IMG/VR virus record: IMGVR_UViG_3300005617_000015
Location: 1-44,683 of that record
Direction: 5' to 3' (one strand)
DNA from: a virus
Length of the DNA: 44,683 nucleotides
Shown here in pieces: positions 1 to 44,683 of the stretch (position 1 is its first letter; every line of letters begins with the position of its first letter). The notes beneath the pieces are model-generated. The model saw only the letters and a program-made list of their open reading frames with translations. It was not told the DNA's origin and made no database searches. The position numbers were made by a program, and so were the translations under genes.

Positions 1-60
1 ACAGCGACATGGAAGACCACGCGCCGGATGAGGGGCGTTACGCCTGCATGTCGCGACCTT
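1..60. repeat. Left copy of 60-bp terminal direct repeat (circle closure)
   Basis: Bases 1-60 are identical to 44624-44683, the last 60 bases. Both copies lie inside the terminase large subunit gene, and joining them restores one continuous reading frame. The repeat is therefore best read as the overlap left when a circular or terminally redundant genome was assembled, not as a biological repeat. The unique sequence is 44,623 bp. Confidence 0.95.
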
Positions 61-158
61 GGATTCGTAAGCCTGCAAATGACGACAAGCCCAAGAACTT
101 GACCGGTTACAAAACCGCCTCTGGCGGCTCAACCTCTGACGATTGGAAATCATTCTAA
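1..158 (+). CDS. Terminase large subunit, C-terminal end (gene crosses the window junction)
   Basis: This is the end of the gene that starts at 43261. Reading through the duplicated 60 bases gives a 506-residue protein ending at the TAA at 156-158. The piece here holds the last ~50 residues, a polar tail ending in DDWKSF with no catalytic motif. The stop overlaps the start codon of a possible 24-residue ORF (TAATG). The ATPase and nuclease motifs are described under the 43261 entry. Confidence 0.93.
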   Translation, partial: SDMEDHAPDEGRYACMSRPWIRKPANDDKPKNLTGYKTASGGSTSDDWKSF

Positions 159-232
159 TGGCAGTTCCAGCATATCAGGCACCGTGCAAGCCAACCGACT
201 ACGGGTGGCGTGCCGGCAAGCCGGGCAAATAA
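158..232 (+). CDS. Possible 24-residue small protein between terminase and portal
   Basis: The ATG overlaps the terminase stop codon (TAATG) and the frame stays open for 24 codons, ending 6 nt before the portal start. The peptide is basic and aromatic, with a GWRAGKPGK tail. No recognisable Shine-Dalgarno sequence precedes it, so translation would depend on re-initiation by ribosomes leaving the terminase gene. I do not recognise a family. The exact spacing and overlap are typical of real phage genes, but chance is possible at this length. Confidence 0.4.
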   Translation: MAVPAYQAPCKPTDYGWRAGKPGK

Positions 233-238
233 GCACTG

Positions 239-2233
239 ATGGAAACCCTTCCCGCCACAATCCCGCAGCGCTCCGCTACGCCTGCGATCGATCAGGGAAA
301 GGATGAGGATTACTACGACATCACGCGCCTGCGCCGGCAGTGGAACGATTGGGCCTCTGCAAAGGACGAAGAAGGCCGCGAGATGGTCGAGTCTCGCCAC
401 TACTACCACGGCGACCAGTGGACCGAGAAAGAGATTTCCGCGCTGCGGCGACGCAAACAGCCTGTCGTCACGTCCAATCGGATCGTGCGCAAGATCGACG
501 CGGTCGTGGGCCTGGTCGAGCGGCTGAGGCAGGATCCGAAGGCGTATGCAAGGACACCGAAGCATGACGAGGGCGCAGAGCTTGCAACGGCCACCCTTCG
601 ATTCGTTCTCGACAATAACGATTGGAAATCGAAGTCGTCCCGTATCGCCCGAGCTGGAGGGATTGATGGCATTTCTGGTATGGAATACGATCTCGTCCCC
701 GGTGATGAAGGCGATCCATCCCTTGAGCTGCACATCGCTTACGGAGACGGATTTTTCTACGACCCTCGCTCGGTGGATGAAGGATTCACGGACGCCCGCT
801 ACCTCGGCATAGCCAAATGGGTTGATCTCGAACAAGCCAAGGAGATGTTCCAGAGCAAGGCCGACCAGATCGACAGCCTGATGGAGTCGGGCGCCGATCA
901 GACCGCCGTTGTCGAGACCGACCGCTCCCGCAACTGGATCAACACCAACGAGAAGAAGGTTCGCCTCGCGGATCACTGGTACATCAAGGGCGGCAAGTGG
1001 CGCTGGTGCATGTATATCGCCAACGTCATGCTTCAGCAGGGCATTTCCCCCTTTATCGACGAGAAGGGCAAGACGTTCCCGCGGTATCGGATGTTCTCGG
1101 CCTCGGTTGACCACGACGGCGACCGCTACGGGTTTGTTCGCAACCTGAAGAGCCCACAGGACGAGGTGAACCATCGGCGTTCCAAGGCGCTGCATATCCT
1201 CAATACAAAGCAGATCATTCTTGAGAAGGGGGCGGTTGACGACATCGAGGTGACTCGCCGTGAGCGAGCGCGGCCTGACGGCATTATCGAGAAGAACCCG
1301 GGAATGGAATTGGAATTCCCGGACGCCACGGTGGACTTTAAAGGCCAACTGGAGATGCTCCAGGAGGCCAAGAACGAGATCGAGAACTTTGGGCCAAACC
1401 CGGCTTTGATCGGGCAAGGACTGGAAGATAGCTCCGGCCGCGCCATTCAGTTGTTGCAGCAGGCCGGAATTGCAGAACTTGGTCCGTATCTGTCAGCCTA
1501 CAAGAACTGGAAGCTGCGGGTTTACCGTGACATCTGGAACATTATCCAGCGCTATTGGACCGCCGAGCGCTGGATCCGCGTCACCGACGATCAGAACCTC
1601 GCGCAATTCTTCCAGATCAACAAGCAGGAAATCGACGAGTACGGCCGGCCGGCGATTGTCAACGCGATCGGCTCGCTCGACGTGGACATCATCATCGACG
1701 AAGGTCCCGACGCGGTTAACATGCAGGGCGATAGCATGATGGTGCTTCAGTCGCTCGGTCCGCAGTTCATGGCGCAGTTCCCGGATATCGCGCTGGAGCT
1801 CTCACCGCTTCCAAACTCGGTCAAGAAGCCGATGCTGGACAAGATCAAGGCGAAGCAGGAAGCCCCGCCGCCGCCTGATCCTAAGGTGATGGCGCTCCAG
1901 GCCAAGGCACAGCTCGATGCCCAGACGGCCCAGCGTGAGGATCAGCGCGCCCAGGCGCAGGCTCAGCAAGACATGGCCATCGAGGCTCGCAAGCAGCAGA
2001 TGGCAGAGCAGCAGGCTCAGATAGATGCGCAGCTAGAGCGCATGCGGGCTGCCAACGAGATCGAAATTCAGCGGATGAAGGCTGCGGCCGACATCCAGAT
2101 TGAGCGCGTCAAGGCTGCCGTCAAGGCACGGCAGGACCAGGAAGCGCACGAGAACAACATGGACCTCGCCAGAGACAAGGCCGCACAGCAGGCCGCGCTC
2201 GCGAAGTCCAAGCCGGCTAACGCCAGCGCATAG
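239..2233 (+). CDS. Portal protein, P22-like
   Basis: The 664-residue product lies directly after the terminase, where portal genes sit. It should form the dodecameric vertex ring through which DNA is packaged and ejected. The N-terminal half has the polar, aromatic-rich P22-type portal character (residues ~20-130 include HYYHGDQW and the basic NRIVRKIDAVVG stretch). The last ~130 residues are a long Q/A/E/R-rich stretch predicted as continuous alpha-helix or coiled coil, like the barrel helix of P22 gp1. The length matches P22-type portals (650-730 residues). Start: ATG at 239 with only a weak upstream GGG; the next in-frame ATG lies well downstream. Its antisense strand also holds a 420-codon open frame, taken as a shadow. 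Confidence 0.9.
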   Translation: METLPATIPQRSATPAIDQGKDEDYYDITRLRRQWNDWASAKDEEGREMVESRHYYHGDQWTEKEISALRRRKQPVVTSNRIVRKIDAVVGLVERLRQDPKAYARTPKHDEGAELATATLRFVLDNNDWKSKSSRIARAGGIDGISGMEYDLVPGDEGDPSLELHIAYGDGFFYDPRSVDEGFTDARYLGIAKWVDLEQAKEMFQSKADQIDSLMESGADQTAVVETDRSRNWINTNEKKVRLADHWYIKGGKWRWCMYIANVMLQQGISPFIDEKGKTFPRYRMFSASVDHDGDRYGFVRNLKSPQDEVNHRRSKALHILNTKQIILEKGAVDDIEVTRRERARPDGIIEKNPGMELEFPDATVDFKGQLEMLQEAKNEIENFGPNPALIGQGLEDSSGRAIQLLQQAGIAELGPYLSAYKNWKLRVYRDIWNIIQRYWTAERWIRVTDDQNLAQFFQINKQEIDEYGRPAIVNAIGSLDVDIIIDEGPDAVNMQGDSMMVLQSLGPQFMAQFPDIALELSPLPNSVKKPMLDKIKAKQEAPPPPDPKVMALQAKAQLDAQTAQREDQRAQAQAQQDMAIEARKQQMAEQQAQIDAQLERMRAANEIEIQRMKAAADIQIERVKAAVKARQDQEAHENNMDLARDKAAQQAALAKSKPANASA

Positions 2234-2335
2234 ATCGTAAGACCGGGACGAAACTCCGGACAGGACTACCCCGCCCGCCGGCAGCGACATGCAGGCAACA
2301 CGTATGCGCCACGAAACGGCGAAAGGTGAATGACC

Positions 2336-3166
2336 ATGAGTGACGTTGACCAAGGACCAAGCGACGACGAACTGTTTGCCGAAGCCGTCTCGGATGAAAC
2401 GCCGGATGCCCCGGTCGTAACCGAGGAACAGCCTGTCAGGGATGAAGCTGGCAGGTTCGCCAAGAAGGAAGAGCCGGAAACGGCTGAAGTGGTTGCAGAG
2501 CCGGCGGCTGATAAGCCCGTCGTCGATGACAACGCTTCCCAGGTTCCTTCGTGGCGCGTTCGGGAGATCAACGAGGAAAAGCGCGCGGCGCTTGCTGAAC
2601 TGGAAGCCTTGCGGGCCGAACGTGCCCAATGGCAGCGCCAGCAGCAGCCGAAGGCAGAACCGGAAGCAAAGCCGGCCAAGCCCGACCCTCTTCTTGATCC
2701 GGAAGGCTACGCCAAAAGCGTTCGCGATGAAATCCGTGAGGAGATCCTGAGCGAGCGCCGTGAGGAAAGCCTTCAGCGGGCCGCAGAAGCCCACCCCGAC
2801 GAGTTCAAGGAAGCCTATGCCGCTGCACAGCGGGCTGTCGATCCGGCTCTCAGGGCTCGGATGCAGCAGTCCCGCGACCCCGGCAAAACGCTCCTGGAAT
2901 GGCATCGTGACAACAAGGTCAAGGCTGAAGTCGGCCATGACCCGAACGCTTGGCTCGAAAAGAAGCTTGAGGAACGTCTCAATGACCCCGCCTTCCTGGC
3001 GAAGGCGATCGAGCGGTCCAAGGGCGCAACTCAACTCGCTGATGGTCGCCCCCGTGTTGACCTTCCACCCTCACTGAACGGCGCAAGCCGATCGAACGCA
3101 TCGCTGAAGTCGTCCGCAAATGACGATGTCTCCGATGAAGACCTGTTCCGAGAACTAGCCGGCTGA
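2336..3166 (+). CDS. Capsid scaffolding protein (probable)
   Basis: This 276-residue acidic protein lies between portal and major capsid protein, the normal place for a scaffold. It starts with a strongly acidic segment, then an E/A/R-rich helical region (~residues 75-150), and ends in a mixed-charge tail (DDVSDEDLFRELAG), resembling the helical, coat-binding C-termini of other scaffolds. ATG 2336 has AAAGG 9 nt upstream; an ATG at 2330 is too close to it. The gene is followed by a strong hairpin terminator, so portal and scaffold could be expressed apart from the coat gene. The assignment rests on position, charge and helix content rather than a motif. Confidence 0.75.
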   Translation: MSDVDQGPSDDELFAEAVSDETPDAPVVTEEQPVRDEAGRFAKKEEPETAEVVAEPAADKPVVDDNASQVPSWRVREINEEKRAALAELEALRAERAQWQRQQQPKAEPEAKPAKPDPLLDPEGYAKSVRDEIREEILSERREESLQRAAEAHPDEFKEAYAAAQRAVDPALRARMQQSRDPGKTLLEWHRDNKVKAEVGHDPNAWLEKKLEERLNDPAFLAKAIERSKGATQLADGRPRVDLPPSLNGASRSNASLKSSANDDVSDEDLFRELAG

Positions 3167-3191
3167 TCTGCTCTAACTGGCTGACGAAAAC

Positions 3192-3215
3192 ACCCGCCCT
3201 TGTGGCGGGTTTTTC
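3192..3215 (+). terminator. Rho-independent terminator after scaffold gene
   Basis: A 7-bp stem, ACCCGCC pairing with GGCGGGT, with a 5-nt loop is followed by TTTTTCTTT. It sits between the scaffold stop and the capsid start and would lower or reset transcription before the coat gene, unless an antitermination system reads through. Confidence 0.85.
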
Positions 3216-3261
3216 TTTGCCCGGTTGGCGTGAGAGGCCATCAACAGAAAGGTAGCGGCCA

Positions 3262-4467
3262 ATGGCCCTCACTGCGAACCATCCGAACAATGAACTGATC
3301 AAATTCCGCCGCAATGTCGCGACGGACTTCCTGCGCGCCTCGCGTTTTGACCCCTTCATGGGCAACGACTCCACCAATCCCATCGTGCGCATGTCTGACC
3401 TGGCCGGCGACGGCAAGGAAATCCGCATCCCGCTGGTCACCCAGCTCATCGGTAGCGGCGTGGGCGTCGGTACGCTGGTCGGCAACGAAGAGACGCTGGA
3501 CAGCTACGGTATGCCCATGTGGGCAGACTGGGCTCGTAACGCGGTTGCGAACAACCGTGCTGCGAACAAGGAGAATTCGTTCTCCGTCCAATCGACTGCG
3601 CAGAGCCTCCTCCGTGGCTGGGCGCGCCGCATCGTCCGCGACGATCTCGTGGACGCGCTGCTGTCCATCCCGACCTCAGCGATCCAGGCCAACCGCTTCA
3701 CGTCGCCGGGCAACCGGGTCAACGGCATCAAGTGGTCGGCCGCTACCGCCGCCAACAAGAATTCGTGGGTGACCGCGAACGTCGATCGTGTGGTGTTCGG
3801 CTCGGTGATCGCGAACTACTCCACCACCTTCGCAACTGCGGCGGCGAACGTCGACTCGACCAACGACAAGATGACTGCTGCGGTCGGCTCGCTGATGAAG
3901 AACGTGGCGCAGCAGACTGGCGTCTCGGCCTCCAACCCGGGCGTCTACAACGGCAAGCCCAAGATCACCCCGTTCCAGATCAAGGGCACCAACAACGACC
4001 AGGAATGGTATCTGTGTCTGCTCGGCTCGCGTGCCATGCGCGATCTGAAGGCCGATCCGACCATGTACCAGGCCAACCGCGACGCGCGTGAGCGTGAAAG
4101 CGGCGCCACCAAGAATAACCCGATCTTCACGGGTGGCGGCCTGGTCTATGATGGCGTGATCTATCTGGAGATTCCCGAGATCACCCAGCGCCTGCTTCTG
4201 ACCGGCATCGGCGCCGGCTCGATCGACGTCGAGCCCGTGTTCCTGCTCGGTCAGAGCGCGATGGGCTACGTCATGGGCCAGATGCCGCGTCCGACCCGCC
4301 GCGATGAGACCGACTACGACTTCATCAAGGGTATCGGCATCGAGGCTCAGTACGGCGTCGGCAAGATCGCCAAGGCTCCGCTCTCGGTCGGTAGCGCCGC
4401 CACGGTCGGCGACCTCATCGATTGGGGCATGGTGACCGGCTTCGTCTCCGGCGTCGCAAACGCCTGA
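3262..4467 (+). CDS. Major capsid protein
   Basis: The 401-residue protein should form the icosahedral shell; this fold family builds the HK97-type lattice. Its position after portal and scaffold and its length fit. The sequence looks like the N4 gp56/DUF4043-type coat families: an N-terminal region with FRRNVATDFLRASRFDPFMG, a basic GWARRIVRDDLVDALL helix, and a C-terminal half with LCLLGSRAMRDLKADP and GQSAMGYVMGQ. There is no N-terminal delta domain or protease gene nearby, consistent with a separate scaffold. AAAGG lies upstream of ATG 3262. Hairpin terminators bracket the gene. The fold family name is from memory of similar sequences; the role is firm from context. Confidence 0.88.
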   Translation: MALTANHPNNELIKFRRNVATDFLRASRFDPFMGNDSTNPIVRMSDLAGDGKEIRIPLVTQLIGSGVGVGTLVGNEETLDSYGMPMWADWARNAVANNRAANKENSFSVQSTAQSLLRGWARRIVRDDLVDALLSIPTSAIQANRFTSPGNRVNGIKWSAATAANKNSWVTANVDRVVFGSVIANYSTTFATAAANVDSTNDKMTAAVGSLMKNVAQQTGVSASNPGVYNGKPKITPFQIKGTNNDQEWYLCLLGSRAMRDLKADPTMYQANRDARERESGATKNNPIFTGGGLVYDGVIYLEIPEITQRLLLTGIGAGSIDVEPVFLLGQSAMGYVMGQMPRPTRRDETDYDFIKGIGIEAQYGVGKIAKAPLSVGSAATVGDLIDWGMVTGFVSGVANA

Positions 4468-4474
4468 TCCTTTT

Positions 4475-4497
4475 GAGCGGCCTTCGGGCCGCTCTTT
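4475..4497 (+). terminator. Rho-independent terminator after capsid gene
   Basis: An 8-bp perfect stem (GAGCGGCC pairing with GGCCGCTC, TTCG tetraloop at 4483-4486) is followed by TTT. It lies 8 nt after the capsid stop. The UUCG tetraloop makes the hairpin very stable. Partial termination or 3'-end protection of the capsid mRNA are both possible. Confidence 0.85.
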
Positions 4498-4525
4498 CCC
4501 TTCATTCTCATAAAGGAGATGGCAG

Positions 4526-4939
4526 ATGGCCACTCGTACCGACTTTACCCAGCCTCAGGCTGGTCTTCAGGGCGAAGCCCGCACCGTCAAGATGTTCGGG
4601 CGCCGTGTCACGCTTTCGGCAACCGATCTCGTCACCGGCAATATCGTGGAAGCCTTCATCGTTCCCGCAGGCTTCACCGTGACCGGCATTCTCGCGGTTG
4701 CGTCCGATATGGACTCGGGCGCGGCCCTGACGCTGAGCGTGGGCGATGCGGCAAGCGGCACTCGCTTCCTCAACGCCTCCACCATCGGCCAGGCGGGTTC
4801 GACAACCTCCACGCTTGCGACGACCGGCGTTCTGTTCGCCTACACGACCGACACCAAGATCCTGGTGACTTGCACGTTGCAGGGATCGAGCTCGGTTGCC
4901 GGCACGCTGGATCTCTATCTGCAAGGCTTCGTCAACTAA
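4526..4939 (+). CDS. Capsid-associated protein, possible head decoration protein
   Basis: The 137-residue protein has alternating hydrophobic and Thr/Ser/Gly-rich strands, suggesting an all-beta fold. It has no signal peptide or cysteine cluster. It follows the coat gene and has a near-perfect Shine-Dalgarno sequence (AAAGGAGATGG) upstream of ATG 4526, so high expression is expected. Abundant beta-rich proteins directly after the coat gene are often decoration or cement proteins. No family motif was recognised, so this is an inference from position. Confidence 0.6.
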   Translation: MATRTDFTQPQAGLQGEARTVKMFGRRVTLSATDLVTGNIVEAFIVPAGFTVTGILAVASDMDSGAALTLSVGDAASGTRFLNASTIGQAGSTTSTLATTGVLFAYTTDTKILVTCTLQGSSSVAGTLDLYLQGFVN

Positions 4940-4947
4940 ACGAACAA

Positions 4948-4978
4948 TTGCCTGCCAATCGCGTTGACTGGCAGGCAA
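4948..4978 (+). other. Perfect 10-bp inverted repeat (RNA stem-loop)
   Basis: TTGCCTGCCA at 4948-4957 pairs exactly with TGGCAGGCAA at 4969-4978 around an 11-nt loop. It lies between the 137-residue gene and the next gene, and ends 6 nt before that gene's GGAG. No T-run follows, so it is unlikely to be an efficient intrinsic terminator. It could stabilise mRNA ends or hinder ribosome entry to the 109-residue ORF. Confidence 0.7.
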
Positions 4979-4996
4979 CCAACTGGAGATTTTGCA

Positions 4997-5326
4997 ATGC
5001 GCAAGGCAACTGCAACCTATCATGCGCCGGCAGGCGACAGCAAAGAAGTCGAGATCGGCGGCCTTCACTTCCGCGACGGTGAGCCGATCGAGATCAATTC
5101 GGATGAGCATCCGCATCTGATGGACAAGCTTCAGGGCAATCAGCACTTCGAATTCGACATGGGCGAGGATGACGAGAAGCCGCGGCGTGGCCGGCCTCCG
5201 AACCGTGACCTGAAGAAGGGCATGGAGGAAGCTCGGGATCACGATTTCGAGGCGGACCAGCGCGCCAATGCGGCGAAACGGCAGGCCGAGGCAGACAAGG
5301 CTTCGGCCGAAAAGCCGGTTACCTGA
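4997..5326 (+). CDS. Small acidic structural-region protein
   Basis: This 109-residue protein is acidic overall. Its N-terminus is beta-like (to about residue 60), followed by a charged K/R/E-rich helical tail with many alanines. ATG 4997 has GGAG 8 nt upstream; a longer frame from 4964 lacks a ribosome site and includes part of the upstream stem-loop. It sits between the capsid and neck genes and is followed by a terminator. The beginning (RKATATYHAPAGDSKEVEIGG) looks like small head proteins of rhizobial phages, but I cannot assign a function. Confidence 0.72.
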   Translation: MRKATATYHAPAGDSKEVEIGGLHFRDGEPIEINSDEHPHLMDKLQGNQHFEFDMGEDDEKPRRGRPPNRDLKKGMEEARDHDFEADQRANAAKRQAEADKASAEKPVT

Positions 5327-5330
5327 TCCC

Positions 5331-5357
5331 AAAAGGCCCCTTTCGAGGGGCCTTTTT
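5331..5357 (+). terminator. Rho-independent terminator
   Basis: A long stem (AAAAGGCCCC pairing with GGGGCCTTTTT, loop TTTCGA) is followed by a T-run. It lies 4 nt after the stop of the 109-residue gene. It is symmetric enough to work on either strand. Confidence 0.9.
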
Positions 5358-5370
5358 CTTGTGAGGGCCA

Positions 5371-5709
5371 ATGTCCAAAACCCGCGCTGATATCCAGAAG
5401 AAAGCCCTCGACATTCTCGTGGGCGGAGATGTCGGCGCGAGCATGTCTGACGAGGACGCGACTGCGCTTGATGGGTACATTGATGCGATGGTCGCCGAGC
5501 TTGCAGCCGATGAAACGGTCTACATTGGAGACCCTGACGAACTGGACGATGCACTGTTCGTGCAATTTGCAAAGCTGGTTGCCAATGCTGCTGCCGAAGA
5601 GTTTGGCGGTAAGTCTGATGAGGCCGAGGCAAAGACCATGCGGAACCGGATCAAGACGCTGACGGCGCAGAAGCCAGGGTTTGGCCCGCAGCAAGTGGAT
5701 TATTTCTAA
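5371..5709 (+). CDS. Neck / head-tail adaptor protein, P22 gp4-like by position
   Basis: The 112-residue, mostly helical, acidic protein lies directly before the gp10-like gene. In P22-like phages this slot is taken by the tail accessory factor (gp4), which extends the portal to make the tail platform. The helical pattern (KALDILVGG, YIDAMVAEL, KLVANAAAEEFG, KTMRNRIKTL) fits a small adaptor. The protein is shorter than P22 gp4 (166 residues). No enzymatic gp4-type motif was seen. The stop is followed at once by the GTG of the next gene, so the two are probably co-translated. Confidence 0.6.
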   Translation: MSKTRADIQKKALDILVGGDVGASMSDEDATALDGYIDAMVAELAADETVYIGDPDELDDALFVQFAKLVANAAAEEFGGKSDEAEAKTMRNRIKTLTAQKPGFGPQQVDYF

Positions 5710-7155
5710 GTGCCGCTGGTCCATGTTCCTTTTCCCCTATCGTCTGCGCCTGGCGCATCCGGACAGGAGAGCGCCGGCCGGCTCATCAACTGCTATGCTG
5801 AGCCTCTGGGCAAGGATATCGGCGGCCAGAAGGGATTCCAGCCTCCGGTCGTGGTATGGCGCAAATGCCCCGGGCTGCCGCAGTTCTGCGTCTCGACACA
5901 GAGCGGGTTTCGCGGCGGTCTGCTGGTTGGTAGCGCGCTCTATACGGCATGGAGCGGGAAGGCGGCCACCTATACGTCAGCGGGTGTTGAGGCCGTCCTG
6001 ACAGGCACACTGAACGGCACGGAAAAGGTGTTCTGGGCTCGAAACAACAAGAGCCCGACGCCTGACGTGGTTTGCGTCGCTCCTGGTACTGGTGCGTTCT
6101 CGGTCTCTTCCAGTACGGTGATCTCATTCGCGGATCCTGACATCGGAACGCCCAACAGTGTCGGGTTCATGGACGGCTATTTCATCTTCACCTATGGCGA
6201 TGGGACGATCCAGGCTTCCGGTCTGAATGACGTCACGATCGCCACGACAGACAAGACGAAGGAGCAGGCCAAGACGGGCGGCCTGACGCGGGGCCTGCCG
6301 TTCAACGGCCAATACTACGTCTGGGGGCCGAACTTCGGCGCGGTCTACTCTGATACGGCACAGCCGACCGGGTTTCCATTTACGCGCTCCTATGTGATCC
6401 AGCGCGGATTGCTCAGTCCATACGCTGTTGCCGGTCATGAGGACGGCTTCGGGTCTGCACTGATCTGGGTTGCAGACGACAATAGCGTAGTGCAGCACAA
6501 TGGCACACCGAATCCGTTGAAGATATCGCCGCCCGATCTCGACCGATTGATCGCCGCGGTGACTGACAAGACCACGCTGGAGGCTTCCGTCTACATCGCC
6601 CAAGGTCATCCGAAGTGGGTGCTCTCGTGTCCCGCCTTCACTTGGGAATTCGACCTCGGCAGCCAGAAGTGGAATGAAAAGGCGAGCTATCAGCAGAGCC
6701 GATGGCGGGCGATTAGCGGTATCTCAGCTTTCGGGAAGTGGATCACAGGCGACACACAGGGCAACCGCCTACTGAATGTCAGTGAGCAGTCATATGACGA
6801 GAACGGCAACCCGCTCGCGTTCCAGATCGAAAGCGGGCCGGTCGTGAACTTTCCGAACAGAACGAAGGTCGCTCGAGCTGACTTCAATTTCGTTGTTGGG
6901 GTAGGGCAGGCCACTGGTCAAGACCCGATCGCAACTGACCCGAGTGTGGGAATTTCGTGGTCGGATGACGGCGGCATCTCCTGGAGCCAGGAGTTCATCC
7001 GCAAGCTTGGCCGGCAGGCGACACCGCAGCGCATCACGATGCTGCGGACGGGCATGACGGGCGTACAGGGGCGCCGCTGGCGGTTGAAGGTCACGGACCC
7101 TGTCTATGTTGCGTTCATGGGCGCGACGCAGGATACAGCCTTGAGGAACCACTGA
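5710..7155 (+). CDS. Packaged DNA stabilisation protein, P22 gp10-like tail hub
   Basis: The 481-residue protein belongs by sequence feel and position to the gp10-type proteins, which assemble below the portal extension and close the channel after DNA packaging. The N-terminal GRLINCYAEPLG stretch (~residues 22-33) is the typical signature, followed by repeated beta-propeller-like segments. Start is GTG 5710, immediately after the previous TAA; the next in-frame ATG is far inside. The stop overlaps the next ATG (ATGA). Its presence is a main reason to call this phage a podovirus. Confidence 0.83.
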   Translation: MPLVHVPFPLSSAPGASGQESAGRLINCYAEPLGKDIGGQKGFQPPVVVWRKCPGLPQFCVSTQSGFRGGLLVGSALYTAWSGKAATYTSAGVEAVLTGTLNGTEKVFWARNNKSPTPDVVCVAPGTGAFSVSSSTVISFADPDIGTPNSVGFMDGYFIFTYGDGTIQASGLNDVTIATTDKTKEQAKTGGLTRGLPFNGQYYVWGPNFGAVYSDTAQPTGFPFTRSYVIQRGLLSPYAVAGHEDGFGSALIWVADDNSVVQHNGTPNPLKISPPDLDRLIAAVTDKTTLEASVYIAQGHPKWVLSCPAFTWEFDLGSQKWNEKASYQQSRWRAISGISAFGKWITGDTQGNRLLNVSEQSYDENGNPLAFQIESGPVVNFPNRTKVARADFNFVVGVGQATGQDPIATDPSVGISWSDDGGISWSQEFIRKLGRQATPQRITMLRTGMTGVQGRRWRLKVTDPVYVAFMGATQDTALRNH

Positions 7156-7352
7156 TGGCAAAGCCGCTGCCAAACCTCGACGTGCCTGTGATCGACGTCA
7201 AGACAGGGATTATGACGCAGGCTTGGTACGAATACTTCCAGTCTCGCAAGGGGCTCGCGAACCTGCCTGACGTTTCAACGACGGCGCCGACCAACGGTCA
7301 GGTGCTGATCTACAACGCGACCACCAAGCTTTGGACGCCGGGAGCGAATTGA
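7155..7352 (+). CDS. Small tail-associated protein
   Basis: The 65-residue protein overlaps its neighbours at both ends (ATGA at 7155, TGATG at 7350-7354). Its N-terminus (KPLPNLDVPVIDVKTGIMT) is a motif often seen at the start of phage tail fibre or adaptor proteins. The C-terminus (TNGQVLIYNATTKLWTPGAN) looks like a single tail-fibre repeat unit. It may be a minimal fibre trunk or a stub joining gp10 to a fibre. Function is not proven. Confidence 0.7.
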   Translation: MAKPLPNLDVPVIDVKTGIMTQAWYEYFQSRKGLANLPDVSTTAPTNGQVLIYNATTKLWTPGAN

Positions 7353-8023
7353 TGGCTGGCTTGTTCGATATTTTCAGCAACGACAACGCCGAGCAGGCGG
7401 CCAAAGACCGCAATCAGGGCCTACAGCAAGGCTATGATGCGCTCTCCGGGCTGTACGGGCAAGGCCGCGATGCGATCAATACCGGCTACTCGCAGGCGAC
7501 AAATCTCTACGCGCCTTTGGTGGCATCAACTGGTGCTGGTGCGAAAGCTTACGGTGATGCCAGCGGTGCGAACGGCACTGCGGGCCTTCAGTCGGCCATG
7601 GATACGTTCAAAAACTCGGGTCAGTACGGCACCTATGGGTTTTCCCTGGATCAAGGCCTGCAGGCATTGAACCGGACGCATGCAGCCGCGGGAAACAGTG
7701 CTTCAGGTAATGCGGACGCGGACTCCATGAAGTTCGCGACGGGTTTGGCGGGGCAAACCTACGGCAGCTACTTGAGCGGCCTATCGCCTTACCTTGGCGC
7801 GAATTCAAATGCTGTTGCGGGCGCGGCAAATGCCGCGACTGGTGGGGCCAACGCGCTCAATGCGTCTTATCAGGGGCAGGGCACTGCGGCGAACGTGAAC
7901 TACACCGGGCAGGGTGCGTCGAATGCTGCGGCCGACATGAACAATTACAATGTCAGCCAGAACATGTGGAACGGCATCGGTAAGGCTGTGAACCTTGGCG
8001 CCAGCCTGTTCGGTGGTTTCTGA
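7352..8023 (+). CDS. Internal virion / DNA ejection protein (small), predicted
   Basis: The 223-residue protein begins MAGLFDIFSNDN and continues as an A/G/S/N/Q-rich low-complexity helix-forming sequence. This composition is typical of P22-type ejection proteins (gp7, gp20, gp16), which leave the head with the DNA and build a channel across the envelope. The gene is the first of three tightly overlapping genes (ATGA-type junctions at 7352 and 8023) of increasing size. ATG 7352 is preferred over the upstream codon at 7331 because it overlaps the preceding stop. No catalytic motif is present. Confidence 0.68.
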   Translation: MAGLFDIFSNDNAEQAAKDRNQGLQQGYDALSGLYGQGRDAINTGYSQATNLYAPLVASTGAGAKAYGDASGANGTAGLQSAMDTFKNSGQYGTYGFSLDQGLQALNRTHAAAGNSASGNADADSMKFATGLAGQTYGSYLSGLSPYLGANSNAVAGAANAATGGANALNASYQGQGTAANVNYTGQGASNAAADMNNYNVSQNMWNGIGKAVNLGASLFGGF

Positions 8024-9591
8024 TGGCCGATATCGACGAGATCATTTCCGGCGCGCGCGGTAATACGCGCTACAATTTCGATGCGATCGGCGATCCCGTC
8101 AAGACGTTCCGCGACGCTCAAAAGCAGGCTGATGAAACCAATCTTCGGCGAGCGTTCAAGGATGGCGTTCCGCTCGGACCTGACGGCCAGCCCGATTTTG
8201 CCGCTATGTCAAAGACGCTGTTCCAGAAGGGCGGCCTTGAGCAGGGCGTCGCTGCCGCCAATCTTGATGTCAGCCGGCAGCAACTCGCCGCGGGGCAGAG
8301 GGATAGAGCCCTATATGCTGGAGGTGGCGGCCAGCCAACCCCTATCGTCTCTCCCCCGTCAGCCAACCGCGGCGCATCCGTTGCCGTTGCGGCTCCGCTC
8401 AATCGGGGCGGCGAGCAGCCGTCGCAGCCTGGCCAGCCGAAAGGAGGGACCACCATCATGGGCGTTCTCTCCGCGCAGGGTATCCCGAACGATCAGCTTG
8501 GACCGGCCTCGGCCTCTATCGCTCGGCAGATCGGCGTCGAAGATCCCAACGCTCCGATTGACTTGAATAATCCCCAGGTGCGCAACGTGCTTGTCCCAGC
8601 TATCCAGCAGCTCAAACGGATGGGTATCGGGCAAGTCGTGCAGCAGCAGCCCCAGACTGCACAGGCTGCGCCTCCGCAGGCGCCACAGCCGGGGCAGGCC
8701 ATTCCCCAGCCGCAGCAGGCCCCGGCCACTGGCCAAGTCGCACCAGATTTCAATTCTAGATTTGGCGCCGCTCGCCCGGGTCAGGCAGACGCCGAACTGA
8801 CGAGGCTGCGCTACCTTGCCGGCAGCACCGATAAGGGAACGGCAGAGGCTGCCCGGGCTGAATTGAAAATCAGGCTCGAAGGTCAGCAGCCGACCAATAC
8901 GGTGAAGGAATATAATCAGGCCGTCAGCCAAGGGTTCAAGGGCACGTTTGAGGATTGGCAGAACCGCGGGGACGAAAACACCACGCAGCGCGATATTCTG
9001 ACCAAAAGCCTCCTGCCGCGCATTGATAAGTCGCAGGAAACGGCATCGGCCGCACGGGACGATATTGATTCTATCCACCGGGCGCGTGCTGAGCTGGATA
9101 AGCCCGGCGGCATCATCAACGGCGCATTTGCGGATAAGAGGCTGTTCCTAGCCAAGGCCGCCAATCTATTGGGCGTCCCCAACGCAGAAAAGATCAACAA
9201 CACAGAGGCTTATGGTGCTGCCATCGGCCAACGAGTTGCTGCGATGGTCAAGGCCTTCGGAAGCGGAACGGCCATCTCGGATGGAGACCGGCGCTTTGCT
9301 GCGGCTATGGCTGGCGGCAATATCGAGCTGGACGAGAAGTCCATGCGTCGCATTCTGGAAATTGGCGAGAAGGCCGCACGTGGCAAGATCGACTACCACA
9401 ATGCTTCTGTTGAAAAAATTGTGAACGCGAATGAGGCGCTTAAGCCGGCACGAGACACCTTCATTGTGAAAGCTCCTGATGCTTATGCAAAACAGGGGCC
9501 GTTGCCAAAACTTGAAGCGGGGAAGACGCAGGTCAACGGCCTTACCTACAAGGGTGGCGACCCGCGCGACAAATCCAATTGGGTCCGCTAA
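8023..9591 (+). CDS. Internal virion / DNA ejection protein (middle), predicted
   Basis: The 522-residue protein has a Q/P/A-rich low-complexity middle (~residues 125-245, with many PQ and QA pairs), flanked by more regular helical parts. Such linkers let ejection proteins unfold and pass the portal. It is coupled to both neighbours by overlapping stop/start codons. The C-terminal ~250 residues are predicted helical (TAAQ-like heptads). I see no lytic transglycosylase glutamate motif. The role is inferred from order and composition. Confidence 0.65.
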   Translation: MADIDEIISGARGNTRYNFDAIGDPVKTFRDAQKQADETNLRRAFKDGVPLGPDGQPDFAAMSKTLFQKGGLEQGVAAANLDVSRQQLAAGQRDRALYAGGGGQPTPIVSPPSANRGASVAVAAPLNRGGEQPSQPGQPKGGTTIMGVLSAQGIPNDQLGPASASIARQIGVEDPNAPIDLNNPQVRNVLVPAIQQLKRMGIGQVVQQQPQTAQAAPPQAPQPGQAIPQPQQAPATGQVAPDFNSRFGAARPGQADAELTRLRYLAGSTDKGTAEAARAELKIRLEGQQPTNTVKEYNQAVSQGFKGTFEDWQNRGDENTTQRDILTKSLLPRIDKSQETASAARDDIDSIHRARAELDKPGGIINGAFADKRLFLAKAANLLGVPNAEKINNTEAYGAAIGQRVAAMVKAFGSGTAISDGDRRFAAAMAGGNIELDEKSMRRILEIGEKAARGKIDYHNASVEKIVNANEALKPARDTFIVKAPDAYAKQGPLPKLEAGKTQVNGLTYKGGDPRDKSNWVR

Positions 9592-12089
9592 TGGCGCAAC
9601 CTTGGGAAATGGATTGGGGTCCTCAAGAGGCCCCGACATCTTCGGCCACTGCACCAGCATCTTCAGCGAAGCCACCGTGGGAGATGGATTGGGCACCAGA
9701 AGAGAAGAAATTCGGGCTCAGCGATACTTGGCCTGCACAACTCGCAAAAAGCATTTACCGTGCCGTTACGTTGCCCGGCGAAGGATATCAGGGGAAGCTT
9801 GCCGTTCAGCCGGAAAAGCCCGGCTGGATTACGGAGGGAGATATCGCCAACCAAGACGCGGTTGACCAGGACATCATCCATAGGTCTTTCGATCTGGCTG
9901 GCGTTGCTTCTCCAGCTTCTGCCGGTTCAAAAACTGTCGCCACTCCGGCCATTCCTCGCCCTGCTGCACCAGCTCCGACAAATGAAATTGTCAATGCCGC
10001 TAGTCGCGTTTCTGAGGTCGCTCCTGAAGCTATCAAGGTGCCCCGAGCATTCGCGAGCGATAATATGGCGGTTCAGCGAACCGCCCAAGGCATCCGAAAT
10101 ATTCCTATCGTTGGCGATGCCATCCCGCGGGCAACCGGAGAGATGGCCGATCAACTCGGCGGCGCAGTCAATAGCATTGCTTCCCACTATGGCGAGGGAA
10201 GCGGGCCTAACGTTGCAAACCGCATTCGAAACACGATCGGCGGTGCGGCAGAACGCGAAACGCAGACGGCCAAGACCGCTGCCGATAGCAGTGACGCGGC
10301 CGTCCTGGCTGATTGGGAGCGGGCGCATACCAGCGCGCGGGACGCGATCGGCGCGGCCGAGACCGGCGCTGCGGATGCGGCAAGACGTTCTGTCGGGGAT
10401 ATGTCGCCCCAGGATATGGGGGCGACGCTCATTGCGCGGCTACGACAGGGCGAACGGGAAGCGCATGCCACGAAAGAGCGTCTATATGGTATTGCGGCCA
10501 ATAGTGACGGCGCGATCAATGCTAATGCGGTTCGCGGCATTCGGAACGATGTAACTCGGTCGCTGGACGAGCAAGGATTGATTGTAGATCCGCAGTTGAC
10601 GCCAGCGGCATCTCGGATGGTGACAGAGCTCGACAACATCTCCAACCTGAATATTCCGAACCGGGTGGCTCGCCCGACTTCAATGGCGCAGGGGGACGTT
10701 GAGACGGCTGCGGTCAGCATGCAGGGCCTTGAGCAGACCCGGAAGCGCCTCAATGCACTATCGCAGGCAGCATCCAATGACGCTGATCGGCGTGCGGCCC
10801 GTCACGTCATTCGGGCTTATGATGATTGGCTCGGGAATGCATTCGACAATTCCCTGTTTTCTGGGAGCGACGAGGCTTTGCAGGCTTACCGCCAAGCCCG
10901 CGCGGCCAATACAGATTGGCGGCAACGCTTCGGGTTCAATGCGCGAGATGATGCGGATCGGATCGTTAATCGCATTGTGACGGGCGAGGTCACCCCACAG
11001 GAGGCCGCCAATTATATCGTCGGCGCCTCTAAGGTCGGTGCCAAGGGTGTTTCGTCTCGATTGCTGACCAGATTGGCTGAGGCAACCGGAAACGATCCAG
11101 AGGCTCTACAGGCCATTCGTGGGGGTGTCTGGAATAGGCTATCGCAGGCGACGGAGGGCACGGCCGCAAAACCCGCAGCCAAGGTTGCCGACGATATCGG
11201 GGAGTTTCTGAACGGATCGGGGCGTGACGTAGCTACCCGGCTGTTTACGCCGGAACAGCAAGGAGTCATGCGGACCTATGCCGAGACGCTTCGACGTGGC
11301 GGGCAGGCTCGCGAAACTCTGGCTGAAGCAGCAAAAAATTCAAAGCCGAGCGCGTCTTCTCCGCAAGTCGGCCAGATGGAAGAACTCGCAAACGCTGTTT
11401 TGGGCAAGGGCGGGAAATCCGACGAGGCGTTGTTTAACGCCATTGACAACTATGCGAAGTCGGGCAGCCGGGCTGATGTGAAAACGCTCGCGGACATCGT
11501 CCGGAATATTCCAGAGCAGAGCCGAGGGGATCTGGCGGGTGCCGTCATCAGAAAACTCGGGCAGTCGAAGCAGACCAACGACTTCTCTTTGGATATGTTC
11601 GCAACTCAATGGAATGACTACACACCTCAGGCAAAAGCTGTTTTGTTCGGAAATGCTGGGCCACATCGCCAGGCGCTAGATGACATTGCCATGATTTCGC
11701 AGCGCTATAAGGACATTGGGAAGAGATTCGGGAATCCGTCCGGGACAGCGCAGAATGTGAATTTTGCGGCTACGGGCGCATGGGTATTGGCATCGCCGTA
11801 TACAGCTATTCCGAGCCTGCTCGGCGGGGCTGTTGCCGCTAAAATGTTATCGTCCCCTGCCGGCGCGGCCAGCCTCTCAAAATGGGGGAGGGCTTCTATG
11901 GCTGCGCAGGCATCTCCTACACCGCAACGGCTTGTGGCCTTTCAGATTGCGTCGCGGAATCTGTCAAATACGGCTTCTGGCTTCGGCGCCAATATATCGC
12001 CAGCGGATCTTATGCAGATGATCCAGTCCCCTCGAAAGGCCGCAGCCGACGATCAGCAACCCAATGTTCCAGGGCGCGTAAGCCAGTAA
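9591..12089 (+). CDS. Internal virion / DNA ejection protein (large), predicted
   Basis: The 832-residue protein starts at ATG 9591, which overlaps the preceding stop (TAATG). The motif PWEMDW appears twice near the N-terminus (~residues 4-9 and 28-33). Most of the rest is Ala-rich and helical. A short hydrophobic Gly/Ala stretch lies near residues 720-750 (ATGAWVLASPYTAIPSLLGGAVAAKML), as expected for a protein that enters a membrane during ejection. Size and last position in the ejection block recall P22 gp16. A terminator follows. Confidence 0.68.
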   Translation: MAQPWEMDWGPQEAPTSSATAPASSAKPPWEMDWAPEEKKFGLSDTWPAQLAKSIYRAVTLPGEGYQGKLAVQPEKPGWITEGDIANQDAVDQDIIHRSFDLAGVASPASAGSKTVATPAIPRPAAPAPTNEIVNAASRVSEVAPEAIKVPRAFASDNMAVQRTAQGIRNIPIVGDAIPRATGEMADQLGGAVNSIASHYGEGSGPNVANRIRNTIGGAAERETQTAKTAADSSDAAVLADWERAHTSARDAIGAAETGAADAARRSVGDMSPQDMGATLIARLRQGEREAHATKERLYGIAANSDGAINANAVRGIRNDVTRSLDEQGLIVDPQLTPAASRMVTELDNISNLNIPNRVARPTSMAQGDVETAAVSMQGLEQTRKRLNALSQAASNDADRRAARHVIRAYDDWLGNAFDNSLFSGSDEALQAYRQARAANTDWRQRFGFNARDDADRIVNRIVTGEVTPQEAANYIVGASKVGAKGVSSRLLTRLAEATGNDPEALQAIRGGVWNRLSQATEGTAAKPAAKVADDIGEFLNGSGRDVATRLFTPEQQGVMRTYAETLRRGGQARETLAEAAKNSKPSASSPQVGQMEELANAVLGKGGKSDEALFNAIDNYAKSGSRADVKTLADIVRNIPEQSRGDLAGAVIRKLGQSKQTNDFSLDMFATQWNDYTPQAKAVLFGNAGPHRQALDDIAMISQRYKDIGKRFGNPSGTAQNVNFAATGAWVLASPYTAIPSLLGGAVAAKMLSSPAGAASLSKWGRASMAAQASPTPQRLVAFQIASRNLSNTASGFGANISPADLMQMIQSPRKAAADDQQPNVPGRVSQ

Positions 12090-12117
12090 GATCACGCCGA
12101 CAGAATAGATCAGTAAG

Positions 12118-12140
12118 GCCGTCCGCTGGGGCGGCTTTTT
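12118..12140 (+). terminator. Rho-independent terminator after ejection genes
   Basis: The stem GCCGTCC pairs with GGGCGGC (one G-U pair, loop GCTG) and is followed by TTTTT. It separates the head/ejection genes from the tail fibre genes. The fibre gene starts 16 nt downstream. Confidence 0.85.
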
Positions 12141-12155
12141 CATTGAGGCTTCCAC

Positions 12156-13157
12156 ATGTTCAAACGTCTCTGCCTCGCTCTTGCGGGGCTTTTTGCGCTG
12201 GCCAGCCTAGCACAGGCCGCCGGAACTGTCCCGGGCTTTAGCCTGACGCCGCAATTCGATCTGACGGGAACAGTCGCTCCCGGTTGTAAGCTCTATGTGA
12301 TCCAGGCTGGCACTACCGCGACGCCGCAAAATTCCTATTCAGACTCGGGGCTTACGCAGCTTTTGCCGAACCCTCTGACCTGCGATGCCGGCGGCAGAAT
12401 CCAGCAGTTCTTCGTCGCTGACGGCTTGATCAAGCTGCGGCTCACTAAATCCAACGGAACGCAGATTTTCGTCGGGGATAACCTGCTTGTTGTCGGGTCT
12501 TCTGGCGGCGGCGGTGGCGGCGGCACGATTGATCCGACTACGATCGCCTCAACGGGAGATATGAAGGCAGCCTATGGCACGGCTATTCTGTCGGGCTGGG
12601 TCCGTGCAAATGGCCGGACCATCGGGTCAGCAACGTCAGGCGCGACCGAGCGCGCTAATTCCGACGTTCAGGCGCTGTTTGTTTATCTGTGGGGCGCCGA
12701 TGCAAACCTGGCGGTGAGCGGCGGCCGTGGCGTGTCAGCGGCGGCCGATTGGGCTGCGAACAAGACAATCGCAACGCCTGATTGGCGCGGTCGCGCCCTT
12801 GCCGGCCTTGACGACATGGGCAACAGCGCGGCGGGGCGGCTCACGGCCACCTATTTCGGAACGGTGGCGACCGTGCTTGGTGCGGCGGGAGGGACTGAAA
12901 GCAGGACGCTTACTGCGGCTCAGCTTCCATCGAGTATCCCCTTCACCGATCCGGGCCACACACACGCAGCTCAATGGGAAATGGGGAATTCGACTGGCAC
13001 TGGAGACTTCCCACCTCGCGGCGTCACTAATACCGGCGTGTTCAAGACTGTTACGGTTTCCAGCGCGACGACGGGCATCACGATCAATCCGAGCGGTGGC
13101 CAAGCACATGCGACTGCTTCACCGATGATGCTAGCAACCTTCTATCTGAAGCTTTGA
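12156..13157 (+). CDS. Tail fibre protein with signal peptide, virion-anchor domain and collar-type C-terminus
   Basis: The 333-residue protein has three parts. Residues 1-21 are a textbook Sec signal (basic MFKR, hydrophobic core, AQA cleavage site). Residues ~28-115 match the common phage fibre anchor pattern (GCKLYVIQAGT, CDAGGRIQQFFVADGLIKLRLT). A seven-glycine linker follows at ~118-124. Residues ~145-333 resemble the phage tail collar/fibre-tip module (SGWVRANGRTIG, TPDWRGRALAGLDDMG, AAQLPSS, C-terminal HATASPMMLATFYLKL). It probably binds the cell surface. A secretion signal on a virion fibre is unexpected, because virions assemble in the cytoplasm. The start is firm: ATG 12156 follows a terminator and no other ATG fits the signal. 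Confidence 0.85.
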   Translation: MFKRLCLALAGLFALASLAQAAGTVPGFSLTPQFDLTGTVAPGCKLYVIQAGTTATPQNSYSDSGLTQLLPNPLTCDAGGRIQQFFVADGLIKLRLTKSNGTQIFVGDNLLVVGSSGGGGGGGTIDPTTIASTGDMKAAYGTAILSGWVRANGRTIGSATSGATERANSDVQALFVYLWGADANLAVSGGRGVSAAADWAANKTIATPDWRGRALAGLDDMGNSAAGRLTATYFGTVATVLGAAGGTESRTLTAAQLPSSIPFTDPGHTHAAQWEMGNSTGTGDFPPRGVTNTGVFKTVTVSSATTGITINPSGGQAHATASPMMLATFYLKL

Positions 13158-13159
13158 CC

Positions 13160-13501
13160 ATGAGCATCACCCTTAGTTCTGCCACAACGAACAACGCGGA
13201 TTGGAAGACGCAATTCCAGTTCAACGATGCGGATACCGGCGATCTGATCGATTTCACGGGCGCAACTATCGAGGTGTCCGTCAAGGATTTCGACGGCTGT
13301 CAGAAGATCGAGGCCAGAACTGATAACGGCCTTATTGTCATCGTGAGCACTGGAATTTTTGAGGTGGATGTACCGGCCTCGACGATGGCTAGTCTCTGCC
13401 CTGGCACGTACAAGATTGGTGGCGTCTATTCGCTGAATGACGAGACGATCTCGCTCTTTACTGGATCGCTCGCGGTCATCTCTGGGGTCGCTCACCTATG
13501 A
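13160..13501 (+). CDS. Small beta-rich tail fibre-associated protein
   Basis: The 113-residue protein has alternating beta-strand-like segments (SITLSSATTNNADWKTQFQF, GATIEVSVKDFDG, GIFEVDVPAST, GTYKIGGVYS), like immunoglobulin-like or fibre adaptor domains placed between fibre genes. ATG 13160 lies just after the fibre stop. The stop overlaps the next ATG (ATGA at 13498). No enzymatic motif. It may be a connector or chaperone of the fibres. Confidence 0.7.
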   Translation: MSITLSSATTNNADWKTQFQFNDADTGDLIDFTGATIEVSVKDFDGCQKIEARTDNGLIVIVSTGIFEVDVPASTMASLCPGTYKIGGVYSLNDETISLFTGSLAVISGVAHL

Positions 13502-14055
13502 CAATCCCAGTCCTGAAGATCAAGGTTCTCCCTAAGCCGGTTGTCAAAGGGAAGATGGATGTCCGCTTTCCTGCAAACGTAATTGCCGATGATTTTCTGA
13601 CTGTCTTCAAGGCGAACGGAGCCTATACTTTCGGAGCGGACTACACTCTTCTTGATCCAAGCGCGATCATAGATGCTGCATCATCCCTTATCGCAGTGTA
13701 TGACCAGAGTAGCCAAAGCTGGAAGGTGAACACGGTCGCTGGGTTGCTCCAGCAGGCACCTTATGTCGAGCAGCATATTACGGGACCTGGCCCGGTCACA
13801 ATTGCAAACAATGCCGGCGTCGTTCGCGTCAATCAAACCGTTGGGGCCGCCATCACTCTTAATATGGGTCCTTCAGCCTCTAAAACTTGTCCAGTTCTGA
13901 TAAGCGACTGGAAGGGTGACGCAGGGACAAACAACATCACGATCAATCTCTCTGGAAGCGACAAGTTTCCCGGGAATCTCACGAGCTGGAAGATCGCGGG
14001 TGATACCGGCAGCGTCTTCCTGAGGCCAATTGGAGGCGTCGGGTACGCACTATGA
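13498..14055 (+). CDS. Tail fibre-associated protein
   Basis: The 185-residue protein has no signal peptide. Its C-terminal half (VRVNQTVGAAITLNMG, FLRPIGGVGYAL) has the repeating Gly/hydrophobic pattern of fibre shafts and trimeric beta structures. Overlapping codons link it to the genes on both sides (13498 and 14052). It sits between a collar-type fibre and a beta-helix spike, suggesting it joins the spike to the virion. Function is inferred from context. Confidence 0.68.
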   Translation: MTIPVLKIKVLPKPVVKGKMDVRFPANVIADDFLTVFKANGAYTFGADYTLLDPSAIIDAASSLIAVYDQSSQSWKVNTVAGLLQQAPYVEQHITGPGPVTIANNAGVVRVNQTVGAAITLNMGPSASKTCPVLISDWKGDAGTNNITINLSGSDKFPGNLTSWKIAGDTGSVFLRPIGGVGYAL

Positions 14056-15854
14056 GATATCTGCATAAGCTTGTTCTGATGGTCGCCTCGGCGGCCTTTT
14101 TTATTGCCTCATCTCAGGCGCAGAATACCGGCACGGTATCCAACCATGCCGTTCCGATCGGGAAGGGTCCCGGCGTTTCCGGCTACACCAGCGTAGCGCC
14201 GGGTGCCACGGGCATCCCGCTTACGAGCAACGGCGCGGGTGTAGACCCGTCGTTCCATGCCGTGACGAATGCCGGCATCGCGCCAGGCGCAGCCAATACG
14301 GTGAAGGGCTCCGTCAACGGAACGACGACAGGCGACCTTGCGATTGCCTCCTGCTCGTTGGCCTATCAGTTTACGCAGTGGGTCACAGGTACGGGCTGGC
14401 AATGCGGTCTTAACCCGGTCTTGCCATCCCGTGCGGTAGCGCTGACGCTTAATCTATCGGCGTTCTCTGTTGTGACGACGCAGGGATATGCCACGGCCGG
14501 TGATGGTGGGGGGGCCACATTCCAGAAGCAGGCGGTCGGAACGTCGTTTATCGATCAGAACCTCGCTAATGCGCCATGCACCATCGCGGGCGGTAGCGCG
14601 TACACAAACGGCACCTATTACGGCGTCTTTCTGACGGGCGGCAGCGGGGCGCTGGCGTTCGCTGTCGTCACGGTTTCGGGCGGCGCGGTAACAGCCGTGG
14701 ATGTCACGTACTCGGCAGGCAACAAGTATAAGGTCGGTGATGTCCTCACCGCGGCTGCATCCTCGATTGGTGGCACGGGAAGCGGCTTCACGTGTACGGT
14801 CAATGCGATCGTCTCGGCGAAAGCATCGTTCACCGATACCGCTTCCAACCCGTGGCAGTACGTCGTTGATAGCGGCGGCATAGCCAATACGCGGCAGTTC
14901 GGCGCAAAAATTGATGGGTCAACGGACGACTTTGCGAGCATCCAATCGGCGCTTTACTTTGCAAACTATACCACCGATCTCGCCGTTGGTAGCATCACCG
15001 GACATTGGGGCGGGAAGGTATTTCAGCCGAGAGGTGCTTCGAACGTCTGCGGGACCACGACGGTTTCTCTAGTCGTCCCACAGGGTGTGCGCTTTGAGGG
15101 CGAGGGTCCTTATTCGTCTATCCTCGGCGTTTGCCCGACGTTCTTCGCTGCAACGCACTTCATTGAGCTATGTAATCCTAACTGGCATTTTGCCTGCTTC
15201 GATGCGCGCATTGAGGCCATGGGCCTAACGGTGACCCGGTCGCAGGCCGCAAACGCCAACATCGCCATGGTTCATAGCAACAACGTCCAGCACACCGGCG
15301 GACTGGTGCAGGTCTATATTCAGGCTGGCAATCGCACTTGTTTCTTCTATCAAAAGGGGTACGGCGGCGCGTCTTACGTCACTTACGAAGACGGCGAATG
15401 CGGATATAACGGTTCTAATTTCGGCATCCGCATCGGTGACAGCACCGCAAGCGGGATGAACGTAAGCGGCACCGTTTTCGATATGAATAAAATGGTCGTC
15501 GGCGGCCCGGCAACCGCTCCGCTCGCTGCGCAGGCAGCATTCGTTATCCAAGGTGGGTTGGTTCAAATTCGAAACAGCCATTCGGAGCAAATTCCGCAGG
15601 GGATTGTCATCGACAGCCAAGGTGCGTCCGTTGCCTCCACCATGGTGAAGATTTCAAACTACAACGCCGGCTCTGGCAGTGTCACATGCACGGCTACCGC
15701 GCAGATCAATAGCACCAACATCAGCGGCAACACTATTATGGAGATGGTGCCCGGCGGAAGCTGCACGGTCGTCGTCGCCAACGGGTTGGGCGCGAACGTA
15801 ACCACCAACATCGTCCAGCAGACCAAATTCACGCCGAACGCCACCACCTTCTAA
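14052..15854 (+). CDS. Beta-helix tail spike with N-terminal signal peptide
   Basis: The 600-residue protein begins with a clear Sec signal (MRYLHKLVLMVASAAFFIASSQA, cleavage after SQA). Next is a linker type often seen in rhizobial phage tail proteins (GTVSNHAVPIGKGPGVSGYTS). Around residues 280-300 the stretch FGAKIDGSTDDFASIQSAL is the classic start of pectate-lyase-like right-handed beta-helix spikes, and the rest has the repeating beta-helix pattern. It is likely a polysaccharide-binding or depolymerising receptor protein. The active site cannot be read from sequence alone. An intrinsic-terminator-like hairpin lies inside the signal-peptide codons. Start: ATG overlaps the previous stop (ATGA). 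Confidence 0.8.
   Translation: MRYLHKLVLMVASAAFFIASSQAQNTGTVSNHAVPIGKGPGVSGYTSVAPGATGIPLTSNGAGVDPSFHAVTNAGIAPGAANTVKGSVNGTTTGDLAIASCSLAYQFTQWVTGTGWQCGLNPVLPSRAVALTLNLSAFSVVTTQGYATAGDGGGATFQKQAVGTSFIDQNLANAPCTIAGGSAYTNGTYYGVFLTGGSGALAFAVVTVSGGAVTAVDVTYSAGNKYKVGDVLTAAASSIGGTGSGFTCTVNAIVSAKASFTDTASNPWQYVVDSGGIANTRQFGAKIDGSTDDFASIQSALYFANYTTDLAVGSITGHWGGKVFQPRGASNVCGTTTVSLVVPQGVRFEGEGPYSSILGVCPTFFAATHFIELCNPNWHFACFDARIEAMGLTVTRSQAANANIAMVHSNNVQHTGGLVQVYIQAGNRTCFFYQKGYGGASYVTYEDGECGYNGSNFGIRIGDSTASGMNVSGTVFDMNKMVVGGPATAPLAAQAAFVIQGGLVQIRNSHSEQIPQGIVIDSQGASVASTMVKISNYNAGSGSVTCTATAQINSTNISGNTIMEMVPGGSCTVVVANGLGANVTTNIVQQTKFTPNATTF
14081..14102 (+). terminator. Terminator-like hairpin inside the tail spike reading frame
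   Basis: GGTCGCC (14081-14087) pairs with GGCGGCC (14090-14096), including one G-U pair, and is followed by six T. It looks like the other rho-independent terminators of this genome, yet its bases encode signal-peptide residues VASAAFFI. It could attenuate transcription of the spike gene unless ribosomes cover it. It is 26 nt downstream of the preceding gene's stop, where a terminator would be expected. Confidence 0.6.
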
Positions 15855-15863
15855 GAGGCTGAT

Positions 15864-16103
15864 ATGCTATTGCTCGCAACCACCATCTGGTACTTGGTTA
15901 TCACGCCGCTCCCAACCGGGGACGCGCCCGACGCGCGGCTATATAAGAGCATTGAAGTCGAGAGCGCGGAGTTTCCGAGCAAGGCCGACTGCACGCAGTT
16001 TGGAACGCAGCGCGGGCAAGCCGAACTGGACAAGGTCTACGCCCCGTCTGTGCATCCCGCGATCGTCGGGGCATTCAACTGCTTTTCACGCATCAAGCCC
16101 TAA
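15864..16103 (+). CDS. Small membrane or exported protein
   Basis: The 79-residue protein has an N-terminal hydrophobic segment (MLLLATTIWYLVITPL) and a soluble C-terminal part with two cysteines (DCTQFGT and FNCFSRIKP) that could form a disulphide in the periplasm. It follows the spike gene by 9 nt. I do not recognise a family. The hydrophobic start without a clean signal-peptidase site favours an inner-membrane anchor. Confidence 0.65.
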   Translation: MLLLATTIWYLVITPLPTGDAPDARLYKSIEVESAEFPSKADCTQFGTQRGQAELDKVYAPSVHPAIVGAFNCFSRIKP

Positions 16104-16214
16104 TCACCAGATCCCGCCACGCTCCTCAAGCTTGTCGATTTCAGCCTGTCGAATTGGGTCAGGCTTGTTATCGCTCAGCCACTTTCGGAAGAACTGAATT
16201 AGACGGTGCAGCAT
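16104..16214 (-). CDS. 36-residue leftward protein inside the late operon
   Basis: This small gene lies on the minus strand between two rightward genes. ATG at 16214 has a perfect Shine-Dalgarno core, AGGAGG (16223-16228), 8 nt upstream, which is strong evidence that it is translated. A promoter-like pair TTTACA / TAGGAC with a 17-nt spacer lies just upstream. The peptide is amphipathic (RLIQFFRKWL at residues 4-13) with a charged tail ending in ERGGIW, and has no signal sequence. Its stop abuts the TAA of the gene at 15864. It resembles a moron: a small independently expressed gene, possibly active in the lysogen. Confidence 0.68.
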   Translation of the reverse strand: MLHRLIQFFRKWLSDNKPDPIRQAEIDKLEERGGIW

Positions 16215-16234
16215 AGGGTTGTCCTCCTAGAGGA

Positions 16235-16263
16235 GTCCTACCGCTGGGCCTTCCGCCTGTAAA
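16235..16263 (-). promoter_or_regulatory. Promoter-like sequence for the 36-residue leftward gene
   Basis: On the minus strand TTTACA (16258-16263) and TAGGAC (16235-16240) are separated by 17 nt. The predicted start is near 16228, right at the AGGAGG, so the mRNA leader would be about 14 nt. The -35 matches consensus at 5 of 6 positions, but the -10 is only moderate. Confidence 0.4.
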
Positions 16264-16279
16264 GCCGCCTCCGGGCGGC
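16264..16279. terminator. GC-rich hairpin before the endolysin gene
   Basis: GCCGCC (16264-16269) pairs with GGCGGC (16274-16279) around a TCCG loop. It is preceded by AAA and followed by ATTCTC. Its form resembles the other terminators of this genome, but the T-run is weak on the plus strand and short on the minus strand. It may be a weak terminator or an mRNA stabiliser upstream of the endolysin gene. Confidence 0.45.
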
Positions 16280-16297
16280 ATTCTCATGGGAACAGTC

Positions 16298-17227
16298 ATG
16301 GTAGACCTCAACGCCCTTACGCGGGCGAACGCTGATCGCTGGTCCAAAGCCAAGCTCACGCGCGGGCCTGAATTCATGCAGCCGGCGAGGGTCGCCGTCG
16401 CCAACAAGGGCCGGTATCTCGCCATCGCGCGCTCTGCCGGCATGCCTGACATCGCGTGGGTCTTCATCGCGGTCAGCCACTATCGGGAGTCGTCGCAGGA
16501 CTTCAGCACTAGCCTGGCGCAGGGCGACCCTTGGAATCGGGTCTCAACCCACGTCCCCGCCGGCCGTGGCCCGTTCAAGTCGTTCGAGGAGGCCGCGGTT
16601 GATGCTCTGGTCAAATGTGGTCCCTACGCGGCCAAGCTCACGGACTGGAGTATCGCAGGGATGCTCACGAACCTGGAGCGGTTCAACGGCGTCGGGTATG
16701 CCAATAGGGGACAGCCTTCCGCCTATGTCTGGAGCGGGACCGATCAGTATGTGTCAGGCAAGTACGTCAGAGACGGCGTGTACGATCCCGACAAGGTGGA
16801 TGAACAGCTCGGGGTCGCCGGCCTGATCCTGACCATGATGCAGCTCGATACATCGATCAAGTTCGATGGTCCCGCGCCTCAGGTCAAGCCCAAGCCCATC
16901 ATTCCCTCTACTCAGGTCGTGCGGGACGGCGTCTGGCTCCAGAACAGCCTCAACCGGCTGGGAGCAAGCCCAAAGCTCGATCTCGATGGGATTGTCGGGC
17001 CTTCCACGAGGAATGCCGTCCGCGCCTTCCAGTTGGCCGCTGGGATCACCGTGGACGGGCTGACCGGGCCAGAAACGTTTGCGGCGCTGGACAAGGCGCT
17101 CGTAGCCGGGAAGCCCGTTCCAACGATGCCCGTTCCCTCTGACATCACTACCGGCGAAAAGATCGAAAACCTCGCCGGTTCATTCTGGTCTCACGTCACT
17201 GATCTGTTCAAATCCAAGGGGCACTAA
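16298..17227 (+). CDS. Endolysin: lysozyme-like domain plus peptidoglycan-binding domain
   Basis: The 309-residue protein has an N-terminal lysozyme-like domain (~1-190). Glu64 in SHYRESSQDF is the likely catalytic acid, and SLAQGDPWNRVS and VPAGRGPF are conserved loops of this alphaproteobacterial phage lysin family. The C-terminal PG_binding_1-type domain (~215-265) shows the usual LDGIVGPSTRNAVRAFQ and GLTGPETFAAL pattern. It cuts the glycan strands of the cell wall at the end of the lytic cycle. It has no signal peptide, so holin help is expected. The downstream genes are membrane proteins, as expected for a lysis cassette. ATG 16298 gives the family's usual start (VDLNALTRANADRW); ATG 16286 is an alternative. 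Confidence 0.87.
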   Translation: MVDLNALTRANADRWSKAKLTRGPEFMQPARVAVANKGRYLAIARSAGMPDIAWVFIAVSHYRESSQDFSTSLAQGDPWNRVSTHVPAGRGPFKSFEEAAVDALVKCGPYAAKLTDWSIAGMLTNLERFNGVGYANRGQPSAYVWSGTDQYVSGKYVRDGVYDPDKVDEQLGVAGLILTMMQLDTSIKFDGPAPQVKPKPIIPSTQVVRDGVWLQNSLNRLGASPKLDLDGIVGPSTRNAVRAFQLAAGITVDGLTGPETFAALDKALVAGKPVPTMPVPSDITTGEKIENLAGSFWSHVTDLFKSKGH

Positions 17228-17716
17228 ATGACTGGCTTTCTACTTGTGCTGGCGCTGATCGTAGTGCTGGCTCTCCTCTATGCGCTCGTCCTACGGAAGT
17301 GGCTTAAGAGCCAGCCATGGGCTCAGGGGTTCTTTTCTGCGATCGAGCCCATCGAGATTTTTTTCTTCAAAAAGTCGGAGACGGTGCTGGTTGGCCGGAT
17401 CGTGTGGTTCAGCGGATTGCTGGTCACTGCATACGACGGCTTTATGGCCTATTTCAGCTCGCTCAATTTCGCGCCGCTTACGACAAGGATAATGGATTTC
17501 CTGCACGTCCCCGAGGACTTGCGAGCGGTCGTGATAAGCGCCTTCGTGACTGCCCTGGGCCTTGCGATCGTCCGGCTCCGCAAGACCACCACGAAGCCGC
17601 TTGAGCTCGTGGCCGTCCCCGACGCGCAAGTCACGCCGGCCGCCGCTCAGGCCATGGCGCAGGCTGAAACGGCCAAAGACAAGGCTGTTGACGCCGTAGC
17701 AAAGACGAACGCCTGA
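17228..17716 (+). CDS. Membrane protein of the lysis cassette (holin candidate)
   Basis: The 162-residue protein has three hydrophobic segments: residues ~3-22 (FLLVLALIVVLALLYALVL), ~57-75 and ~97-116. An Ala-rich charged cytoplasmic tail ends in KAVDAVAKTNA. It starts directly after the endolysin stop and overlaps the next ATG by one base (TGATG). Its place and topology suggest a holin or holin accessory protein. No sequence signature decides between these. Confidence 0.68.
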   Translation: MTGFLLVLALIVVLALLYALVLRKWLKSQPWAQGFFSAIEPIEIFFFKKSETVLVGRIVWFSGLLVTAYDGFMAYFSSLNFAPLTTRIMDFLHVPEDLRAVVISAFVTALGLAIVRLRKTTTKPLELVAVPDAQVTPAAAQAMAQAETAKDKAVDAVAKTNA

Positions 17717-18201
17717 TGTGGACATTCCTGACGAGTCTGTTCACCGGCGGCCTAGGCGCGCTGTTCGGTGTTTTCGGCAAGACCATCACGGATATCCACG
17801 CCGACAACACGACGCGGTATAGGAACGAGAACGACGCCGGCAATACGCTTGCGACCACGACCGCGGACGCCTCGGTCAAATCGGCTCAGATAAGGGCCGA
17901 CGTGCAGAAGTCGCAAGGGACATGGGGGCCGTTCGGATTGGCCGGCTTCCTGATCTCGATGGCCTTTGCGTTCCATGTACTGATGATAGTGATGGACTCT
18001 ACAAGCTGGCATCTCGTCCCGACCATGAAATTCTACCTGATTCCGTGGCTCCAATGGCAGGAGCACGTCGTTGGTTCATGGCGTATTGCGACGTTGCCGG
18101 GGAAATTCGAGGATACCGAGCACGCAATCCTGCAAGCTCTGTTCTATGTAGGGCCGCCTAGCGCCGCCCTGGTCATCGCGTCGAAAGCGTTCCGTAGATA
18201 A
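17716..18201 (+). CDS. Putative holin
   Basis: The 161-residue protein has a glycine-rich hydrophobic N-terminus (WTFLTSLFTGGLGALFGVFG), a polar middle, a strong membrane segment (~residues 73-95, FGLAGFLISMAFAFHVLMIVM), and a second hydrophobic region near the C-terminus (FYVGPPSAALVIASKAF). This resembles holin-type proteins found after endolysins in rhizobial phages. It is coupled to the previous gene by overlapping codons. It would permeabilise the inner membrane and release the signal-less endolysin. Confidence 0.66.
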   Translation: MWTFLTSLFTGGLGALFGVFGKTITDIHADNTTRYRNENDAGNTLATTTADASVKSAQIRADVQKSQGTWGPFGLAGFLISMAFAFHVLMIVMDSTSWHLVPTMKFYLIPWLQWQEHVVGSWRIATLPGKFEDTEHAILQALFYVGPPSAALVIASKAFRR

Positions 18202-18275
18202 CAAGCGGCCCGCCATTCTGGTTGCACAGCATGGCGAGCCTGACCACCCAATTAACCCTCAGACAAGGGCTAAAT

Positions 18276-18353
18276 ATGATGGCTGCCGTAAATTCAACCA
18301 TACGTTTCCGGGGTGGCGATGCCCAAAATTGCTCATCGGTTGCGTCAGGATGA
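18276..18353 (+). CDS. Possible 25-residue ORF in the lysis cassette
   Basis: The frame opens at ATG 18276 with AAGGG about 7 nt upstream. It closes in a TGA that overlaps the ATG of the next gene (ATGA at 18350). A longer start at 18230 would give 40 residues. The peptide has no hydrophobic segment. The ribosome site and exact overlap support translation, at least as a coupling leader. I see no other gene in 18202-18349. Confidence 0.35.
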   Translation: MMAAVNSTIRFRGGDAQNCSSVASG

Positions 18354-18646
18354 CGGACCAGGACAACATTACGGACGTTCAGAAAGCTTTCCTGAAAGGC
18401 ATGACCGATCAACGGGCTGCCAATATGTGGGACGCCGCGGACTTCATCGCGGACCTCTCGCCGGAGACGAGGGAATTTCTCCGCAAAGCCGACAAGCAGA
18501 CGATCAGCCAGCTCGACGCTACGTTGAAGTTCATGAACGCGACCGGGATTGTCTGGAAATTCCTGCTCGCCGGCGGCGTCACGCTCTTCGGCTTTGTCAA
18601 AGCATGGGAGTGGCTATCGCAGTTCTTCACGGTCAAACTGAAGTAG
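18350..18646 (+). CDS. Small C-terminal-anchored membrane protein
   Basis: This 98-residue protein is charged and helical for ~65 residues. It then has a membrane segment (GIVWKFLLAGGVTLFGFVKAWEWL, ~69-92) and a short basic tail. ATG 18350 is preferred to TTG 18329 because it overlaps the preceding small ORF. It precedes a protein of similar layout (18663). Both may be lysis regulators or spanin-like partners. No motif was found. Confidence 0.65.
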   Translation: MTDQDNITDVQKAFLKGMTDQRAANMWDAADFIADLSPETREFLRKADKQTISQLDATLKFMNATGIVWKFLLAGGVTLFGFVKAWEWLSQFFTVKLK

Positions 18647-18662
18647 CAAACGGTCGTGCGTC

Positions 18663-19028
18663 GTGACCGACCGCATCCATGCGATCGATCCGACGAAAAA
18701 TGTCCTCGATCTGGTCCAAGCCGCGATCAAGCGGCAGGACGATCTCAGGGACGCGGAGACGCGGCGTATCAACGAGCTTGCAGCGCAAAAGCTGATGTTC
18801 GATCTCGAACTGGCGAAGGTGCTGCGAGCGAACCAGGATGCTGCCTCTACGCTGCTCGCAACGCAGCTCAAGGAAGTCAAGAACGACCTTTCGGATCGCA
18901 CTGCGAAGCTGGAACAGTTCCGATGGGAGACCGGCGGGAAGTCGCAGGGCACCGCAAGCATCATCCTCGGAATTACGACGGTTATCTCAATCTCAATAGC
19001 GCTCGCTGCGCTGTTCCTACGGCACTGA
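18663..19028 (+). CDS. Coiled-coil protein with C-terminal membrane anchor
   Basis: The 121-residue protein has a long heptad-like coiled coil (~residues 15-90, rich in D/E/R/K with regular L/A) and a C-terminal membrane segment (SIILGITTVISISIALAALFL). It starts at GTG 18663. This inverted topology (soluble helix then anchor) recurs among small phage proteins beside holins. It may oligomerise with the 98-residue protein upstream. Confidence 0.7.
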   Translation: MTDRIHAIDPTKNVLDLVQAAIKRQDDLRDAETRRINELAAQKLMFDLELAKVLRANQDAASTLLATQLKEVKNDLSDRTAKLEQFRWETGGKSQGTASIILGITTVISISIALAALFLRH

Positions 19029-19029
19029 C

Positions 19030-19215
19030 ATGCCGATCCTGCTCAAAGCCAAGTGTCAGATCATCAAGCCCACGTTCCGCATCGTCAAATCGCAATTTGA
19101 TATCGACCCGGAGCACGGCCTCTACGGGGAATATGTCGTGGTCAACCTGATGCGAGAGCGCGGGGATCTGATCGACGGTAAGCGTTACGAAATTTCGATC
19201 CGCATTTTGAACTGA
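19030..19215 (+). CDS. Small soluble hypothetical protein
   Basis: The 61-residue basic protein has strand-like segments (CQIIKPTFRIVKSQFDI, GEYVVVNLMRERGDLID, KRYEISIRIL). It follows the preceding stop by one base. It has no membrane segment or signal, unlike its neighbours. Not recognised. Confidence 0.6.
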   Translation: MPILLKAKCQIIKPTFRIVKSQFDIDPEHGLYGEYVVVNLMRERGDLIDGKRYEISIRILN

Positions 19216-19227
19216 AAGGAAACGCAC

Positions 19228-19446
19228 ATGATTGGTCTTGCGATCTCGATCCTATGGCTCCTGATCGGGGTCATCGTCCTGCTCGGCGTCGTCTGGCTGG
19301 CACTCTATGTCGTCAAGCTGTTCGCCGCGATTCCGCTGCGCATCGAGCAGGCTGTATGGGCAATCGTCCTGATCCTGTGCCTGATCGGCGCACTGACGCT
19401 GCTTGCGGGGGGTGGCGGAAGTATGCGCTTTCCCTCCATCCGATGA
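19228..19446 (+). CDS. Two-membrane-segment protein (holin-like)
   Basis: The 72-residue protein is almost entirely hydrophobic: residues ~3-30 and ~40-60 form two membrane helices, joined by a short loop with RIEQ. The tail is GGGGSMRFPSIR. AAAGGAAA lies upstream of ATG 19228. Size and topology are those of class II holins, so it is an alternative or second holin. The stop overlaps the next gene's possible ATG at 19443. Confidence 0.66.
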   Translation: MIGLAISILWLLIGVIVLLGVVWLALYVVKLFAAIPLRIEQAVWAIVLILCLIGALTLLAGGGGSMRFPSIR

Positions 19447-19682
19447 GAGCCAGGTCGATGATTTACCGCCTGTCCCTCCTGCTCCTCCTGACATCTGCCG
19501 GGGCTGCTGAAGCCAGCGCTTACCGCCCCGGTGAAGGCCCGTCATTCGGTGCCTACTCTCAGGCCTACGTCGATCGCCAGCAAGCCAAACGCTGGCGCGA
19601 GCTCTGCAAGGGCGGCGGCCGATACCAGGCCATGAGCGAGGCCTACGAGGCCGGCAAACCCGACCCCTGTAACAAGAACTAA
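19443..19682 (+). CDS. Small exported protein
   Basis: The 79-residue protein begins with a Sec signal (MRARSMIYRLSLLLLLTSAGAAEASA) and has a mature part of ~53 residues with two cysteines (ELCKGGG and PDPCNKN) that could form a disulphide in the periplasm. ATG 19443 overlaps the previous stop (ATGA). ATG 19458 would give 74 residues and still keep the signal. The mature part (QQAKRWRELCKGGGRYQAMSEAYEAGKPDPC) looks folded and conserved. It might be a periplasmic lysis partner. Confidence 0.68.
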   Translation: MRARSMIYRLSLLLLLTSAGAAEASAYRPGEGPSFGAYSQAYVDRQQAKRWRELCKGGGRYQAMSEAYEAGKPDPCNKN

Positions 19683-19706
19683 TCTCTTACAAACTGGAGA
19701 CTACCA

Positions 19707-20069
19707 ATGCTGCGCATTATTGCGACGGCGCTCTTTGCGCTGCTCTTTGCTACCTCGGCTGAAGCGGCTAGCCGGGTCTGGATTTCGGAATATGGCGTAT
19801 TGGGGTCTGCCCAGAACGGCGTTCCCCAAATCGCTGCGATGCCGGCGCTTGTAATCCAATCGACCTTGGATCTCAGTGGAGGCACCGCGCAAACTTCCGC
19901 GGCATTCGGCGGCCAGACAAAGTTTATCCGCATAGTATGCGAGGTCCAATGCGCCGTTCGCGCTGATGGCTCGGCCGCAACGACATCATCGACTTTGCTG
20001 CCTGCTCTTTCTCCTGAGTACTTCGGCGTCCAAGTCGGCGCTACCGTCTCCGTTATCGCGGCGCCCTGA
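19707..20069 (+). CDS. Exported tail-region protein with beta-rich mature domain
   Basis: The 120-residue protein has a clear signal (MLRIIATALFALLFATSAEA|ASR) and a beta-rich mature part with RVWISEYGVLG, TKFIRIVCEVQCAVRAD and PEYFGVQVGATVSVIAAP. This pattern recurs in small proteins beside tail genes in rhizobial phages. GGAG lies upstream of ATG 19707. The gene directly precedes the giant receptor-binding gene, so it could be a cap or accessory protein of that protein. Why it should be exported is unclear. Confidence 0.7.
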   Translation: MLRIIATALFALLFATSAEAASRVWISEYGVLGSAQNGVPQIAAMPALVIQSTLDLSGGTAQTSAAFGGQTKFIRIVCEVQCAVRADGSAATTSSTLLPALSPEYFGVQVGATVSVIAAP

Positions 20070-20071
20070 TC

Positions 20072-23000
20072 ATGGCTCTGGGAAAACTAGGAGCTCGGGG
20101 CGGGTTTGGCTCCCTCGGAGCCCGTGGGAAGGCGAGCGGGGGCAGCGCGCCCGTCGTCACCACTCTGCTGGGCGCCGGCACCCTCAACGCCGCGGCTGAC
20201 CTCTCATTCAGCACCTATAACGGCCGGGCTGTGTCCATCGTGGACGCCTTCGCCTACAATGATACGTGGGTCAATTTGCAGGCGTGGGCCACGACGGAAG
20301 CGGGCAGGGGCGCCAACTACGATATTTGCTGGGCCATCGGCATTCCCTACACCAAGGCGATGTCCGACGTTAACGCCGGCACCGAGGACAGCCAGTACAA
20401 CACGCTGTTTGACACGATCCTGGCCGCGCGGCCGTCGCAATCAACGATCTATCTGCGCATTCTCCCGGAGTTCCAGCTCTCCGGAAAGCCTTGGTATTCG
20501 ATCGGCGCGGAGACGGCCTACAAGGCGGCGTTTATCCGGATCGTCGGGCTTGCCCGCGCGAAGTCCGCCAAGTTCAAGATCATCTTCAACCCGAACTACA
20601 CGACGGCTGCCTATGACCCGATGCTGTCATATCCCGGCGATGCCTACGTCGATGTGTTCGGGCAGGACGTCTACAAGATCTCTGTATTCGATGGCAACGG
20701 CGCGGCTGCCTGGAACGCCCGCCTGACCGAAACCTACGGCCTGAACTGGCTGGTTTCAACCGCCGCAGCGCACAGCAAGCCAATCTGCATCCCGGAATGG
20801 GGGGTGGACAACAACGCCGACGGCCCGTTCATCGCGTCGATGGCGGCATGGCTGACGGCGAACCATGCTCTCTTCCACTGCTACTTCGATGTCAACAACG
20901 ACATCTATCATTACAACAGCATCAGCAATCTGCAATATCCGCTGGTCACCGACGCCTTCGTGACCGCGTTCGGCACGCCGACGGATACGGCTGTCGCAGC
21001 CTATCGCACCACCACGCAGACGATGGTCTCCGGCCGCACGCAGACCTGCGACGTGGAGCTGATTCCGCCGCTTGGTGCCGAGTTCGCCATCAATATGTGG
21101 TGGCGTGACGTCTCAACGGTGGAAGGCTTCCTGTTCAACCTGCATGAGCCCACGGCTGCGCAGGGTGCAGCATCCATCGGCGGAACGACACTCCAGTCGC
21201 TCTGCCTGTATTTCTCCGGCATCTCGATCGCCACGCTCAGCCTGCAAAACCTGTTCTATCTGACCGGGATCGACAAGGCAGGCAACAAGCTCAACGCCTC
21301 GACCATTGCCGTGAATACCTATGGTTCCGGCTATGGCGTCACCTCGACCGAGGCACAGGTCAACAACGGCGGCACGGCTGCGCTGGTCACGGTCCAATAC
21401 CGCTCCGGGAATATGGAGCTTTGGATCACCTATCGCGGCATGGCTCCCCGCAGGATCATCTCCCAAGCCTGCACGTGGACCGGAACGTCGAAGTCGCTCT
21501 ATTTCCGGGTAGGAAGCTCAAACACCACCATCAACTCGACCGGCTCGATGGAAATCGAGATGCCGATCGTGATGCCGACGCGCAGCATGTCGCAGAACGA
21601 GATCGCGCAGCTTTCCAACGGCGTCAGCCCCGAGAAAATCAATATCACGGCTGAGAAGGCGTCGGCCTCGATCAAGTTCGCGATCGTCACGGATGGCACC
21701 ACGACTGCGGCCGACCGCGCGGATGCGGCCTGCCCGGTGGACGGCAACACGCTGACGCTGAATGGCGCGGTCTATACCTTCCGGACCTCACCGTCCCTCG
21801 CCAGCGAACTCAAGACCTATACCGACATTACCATCAACCAGGCCGTCGCGACGGATGGAACGTTCACATTTGCGTCGGCGCCGGCCATCTTCCCGGTCAA
21901 CGGGCAGCATGTTTCACTGCACAAATCGACGATGCCGAGCGCGATCGATGCGCGTCTCAGCTATTACGTCGTCAATGCGAACTCCGGCCTCAACACCTAC
22001 CAACTTTCGCTGACGAATGGCGGCGCTGCGCTCACGTTCTCAGCCGGCGCATCCAGTGCCGCCGCGCGTCTGTCCTACGTTCCGCAGATGCTCGACGACC
22101 TCTGCACGCAGTTGAATGCGCTGACCCCGAGCACGGGCGGCGCCTCGAACGCGACCTATGAGGCCTATGGCTCGGATACACTGGTCATCACCCACCGCAC
22201 CGCGGGCGCTCCGAGCGTTGCCTTCCCGTCGTTCACGTTCGACTGCAACGCAACCAACGTCAAATTCCCGACCAACAAGCGCCTTGCCCTGGCGTGGGCC
22301 TACATCACCGATTATACCGGCTTCAAGATCGGCCTGCTCGGCAGCGCTGGCGGTATCCGCCGCCGCTCGTCCGCATGGGTCACGCCTCCCGGCACGGCCC
22401 TTGCCCCGAACAGCCAGGTCACCGGAGCGATGCTGGTCAATTCGTGGACCGATGGCATGGTCACGAACTCGGTGGGCGGCACAAGCTCGCTCGCCCTCTC
22501 GGGTCTCTATACCGGCATTGCGCCCCCGAGCGGTGCCCAGCTCAAGCTCTACGACCAGAACGGCAATACGCAGATCCACGACTTCACGTCGCTGACCTCG
22601 TTCACGGTCAACACGACGGCCAAGACCTGGACCGGCAAGATCACGGAGTCCGCTGCCAAGAAGTGGAGCAGCCTTCAGGTGCGGAAGACCGGCTCCTCTC
22701 AGGTCCACGCGCAGAGCGAGCTCCGGTTCGGGTTTGGCTATGTGGTCCTCGCCCATGGCCGCAGCCATGCGACCGATTGGTTCAACGACTACGCGACCAA
22801 CGATGTCGCCCCGAATGGCTTCCTCAGCCAGTTCAACGGGACCGGGATGGTCTCGGGTGCGAACGGCTCGTTCCCGATTGACAACACATGGCACGTCTAC
22901 GTCGGTGCAACGACCGCTGGTGCGGGTGCCGTGGCGTTCGGCAACAAGGTGTCCAATGCCAACAGCGCTTGCGTGGCCTATATCTCCCGCGCGGTGGGTG

Positions 23001-24181
23001 GCGTCTCGTTTGCGACCCTGACCGACGTCTCGGTCTGGACTGCTTTCCAAGCCGATCTCGCGACCACCTGGGCCGACACGTCTCTGATGGCGCCGGCCGC
23101 TGCGATGATCTGGACGCACTCGGCAGAGGATTACGGCAGCGTCTCGACCGGCTTCCTGTCACAGCTACGAACGATGTTGACCACCTATGTCAGCGCCAAT
23201 TGCAAGCTCGGTGTCACCACCAGCTTGACGGCCGGCGATTCCGCTGACGGAACGCAGCTCACGGGCAGGGTCCGTGGCCAGCAGATCGACTACAAGACGG
23301 ATCGGTTGTCCGCCAGCGACACGTCGGTATTCGATGCCGGCGATTACAGCTACGACCGCCTCAATACCGCAGACGGGATCCATTCCAGCGGCATCCTGGA
23401 CCACAAGGTCAAGGGCGAGACGGCGGCGATCGGATTCATCGGAGCCATGGCCGGCACGATGAATTCGGCAACCGGCCCGACGATTGCCTCGATCGTTCGT
23501 TCTGGCGCCAACATCGACATCACGTGGAACCTGAACGGCGCGACCACGCTTCAGGTGCCGAGCGTGGGAACAGATATCCGCGGTTTCGACGTGGCGCTTT
23601 CGTCGAGCAATTTCCTGCCGATCATCCGCAACCCGACTGCGGACAACACCACCGACACGTTCACGGACAGTGCTCACGGCTGGAACAATGGCGATCCCGT
23701 CATCATCACGAACAACTCCGGCTCTCAGCCCGCCGGGATCAGTGCTGGCGTCAAATACTTCGTCGTCAATGCTGCGACGAACACCTATCAGCTTTCAGCG
23801 ACGGTCGGCGGTGCGGCCATCAACTTCACGACCAACGGCCTCAATCTCTACGCCTACAACACCCGAAACCTTCTGGCTCAGACCTCGCACACGATCACGT
23901 CGGCGACCACGACCCGGATTGTGCTTGCTGCCAACCCCGGCGCCGCAGTGCAGGTCCGCTACCTCTACGGCCGCCCCGGTCGTCAGAACGCGGGCTCGTT
24001 CGATCCGACGCCGGCTCTCGATCTGACCGGCGAAACCGCGATGACCGAGCTGTGGGGGCCGACTTCACCGGCAGGCGCACAGGGCAACTTCCTGAACGAC
24101 AACTTGGCGCGGACCTATACGAGCACGACGACGATCGGAAGGTTGGCTAGGATGACGTCGAGCCCGATCGTGGTTACCTAA
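20072..24181 (+). CDS. Giant tail receptor-binding protein with GH26-like glycosidase and SGNH-esterase-like domains
   Basis: The 1369-residue protein begins with a short Gly-rich anchor (residues 1-30). A GH26-like (beta-mannanase-type) barrel spans ~30-310: Glu133 in LRILPEFQLSGKPW matches the acid/base motif, and Glu242 in CIPEWGVDN is the likely nucleophile. The 109-residue spacing fits that family. A concanavalin-like region covers ~315-510. A later region has an SGNH-hydrolase pattern: Ser898 in AHGRSHATDW and the DGIH block at Asp1101-His1104. Two similar beta modules (VVNA...NTYQLS) lie near 631 and 1229. The enzyme pair suggests cutting and deacetylating capsular or exopolysaccharide. 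No signal peptide. The stop overlaps the stop of the convergent operon. Confidence 0.83.
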   Translation: MALGKLGARGGFGSLGARGKASGGSAPVVTTLLGAGTLNAAADLSFSTYNGRAVSIVDAFAYNDTWVNLQAWATTEAGRGANYDICWAIGIPYTKAMSDVNAGTEDSQYNTLFDTILAARPSQSTIYLRILPEFQLSGKPWYSIGAETAYKAAFIRIVGLARAKSAKFKIIFNPNYTTAAYDPMLSYPGDAYVDVFGQDVYKISVFDGNGAAAWNARLTETYGLNWLVSTAAAHSKPICIPEWGVDNNADGPFIASMAAWLTANHALFHCYFDVNNDIYHYNSISNLQYPLVTDAFVTAFGTPTDTAVAAYRTTTQTMVSGRTQTCDVELIPPLGAEFAINMWWRDVSTVEGFLFNLHEPTAAQGAASIGGTTLQSLCLYFSGISIATLSLQNLFYLTGIDKAGNKLNASTIAVNTYGSGYGVTSTEAQVNNGGTAALVTVQYRSGNMELWITYRGMAPRRIISQACTWTGTSKSLYFRVGSSNTTINSTGSMEIEMPIVMPTRSMSQNEIAQLSNGVSPEKINITAEKASASIKFAIVTDGTTTAADRADAACPVDGNTLTLNGAVYTFRTSPSLASELKTYTDITINQAVATDGTFTFASAPAIFPVNGQHVSLHKSTMPSAIDARLSYYVVNANSGLNTYQLSLTNGGAALTFSAGASSAAARLSYVPQMLDDLCTQLNALTPSTGGASNATYEAYGSDTLVITHRTAGAPSVAFPSFTFDCNATNVKFPTNKRLALAWAYITDYTGFKIGLLGSAGGIRRRSSAWVTPPGTALAPNSQVTGAMLVNSWTDGMVTNSVGGTSSLALSGLYTGIAPPSGAQLKLYDQNGNTQIHDFTSLTSFTVNTTAKTWTGKITESAAKKWSSLQVRKTGSSQVHAQSELRFGFGYVVLAHGRSHATDWFNDYATNDVAPNGFLSQFNGTGMVSGANGSFPIDNTWHVYVGATTAGAGAVAFGNKVSNANSACVAYISRAVGGVSFATLTDVSVWTAFQADLATTWADTSLMAPAAAMIWTHSAEDYGSVSTGFLSQLRTMLTTYVSANCKLGVTTSLTAGDSADGTQLTGRVRGQQIDYKTDRLSASDTSVFDAGDYSYDRLNTADGIHSSGILDHKVKGETAAIGFIGAMAGTMNSATGPTIASIVRSGANIDITWNLNGATTLQVPSVGTDIRGFDVALSSSNFLPIIRNPTADNTTDTFTDSAHGWNNGDPVIITNNSGSQPAGISAGVKYFVVNAATNTYQLSATVGGAAINFTTNGLNLYAYNTRNLLAQTSHTITSATTTRIVLAANPGAAVQVRYLYGRPGRQNAGSFDPTPALDLTGETAMTELWGPTSPAGAQGNFLNDNLARTYTSTTTIGRLARMTSSPIVVT

Positions 24182-24435
24182 TCTGGCTTCAGGGCGTCGT
24201 TGATAATCGCTTCCCAACATTTTATTGGGTGCGGGTCTCCAAGAACATTAGGATCAAGCGGCGCGCCATCTTCCCACAAGGAATCTGGCAGCTTCCTGAT
24301 GGCCTGTAAGACGACGCGGGCGTAGTGCCGAGCGGTCTTTTTGAAGTCACCAGCGCCCGCAGACTCGGCAATGTAATTGTAAGTCTCATCTTCTTCGAGG
24401 GCATGAGCCGCAGCGTCTAGTATCGGATTTGTCAT
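24178..24435 (-). CDS. Last gene of the leftward operon, hypothetical
   Basis: The 85-residue acidic helical protein has GAGGAAAC before ATG 24435. Longer upstream frames lack a ribosome site. Its TAG overlaps the TAA of the opposing giant tail gene (CTAA), so no terminator fits between them. The sequence has no membrane segment or cysteine motif. The 129 bases from 24436 to 24564 hold no other convincing gene. Confidence 0.65.
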   Translation of the reverse strand: MTNPILDAAAHALEEDETYNYIAESAGAGDFKKTARHYARVVLQAIRKLPDSLWEDGAPLDPNVLGDPHPIKCWEAIINDALKPD

Positions 24436-24564
24436 GATCGTTTCCTCAGGGCAATAATTGGATGGGTTGGCGGTCCCTCGGTACACCAACCTTGCTGCGC
24501 ATTTCGACCGACGGGGCGTTACCGCTCCCTGCATCCAAACTCAGAATATCACAGTTTCCATCAC

Positions 24565-25122
24565 TCAGGGACAGCGCAAGTGTGAATCCGTGACCTGTTT
24601 TCGCGCGATCCACTCGTCACCGGCCGCATCGAAAACCTCTGCGGCCTGGCCGACGCTCAGGCGCATGTCCCACAAATAGCTGACTGCCTCTCTCTCTTCT
24701 TCGAACGAGAAGAATCCAATCTCTTTGCGGTCGTCAAGCTGGGTAACGACGACGCTATACGGCGGGGTCGTTGGGCGATACCTGCCCCACCATGACGGTG
24801 GTGGCAGAGCCAACAGATACGGGCCACAATATTCATATTTTGGCTCGGTGATCGCAGTTAAACGGTCTTCGTTGAGTCGTTCCGCGATCAGTCGAACCGT
24901 TTTATATTGAAGGCCAGTTGCGGCCGAAATCGCATGTCGGTTCTTGCCATGGTCAAGCATGTCAATCACAGCCATGCGGACCTCCGGCGCGAGTTTTGAC
25001 GATTTCCACACTGTCCCGCTTGTCTTGGAGAAGTCGCAACGGCACCTAGCGCACCGGACGAACTTCCGCCCAGCGAGCGGGTAGTATTCGGCGCACTGGC
25101 AGCGGGGACAGATCAAAGCCAA
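24565..25122 (-). CDS. Zinc-ribbon plus helix-turn-helix protein, IS1595-transposase-like N-terminus
   Basis: The 185-residue protein starts with a zinc ribbon (Cys5, Cys8, Cys24, Cys27 in CPRC...CARC), followed by FSKTSGTVW, the junction typical of IS1595-type transposase N-termini. A homeodomain-like helix-turn-helix follows (VRMAVIDMLDHGKNRHAISAATGLQYKTVRLIAERL, ~48-83). There is no catalytic DDE domain. It is probably a DNA-binding regulator derived from a transposase. It lies next to the Thr tRNA. Confidence 0.75.
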   Translation of the reverse strand: MALICPRCQCAEYYPLAGRKFVRCARCRCDFSKTSGTVWKSSKLAPEVRMAVIDMLDHGKNRHAISAATGLQYKTVRLIAERLNEDRLTAITEPKYEYCGPYLLALPPPSWWGRYRPTTPPYSVVVTQLDDRKEIGFFSFEEEREAVSYLWDMRLSVGQAAEVFDAAGDEWIARKQVTDSHLRCP

Positions 25123-25131
25123 CCTCTAAAT

Positions 25132-25207
25132 TGGTGCCATCGGTCTCGGTTCGAACGGACGACCTGCTCACTACAAATGAGCTGCTCTACCACTGAGCTA
25201 CGATGGC
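25132..25207 (-). tRNA. tRNA-Thr (UGU), with a bulged base in the T stem
   Basis: The minus strand folds as a cloverleaf: acceptor GCCATCG with CGATGGC, D arm GCTCAGTGGTAGAGC, anticodon stem GCTCA with TGAGC, anticodon TGT in loop TTTGTAG, and encoded CCA at the end. It decodes ACA. The T stem is GTCCG on one side and CG-A-GAC on the other: one extra A (complement of base 25146) bulges out of an otherwise perfect stem. This may be a variant, an impaired tRNA or a sequencing error. Confidence 0.82.
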
Positions 25208-25215
25208 GAATTCGA

Positions 25216-25503
25216 TTAGTCCCCAAAGAAAAACACATCTAGCGTTTGACGAACTTCCGCAAGTTCGCGCCTCATTTGATAGAGCATGGTGTGCTCCTTA
25301 TGCGGCATTTCTCCTGTCAACCCCACTCGGTCAAGAAGATACCCCTGAACTTCTTCCATTCGCTTTACCGAGCGCGCCACCGCCAAAATTCTATCGTAAG
25401 TTATATCACCAGACGAAGGTGGTTGCCCCTGAGAATCTTTCATGATGTCGATCTTGTCAACAGCAGGCCCGGCAATAGGCGTCTTGGAAATGAGATCGTC
25501 CAT
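25216..25503 (-). CDS. Small hypothetical protein
   Basis: The 95-residue protein starts at the ATG with AGGAGA 8 nt upstream. An ATG at 25539, overlapping the preceding stop, would add 12 residues. The C-terminal half is helical (RILAVARSVKRMEEVQGYLLDRVG, MLYQMRRELAEVRQTLDVF). There are no cysteines or membrane segments. Not recognised. It is read just ahead of the Thr tRNA in the leftward operon. Confidence 0.62.
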   Translation of the reverse strand: MDDLISKTPIAGPAVDKIDIMKDSQGQPPSSGDITYDRILAVARSVKRMEEVQGYLLDRVGLTGEMPHKEHTMLYQMRRELAEVRQTLDVFFFGD

Positions 25504-25535
25504 CTGCTTCTCCTGTTTTATTGTCTCACTTGCAC

Positions 25536-25685
25536 TCATTGCCCAACTGCGCGGGCACCACGGATCACCCTTTCGATCTGAGTGATCGTTACCGCGACCT
25601 GCCCCTCGTCGTCTGTTCGCAGAGCGATTTTTACCAGCTCCCTGATCTCGGATAAGACTCTAGCCTCAGTATCGCGTCGCCCCAT
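25536..25685 (-). CDS. Small helical protein, 49 residues
   Basis: ATG at 25685 has GAGGAG upstream at ideal spacing. The peptide is a single charged helix (ARVLSEIRELVKIALRT, VAVTITQIERVIRGARA). The longer frame from 25847 begins inside the neighbouring gene and lacks a ribosome site. Its stop overlaps a possible start of the next gene (ATGA). Confidence 0.6.
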   Translation of the reverse strand: MGRRDTEARVLSEIRELVKIALRTDDEGQVAVTITQIERVIRGARAVGQ

Positions 25686-25698
25686 GGGGACTCCTCGC

Positions 25699-25884
25699 TT
25701 ATGAACCGCCGACTGCCGCCGCAGCCGGCTCGCACTTGATTTTAAAAAACGAAAGCTGCTTGGGCTGAATTTCGGCCGCTCGCGCAAGGCAAGCCTTCTC
25801 GGTGTCGAAAGTCTCTTTGAACGCCGGTTTCCACCATTCGCAACCAACGGCGGAGCAGGCTAGTCCGACCATCACGTAAAGCAT
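25699..25884 (-). CDS. Small exported or membrane-anchored protein
   Basis: The 61-residue protein has a short hydrophobic N-terminus (MLYVMVGLACSAVGCEW) and a C-terminal basic/aromatic stretch (PKQLSFFKIKCEPAAAA). The cysteines at the hydrophobic end (AC..., GC) could be a lipobox-like site, but the pattern is not clean. GGAGAGACAG lies before the ATG. The pattern FDTEKACLARAAE is common in small phage proteins of this kind. Not recognised. Confidence 0.62.
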   Translation of the reverse strand: MLYVMVGLACSAVGCEWWKPAFKETFDTEKACLARAAEIQPKQLSFFKIKCEPAAAAVGGS

Positions 25885-25974
25885 CTGTCTCTCCTGCGGT
25901 GGCTGTTTAGCAGTGAAATTGTTGGATCAGAGAGAAGCAAGAATCTTGGCGCGCACTCCACAGAACGTAGACCA

Positions 25975-26181
25975 CTATTGGGCGCCCACAGAGCCGTCGT
26001 TTTCTTGCCGAGGAACTACCAAAGGGAGAACCTCTCCTCCAACTGCCGGTGTTATTTCGCCACCGCCGGCTGGGCTAATCGATATTCCGCAATCGCAATC
26101 ATGGCACCAAAAACCATCCGCAGTAGCCGTCATTGGCTTGCAGCATAACGGACAATCCTCATTTTGCGCTTCGTTGCTCAT
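25975..26181 (-). CDS. Small zinc-binding protein
   Basis: The 68-residue protein has a four-cysteine cluster (CPLCCKP...WCHDCDCG, residues ~10-32), which suggests a small zinc ribbon. The tail is Pro/Gly-rich. AGGAAG lies upstream of ATG 26181. Such ribbons are typical of small phage nucleic-acid or protein-binding proteins. The 90 bases between it and the 61-residue gene hold nothing convincing. Confidence 0.62.
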   Translation of the reverse strand: MSNEAQNEDCPLCCKPMTATADGFWCHDCDCGISISPAGGGEITPAVGGEVLPLVVPRQENDGSVGAQ

Positions 26182-26194
26182 GATCGCTTCCTGC

Positions 26195-26425
26195 TCAACT
26201 GCGCTGATGTGACCTGGCTTGGCTAAATCGACCACCAGGCGCATGCGGATTGCGCAGACAGCTTTTGCACGTAACCCCGTCCCATGAACCGTATACGGCT
26301 TTGATCGGATTGGACTTGTCATAAGCAAGATACTCGCCGGCTCCGATGGTCTTATAAGCGACAATACCGCACGTCGTCATTCCATCGTGACGAATGCAGG
26401 AAGCCCCGATCTTGTGAACAACCAT
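26195..26425 (-). CDS. Small putative zinc-binding phage protein
   Basis: The 76-residue protein has the pattern CIRHDGMTTCG near the N-terminus and VTCKSCLRN near residue 55. This Cys/His spacing recurs in a common family of tiny phage proteins thought to bind zinc. AGGAAATC precedes ATG 26425. Function unknown. Confidence 0.66.
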   Translation of the reverse strand: MVVHKIGASCIRHDGMTTCGIVAYKTIGAGEYLAYDKSNPIKAVYGSWDGVTCKSCLRNPHAPGGRFSQARSHQRS

Positions 26426-26472
26426 GATGATTTCCTATCTGCTTCAGCGTTGTTCGGTCATCTGTGAAAGTG

Positions 26473-26548
26473 TGGCGCGCCCCGAAGGATTCGAACCTTC
26501 GACCCCGAGCTTAGAAGGCTCGTGCTCTATCCGCTGAGCTAGGGGCGC
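26473..26548 (-). tRNA. tRNA-Arg (UCU)
   Basis: The minus strand forms a canonical cloverleaf: acceptor GCGCCCC with GGGGCGC, D arm GCTCAGCGGATAGAGC, anticodon stem CGAGC with GCTCG, anticodon TCT in loop CTTCTAA, T arm GAAGG TTCGAAT CCTTC, discriminator G and encoded CCA. All stems are perfect. It decodes AGA, which is rare in GC-rich alphaproteobacteria, so it may support late phage translation. Bacterial tRNA genes are common attachment sites, but this copy is complete and ~1.7 kb from the integrase. Confidence 0.95.
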
Positions 26549-26555
26549 GGTGACG

Positions 26556-26756
26556 CTACTTGCGGGCGCGTTTGGGAGGCTTCGTGCTGACCACCATTTC
26601 GGCCTCGGTCGTCTCGATGAGCTGATAGGTGCCGACGACGGTCTTGCCGCCGATGTCCACCATGCCGTACATCTCTTCGCCAGCAACCATGTATGGTTCG
26701 TCGTTGCGCGGCTCTTCCCACTTTACAAAAATAGTCTTCGGGAACGTCTTAGCCAT
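26556..26756 (-). CDS. Small conserved-type protein, paralogue of 26998-27195
   Basis: The 66-residue protein begins MAKTFPKTIFVKWEEP and ends in a basic tail (TKPPKRARK). It shares its overall pattern with the protein at 26998: an FVKW/FVKV start, GGKTVVGTYQLIE against GQTVAIGRYELVE, and the TKP..R.RK end. GAGGAGAG precedes ATG 26756. It is probably a small beta-barrel-like, nucleic-acid-compatible fold with a basic tail. Function unknown. Confidence 0.7.
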   Translation of the reverse strand: MAKTFPKTIFVKWEEPRNDEPYMVAGEEMYGMVDIGGKTVVGTYQLIETTEAEMVVSTKPPKRARK

Positions 26757-26798
26757 AGTTCTCTCCTCTGGGTTAAAAGTCAGACTGATGCTGTTCGG

Positions 26799-26981
26799 TC
26801 AAAAGCGATAGGCGGTCGGGTGAACCTTGTGGGGGTTCGCCTTGTGCCAGTCGCTATAGGCCGGTAAAAGCTTCTCCCGCAGCTCATTCACCATCTCATC
26901 CTTGCCATTCCGAAGCCTCGCCACGTCGTCAGCGATCAGAAACAGCTTGTAGCATTCGTCATCGTCAAAGGTGATCGGCAT
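26799..26981 (-). CDS. Small hypothetical protein between the paralogues
   Basis: The 60-residue protein is helical (ECYKLFLIADDVARLRNGKDEMVNELREKLLPAYSDWHKANP). GGAGAG lies 7 nt before ATG 26981. Longer upstream frames run into the next gene and lack ribosome sites. It separates two paralogous genes, so it may have arrived with or after the duplication. Confidence 0.65.
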   Translation of the reverse strand: MPITFDDDECYKLFLIADDVARLRNGKDEMVNELREKLLPAYSDWHKANPHKVHPTAYRF

Positions 26982-26997
26982 CACAACTCTCCATTCG

Positions 26998-27195
26998 TCA
27001 CTTGCGACGCCGTTTTGGCTTGGTCGGGACGATCTGCGCAACGCCGACCGCATCAGCCAGCTCGACCAACTCGTAGCGACCGATGGCAACCGTCTGTCCC
27101 ATCTCGACGAGGTATTCGGCCTTGTCGGCAGTGTTGAAAAACTCTTCGCCGCGACTGCCGTCCACCTTAACAAAAAGCTGCTTTGGCAATTTCAT
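26998..27195 (-). CDS. Small conserved-type protein, paralogue of 26556-26756
   Basis: The 65-residue protein starts MKLPKQLFVKVDG and ends PTKPKRRRK. It aligns over its whole length with the 66-residue protein at 26556 at low but clear similarity. GGAGAGACC precedes ATG 27195. Duplicated small genes in the distal operon suggest useful but replaceable functions. No known family. Confidence 0.7.
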   Translation of the reverse strand: MKLPKQLFVKVDGSRGEEFFNTADKAEYLVEMGQTVAIGRYELVELADAVGVAQIVPTKPKRRRK

Positions 27196-27230
27196 TTGGT
27201 CTCTCCTGTGTTGCGCCACACTGGCGCCGT

Positions 27231-27428
27231 CTACTGAATATCTCTGGGGCGAAGGCACTCGTAGCGGGCGCCGAACGATCGCTTCCACGAGCCGCCAGCA
27301 TCGACGCAGGCCTTCATCATGAAGGCGGTCTGCTTGTCCTCCTCCATGGAGGACTGAGCGGTCCAGTATGAGATGGCCGCAATCATCAGAACGCTTGCGG
27401 TTGCCCATGTGACGTGGTTTTTCGTCAT
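27231..27428 (-). CDS. Small membrane or exported protein
   Basis: The 65-residue protein has an N-terminal membrane segment (VTWATASVLMIAAISYWTA) and a soluble part with two cysteines (KACVDAGGSW and YECLRPRDIQ). Single-anchor proteins with a Cys pair facing the periplasm recur in rhizobial phages. AAGG lies 9 nt before ATG 27428; TTG 27434 is possible. Confidence 0.65.
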   Translation of the reverse strand: MTKNHVTWATASVLMIAAISYWTAQSSMEEDKQTAFMMKACVDAGGSWKRSFGARYECLRPRDIQ

Positions 27429-27451
27429 GCTCAATTGCCTTGCCTAATCGG

Positions 27452-27679
27452 TTATGGCAGCGCGTTATATTCGCGAACGGCGGTTTCCTTGAGCCCGCCG
27501 ATGTAGATGGTCTTTACGCCCAAAAGAACCTGATACAGCGGGGCCGTCAGTCCAATGCAAAATTGAAGGCGCTTCACTTCGCCGCCGGCTGACGCGCTGG
27601 CGCTGGCGTAATCCTGCCACGAGCGGCGCTGGAGTTCGATGTATTCGGCCAAATCCTTCTCTGCTATCGTATGGCTCAT
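27452..27679 (-). CDS. Small hypothetical protein
   Basis: The 75-residue protein has a helical first half (IAEKDLAEYIELQRRSWQDYASASASAGG) and a hydrophobic second half (CIGLTAPLYQVLLGVKTIYIGG). GGGAGAG precedes the ATG at 27679, which overlaps the previous stop. Not recognised. Confidence 0.64.
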   Translation of the reverse strand: MSHTIAEKDLAEYIELQRRSWQDYASASASAGGEVKRLQFCIGLTAPLYQVLLGVKTIYIGGLKETAVREYNALP

Positions 27680-27888
27680 CGGCTCTCTCCCTGTCGAAGT
27701 TGGGATGTGTCCGGCAGCGGATCCCAGTGATCACCCAAGGCCGGAGCGCGCGTCATCTTCCCGCAAATAGCGCAGCGGAAAAATACCGAATGGTTGTCGT
27801 GTCCGACCATGCCGGGACAGCCGCTGAAGACGCATAGCAGGCCGAACCAGTTAGCGAGATGGGCGGGAGCTCTTGCCTTTGCGAACAT
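27676..27888 (-). CDS. Small zinc-ribbon-like protein
   Basis: The 70-residue protein holds FRCAICGKMTRAPALGDHW, a C-x2-C followed by a spaced His, and two more cysteines at its start (LLCVFSGC). This suggests a small zinc site. ATG 27888 follows AGGGGCAAG. Its stop overlaps the next gene's start (ATGA). A longer frame from 28065 overlaps the upstream gene and has no ribosome site. Confidence 0.58.
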   Translation of the reverse strand: MFAKARAPAHLANWFGLLCVFSGCPGMVGHDNHSVFFRCAICGKMTRAPALGDHWDPLPDTSQLRQGESR

Positions 27889-27908
27889 CACTTGCCCCTG
27901 CACTGCGC

Positions 27909-28181
27909 TTAAGAGGCCAGAAGGCGGTGAAGGTCGGCCGACTGCCGCGCGAGCGAGTCGAGGTTCTGCCTGCGCTTCTCCGGCACCCAATCCGGCATGA
28001 GGTAATCGATCCATTCCTCGGGCGGGCGCGTCATCCCGTCCATGATCTCGAGGATGTTCGAGCACCGCCGGCCGATCTGGCTGTCGTAGCCGTACTTGGC
28101 TCGGGTCCTCTTCAGAACGGTCGTCGCGCTCGGCGCGTTTTCCAAATCTTCTTTCGTTCCGCTGATTTCGGTGGCGTCCAT
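27909..28181 (-). CDS. Small helical hypothetical protein
   Basis: The 90-residue protein has a cluster of aromatic and acidic residues (RPPEEWIDYLMPDWVPEKRR) and a helical end (NLDSLARQSADLHRLL). AAGGAAAG precedes ATG 28181. It is the first gene after the integrase on this strand, 63 nt beyond its stop. No motif. Confidence 0.65.
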   Translation of the reverse strand: MDATEISGTKEDLENAPSATTVLKRTRAKYGYDSQIGRRCSNILEIMDGMTRPPEEWIDYLMPDWVPEKRRQNLDSLARQSADLHRLLAS

Positions 28182-28244
28182 CGGGGGTGCTTTCCTTGCA
28201 AGTGATTGATATTGCTTGGCCGGGTGGAATTCCCAGGGCTTTGC

Positions 28245-29381
28245 CTATTCTTCTAAGTCGCTATCAATACTAACAGATTTCTCGATTTGGAAAACATCTT
28301 TCTTGCTGTTTTCCAAATCTTGATCTGTTCTGGCCTTCTGCGCCCACATGAAAAGGATCTTGTTTTCCTGATCGACGTGGCGCGTGTAGTGCGCACCCAT
28401 GCGGGTGTCGCGATCGCCAAGAGCGGCTGCAACCTGGTCGTCATTGGCGCCGGTCAGCCGCTTGATCTCCGCAGCGAAGGTGACACGCAGGCCGTGCTCG
28501 GTCAGGCCGGGCTCTACCAGTCCATCCCGCGCAAGCTGTGTCAGGAAGTTGCTCGACGCCTTCTGAAGCTTGTAGGGTGTCTCCCACGGCTTGCCCTTGC
28601 GGAGCGCGATCGGGCCAGTCGCGTTCTGCGGCCTGATCTTGGCAAGGTAGGCTTGGAGCTCTGGCGATGCCGGCAGCCAGTGCGCCTCGGCGTTCTTCTT
28701 GTGGCGCATACGGAAGCACATGCCGAACCGCGGGTCCGGCTGATAGTTCTCCCAGGTCACGACCACGATGCTCTGGCTGCGGTAGCCGAGGTGCCGGGCG
28801 AGCATGTAGGGCGTCTTGAGCGCGTCCCGAGCGCGGGCCATGACCGTCTGCCATTCCTCCGGCCGCCACTCGCGGTTGGCGTGCGGGTCGGTCTTGGACG
28901 CGCGCTTGATCCCAAGTGCCGGGTTGATCTTCATCCAGCCCCGCGGGAGCGCCAGCGCGAACATGGACGATAGCGCCGTCATCATCTTGTCGGCGAAGGC
29001 CGGCCACTTCTCTCGAACGCATCGATCCCGCGCCTCGTAGATGTCGGCGGTCGTCAGGTCGGCGAGCGGAAAATCAAACTCCGGTTCCAGGTATTTCAGC
29101 CGGTCCTTGTATTCTTCCTGTGTGGTCTTGCTGAGCGCCTTGAACTCGGCGGACTGCGTAAACCATTGCACCAGCCATCCCAGGCTTTGCTCGGGGTATG
29201 TCCGCTTGCGGCGACGCACATTGTAGGCGCCGAGCATGTCGGGCTGAGCCAGTCGCTTCCGCAGCGCGTCCCGAGATCCCTCGAAGCCGCGCAGCAGCGC
29301 ATGCCCGGTTGATCGGACATAGACGTAATACTTCCCGCGGGAGCGGGCGATCTTAAGCCCTTCCAGCTTCACCTTGACCAC
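28245..29381 (-). CDS. Tyrosine recombinase (phage integrase)
   Basis: The 378-residue protein joins phage and host attachment sites and, with an excisionase, reverses the reaction. An N-terminal arm and core-binding part spans ~1-150. The catalytic domain shows Arg201 (HLGYRSQSIVVVTW), His296-x-x-Arg299 (EHGLRVTF) and Tyr332 (GAHYTRHVDQ), the catalytic set of tyrosine recombinases. Start is GTG 29381 with GGAGAG 5-8 nt upstream; it overlaps the end of the excisionase-like gene. No attP repeat could be identified. The last ~40 residues are acidic and polar. Confidence 0.93.
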   Translation of the reverse strand: MVKVKLEGLKIARSRGKYYVYVRSTGHALLRGFEGSRDALRKRLAQPDMLGAYNVRRRKRTYPEQSLGWLVQWFTQSAEFKALSKTTQEEYKDRLKYLEPEFDFPLADLTTADIYEARDRCVREKWPAFADKMMTALSSMFALALPRGWMKINPALGIKRASKTDPHANREWRPEEWQTVMARARDALKTPYMLARHLGYRSQSIVVVTWENYQPDPRFGMCFRMRHKKNAEAHWLPASPELQAYLAKIRPQNATGPIALRKGKPWETPYKLQKASSNFLTQLARDGLVEPGLTEHGLRVTFAAEIKRLTGANDDQVAAALGDRDTRMGAHYTRHVDQENKILFMWAQKARTDQDLENSKKDVFQIEKSVSIDSDLEE

Positions 29382-29604
29382 CTAGTCTCTCCCCGAACCG
29401 TCGTCCTGTCGGGGATGTTTGCCTGTTCGGGTCGAGCGCCGCAAGCCAGCCGTCGAGGCTTGTCCGCAGCCATCGGTTCCCGCGTGTGGATTCCGTGAGC
29501 GATATCGGCTTGATCGGGCAGGCGTTCTTGAACGTCACGACGGACAGGCCGCAATACTCCGCGGCCTCCGCAAGGTTCAGTGCTGCCGGCCAGCGCTCGC
29601 TCAT
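29353..29604 (-). CDS. Excisionase / AlpA-like small DNA-binding protein
   Basis: The 83-residue protein has the winged-helix-type pattern LNLAEAAEYCGLSVVTFKNACPI (residues ~9-31), typical of AlpA/Xis-like directionality factors, then a basic strand region (RGNRWLRTSLDGWLAALDPN). It overlaps the integrase start by 29 nt, as xis-int pairs often do. It probably helps direct excision or regulates int. Start ATG 29604 follows AGGTGACAA. A 29369-29611 frame on the same strand is its shadow. Confidence 0.82.
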   Translation of the reverse strand: MSERWPAALNLAEAAEYCGLSVVTFKNACPIKPISLTESTRGNRWLRTSLDGWLAALDPNRQTSPTGRRFGERLGGQGEAGRA

Positions 29605-29646
29605 TTGTCACCTAGCTCCTTCGACGTCAGCGGGGATGTGGTCATG

Positions 29647-29850
29647 TCAGCCGCCGATCTTGCCGAAGCCGGGTTCAACGTCGCCCATGATGGTCTCGAT
29701 CATCGCCTCGTCCTGCGACAAGCCCCGGACATTCTCGCAATCCTCAAGCGCGGCGGATGCCTTCAGTCCTGTCATACCGCAGAGCCGGCACGTACCGATG
29801 AAGGGCATTCCGGGACCTTTGGGCGAAGTACGTTCTACGTGATGTTTCAT
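29647..29850 (-). CDS. Small zinc-binding hypothetical protein
   Basis: The 67-residue protein has CRLCGMTG near residue 21 and an acidic helix (ASAALEDCENVRGLSQDEAMIETIM). ATG 29850 overlaps the previous stop (ATGA). Small CxxC proteins like this are frequent in the early operons of rhizobial phages. Role unknown. Confidence 0.65.
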   Translation of the reverse strand: MKHHVERTSPKGPGMPFIGTCRLCGMTGLKASAALEDCENVRGLSQDEAMIETIMGDVEPGFGKIGG

Positions 29851-30287
29851 TTTTCACTTCCACGGTTGTTTGAGGAGATTTGGGACGCGGTGCGGCGAGG
29901 GGCTGCGAGCTGTGCTTTGCGGGGCCAGTGGCCATGCCGGCGCCGCTCGATCTTGATCATGCGGCGCCCCCACTCGAACATGAATCCGGGGATGTCGCGG
30001 CGGACGTCTTCAACCATTTCGCGGACGGTTTCGTGAAGCATGCCGAACACGTTGCAGCAAAAGCAGGTGACGGAAATCTCCGCCCATCGGCGAAGCTCCA
30101 TACAACCTTCGCACTCGGTATAGACGTCAACATGGCCGTCCCACTTACCGCTGGAGCGCTTGTAGGACTCACCCTTGGCTATCGGCCCGTAGCACTCGGA
30201 GCACTTGTGCGGCTTCCGCGCCTTGACGACGCCCTGGGTGAAAAACGACGGCACGTCTCCGTCATAGTCGCATTCGCAATAGCTCAC
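29847..30287 (-). CDS. Cys-rich zinc-binding phage protein
   Basis: The 146-residue protein starts at GTG 30287, which overlaps the preceding stop (GTGA). It has three Cys groups: CECDYDG at the start, HKCSECYGPIAKGESYKR at ~28-45, and TECEGCMELRRW plus TCFCCNVF at ~58-80. This matches a common phage family in which the ribbon binds zinc and the middle holds a GKWDG motif. The C-terminus is basic (RRRHGHWPRKAQ) and could bind nucleic acid. Function unknown. Confidence 0.75.
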   Translation of the reverse strand: MSYCECDYDGDVPSFFTQGVVKARKPHKCSECYGPIAKGESYKRSSGKWDGHVDVYTECEGCMELRRWAEISVTCFCCNVFGMLHETVREMVEDVRRDIPGFMFEWGRRMIKIERRRHGHWPRKAQLAAPRRTASQISSNNRGSEK

Positions 30288-30478
30288 GACGCGCCCCCGC
30301 ACTGATCTGAAGGCAGCGCAGCTATGGCAACCTCTTTGCACCATTTCCACGCCTCGAAGGCGGTAGGGATCGCTTCGCTGCCGGCGATGTCCTGAAGGGC
30401 TTGCTTAAGCTTTCGGACCTCAGCCTGCGCCTCAGTCAGTGCGTCCAGCGCGGCGTATTTGTCCTGGAGGTCGGTCAC
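30284..30478 (-). CDS. Small coiled-coil protein
   Basis: The 64-residue protein starts at GTG 30478 with GGAGGAGAG 5-10 nt upstream, so use of GTG is well supported. It forms a helix (ALDALTEAQAEVRKLKQALQDIAGSE) followed by a second short helix with two Trp/Cys residues (WKWCKEVAIAALPS). Overlapping GTGA junctions lie on both sides. Not recognised, though small proteins with a helix before AFEAWKWCKEVA-like tails are common in phages. Confidence 0.66.
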   Translation of the reverse strand: MTDLQDKYAALDALTEAQAEVRKLKQALQDIAGSEAIPTAFEAWKWCKEVAIAALPSDQCGGAS

Positions 30479-30684
30479 AGTTTCTCTCCTCCCACAGGAT
30501 CGCCAGTGGTGTTCGCCTCGAACACCTCCTTGCATTGGACGCAGCGAACTAGAGAATGGCCGTCGATCTTGGTCGGAGGGGAAAAGAACCAGTTAAGATC
30601 GCAACATGGACAGGATCGGCCCATCTTCGTCATGATTTCCTGCTCGCGTTCGGTAAGAGGCGTGATGTTGCGGTAATCAGCCAT
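30475..30684 (-). CDS. Small zinc-ribbon protein
   Basis: The 69-residue protein has two Cys pairs, CPCC at ~25-28 and CVQC at ~48-51, 20 residues apart, a zinc-ribbon pattern. The N-terminus is a charged helix. ATG 30684 lies 8 nt inside the preceding gene. It is probably a small nucleic-acid or protein-binding factor. Confidence 0.68.
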   Translation of the reverse strand: MADYRNITPLTEREQEIMTKMGRSCPCCDLNWFFSPPTKIDGHSLVRCVQCKEVFEANTTGDPVGGEKL

Positions 30685-30868
30685 CGGCTCTCTCCGTCGT
30701 CACAACTCCGGACACATGAGCGCGAGTCCGCTCCGCTAACATGTCGCGGGAGACGCGCAACTTAGTCCGCAGTGATCTCACAACGGGCGGCAAATCTGCG
30801 TCGCTGGGGAATTCAAGCCGAAGGATTGCGAGTATGGTCACGATCTCGGTAAGGGTAAGATCAGTCAT
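30677..30868 (-). CDS. Small hypothetical protein
   Basis: The 63-residue protein starts MTDLTLTEIVTILAIL and ends with a basic region (LRTKLRVSRDMLAERTRAHVSG). CAGGAG lies 6-9 nt before ATG 30868. It overlaps genes at both ends. The mixed hydrophobic start is too short for a signal. Not recognised. Confidence 0.62.
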   Translation of the reverse strand: MTDLTLTEIVTILAILRLEFPSDADLPPVVRSLRTKLRVSRDMLAERTRAHVSGVVTTERADG

Positions 30869-31514
30869 GAGCGGCTCCTGAATGCTGCTGCGAAGAGAGC
30901 GCCGGAGTGCGGACCATAGAAAGCAGCAGGTCACGGAATTCATCCGGCGTCGCGTTGCGGATCTTGGTTTTGTCCTTGCCTCCGACCATCGCCATCATCC
31001 CGATGCGGCGGGCCTTTGCATAACCGTGTCGAGCGAGGGCAGTCGGGTGAAGACGCTGCTCGCACTTGCCCCAGCGCAACTCAGGCAGCGCGATTCCGTG
31101 CGCGTAGAGCCAGGTCGGCTTGCCGGAGAAGTGGCCGTAATGGCCCTGGTAGACGCAGCACGTCCACCCGCCTTCCATGTCGGTCGGAATCCATCCGCCT
31201 TCGCGCGGCGGGCGGTTCAGGTTGAAGTGCGCCCAGGCGTGGCTATCGCAGGGATGCTCCAGGACGCCGCCCCAGCGCCGCACGGCAGTCAGCGCAGCCT
31301 CGAAGCAGCCTTCGTCGGCGCCGATTTCGAAGCGTTTAGAGTTCGGGTGCGTGCCGCCTTTGGCGAAGCGTCCCCAGCGTTGGCACGGCGGATGCGCGAC
31401 AATTGGATGTGGCCCGGCGTATCGCCTGGCGTCTCGCCCGATGTCCCAGGCGTCAACATGAGGCACCCCGGAATAGGCGCCGTCCGTTTCGACATAGAGC
31501 GCGGCGACCATCAT
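30861..31514 (-). CDS. C5-methyltransferase-like protein without a clear SAM-binding motif
   Basis: The 217-residue protein contains HPPCQRWGRF with Cys44, matching the catalytic PPC(Q) loop of cytosine-C5 methyltransferases, and GGVLEHPCDSHAW, which resembles the motif-VI position. However, the usual glycine-rich SAM-binding motif I is not visible before the PPCQ motif; there is only ALYVETDGAYSG and WDIGRDARRY. It is shorter than typical enzymes and has no obvious target-recognition domain. It could modify phage DNA or act on free nucleotides. The start TGATG overlaps the previous stop. Confidence 0.62.
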   Translation of the reverse strand: MMVAALYVETDGAYSGVPHVDAWDIGRDARRYAGPHPIVAHPPCQRWGRFAKGGTHPNSKRFEIGADEGCFEAALTAVRRWGGVLEHPCDSHAWAHFNLNRPPREGGWIPTDMEGGWTCCVYQGHYGHFSGKPTWLYAHGIALPELRWGKCEQRLHPTALARHGYAKARRIGMMAMVGGKDKTKIRNATPDEFRDLLLSMVRTPALSSQQHSGAAHD

Positions 31515-32476
31515 CACTTGGACTCCGGGCGCGACAGCGAAAGAGGCGGGAGCAGCCGGTCTACGGCCTCGCACCATTCCTTGTAGTCGCGGTTTGACGG
31601 GCACATGCCGCGCGTGAACGATCGACGTTGCTCGTATTTCTCTTCCGGCGACATGACGTAGGTTTTGGCCCGCTCGATCAGCGCCAGCAATTCAGGATTG
31701 GTTTTCAGGCCCCATGACACTGGCGCTGCCTGCGGTTCAACCGGGATGCGGGATATCAGCGCGACGAGTTCGGCCAAGTTGAAGGCGCGCAAGTCGAGGC
31801 CGCGACGCTTCTCCTCCTCCGCGCGGCCTCGATCTGATGTCCAAAGCCGAATGTTGCCGTTGTCTGCGAACGCAATCCAGGCAATTGGAATGGAGGTCGC
31901 ACGCTCATACGCGACTTCCTCCGCGTCCTCAGTTGCGGCAGATGAGCCGCGATGAAGGATTTCCGTCTTGAGCAGACGTATTTCGGCCAGCGCGTCGCTG
32001 AGCCGCGCATTCAATCCGATCAGTTCATCGTCCTCGACCGGAGCGGCCGGCGGCTGGGCGGCGAGAGAAGCAAGCGCATTCGTCGCCATGTCAGCCGCCA
32101 TCCACGATGCATCACGCCGCGCAACGTTGTCCTGGTCGTGGAATAGATCGCCATCATACCTGCACCGCGCGGCGCACTCCTCAAGCGCGGCCCTCACCAA
32201 GCCAGAATTGGTGCGCCCTCGTTCCTCGTCCCGAGAGGGCGCTAGTATCGGGCTGGCAATAGCTGGAGGAGGGGAATCGGAAGACCTCCCATCAGCTATA
32301 CGAGACGCAATCGCTTGTTGGGCAGCATCGCCAGTGTGAAACTTGCGGATAAACTCCGCCATGTCGCGCATGATCTCGCTGGCGTATTCGCCGGATCCGG
32401 TGTTGAGATATTTGTCGGCTCGGGCAATGAGAGCCACAGCACTCCCAGCGGAGCAGTCGTTACGAGGCTCGGTCAT
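31514..32476 (-). CDS. Hypothetical early protein, 320 residues
   Basis: The largest unknown gene of the leftward operon. ATG 32476 (GGAGATTCAAATG) overlaps the stop of the 48-residue membrane protein. The sequence is acidic and helical in several segments with a Pro/Ala-rich linker (ASLAAQPPAAPVEDDELIG). The C-terminal part (ALIERAKTYVMSPEEKYEQRRSFTRGMCPSNRDY) resembles short helix-turn motifs seen in phage early proteins. No enzymatic motif was found. It may be a replication or host-takeover factor. Confidence 0.6.
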   Translation of the reverse strand: MTEPRNDCSAGSAVALIARADKYLNTGSGEYASEIMRDMAEFIRKFHTGDAAQQAIASRIADGRSSDSPPPAIASPILAPSRDEERGRTNSGLVRAALEECAARCRYDGDLFHDQDNVARRDASWMAADMATNALASLAAQPPAAPVEDDELIGLNARLSDALAEIRLLKTEILHRGSSAATEDAEEVAYERATSIPIAWIAFADNGNIRLWTSDRGRAEEEKRRGLDLRAFNLAELVALISRIPVEPQAAPVSWGLKTNPELLALIERAKTYVMSPEEKYEQRRSFTRGMCPSNRDYKEWCEAVDRLLPPLSLSRPESK

Positions 32477-32619
32477 TTGAATCTCCATGCGGAGGCGGGC
32501 GGGTAGCCAAACGGGCTTGTCGTGATCTCGTGGTAGGTAACCAACACCGCGAAGCCGATGGCGACGACAACCAGGATCGTGGCGACGGTCTTGCCGAGGA
32601 TGGTGATGGCGCGGGTCAT
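32473..32619 (-). CDS. Single-membrane-segment micropeptide, 48 residues
   Basis: ATG 32619 lies in an ATGA overlap with the upstream gene's stop, and its own stop overlaps the next ATG (ATGA at 32473-32476). The peptide has one strong membrane segment (KTVATILVVVAIGFAVLVTYHEI, residues ~10-32) and a short polar Pro-rich tail. It is below common size cut-offs. Coupling at both ends argues it is real. Topology suggests a small inner-membrane regulator. Confidence 0.7.
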   Translation of the reverse strand: MTRAITILGKTVATILVVVAIGFAVLVTYHEITTSPFGYPPASAWRFK

Positions 32620-32852
32620 GGCTTCGAGGTTCCGGAGAATACGGTTGATTTCACCGCTTCAAGCGCGGCGTCAAACAAGGCCGGATCCTTAACGATGACG
32701 CTGGCGACGTAGCTGTATTTTCGCCCTCTGGCGCGGCCAACGTTGATCTTTTGGCCGCCGTCATGAGAACACGAATTGCATCCAAGCCCGGCAAGCCACG
32801 CAGGCAGGGCCTTTATCTGCCGTTCCATAATGATAACAAAGGGTGCACTCAT
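32616..32852 (-). CDS. Small hypothetical protein
   Basis: The 78-residue protein has a hydrophobic start (MSAPFVIIMERQIKALPAWLAGLGCNSC) with CNSCSHDG, then a basic strand region (RARGRKYSYVASVIVKDP) and an acidic helix. Cysteines at 25 and 28 plus a nearby His could form half a metal site. ATGA overlaps at both ends. Not recognised. Confidence 0.62.
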   Translation of the reverse strand: MSAPFVIIMERQIKALPAWLAGLGCNSCSHDGGQKINVGRARGRKYSYVASVIVKDPALFDAALEAVKSTVFSGTSKP

Positions 32853-33160
32853 GTGTGCCTCGGTGAGATGAGAGGAGCGAGGACGCGGTCAATCATGCTG
32901 CCGAGCCCTTCCATCGTTTGCGTGTCGATCACCGCGGCCTCGATGATTTCGCCGGCAATCATCTTGCGGACGATATCCAGCGCCTCTACGAGCTTGGCGT
33001 GGTTGTTCACGGCCTTTAAGACCTGTAGCGCTATCGCTTGCGTCTCCTCTGCGCTTCGAAACCCGTTCTGGATGACGACGCATTTAGCGAGTTGTTCGCC
33101 CTTGCTCGAAATATGGAAATCGCCGAATCCATCCGGGCCGCTGGCTTCCCAATCGGTCAT
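32849..33160 (-). CDS. Small hypothetical protein
   Basis: The 103-residue protein starts at ATG 33160 (CAGGAGTTGTC upstream) and contains helices ETQAIALQVLKAVNNHAKLVEALDIVRKMIAGEI and GLGSMIDRVLAPLI. It has no cysteine cluster or membrane segment. It overlaps genes at both ends. The longer frame from 33292 overlaps the upstream gene. Confidence 0.66.
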   Translation of the reverse strand: MTDWEASGPDGFGDFHISSKGEQLAKCVVIQNGFRSAEETQAIALQVLKAVNNHAKLVEALDIVRKMIAGEIIEAAVIDTQTMEGLGSMIDRVLAPLISPRHT

Positions 33161-33366
33161 GACAACTCCTGTTGAGACTGCGCGAGAGAGGCGCCGAGCC
33201 TGGTCAGTCGCGCGGTGTGCTGATCTCTCTTGTAGAGAAGGCCCAATTCTCGCAGGCGAGGAATTACCGTGCGACATTTCGGCTTGAACCAATTGACCGG
33301 CATGTAGCCGCCCTCGATGCCGCCGAGCACTTCAAGCACTCTCTTTTCCATGTTGCTCAGAATCAT
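33157..33366 (-). CDS. Small winged-helix-like protein
   Basis: The 69-residue protein (MEKRVLEVLGGIEGGYMP..., KPKCRTVIPRLRELGLLYKRDQHTARLTRLGASLA) has the spacing of a winged helix-turn-helix: a helix, a turn, a recognition-like helix with RLRELGLL, and a wing with HTARLTRLG. It may be a small transcription regulator. ATG 33366 follows GGAGTGAACA. Confidence 0.64.
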   Translation of the reverse strand: MILSNMEKRVLEVLGGIEGGYMPVNWFKPKCRTVIPRLRELGLLYKRDQHTARLTRLGASLAQSQQELS

Positions 33367-33443
33367 TGTTCACTCCGGCAGTTGGGCGATGTCATCGAGT
33401 AAGTGGTCGTAATCAGTTGCGTAGCGTCACGCGCGATGTGGTC

Positions 33444-33533
33444 TCAAAGCTGGTGGCCGGTGATCAGGGCTACGGTCTCGCAGATGACGACGATCAGGGC
33501 GAAGACGGCGATGGAGAGAACGGCGGTCATCAT
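33444..33533 (-). CDS. Single-membrane-segment micropeptide, 29 residues
   Basis: ATG 33533 overlaps the upstream stop (ATGA). The peptide is almost one membrane helix (AVLSIAVFALIVVICETVALI) with a short polar end. The 77 bases downstream (33367-33443) hold no gene. Very short, but coupled and hydrophobic like its neighbours. Confidence 0.5.
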   Translation of the reverse strand: MMTAVLSIAVFALIVVICETVALITGHQL

Positions 33534-33640
33534 GGTCGATTCCTTTTCCAGTATCGCTTCATCAGCTCGACCACGCAGCCGATCGCAATGCCGATCAGGA
33601 GCAGGACGCCAAGCAGCGTTAGGTAATTCGCAAGGCTCAT
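33530..33640 (-). CDS. Single-membrane-segment micropeptide, 36 residues
   Basis: The peptide starts at ATG 33640, overlapping the HNH gene's stop (ATGA), and ends in an ATGA overlap with the next micropeptide. It has a membrane segment (LTLLGVLLLIGIAIGCVVELM) and a basic tail (KRYWKRNRP), so the C-terminus likely faces the cytoplasm. Size and pattern recall small membrane regulators. Confidence 0.58.
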   Translation of the reverse strand: MSLANYLTLLGVLLLIGIAIGCVVELMKRYWKRNRP

Positions 33641-33993
33641 CGGAGCACCACGCTTCCGTCGATCTTCTTCTTGAATTTGCTGTCTCGGCTTCCGGGGAAG
33701 CGGCTCGGCTTGCGCAGCCCCAGGTGCCGCTTGCGAACCCGCGCGACCTTGGCCTTGAGCTTCACGTCGAGCTTTGTCTTCGCCTTGTGGCAGGGTACGC
33801 AGAGAAATTGTAGATTGCTCTCGCGGTTCTCGCCGCCGACGATGAGCGATATGGCATGGTCGTACTGGCCGGTCAGGGCCTCGACGGTGCACTTCGCGCA
33901 GCGGCCTTCCGCTTTGGTGTGCACACGGAGTTTCACCCGATCCGGGATGGCGCTATCGTCGTTCTTTCCGATCCACTCCGGGGTTGACCTCAC
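33637..33993 (-). CDS. HNH endonuclease
   Basis: The 118-residue protein starts at GTG 33993 (GTGA overlap with the NinB-like gene). It has an HNH motif: GRCAKC, then QYDHAISLIVGGENRESNLQFLCVPCHKAKT, with the two Cys pairs bracketing the D-H and N positions. The C-terminus is very basic. HNH nucleases cut DNA for homing, packaging or recombination. Its place among recombination genes suggests a role there. Confidence 0.78.
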   Translation of the reverse strand: MRSTPEWIGKNDDSAIPDRVKLRVHTKAEGRCAKCTVEALTGQYDHAISLIVGGENRESNLQFLCVPCHKAKTKLDVKLKAKVARVRKRHLGLRKPSRFPGSRDSKFKKKIDGSVVLR

Positions 33994-34382
33994 GACACCA
34001 ACTCCAATTCCCGAAACTTCACGCCGCGCTCGGCGCCAAAGGCATAGATCAGTTCGAGCAAATCGCTGATTTCCTCCTTGGTCATCTGCGAGGTCCGCAT
34101 CCCGAGCGGCACGAACGTGCCGGCGTCGATACCAGGCACGACGCGGGTCCGGCGCAGCGAGGCGGTCAGCACATCCTTCCAATCCTCGCTGGATAGCTTC
34201 TGGCCATACCAATCGACGGATTTGCTGATCTGGCCGAGGAGAGACCACATGAGTGCGTTGGCCTCGTTGGACCTACGGGGAGCCCGGAATTCAACGGTTG
34301 TTCCGGGTTGGACATTTGAAGCCCACCTAGACACCAGGTTTCGATCGGCGGCGCTTTTGATCGTGACGACTGCCCGGCTCAT
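33990..34382 (-). CDS. NinB-like recombination protein
   Basis: The 130-residue protein matches the NinB (Orf) family of lambda-type recombination proteins in length, with the typical WSLLGQISKSVDWYGQKLSSEDWKDVLTASL region and FVPLGMRTSQMTKEEISDLLELIYAFGAERGV tail. NinB binds single-stranded DNA and aids RecA-independent exchange by replacing RecFOR functions. GGAGG lies 8 nt before ATG 34382, which overlaps the previous stop. It sits with the ERF and YqaJ genes, forming a recombination module. Confidence 0.84.
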   Translation of the reverse strand: MSRAVVTIKSAADRNLVSRWASNVQPGTTVEFRAPRRSNEANALMWSLLGQISKSVDWYGQKLSSEDWKDVLTASLRRTRVVPGIDAGTFVPLGMRTSQMTKEEISDLLELIYAFGAERGVKFRELELVS

Positions 34383-34960
34383 TGAACATTCCTCCAAATC
34401 TTTCCCTCTTTGATCTGAGAGACGTTCGACCGTGAGACACCAAAGGCCGAGGCGATCTCGCCGTGGCCGCCAGACATGTTGCGAATTTGAACCGCCTGTT
34501 CAGCAGTCAGCTTTTTGGCGTGATTAGCGCGGCCACGATGCATCATGTCCGCCACGTTCTGCTGCGGAGTTCCTGGATAGAGATGGTCCGGCCGAACACA
34601 GATCGGGTTGTCGCACGTGTGGCAGGCCATCATCCCCTTCGGTACAGGCCGACCATCCAGTTTGAGCGCGAATGCGGGCGCGCGGTATTGCTTCTTGGCG
34701 TGGAAGAAAACTCCATACCCGTCTTTGTCCTGAAGGCCGGACCAAGGCCAGCAGACATCTGTCTTGGTCACATACTTCGCAAATGCATCCTCAATCGCCG
34801 GACGCCGCGTCTCTGACAAGACGGACCACGCCGCAGCATTGCACGCCCTAGAGCAGAACTTCGCGCGCCCCCAATGAGCCCACGTGCAACGCTTGTCGCG
34901 AGCAAATAGTTTGCCGCAATAAGCGCAAGCCTTCGTGCAATTAGGGTCGCGGAAGTCCAT
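34379..34960 (-). CDS. HNH endonuclease with C-terminal helix-turn-helix
   Basis: The 193-residue protein has an N-terminal Cys-rich region (CTKACAYCGK...FCSRAC, ~residues 8-40). It then has an HNH_3-type core (VCWPWSGLQDKDGYG, MMACHTCDNPICVRPDHLYPGTPQQNVADMMHRGR) and a C-terminal helix-turn-helix (EQAVQIRNMSGGHGEIASAFGVSRSNVSQIKEGKIWRN). This is the layout of homing endonucleases. It is inserted between the exonuclease and NinB-like genes and may be a homing intruder in the module. The start TGATG overlaps the YqaJ stop. Confidence 0.84.
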   Translation of the reverse strand: MDFRDPNCTKACAYCGKLFARDKRCTWAHWGRAKFCSRACNAAAWSVLSETRRPAIEDAFAKYVTKTDVCWPWSGLQDKDGYGVFFHAKKQYRAPAFALKLDGRPVPKGMMACHTCDNPICVRPDHLYPGTPQQNVADMMHRGRANHAKKLTAEQAVQIRNMSGGHGEIASAFGVSRSNVSQIKEGKIWRNVQ

Positions 34961-35601
34961 CAGGCGGCTTCCTTCTCGCCATAGATCGAGTTGAGCTCGG
35001 AGAGCTTGACGGCCATCTCCAGGAGAAAGCCGGCGATCTCAGTTTCGAGGTCGTTGATCCGCTTGTCATCGCGAGCCACGCGGCGGATAAACAGCCGCAT
35101 GTGCTCTGGCATGCGCGGATCATAGGAAACGAAGTCGCACCACTTCCGGCCCGTGCAAGCCATCTGGAATTGCATCTGGTCGGCGTATTTGGCGGGCACG
35201 GCTTGGCCGAGAAGCGTCTCCAAATGCGTTGCCGTATTTGGGCACTTGATCTCGACCAAGCCGTCCGCTCCGACCAGGCCATCGGGGCTGGCACCAGCCT
35301 GGTCAATCTTGGGATGAGGCACGAACGCAACCTGATCGACCGTCACGCCCTGGTAGAACTCGTAAGCGGCGCGGGCCTCCGGCTCGGTATCGACGCCGTG
35401 TTGCATGGCGGCGTTCGTGTAGGATTCTGCCGGTGTTCCGGTCAGGCGTTCGGCAATGAGCTGCGCGAGGTAGTTCGCGCGGGAGGCCGAATAGCCAGTC
35501 TTGGTCTTGGCAACGACATCGGCAACGCGAGAGGCCGTGACCTTGCCGCAACGCAGGGCCTTCCACTCGGGAGAGCCTTGAACGATCTCGGTCATGATCA
35601 C
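34960..35601 (-). CDS. YqaJ-type viral recombinase / 5'-3' exonuclease
   Basis: The 213-residue protein is a lambda-exonuclease-like nuclease. It has the N-terminal GSPEWKALRCGKVTAS motif (~residues 9-24), Glu73 in GVDTEPEARAAYE, Asp107 in GASPDGLVG and Glu117-x-Lys119 in LVEIKC, the PD-(D/E)xK active site. It resects double-stranded ends so that the ERF protein can anneal strands. It starts at GTG 35601 (GTGA overlap), or at ATG 35595. Confidence 0.92.
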   Translation of the reverse strand: MIMTEIVQGSPEWKALRCGKVTASRVADVVAKTKTGYSASRANYLAQLIAERLTGTPAESYTNAAMQHGVDTEPEARAAYEFYQGVTVDQVAFVPHPKIDQAGASPDGLVGADGLVEIKCPNTATHLETLLGQAVPAKYADQMQFQMACTGRKWCDFVSYDPRMPEHMRLFIRRVARDDKRINDLETEIAGFLLEMAVKLSELNSIYGEKEAA

Positions 35602-36302
35602 GCCTTCCGCTTCTTGTTGAGCGCTGCGACGGCGCGGTCGAAATCCTTCGTCGGCAGAGCTGCGATGCTCTCGACCCGGAAGTATTTGCAGAAGGCCTGC
35701 TTGTCGGCCTCGACCTCATCGGCAAGCGCAATCAACTGCTCGACCTGTTCGAGGCTGATGGCGCCGCTTGCCGCAGCCGTGTTGCCATCATCGTCCTCTG
35801 CGGCGGCAAGCCCGAGCGCCTGCACCAGCGAATAGCGCTGCAGGTAGGTGAGGGTTGAACCGATCGCCTGGATCGCGTTCTTACTGCCGGAAGCATCGGC
35901 CGGGCCGGAGAGGGTGGTTTCCTCGCTGTGGCCATGTCCGAACAGGACGCACGTCACGGAAATCTTGTCCGTCTGCGTGGTGCGGAAGCGGTAGGAAAGG
36001 CCATGCTTGGCGAGGATGGGGTCAATCACCTTGGCGATAGCGGCGAAGTCAGCATACTTCTTGCTGTTGTGGCCGCTGGCATTGCGGATGATGACAGGGA
36101 TCTCGCCCTTGGCCTTCGCGAGCGACTCCTCGAAAGCCTTGCGAGCGTTGCCGGCCTCCCATCGCTCCTGCAGGTTCATCAGCTTCTCGATCATGTCGAG
36201 ATCGGCGCCGGACTGCACGGCGCGGGCCAGCATGTCCATGGGCGTCATGGTGACGAGGGCGGGGGGCTCGATCTGGCGGACGTTCTCGGCGGGAAGGGAC
36301 AT
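35598..36302 (-). CDS. ERF-family single-strand annealing protein
   Basis: The 234-residue protein has the ERF core: KKYADFAAIAKVIDPILAKHGLSYRF, then ISVTCVLFGHGHSEETTLSGPADASGSKNAIQAIGSTLTYLQRYSLVQALGLAAAEDDDGN (~80-175), the hallmark of P22 Erf/Rad52-like proteins. It anneals complementary strands during recombination and circularisation. It pairs with the downstream exonuclease. The C-terminal ~60 residues are helical and basic. The stop overlaps the next start. Confidence 0.93.
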   Translation of the reverse strand: MSLPAENVRQIEPPALVTMTPMDMLARAVQSGADLDMIEKLMNLQERWEAGNARKAFEESLAKAKGEIPVIIRNASGHNSKKYADFAAIAKVIDPILAKHGLSYRFRTTQTDKISVTCVLFGHGHSEETTLSGPADASGSKNAIQAIGSTLTYLQRYSLVQALGLAAAEDDDGNTAAASGAISLEQVEQLIALADEVEADKQAFCKYFRVESIAALPTKDFDRAVAALNKKRKA

Positions 36303-36461
36303 TTACGCGGTCTCCATGATGTCGCGGACTTGTGCGAGCTGTTCTTCGAGGATCAAATCGGCCCTGATTTCGTCGATACGTTTTGCGCGTTCAGCCGCCG
36401 GCAATGGCCAGAGGTTGCGCCAGTGAGCCAAGAGTTCATCTGCGAGCTGCTGATTTGTCAT
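36303..36461 (-). CDS. Small helical protein, 52 residues
   Basis: The peptide starts at ATG 36461, overlapping the upstream micropeptide's stop (ATGA). It is rich in Leu/Ala/Glu/Arg (LADELLAHWRNLWPLPAAERAKRIDEIRADLILEEQLAQVRDIMET), a continuous amphipathic helix. A longer frame from 36839 lies across the upstream genes and lacks a ribosome site. It may partner the ERF protein that follows it. Confidence 0.6.
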   Translation of the reverse strand: MTNQQLADELLAHWRNLWPLPAAERAKRIDEIRADLILEEQLAQVRDIMETA

Positions 36462-36553
36462 TGCAGCCCCCATCCGAAAGCGAAGAAGAACGCGAAGTAG
36501 AAGCCGACCAGAACAAGGCTGTTCTCGATGATTTCCTGGCGAGTGAAGCGCAT
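36458..36553 (-). CDS. Single-membrane-segment micropeptide, 31 residues
   Basis: GGAGGACG lies upstream of ATG 36553, and the start overlaps the upstream stop (TGATG). The peptide has a basic N-terminus (MRFTRQEIIENS) and a Phe-rich membrane segment (LVLVGFYFAFFFAFGWGL). Its stop overlaps the next ATG. A good ribosome site and coupling at both ends support a real gene. Confidence 0.66.
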   Translation of the reverse strand: MRFTRQEIIENSLVLVGFYFAFFFAFGWGLQ

Positions 36554-36774
36554 CACGCGTCCTCCTCGTCATCAGGACGGAGCAGGGTGGTTTCGCCGTC
36601 GCGCCAGCCGATGGTGAAGGTCTCGCGATCGGCGCGGGTGATGTAGCCGACCTCGAAACCCCAGACGCAGCGGCCATTGATGCAGATGCCGTCTTCGAGG
36701 GTGAGATCGGCGTTGACCGGCTGCGGTCCGCAGACCTTTTCGAACTCGCGAACCAGTTGGTTGATGGTCTGCAT
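36553..36774 (-). CDS. First gene of the leftward operon, hypothetical acidic protein
   Basis: The 73-residue protein starts at ATG 36774 (GGGGACAGG upstream), about 37 nt after the predicted PL start. It contains VNADLTLEDGICINGRCVWGFEVGYITRADRETFTIGWRDGE, an antiparallel beta-like pattern with two Cys, then an acidic end (DDEEDA). In lambdoid phages this first slot is where N-type antiterminators or recombination helpers sit, but the protein is not basic, so an antiterminator role is unlikely. Confidence 0.64.
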   Translation of the reverse strand: MQTINQLVREFEKVCGPQPVNADLTLEDGICINGRCVWGFEVGYITRADRETFTIGWRDGETTLLRPDDEEDA

Positions 36775-36817
36775 CTGCCTGTCCCCGTCGTCTGGCCGTA
36801 GCCGTTTCGATGGGTTA

Positions 36818-36846
36818 TCTGTAACCGTAGCTGATACACACGTCAA
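36818..36846 (-). promoter_or_regulatory. Leftward early promoter (PL-like)
   Basis: On the minus strand TTGACG (36841-36846) and TACAGA (36818-36823) are 17 nt apart, close to the sigma-70 consensus. It would drive the long leftward operon beginning at 36774. A 17-bp operator (36821-36837) covers the -10 and part of the spacer, and a second lies just upstream at 36854-36870, so repressor binding would block this promoter. Confidence 0.82.
36821..36837. promoter_or_regulatory. Repressor operator, left, promoter-proximal
   Basis: GTAACCGTAGCTGATAC is one of four related 17-mers around the cI-like gene. It matches the pattern GTRAC-N7-GATAC and covers the spacer and -10 of the leftward promoter. 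Confidence 0.78.
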
Positions 36847-36853
36847 CAGCAAA

Positions 36854-36870
36854 GTGACGGCTACAGTCAC
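36854..36870. promoter_or_regulatory. Repressor operator, left, promoter-distal
   Basis: GTGACGGCTACAGTCAC has perfect GTGAC/GTCAC arms around 7 bp. It lies 7 bp upstream of the -35 of the leftward promoter, and its centre is 33 bp from the promoter-proximal site. It is the most symmetric of the four. Confidence 0.78.
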
Positions 36871-36887
36871 ATTTTTTCTAGGAAAAG

Positions 36888-36912
36888 AAAAACCCCAGGT
36901 TTCCATGGGGTT
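36888..36912 (-). terminator. Terminator for the cI-like gene
   Basis: On the minus strand AACCCCA pairs with TGGGGTT (loop of 8 nt), followed by TTTC and a TTTTCC tail. It lies 21 nt after the repressor stop and before the leftward operator region, and would insulate the recombination genes from repressor transcription. Confidence 0.85.
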
Positions 36913-36933
36913 GTGATTCGAATGCGGCCTAGA

Positions 36934-37284
36934 TCAGCGGCCGGCGATGCCTCGAACAGCGGAAATCGCAGCCTGCTGCTTCACTGGATCGTCCATTTCC
37001 TCGATCATATCGTCTAGGCTCACGATCTCTTGGCCTGGCGCTGGCGGCGGAAACCAGAGCTGGCTCGGCTTTATGCCGATAGTGTCGGCGATGATCTCCA
37101 TCTCGCCGGCATTGATCGTCCACCACTCCCGCTCAAGCCGGTAATAGCTCTCGCGCTCGACATCGAGGGCAATGGCGAGCTCTACAGCCTTGGTTCCCAT
37201 GAACTTGCGCCAGTCCCTCAGGAAGAAGGGGCGTCGTTTAGCCGGAACCTTTGAGGGTGGGGGCTTTCGCTTTGATGTAACCAT
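36934..37284 (-). CDS. cI-like repressor (XRE family, short form)
   Basis: The 116-residue protein has a basic N-terminal segment (SKRKPPPSKVPAKRRP) and an XRE-type helix-turn-helix (~23-78: FLRDWRKFMGTKAVELAIALDVERESYYRLEREWWTINAGEMEIIADTIG). A short acidic C-terminus follows (LDDMIEEMDDPVKQ). It has no LexA-like peptidase domain. It is read leftward between two promoters carrying four identical-type operators, as lambda cI is. ATG 37284 is preferred; longer frames reach into the operators. It would bind these operators, silence the early operons in the lysogen, and control its own gene. Confidence 0.85.
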   Translation of the reverse strand: MVTSKRKPPPSKVPAKRRPFFLRDWRKFMGTKAVELAIALDVERESYYRLEREWWTINAGEMEIIADTIGIKPSQLWFPPPAPGQEIVSLDDMIEEMDDPVKQQAAISAVRGIAGR

Positions 37285-37318
37285 ACCGGGCACAATACCG
37301 CACTGCCGAAATAAGCGG

Positions 37319-37335
37319 GTATCAGTAGCCGTCAC
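37319..37335. promoter_or_regulatory. Repressor operator, right, promoter-distal
   Basis: GTATCAGTAGCCGTCAC (reverse complement GTGACGGCTACTGATAC). It lies 8 bp upstream of the rightward -35 and 34 bp from the cI start on the other side, so bound repressor could also influence cI transcription. It mirrors the left distal site. Confidence 0.78.
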
Positions 37336-37343
37336 CTTTTTCC

Positions 37344-37372
37344 TTGACAGGCTGTGACAGCAGCGGATACAA
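37344..37372 (+). promoter_or_regulatory. Rightward early promoter (PR-like)
   Basis: A perfect TTGACA (37344-37349) is followed after 17 nt by ATACAA (37367-37372), or TACAAA after 18 nt. The predicted start lies at about 37379-37381, the first base of the cro-like ATG, so the transcript would have almost no leader. An operator at 37354-37370 overlaps the spacer and -10. Confidence 0.82.
37354..37370. promoter_or_regulatory. Repressor operator, right, promoter-proximal
   Basis: GTGACAGCAGCGGATAC fits the common 17-bp pattern and sits over the spacer and -10 of the rightward promoter. Its centre is 35 bp from the distal right operator. Occupancy would block cro and replication gene expression. 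Confidence 0.78.
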
Positions 37373-37380
37373 ATCGCGGC

Positions 37381-37617
37381 ATGGATATTCACCCGCTCCG
37401 AACTCATCGCCTTTCAAAGACGCCTCGCCAGTCGCAGGCCGACCTTGCCCAACAGCTCGGTGTGTCCAGACTGACCGTGCTTCGTTGGGAAGCCGGCATC
37501 CGCAAGATCGACGAGAGCAAGGTCTTCAACGTCGCAAAGATCACGGGCATCCCGGCGAAGGAATTGCGCCCTGATCTCGTGCTTCGTCTTGAACAGCTTG
37601 TGGGTGGTGATCAGTGA
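37381..37617 (+). CDS. Cro-like regulator (XRE family), probably leaderless
   Basis: The 78-residue protein has a helix-turn-helix (TPRQSQADLAQQLGVSRLTVLRWEAGIRKIDE, ~14-45), typical of Cro/XRE proteins. It is the first gene after the rightward promoter and opposes the cI-like gene. ATG 37381 coincides with the predicted transcription start and lacks a Shine-Dalgarno sequence, which suggests leaderless translation, as for lambda cI from PRM. It should repress the cI side and lower early transcription late in infection. The end overlaps a leftward gene by 7 nt. Confidence 0.82.
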   Translation: MDIHPLRTHRLSKTPRQSQADLAQQLGVSRLTVLRWEAGIRKIDESKVFNVAKITGIPAKELRPDLVLRLEQLVGGDQ

Positions 37618-37856
37618 GCCAGTCTCGCCCCGCTCCAGATCATTATCCCCTTGGCAGCATCGTCCAGGACACGTCGCACAGCGCGATTGCCTTCCTCGGC
37701 ACCGACAAGCGACATCATGAGGTTGTACTGGGCTCCGAGCTCCAAGGTATATCCGACGCATCGAAGCAAACCGTTGACCTTTCGATAGGCTCCGAAGCCA
37801 TCAAAGTACAAAACTGGAAGGGCCGGCGCCTGCGCCAGCAGCTCGTCGTCGGTCAT
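37611..37856 (-). CDS. Small leftward hypothetical protein beside cro
   Basis: The 81-residue protein (YFDGFGAYRKVNGLLRCVGYTLELGAQYNL..., GAEEGNRAVRRVLDDAAKG) has the look of a conserved small phage protein. GGGAGACC lies upstream of ATG 37856. It is convergent with cro, and stops overlap by 7 nt. The opposite strand also holds a frame (37614-37994) starting at a GTGA overlap with cro, but its residues look random. The leftward choice is a judgement. Confidence 0.6.
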   Translation of the reverse strand: MTDDELLAQAPALPVLYFDGFGAYRKVNGLLRCVGYTLELGAQYNLMMSLVGAEEGNRAVRRVLDDAAKGIMIWSGARLAH

Positions 37857-37934
37857 GATGCTTGGTCTCCCAGCGGGAAGAACCGGCATCTAAGCACCGT
37901 CGCAAACCTGACACAAATGGATTCAATCGCGAGT

Positions 37935-37950
37935 GACAAAAACTTTTGTC
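37935..37950. promoter_or_regulatory. Perfect palindrome between divergent genes, candidate operator
   Basis: GACAAAAACTTTTGTC: 7-bp perfect arms around AC, in the ~160-bp region between the leftward gene at 37856 and the rightward gene at 38018. It differs from the four 17-bp switch operators, so another regulator (phage or host) may bind here. Confidence 0.55.
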
Positions 37951-38017
37951 GCAGCCGCGCGGAACATCACCAACTGTCAACGGTGCTGTCGTGAGCAATT
38001 TTATACATATTCGAGAT

Positions 38018-38272
38018 ATGAGCAGCCGGACTGCGCACGACGGGGGCATTGTCACGCAGTCCGGCTCTCTTGGCGCCCGCGGTACTCGCGCCAATTCATA
38101 TCCGCCGCTTCCTCATGGAAGCATCTATGCCAGCGGCTCGCTCTTCGAATCTCCTAATCCGTTCGAGCCCGGCCTTCACAAATTCAGCTTGATCGAGAGC
38201 GCGCTTCTTGTCTTCAGCGCTGCTGCCTCGTTCGTCATCACCGTTTTCATTCTTCTGTTCGTGGGGCTCTGA
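38018..38272 (+). CDS. Small C-terminal-anchored membrane protein
   Basis: The 84-residue protein has a polar, Gly/Ser/Pro-rich first half (HDGGIVTQSGSLGARGTRANSYPPLPHGS) and a C-terminal membrane segment (LVFSAAASFVITVFILLFVGL). Such tail-anchored proteins could act as early exclusion or signalling factors. ATG 38018 is preferred; the TTG at 37946 would overlap the palindrome region. Ends 3 nt before the HNH-AP2 gene. Confidence 0.58.
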   Translation: MSSRTAHDGGIVTQSGSLGARGTRANSYPPLPHGSIYASGSLFESPNPFEPGLHKFSLIESALLVFSAAASFVITVFILLFVGL

Positions 38273-38275
38273 CGC

Positions 38276-38797
38276 ATGCCACACGAAGTGAGCACAGGCA
38301 CGTTGACCGTTGAAAGGCTCAGGTGGCTTCTCGATTATGATCCTGAGACCGGAATCTTCAGGTGGAAAAATCGCGATAATAGACCCGATTTTATCGGAAG
38401 AGTGGCTGGCTGCGTTTCCCGATTGCACGGCTATCGCGTCATACGCATCGACGGCTTCCTCTACAAAGCAGGCCGGTTGGCGTGGCTCTACTGCACAGGT
38501 CAATGGCCTTCGCAATTGATCGACCATGCGGATGGTCGGAGGGATAATGACGCATTCGCGAATTTGAGAGAGGCTAGCAGCCACCAGAACTGTTCCAACA
38601 AGGCCTATGTTTCCTCCATATCCGGATTCAAGGGCGTTTTCTGGAACGCGCGCCGGCAACGTTTTGTCGCGCGCATCACAGTCAATAGGAAGTCTGTCTA
38701 CCTCGGAACCTTCAAGTGTCCGAGGGAAGCCGCCAGTGCCTACAACGTCGGCGCCGTCTTGCTGGTTGGTAAGTTCGCGCGAATTAATCAGATTTGA
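38276..38797 (+). CDS. HNH homing endonuclease with AP2 DNA-binding domain
   Basis: The 173-residue protein has the HNH_3 core (residues ~15-95: DYDPETGIFRWKNR, GYRVIRIDGFLYKAGRLAWLYCTGQWP, IDHADGRRDNDAFANLREAS) and an AP2 domain (~115-165: SGFKGVFWNARRQRFVARITVNRKSVYLGTFKCPREAASAYN). This pair is the common homing-endonuclease form in phages. It lies between the immunity region and the replication genes and can insert by copying into cut sites. Start ATG 38276. Confidence 0.9.
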   Translation: MPHEVSTGTLTVERLRWLLDYDPETGIFRWKNRDNRPDFIGRVAGCVSRLHGYRVIRIDGFLYKAGRLAWLYCTGQWPSQLIDHADGRRDNDAFANLREASSHQNCSNKAYVSSISGFKGVFWNARRQRFVARITVNRKSVYLGTFKCPREAASAYNVGAVLLVGKFARINQI

Positions 38798-38902
38798 GAC
38801 CAGCCGATCGGCGGCCAGGCCGATTGGTTGAAACGGATCAAAGTTGTCTTGTGTGAGTGTGTCCTTCGCCATGAAACCAACCATGGCAGAGGAAAAATCC
38901 AA

Positions 38903-39262
38903 ATGTTGGAGAAGTGGTCCAAGATGAGTGCCCGAGAAGCGATGATCGCACTAGCAGGCAGGCCCCCGATGCACGGCGAATTGCCGCGGTGGCTGGAGAA
39001 GGTTTCGAAGGCCGCCGGCATTTCATTCCGAACCGCCAAGTCTCTTTGGAATGAAGAGATCAAGGACCCCAACCACCTGGCCGCGAAGGCTATCCGGCAG
39101 CAAGCTCAAATTGAAGAAGCGAGGCGTGATGCGAAAGTGGTTGCGAACTTTTTTAATAGCCACGCTCAAGCGCTTTCCAATGTCGATCCGGATTTTCATC
39201 GGGATCAGATTGATGCGTTCCTCGAAGCGGCGCGCATTGTTGGCGGTCGAAATCGCACCTGA
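38903..39262 (+). CDS. Small DNA-binding-like protein
   Basis: The 119-residue protein starts at ATG 38903 (GAGGA 9 nt upstream). It has a helix-turn-helix-like part (KWSKMSAREAMIALAG..., ELPRWLEKVSKAAGISFRTAKSLWNEEIKDP, ~residues 20-53) and a helical C-terminus. It may be an early regulator or replication accessory factor. The longer frame from 38828 lacks a ribosome site. Confidence 0.64.
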   Translation: MLEKWSKMSAREAMIALAGRPPMHGELPRWLEKVSKAAGISFRTAKSLWNEEIKDPNHLAAKAIRQQAQIEEARRDAKVVANFFNSHAQALSNVDPDFHRDQIDAFLEAARIVGGRNRT

Positions 39263-39280
39263 AATCAATGGGGGGAAGTG

Positions 39281-39796
39281 ATGGAAGAGAGTATCCAGTT
39301 CAAGACATACCAAGAGACTCTGCGCGCCAAAAACGCACACTCTTGCAACGCGCTGCTATCGCGCCTGATGAAATTCCACGTCACCGCGATAGCGAAGCCG
39401 GTGACCATCATCGAGCCCGCGCGCGAGCCTGAGCTTCCGCCGCAGCCCGTTGATCCAAGATGGATCAAGGCGATCGAAGAGGTCGTAGTTGAGGACGCGC
39501 CAGATCCAAAGGGGCCGTCTGTCAAGGACATCAAGCGCTGCGTGGCGCAGCACTTCAACCTGTCTCTGCGCGATCTGGAATCGCCACGGCGGTTTGCCAA
39601 GATCGTCGTGCCCAGGCAGATCGCGTTCTATCTCGCGCGCAAGCTGACGACGAGGAGCTTCCCCGACATCGGTCGCAGGTTCGGCGGCAAGGACCACACC
39701 ACGATCCTGCACGCCTGCAAGATCGTTGCGCGGCGGATGGAGGCCGACCCCAAGCTGGCGGAAACCGTTCGCTGTCTTGAGGAGCAACTGACATGA
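39281..39796 (+). CDS. Phage protein with DnaA domain IV only
   Basis: The 171-residue protein has a variable first half (Pro-rich linker at ~45-60) and a C-terminal domain (~80-155) matching DnaA domain IV: VKDIKRCVAQHFNLSLRDLES, RQIAFYLARKLTTRSFPDIGRRFGGKDHTTILHACKIV. The GGKDHTT motif (135-141) is the DnaA-box-reading signature. It has no AAA+ ATPase domain, so it cannot act as a full initiator. It may bind DnaA boxes on the phage or compete with host DnaA. GGGGGGAAG precedes ATG 39281; GTG 39278 is an alternative. Confidence 0.9.
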   Translation: MEESIQFKTYQETLRAKNAHSCNALLSRLMKFHVTAIAKPVTIIEPAREPELPPQPVDPRWIKAIEEVVVEDAPDPKGPSVKDIKRCVAQHFNLSLRDLESPRRFAKIVVPRQIAFYLARKLTTRSFPDIGRRFGGKDHTTILHACKIVARRMEADPKLAETVRCLEEQLT

Positions 39797-39972
39797 CACC
39801 GATCCACCTCATCGCCCGCCGCATGCAGCGGCTGCCCCTTCACCACCAGATCGCACACCTCCGCGCCCTGGTGGCCGACGAGAAGCCCCGCAGCGTCCGC
39901 CGTATCGAGCTCGAAGCGCTGCTCAAGGAGCGGCTGACAAAGCAACTCCGCAAGGAGAACCGGGCAGCATGA
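39793..39972 (+). CDS. Small basic helical protein, 59 residues
   Basis: Starts at ATG 39793 in an ATGA overlap with the DnaA-like gene and ends at TGA 39970-39972 in an overlap with the next ATG. The peptide is basic (LIARRMQRLPLHHQIAHLRALVADEKPRSVRRIELEALLKERL), a helical, Arg-rich protein. It is below usual size limits, but both junctions are coupled. Confidence 0.66.
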   Translation: MTPIHLIARRMQRLPLHHQIAHLRALVADEKPRSVRRIELEALLKERLTKQLRKENRAA

Positions 39973-40148
39973 ACGTCACCGAGCATCGCCCCCCGCTCAA
40001 GCGGATAGACTTCGGCCTGAAGCCGCGTCCAATCGAGCCTGATCCAGTAAATCTTGATTTGCTTTCTCTGTACACAGAGCAGGAACGCATCATGCACCTC
40101 CTGAGGCAGTGCGCGGAAGGCTGCAACGCGGTGGGAGGTGAGGCATGA
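39969..40148 (+). CDS. Small protein, 59 residues
   Basis: Starts at ATG 39969 and stops at TGA 40146-40148, overlapping both neighbours. Polar first part (LKRIDFGLKPRPIEPDPVN), then helix LLSLYTEQERIMHLLRQCAEGC with two Cys. Function unknown. It is part of a tightly coupled chain from the DnaA-like gene to the GapR-like gene. Confidence 0.62.
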   Translation: MNVTEHRPPLKRIDFGLKPRPIEPDPVNLDLLSLYTEQERIMHLLRQCAEGCNAVGGEA

Positions 40149-40372
40149 CCGTCGCCAAGCTAGCTTACCTCACGTCGCCGGCTCCGGATCGGTACCTGTT
40201 GAACATTCAGGCATTCGGCTCCGATGAACTTCTGCGGTTTGAGATCGCGGAATGTCACCTCGCCAACATCGTCGTAGATGGTGCGTCCTTCGCACTGCGT
40301 AAAAGTCACCGCGTTCCCAACAACTCAAGCCAGGAGAGCGCAGATGGCGATGATCGGCGACAATCAACTTAA
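40145..40372 (+). CDS. Small beta-rich hypothetical protein
   Basis: The 75-residue protein has strand-like stretches (KLAYLTSPAPDRYLLNIQAFGSDELLRFEIAECHLANIVVDGASFAL) and a polar tail (RVPNNSSQESADGDDRRQST). It starts in an ATGA overlap and runs 29 nt into the GapR-like gene. The tail is probably disordered. Confidence 0.6.
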   Translation: MTVAKLAYLTSPAPDRYLLNIQAFGSDELLRFEIAECHLANIVVDGASFALRKSHRVPNNSSQESADGDDRRQST

Positions 40373-40583
40373 ATCGATTTTGGAGCGGATCAACCGCCTC
40401 GAAGACCAGAAGAAAGAGATCAGCCAGGATATCAGCGAGGTTTACCTGGAAGCAAAGGGTAATGGACTGAATCCCAAGGCACTGCGGAAAATAGTCCGCG
40501 ATCAGCGTGCCGACGCCAAGAAGGCCGCCGAGCTGCAGGCTGACGTCGACGCCTATATGGCTGTGCTGGGGGCTGTCGCTTAA
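40344..40583 (+). CDS. GapR-like nucleoid-associated protein (DUF2312)
   Basis: The 79-residue protein matches the GapR/DUF2312 family of Alphaproteobacteria: QLKSILERINRLEDQKKEISQDISEVYLEAKGNGLNPKALRKIVRDQRAD. The AEAKGNG motif sits here as YLEAKGNG. GapR forms dimers that clasp overtwisted DNA and helps replication and topoisomerase action. AGGAGAG lies 6 nt before ATG 40344. A phage copy next to replication genes suggests a role in replicating phage DNA or in host nucleoid takeover. It also anchors the host to Alphaproteobacteria. Confidence 0.92.
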   Translation: MAMIGDNQLKSILERINRLEDQKKEISQDISEVYLEAKGNGLNPKALRKIVRDQRADAKKAAELQADVDAYMAVLGAVA

Positions 40584-41516
40584 GTGGCCCGCATTCGCAC
40601 CATAAAGCCGGAATTCTTCAGACACGCGGATCTATACGAAGCGGAGAAAGAGACCGGCTTGCCGTTGCGGCTGGCTTTCGCTGGGCTTTGGACTGCCGCG
40701 GATCGCGAAGGACGCTTCAAGTGGCGGCCGCGCGAGCTGAAGCTGGACTGCCTGCCTCATGATGATGTGGACTTTTCACGCGTGCTCGACGCGTTGACCA
40801 CGCGTGGCTGGCTCGTGCGGTACGCGGTAAATGGAGTTGAGTACGGCGCAATCCCAACCTGGGGCGCCCATCAGGTCATAAACAATCGCGAAACCGCCTC
40901 TGTCATTCCTCCCCCTAGCGAAAACAATGGGTTGACGCGTGAGGCGCGCGTGAACGACGCGACGCCCACGCCCCTTGTGCAAGTCCAAGTGGAAGGGAAG
41001 GGAAGGGAAGGGGAAAGGAAAGAAACAGAAGCTAACGCTTCTGGCGCTGACGCGCCGCTCGATCCTTCGATTCCTGAACGCGAGTATTTTGTTCGAGGAA
41101 GAGCAGTTCTCGGTAAAGGCTCAGGTGGCCTCATCGCCAAGCTCCTGAAAGCCAAGGGCGGAAACGTTGCCTTGGCGAGAGCTGCGATCGAGCAGGCCTC
41201 CCAAAAGCAAAACTCAACCGAATACATCGCAGCGATTTGCCGTGGCCCGCCGGCTGCAAAGCCCCTGACAGCCCACCAACACGAACGCGAAACAGGAAGG
41301 GAAATCCTCAATGCACTCCGCGATGCAAGCAGCCGAGAGAATCCTGAGTTTCTACGATACGATACCGGCGATGGACCCGAAGGCCTTCGCGGCGGGGTTC
41401 GTGGAGCTCTTGTCGATCTATCCGCAGCCCGTGATCGAGCGGGCGATGAGCCCATCGAGGGGCCTCGCGCCGCTGGTCAGCTATCCCAATCTCGCCAAGT
41501 ACCGCGAACATCTTGA
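40584..41516 (+). CDS. Replication initiation-type protein
   Basis: The 310-residue protein starts at GTG 40584 directly after the GapR stop. Residues 1-110 form a winged-helix-like domain (IRTIKPEFFRHADLYEAEKETGLPLRLAFAGLWTAADREGRFKWRPRELKLDCLP), like phage replisome-organiser proteins. Then comes a low-complexity linker from a GGGAA-repeat tract (~138-150), and a helical part around 155-240. The C-terminal ~70 residues share bases with the next gene, which begins at 41311; both frames look coding. This recalls lambda O, where the origin lies in the gene. Confidence 0.78.
   Translation: MARIRTIKPEFFRHADLYEAEKETGLPLRLAFAGLWTAADREGRFKWRPRELKLDCLPHDDVDFSRVLDALTTRGWLVRYAVNGVEYGAIPTWGAHQVINNRETASVIPPPSENNGLTREARVNDATPTPLVQVQVEGKGREGERKETEANASGADAPLDPSIPEREYFVRGRAVLGKGSGGLIAKLLKAKGGNVALARAAIEQASQKQNSTEYIAAICRGPPAAKPLTAHQHERETGREILNALRDASSRENPEFLRYDTGDGPEGLRGGVRGALVDLSAARDRAGDEPIEGPRAAGQLSQSRQVPRTS
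40995..41013 (+). other. Four G-runs in a GGGAA-repeat tract (G-quadruplex candidate, origin candidate)
   Basis: Three or four G's each at 40995-40997, 41000-41002, 41005-41007 and 41010-41013, with 2-nt loops, fit the intramolecular G-quadruplex rule. It lies in the linker of the replication gene, where lambdoid phages keep the origin. The purine-only stretch around it (40990-41024) could also slip in replication. Confidence 0.7.
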
Positions 41517-41682
41517 GGCCTGGGCGAAGGAGTATTGGATCGATCGGGAGCGGGAGGAGCGCATCAACCGCAAACATCTCCCTGAGCCGCCGGCCAATCC
41601 TGAAATGGAGGCGCGGGTTGCAAAAGGCCTGCGTGAATTGGCCGAACAGCTCAAGGCCGGCATCGGCCCGAGTTCGCAATGA
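41311..41682 (+). CDS. Replication-region protein overlapping the initiator gene
   Basis: The 123-residue protein starts at ATG 41311 (GGAAGGGAAA upstream), inside the preceding gene and in another frame, with 206 nt of overlap. Its sequence looks natural (AAERILSFYDTIPAMDPKAFAAGFVELLSIYPQPVIERAM, LVSYPNLAKYREHLEAWAKEYW), and such proteins follow the initiator gene in related rhizobial prophages. It may be a helicase-loader-like factor. The role is inferred from order. Confidence 0.76.
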   Translation: MHSAMQAAERILSFYDTIPAMDPKAFAAGFVELLSIYPQPVIERAMSPSRGLAPLVSYPNLAKYREHLEAWAKEYWIDREREERINRKHLPEPPANPEMEARVAKGLRELAEQLKAGIGPSSQ

Positions 41683-41903
41683 TCCGCGACCCCTCAGACG
41701 GCACAGTGCGGCCGATCGTTCAGGAAGGCATCGACGCAGCCGGCAAGCTTGGCAGGGCTCGCGTCGAACAATCGGCTGAGCGCCTTGGGCTTCCTGCGCC
41801 CGACACCGGCCTCCGCCAGCCCACCTGGACAGACGCGCAAGAGCGGCTGGAGGAAAGCCGGAAGTGGATTCGAGACTACCACGCGAAGAAGGGAACACCA
41901 TGA
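41679..41903 (+). CDS. Small helical protein
   Basis: The 74-residue protein starts in an ATGA overlap with the previous gene and ends in another with the next. It is charged and helical (IVQEGIDAAGKLGRARVEQSAERLGL, AQERLEESRKWIRDYHAKKG). No motif. Confidence 0.66.
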   Translation: MIRDPSDGTVRPIVQEGIDAAGKLGRARVEQSAERLGLPAPDTGLRQPTWTDAQERLEESRKWIRDYHAKKGTP

Positions 41904-42490
41904 ACGGGGCAACGCAATTGGCTAAGAACTTCCGCCGTCAGGGCATCCGATCCAAGTTCAACGGAAAGCCGAATCCGCTGCATCCGCATGACCGAATGTC
42001 AACGGACACGCTTGCGGCCGGGGAATACGCTCCGCTTGTCGTCGCAGATCCATACGACCGATCGGACAAGATCGAGGTCAAGCGCCAGCTCCGTTGCGAC
42101 CCGCTCGCTCGATTGCATGCGCATCACCAGATCGACGAAGCACAATACCATGCCGGCCGGTACTATCAACGCGACTGGGAGACTGCAGAGCGTGGACCTC
42201 GGGCGATCGACCCGACCAAGGAAGCTGTGGACGGCGGACGCATGCCGGAACCCCTCACAGATCGCCAGGTGAAGGCCAGCAAGCGTCTTGTCGCGCTGGA
42301 GCCAAAGCTGGGCGTCGCCATGCTCTCGCTCACCCAGGCCGTTCTAATCGGCAAGCTGAGCATAGATAGCTACTCGACTGCGCAGGGCAGGACAGGGGCG
42401 CGCTGGGCGAACTACTACGGGAAGATGTTCCGTGACGGGCTCGACGTGCTTGCTGTTGAGTACGGGCTAGCGGCGAGGCGCGCGCAGTGA
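41900..42490 (+). CDS. DUF6456-like protein, possible late-gene regulator
   Basis: The 196-residue protein has the region RQLRCDPLARLHAHHQIDEAQYHAGRYYQRDWETAERGPRAIDPTKEAVDGGRMPEPLTDRQVKASKRL, followed by a helical half ending in RDGLDVLAVEYGLA. This is the DUF6456 layout known from alphaproteobacterial regulators. It is near the end of the early operon and before the terminator and terS, where lambda has Q. It might switch on late genes by activation or antitermination. Start ATG 41900 (ATGA overlap). Confidence 0.7.
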   Translation: MNGATQLAKNFRRQGIRSKFNGKPNPLHPHDRMSTDTLAAGEYAPLVVADPYDRSDKIEVKRQLRCDPLARLHAHHQIDEAQYHAGRYYQRDWETAERGPRAIDPTKEAVDGGRMPEPLTDRQVKASKRLVALEPKLGVAMLSLTQAVLIGKLSIDSYSTAQGRTGARWANYYGKMFRDGLDVLAVEYGLAARRAQ

Positions 42491-42690
42491 AGAATGACAA
42501 CGATCTGATTTTAGAACGGATGAGGGGCATCCCAATACAGGAGGGAACGTGGATGGATAAGTTCGATCCACAAAACCCAAATAAGTACTGGGCCAACGAC
42601 AATGAGCCAGATGATCCGCGCCGCGATTGCCCGTGGAAATGTCGGCCTGGCGATCCAAAATGCCAGTGCGCTAATCGGCAGACCATCTGA
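42487..42690 (+). CDS. Small Cys-rich protein at the end of the early operon
   Basis: The 67-residue protein starts at GTG 42487 (GTGA overlap). It is acidic with a Cys cluster at its end (CPWKCRPGDPKCQC), probably a small metal site. Internal ATG 42553 (MDKFDPQNPNKYW) is an alternative start. Its stop lies ~100 nt before the strong terminator. Not recognised. Confidence 0.58.
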   Translation: MKNDNDLILERMRGIPIQEGTWMDKFDPQNPNKYWANDNEPDDPRRDCPWKCRPGDPKCQCANRQTI

Positions 42691-42791
42691 CTTCGAGTTT
42701 GTATGTCATGCAAATCACCTGATAAGCACCATCATCCCGAGCGTTTGACAGTTTCGCCGCTTGGGCTTTCGACCCCATACCTCCGAGAACC

Positions 42792-42818
42792 TGCCCGGAC
42801 CCCCATCCGGGCATTTTT
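42792..42818 (+). terminator. Strong terminator between early and late genes
   Basis: TGCCCGGA (42792-42799) pairs with TCCGGGCA (42806-42813), 8 bp with a 6-nt loop, followed by TTTTT. It ends the early rightward operon just before terS. Late transcription must start downstream, read through it, or both. An upstream TTGACA-like element lies near 42748, without a good -10, so the late promoter is unclear. Confidence 0.9.
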
Positions 42819-42836
42819 CGTTTGCAGCAGGTAACT

Positions 42837-43328
42837 ATGCCAGCTCTCGACAACCCCAAGCACGAGCGGTTCGCTCAAGAGCTAGCAAAGGGAAAATCGG
42901 CCGACGAAGCGTATGTCATTGCCGGGTACAAGAAAAACCGCGGCAACGCTTCAACGCTAAAGCAGGATCAAAGCATTTTAGACAGAGTGTCTGATCTTCT
43001 GTCTGAACGCGAGGTTATCCACGCTCAGGCGACCGCTGATGCGATTAAATCGACGGCCCTTACCAAGGAGTGGGTCATCGAAACGCTCAAGGAGAACGTC
43101 GCCAGGGCGATGCAGGCCATAGAGGTCAAGCGAGCCGATGGCGAAGGAACGGGCGAATATCAGTATCAGGGCAGCGTTGCGAACAAGGCGCTGGAGTTGC
43201 TCGGCAAGGAACTTGGCATGTTCGTGGATCGCGCCATAACCGAGAATGTGAACACCAATTATGTTGTCTCAGGAGACCCGATCGACAACGTCGAGGACTG
43301 GGAACGGGAGCACGCTCCAAAGCACTAA
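42837..43328 (+). CDS. Terminase small subunit
   Basis: The 163-residue protein starts at ATG 42837 and has an N-terminal helix-turn-helix (KHERFAQELAKGKSADEAYVIAGYKKNRGNASTLKQ, residues ~7-42), typical of small terminases. A helical oligomerisation region follows (LTKEWVIETLKENVARAMQAIEVK). The end interacts with TerL. It recognises the packaging site. Its 3' end overlaps terL by 68 nt. The TTG 42822 start adds residues without a ribosome site. Confidence 0.87.
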   Translation: MPALDNPKHERFAQELAKGKSADEAYVIAGYKKNRGNASTLKQDQSILDRVSDLLSEREVIHAQATADAIKSTALTKEWVIETLKENVARAMQAIEVKRADGEGTGEYQYQGSVANKALELLGKELGMFVDRAITENVNTNYVVSGDPIDNVEDWEREHAPKH

Positions 43329-44683
43329 GATTGCATGGTCTCCCCAGGCCGGGCCGCAAACCGCTCTCGTCAAATGCCCGGCCGATGAAATATTCTACGG
43401 TGGAGCTCGAGGCGGCGGCAAGACTGACGGGATGCTCGGCAAGTTCGCCATCAAGGCGTCTCGGTATGGCGAACATTGCGTTGGGGTGTTCTTTCGGCGC
43501 TCTCGCGAGGATCTGAAAGAGGCTATTGAGCGCTCGCAGCAGATTTATGGCCCGATTGGCGCCAAGTGGAATGAGCAGAAGAAATGGTGGAGGTTCCCGA
43601 ACGGAGCCCGCCTGAAGTTCGAATATCTCGATCGCGACGCTGACGCGGACAACTACCAAGGCCACAACTATACCGACGTATTCTTTGAAGAGCTGACGCA
43701 CTGGGCCAGCCCGACGCCCGTCAATAAGCTAAGGGCGACGCTTCGATCCGCAACGGGCGTTCCTTGCCAGTTTCATGCGACAGGGAATCCCGGCGGACCA
43801 GGTCATCAGTGGGTGAAGGCTCGCTATATCTCACCGGCTCCGCAGGGCTGGAGTTTGATGTGGGAGGATTTCACCAACCCGTTCACGGGTGAGATCGTCC
43901 GAAAGAACAGGGTCTTTATCCCGTCGAAACTGAGCGACAACCATTATCTGGGTTCTGGCTACGTTGCGAACCTCTATCAGTCTGGCTCCAAGGAGCTTGT
44001 GCGGGCTTGGCTCGCTGGCGACTGGGATGTGGTCGAGGGCGCGTTCTTTGACAATTGGGATGCAGCCAAGCACGTTGTTCGGCCGTTTGAGATACCTGAA
44101 AACTGGGCGCGGTTTCGCTCTGGTGACTGGGGTTCGGCCAAGCCGTTCTCGATCGGCTGGTGGACTGTCGTCAGCGACAAGTACAGGCTCGAGAGCGGGT
44201 TGTGGCTGCCGCGCGGCTGCCTGGTTCGATATCGCGAATGGTACGGCATGAAGCCGGGCCAGCCTAATGTCGGGCTGAAGCTGCATGCTGACGCGGTTGG
44301 CAAGGGAATTGCTGAGCGCGAGGCCAATGATCCAAAACTGGTTGGTGGCGTTTTAGATCCTGCGGCCTTTAGCGAGGATGGTGGGCCGCCGATCTCTGAG
44401 CGCATCAACGCGGAGCTGATCAAGGCTAAGCTCGTTCCGTTTCGGCCGGCCGACAACAAGCGCGTGCCAGGCCGCGGCGCGATGGGTGGCTGGGATCAGG
44501 TTCGCGGTAGGCTAGAGGGAGACGAGGACGGCCTGCCAATGCTGGTCGTGTTCTCGACCTGCGTTGACTTCATACGAACGTTGCCGTCGCTCCAGCACGA
44601 TCCGCTGAAGCCTGAGGACGTTGACAGCGACATGGAAGACCACGCGCCGGATGAGGGGCGTTACGCCTGCATGTCGCGACCTT
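43261..44683 (+). CDS. Terminase large subunit (continues at 1-158)
   Basis: The frame opens at ATG 43261 inside terS (68 nt overlap) and continues through the window edge, for 506 residues in all. GGARGGGKT (47-55) is the Walker A box. YTDVFFEELTHW carries the Walker B with its catalytic Glu. ATGNPGGPGHQW follows as the coupling motif. The nuclease half has RSGDWGSAKPFS with the metal-binding Asp, and VLDPAAF. It powers DNA packaging and cuts the concatemer. The protein start is inferred from the ATG; the true N-terminus may be nearer STKIAWSPQAGPQTAL, which most family members share. Confidence 0.94.
   Translation, partial: MLSQETRSTTSRTGNGSTLQSTKIAWSPQAGPQTALVKCPADEIFYGGARGGGKTDGMLGKFAIKASRYGEHCVGVFFRRSREDLKEAIERSQQIYGPIGAKWNEQKKWWRFPNGARLKFEYLDRDADADNYQGHNYTDVFFEELTHWASPTPVNKLRATLRSATGVPCQFHATGNPGGPGHQWVKARYISPAPQGWSLMWEDFTNPFTGEIVRKNRVFIPSKLSDNHYLGSGYVANLYQSGSKELVRAWLAGDWDVVEGAFFDNWDAAKHVVRPFEIPENWARFRSGDWGSAKPFSIGWWTVVSDKYRLESGLWLPRGCLVRYREWYGMKPGQPNVGLKLHADAVGKGIAEREANDPKLVGGVLDPAAFSEDGGPPISERINAELIKAKLVPFRPADNKRVPGRGAMGGWDQVRGRLEGDEDGLPMLVVFSTCVDFIRTLPSLQHDPLKPEDVDSDMEDHAPDEGRYACMSRP
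44624..44683. repeat. Right copy of 60-bp terminal direct repeat
   Basis: Identical to 1-60 over all 60 bases and inside terL, showing that the sequence is circular or terminally redundant. It should be counted once. Confidence 0.95.

Follow-up and report, generated by a model that had tools for sequence, protein, structure and literature searches.

A probable phage tail protein combining a GH26-like glycosidase domain with a candidate SGNH-like domain

The tail enzymes of phages that are described in the cited literature are either beta-helix depolymerases or SGNH deacetylases that spare the backbone of the polysaccharide. Experiments on other phages have established that SGNH tail proteins deacetylate host glycans (PMC8471582, PMC9569702) and that Klebsiella prophage fibres have esterase activity (PMC13123978). 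A GH26 "mannanase" has been reported among the auxiliary CAZymes of mangrove soil viruses (PMC6460857). A limited search of the open-licence literature, which leaves absence unproven, returned no paper combining GH26, bacteriophage, tail and depolymerase. While the classes of enzyme themselves are known, no description was found of a phage-tail GH26 barrel with a degenerate SGNH-like partner.

The protein considered here is encoded in a virus record of 44,683 bases, the whole of which is called the window. Its ORF (Table 1) is the last large plus-strand gene of the structural module and lies downstream of genes for a portal (phrog_156), a major head protein (phrog_334), the head closure protein Hc3 (phrog_578) and a tail protein (phrog_8763). 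The N-terminus does not have the look of a signal peptide. Based on gene context and relatives, the product is probably a phage tail protein, for which we infer a location on the virion. The first-pass annotation had described it as a tail protein with both GH26-like and SGNH-esterase-like domains, and the residues it named are all in place: E133 in LPEFQLSGKPW, E242 in PEWG, S898 in GRSH (from 896), and D1101 and H1104 in DGIH (from 1101). The two Glu residues are indeed separated by 109 positions in the translated ORF.

Signal-peptide-like hydrophobic starts, unusual for virion proteins, are found in three genes of the structural module (12156-13157, 14052-15854 and 19707-20069). The second of these encodes a 600-residue protein with a beta-helix tail spike-like sequence (DGSTDDFASIQSAL and VRFEGEGPYSSILG stretches). 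It has no Pfam or PHROG match, and no sister phages were found with this tail gene as query; given this tail spike-like protein, the phage may have two adsorption enzymes. Two tRNA genes are located on the minus strand just past the structural module, at 25132-25207 and 26473-26548 (Thr-TGT, Arg-TCT).

Table 1. Features of the 1369-residue protein and of the adjacent gene, with positions in the window.
Feature	Position	Strand	Basis
Small upstream neighbour gene (120 aa) whose N-terminus is signal-peptide-like	19707..20069	+	Homologue close to a GH26 ORF in L055 (phmmer 3.3e-12)
Whole ORF, modular putative tail (receptor-binding) protein, 1369 aa	20072..24181	+	Open from ATG at 20072 to stop ending at 24181
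GH26-like (beta/alpha)8 catalytic domain (predicted), residues 28-318	20153..21025	+	AF2 model, Foldseek, VIA alignment
Glu133, predicted acid/base	20468..20470	+	Aligns with CtLic26 E109 (profile alignment to 2bv9)
Glu242, predicted nucleophile	20795..20797	+	Aligns with CtLic26 E222
Residues 319-802, outside any recognised family; rich in beta structure, with possible lectin-like and linker modules	21026..22477	+	A DUF match at chance level is the sole Pfam result
Residues 803-880, beta-rich stretch that probably leads into the SGNH-like domain	22478..22711	+	Inferred from sequence; like the beta region before some SASA domains
Probable SGNH/SASA-like domain, residues 881-1130	22712..23461	+	Global alignment above nearly all decoys
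Block I GRSH, residues 896-899, with Ser898 as predicted nucleophile	22757..22768	+	Aligned with GQSN in 16/16 SASA sequences
Block II AVGGVS, residues 974-979	22991..23008	+	Alignment and spacing; block II Gly present
Block III WTHSAED, residues 1014-1020, degenerate W-QGExD	23111..23131	+	Conserved W1014 and D1020; H, S, A in place of Q, G, E
Block V DGIH, Asp1101 and His1104	23372..23383	+	Aligned with DxxH of SASA sequences
AHGWNNGD module, residues 1197-1256	23660..23839	+	42% identity to a 793-aa ORF in L001, another phage tail protein

The GH26 half of the protein is confirmed by the predicted fold, the family profile and the catalytic residues. Alone, the window sequence scores 17.2 bits with the Pfam GH26 profile (19.8 for the slice), just under the cut-off of 20.2, and a single-sequence PDB search yields a weak match to CjMan26C, in which E242 is paired with a Glu. 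A degenerate DNA pattern for PGDxYVDxxGxDxY retrieved 71 viral stretches carrying related ORFs, among which a local search identified clear homologues (L066, 174 bits; L031, 139; L036, 114). PF02156 is matched at E<=0.01 by 67 of the 68 aligned full ORFs; these relatives were chosen by the motif itself, and the informative part is the E-values, which go down to 7e-49. AlphaFold2 applied to the GH26 region with a 46-row alignment (the window and its relatives) gives a model with a mean pLDDT of 89.0 and a pTM of 0.89. CtLic26 (E 1.9e-14) is the top Foldseek match of this model; with few exceptions, the first 37 rows consist of GH26 entries or of constructs with a GH26 domain. The VIA structural alignment with CtLic26 has a Z of 25.7 over 256 residues at 2.5 A, followed among the matches listed by AlXyn26A (Z 23.8), a beta-1,3-xylanase (22.1) and mannanases (21.7 or lower). 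The profile built from the 46-row alignment matches CtLic26 (2bv9) at 2.5e-53, with both Glu in register. Structure prediction thus upholds the GH26 fold proposed by the first-pass annotation, but not the likeness to beta-mannanases in particular: since the nearest solved relatives, among the matches listed, are a lichenase and xylanases, the mannanase label is left without support, and beta-mannanase was rejected as the specific activity.

Close relatives of the protein were found neither among 50,697 phage records nor, for the GH26 and SGNH domains searched separately, among viral contigs; the whole-protein matches in the relative search concern the repeat module only. Outside viruses, a search of 385 genomes from the class to which G001 belongs (the genome of L085, Maritimibacter harenae) gave matches to the 1369-residue protein in six; in five of these the match falls within the GH26 region.

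The residues of CtLic26 with which the predicted catalytic pair aligns, E109 and E222, are its acid/base and nucleophile; the 2cip chain has a Gln at the column of E222/E242. The GH26 assignment goes far beyond what chance would give: E133 is kept in 45/45 relatives, E242 in all 43 having a residue there and R129 in 40/45, and the window domain possesses R129, D199 and Y201. Its acid/base loop is unusual. The residue before the acid/base is Pro132, at a position occupied by Trp in 31 of the 45 viral relatives and by His in 7; the typical His (as in CtLic26), which is not treated here as defining GH26, is therefore absent. Three further departures from the family are N135Q, G136L and W138G. On account of P132, Q135, L136 and G138, the domain is, as judged from its sequence, a GH26 that has diverged and whose acid/base loop is altered.

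GH26-like domains are common in tail or structural proteins of uncultivated viruses. Such ORFs are fused to Mtd_N (L060), to SU10_adaptor (L064) and to modules matching tail-fibre and baseplate PHROGs, and the genes that surround the closest relatives are, among others, those for portal and head morphogenesis (L066), for a tail fibre (L036) and for a head-tail adaptor (L019). This fusion to, or adjacency with, tail and head genes argues for an adsorption role of the viral GH26 group. The ORF of the closest GH26 relative (L066:6226-7896, minus strand) is flanked by head morphogenesis and head protein genes, which is an odd position for a tail enzyme. Another viral ORF (L018:9342-12971, minus strand) assembles a right-handed beta-helix and a GH26 domain.

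A Pfam scan of 67 GH26-like viral ORFs detected an SGNH domain in none of them. One ORF (L060:1-3201, minus strand; IMGVR_UViG_3300037143_000001) encodes, from the N-terminus, Mtd_N (Major tropism determinant N-terminal), GH26, collagen-like GPT repeats and, at the C-terminus, Polysacc_deac_1, the latter matched above cut-off in an ORF whose C-terminus is cut by the contig end. The earlier statement that no such pair was known holds in part: no second protein with GH26 and SGNH domains was found, but L060 independently pairs GH26 with a polysaccharide deacetylase. The idea of cutting and deacetylating by one protein is thus not unique to the window, and the pairing may recur.

The SGNH region has no match in the Pfam library or among PDB sequences, and its single-sequence AF2 model has a pLDDT of 31; remote-alignment tests were therefore used. 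HMM, hhalign and local alignment with SASA are all non-significant. SASA proteins taken from genomes supplied eight bacterial SASA domains; eight GQSNA proteins of phages formed a second, independent set. Aligned end to end with the bacterial domains, the region reaches z values of 4.3-5.2, as compared to at most 1.86 for other slices of the same protein and to a maximum of 4.13 for 245 natural slices used as decoys (mean 0.01, sd 1.2). With the phage set, the values are 3.0-4.8, other slices do not exceed 1.33 and the maximum of the 245-slice decoys is 3.39. One register of the window slice scores 2.95 with this set, under the decoy maximum, so that the separation is good, not complete. Unguided alignments place S898, W1014, D1020, D1101 and H1104 on conserved SASA columns. 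The region has no match among plasmids and only chance matches in the 385 genomes mentioned above; a DGIH pattern search returned two matches, one of which, L075, is without such an ORF.

Ser898, Asp1101 and His1104 line up with the SASA-type catalytic triad in order and spacing, and block II, AVGGVS from residue 974, had been missed by the first-pass annotation. In the SASA sequences blocks I and III are 104-127 residues apart and blocks III and V, in most, 81-85, a spacing that the window fits with 120 and 85. A canonical block I (GDS or GQSN) is absent. The deviation of GRSH, pointed out earlier, is genuine: R897 and H899 replace the Q and N of GQSN, which is present in 16/16 compared sequences, themselves selected by GQSN. 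The QGExD of block III is not matched either, HSAED keeping the Asp alone of Q, G, E and D. The proposed SGNH-type region stands as far as the triad and block II align with SASA, and is weakened by degenerate blocks I and III and by negative profiles. Among 20,000 shuffles of the protein, blocks I and V occur at SASA-like spacing in 605 and are therefore weak evidence by themselves; when block II is required as well, 23 remain, and with block III a single one, counts that are descriptive and partly post hoc, as the shuffle grammar was written after the window was seen. Residues 881-1130 are probably a remote SGNH-like domain, and the odds that it is enzymatically active appear about even. Elsewhere in the protein, a pattern derived from the sequence following this domain, built on a supposed resemblance, gave no matches, and the matches to the N-terminal motif LG[AG]RGGFGSLG were all in genomes and unrelated.

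Taking together the predicted GH26 fold, the catalytic Glu pair and the structural-module context, we favour, with a probability of roughly 60%, a virion-attached receptor-binding enzyme in which GH26 cuts the backbone of an acetylated polysaccharide and the SGNH-like domain acts on or binds the same polymer. The GH26 barrel would cut a beta-linked backbone of a host surface or extracellular polysaccharide by retaining double displacement, with E133 as acid/base and E242 as nucleophile. The SGNH-like domain would most likely act on, or at least bind, the same acetylated polysaccharide via S898-H1104-D1101, while the beta-rich regions between and after the two domains would bind glycan and trimerise.

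A serious alternative, though less likely than not, is that GH26 alone is catalytic and that the SGNH-like domain has degenerated into a module that binds glycan without catalysis. The changes from GQSN to GRSH and from QGE to HSA, at invariant or nearly invariant positions of the 16 SASA sequences, point in this direction, but the retention of Ser, Asp and His together with the block III Asp is what would be expected if catalysis were still selected. That residues 881-1130 form an unrelated fold bearing SGNH motifs by chance seems unlikely: blocks I and V alone arise in 3% of shuffles, and both the non-significant HMM, hhalign and local alignments and the pLDDT 31 model would fit this idea, yet two independent SASA sets give global z values of ~3.0-5.2, where 245 natural slices have an sd of 1.1-1.2, and unguided alignments bring every block into register.

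The two other explanations concern the barrel. A catalytically dead, lectin-like scaffold, to which the unusual acid/base loop (P132, L136, G138) might point, is improbable in view of the retention of both Glu, R129, D199 and Y201. A still smaller chance is given to an auxiliary metabolic enzyme that is released and breaks down polysaccharide in the environment, a role in line with the "mannanase" among viral auxiliary CAZymes (PMC6460857); opposing it are the position of the gene in the structural module, the N-terminus unlike a signal peptide, and GH26 relatives fused to, or beside, tail and head genes.

If the protein is indeed a virion-attached receptor-binding enzyme, active as predicted, the GH26 barrel found on tail proteins across many uncultivated viruses would be a further class of glycosidase in host recognition by phages, and some viral GH26 genes that have been placed under auxiliary carbohydrate metabolism (PMC6460857) would encode enzymes of adsorption. 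The union of a cutter and a deacetylase in a single protein would moreover provide a testable model, resting on predicted activity, for how an acetyl-protected polysaccharide is attacked. More tentatively, the fusion, within one tail protein, of a GH26-type cutter with a deacetylase-type domain whose fold is unrelated might have arisen in phages more than once (SGNH here, Polysacc_deac_1 in L060); a single particle-bound enzyme would then both remove the acetyl groups and cut the backbone laid bare.

With CtLic26, the Clostridium thermocellum GH26 lichenase (PDB 2cip, 2bv9, 2cit), the window protein shares the fold and the catalytic Glu pair in register, but identity is 23%, Pro replaces the His before the acid/base, and CtLic26 is a cellular plant-glycan enzyme whereas the window protein is viral. 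The GH26-like viral ORFs (L066, L031, L036 and others) possess the same domain, with 34-37% identity to the closest two, and several have a structural-gene context; most of them have Trp before the acid/base, in contrast to the Pro of the window. The SASA (PF03629) esterases exhibit the same four blocks in order and spacing and the Ser/Asp/His triad, but the GQSN and QGExD motifs are degenerate in the window and the profile match is not significant. The SGNH tail deacetylases G7C gp63.1, Aristophanes gp41 and Possum gp66 likewise display an SGNH-type esterase domain on a phage adsorption protein; their activity has been shown and no GH26 barrel is described in them, whereas the SGNH domain of the window is predicted. 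L060 resembles the window protein in combining a glycosidase and a deacetylase-type domain within one phage tail-like protein, its deacetylase being of the Polysacc_deac_1 (NodB) type, whereas that of the window is SGNH-like.
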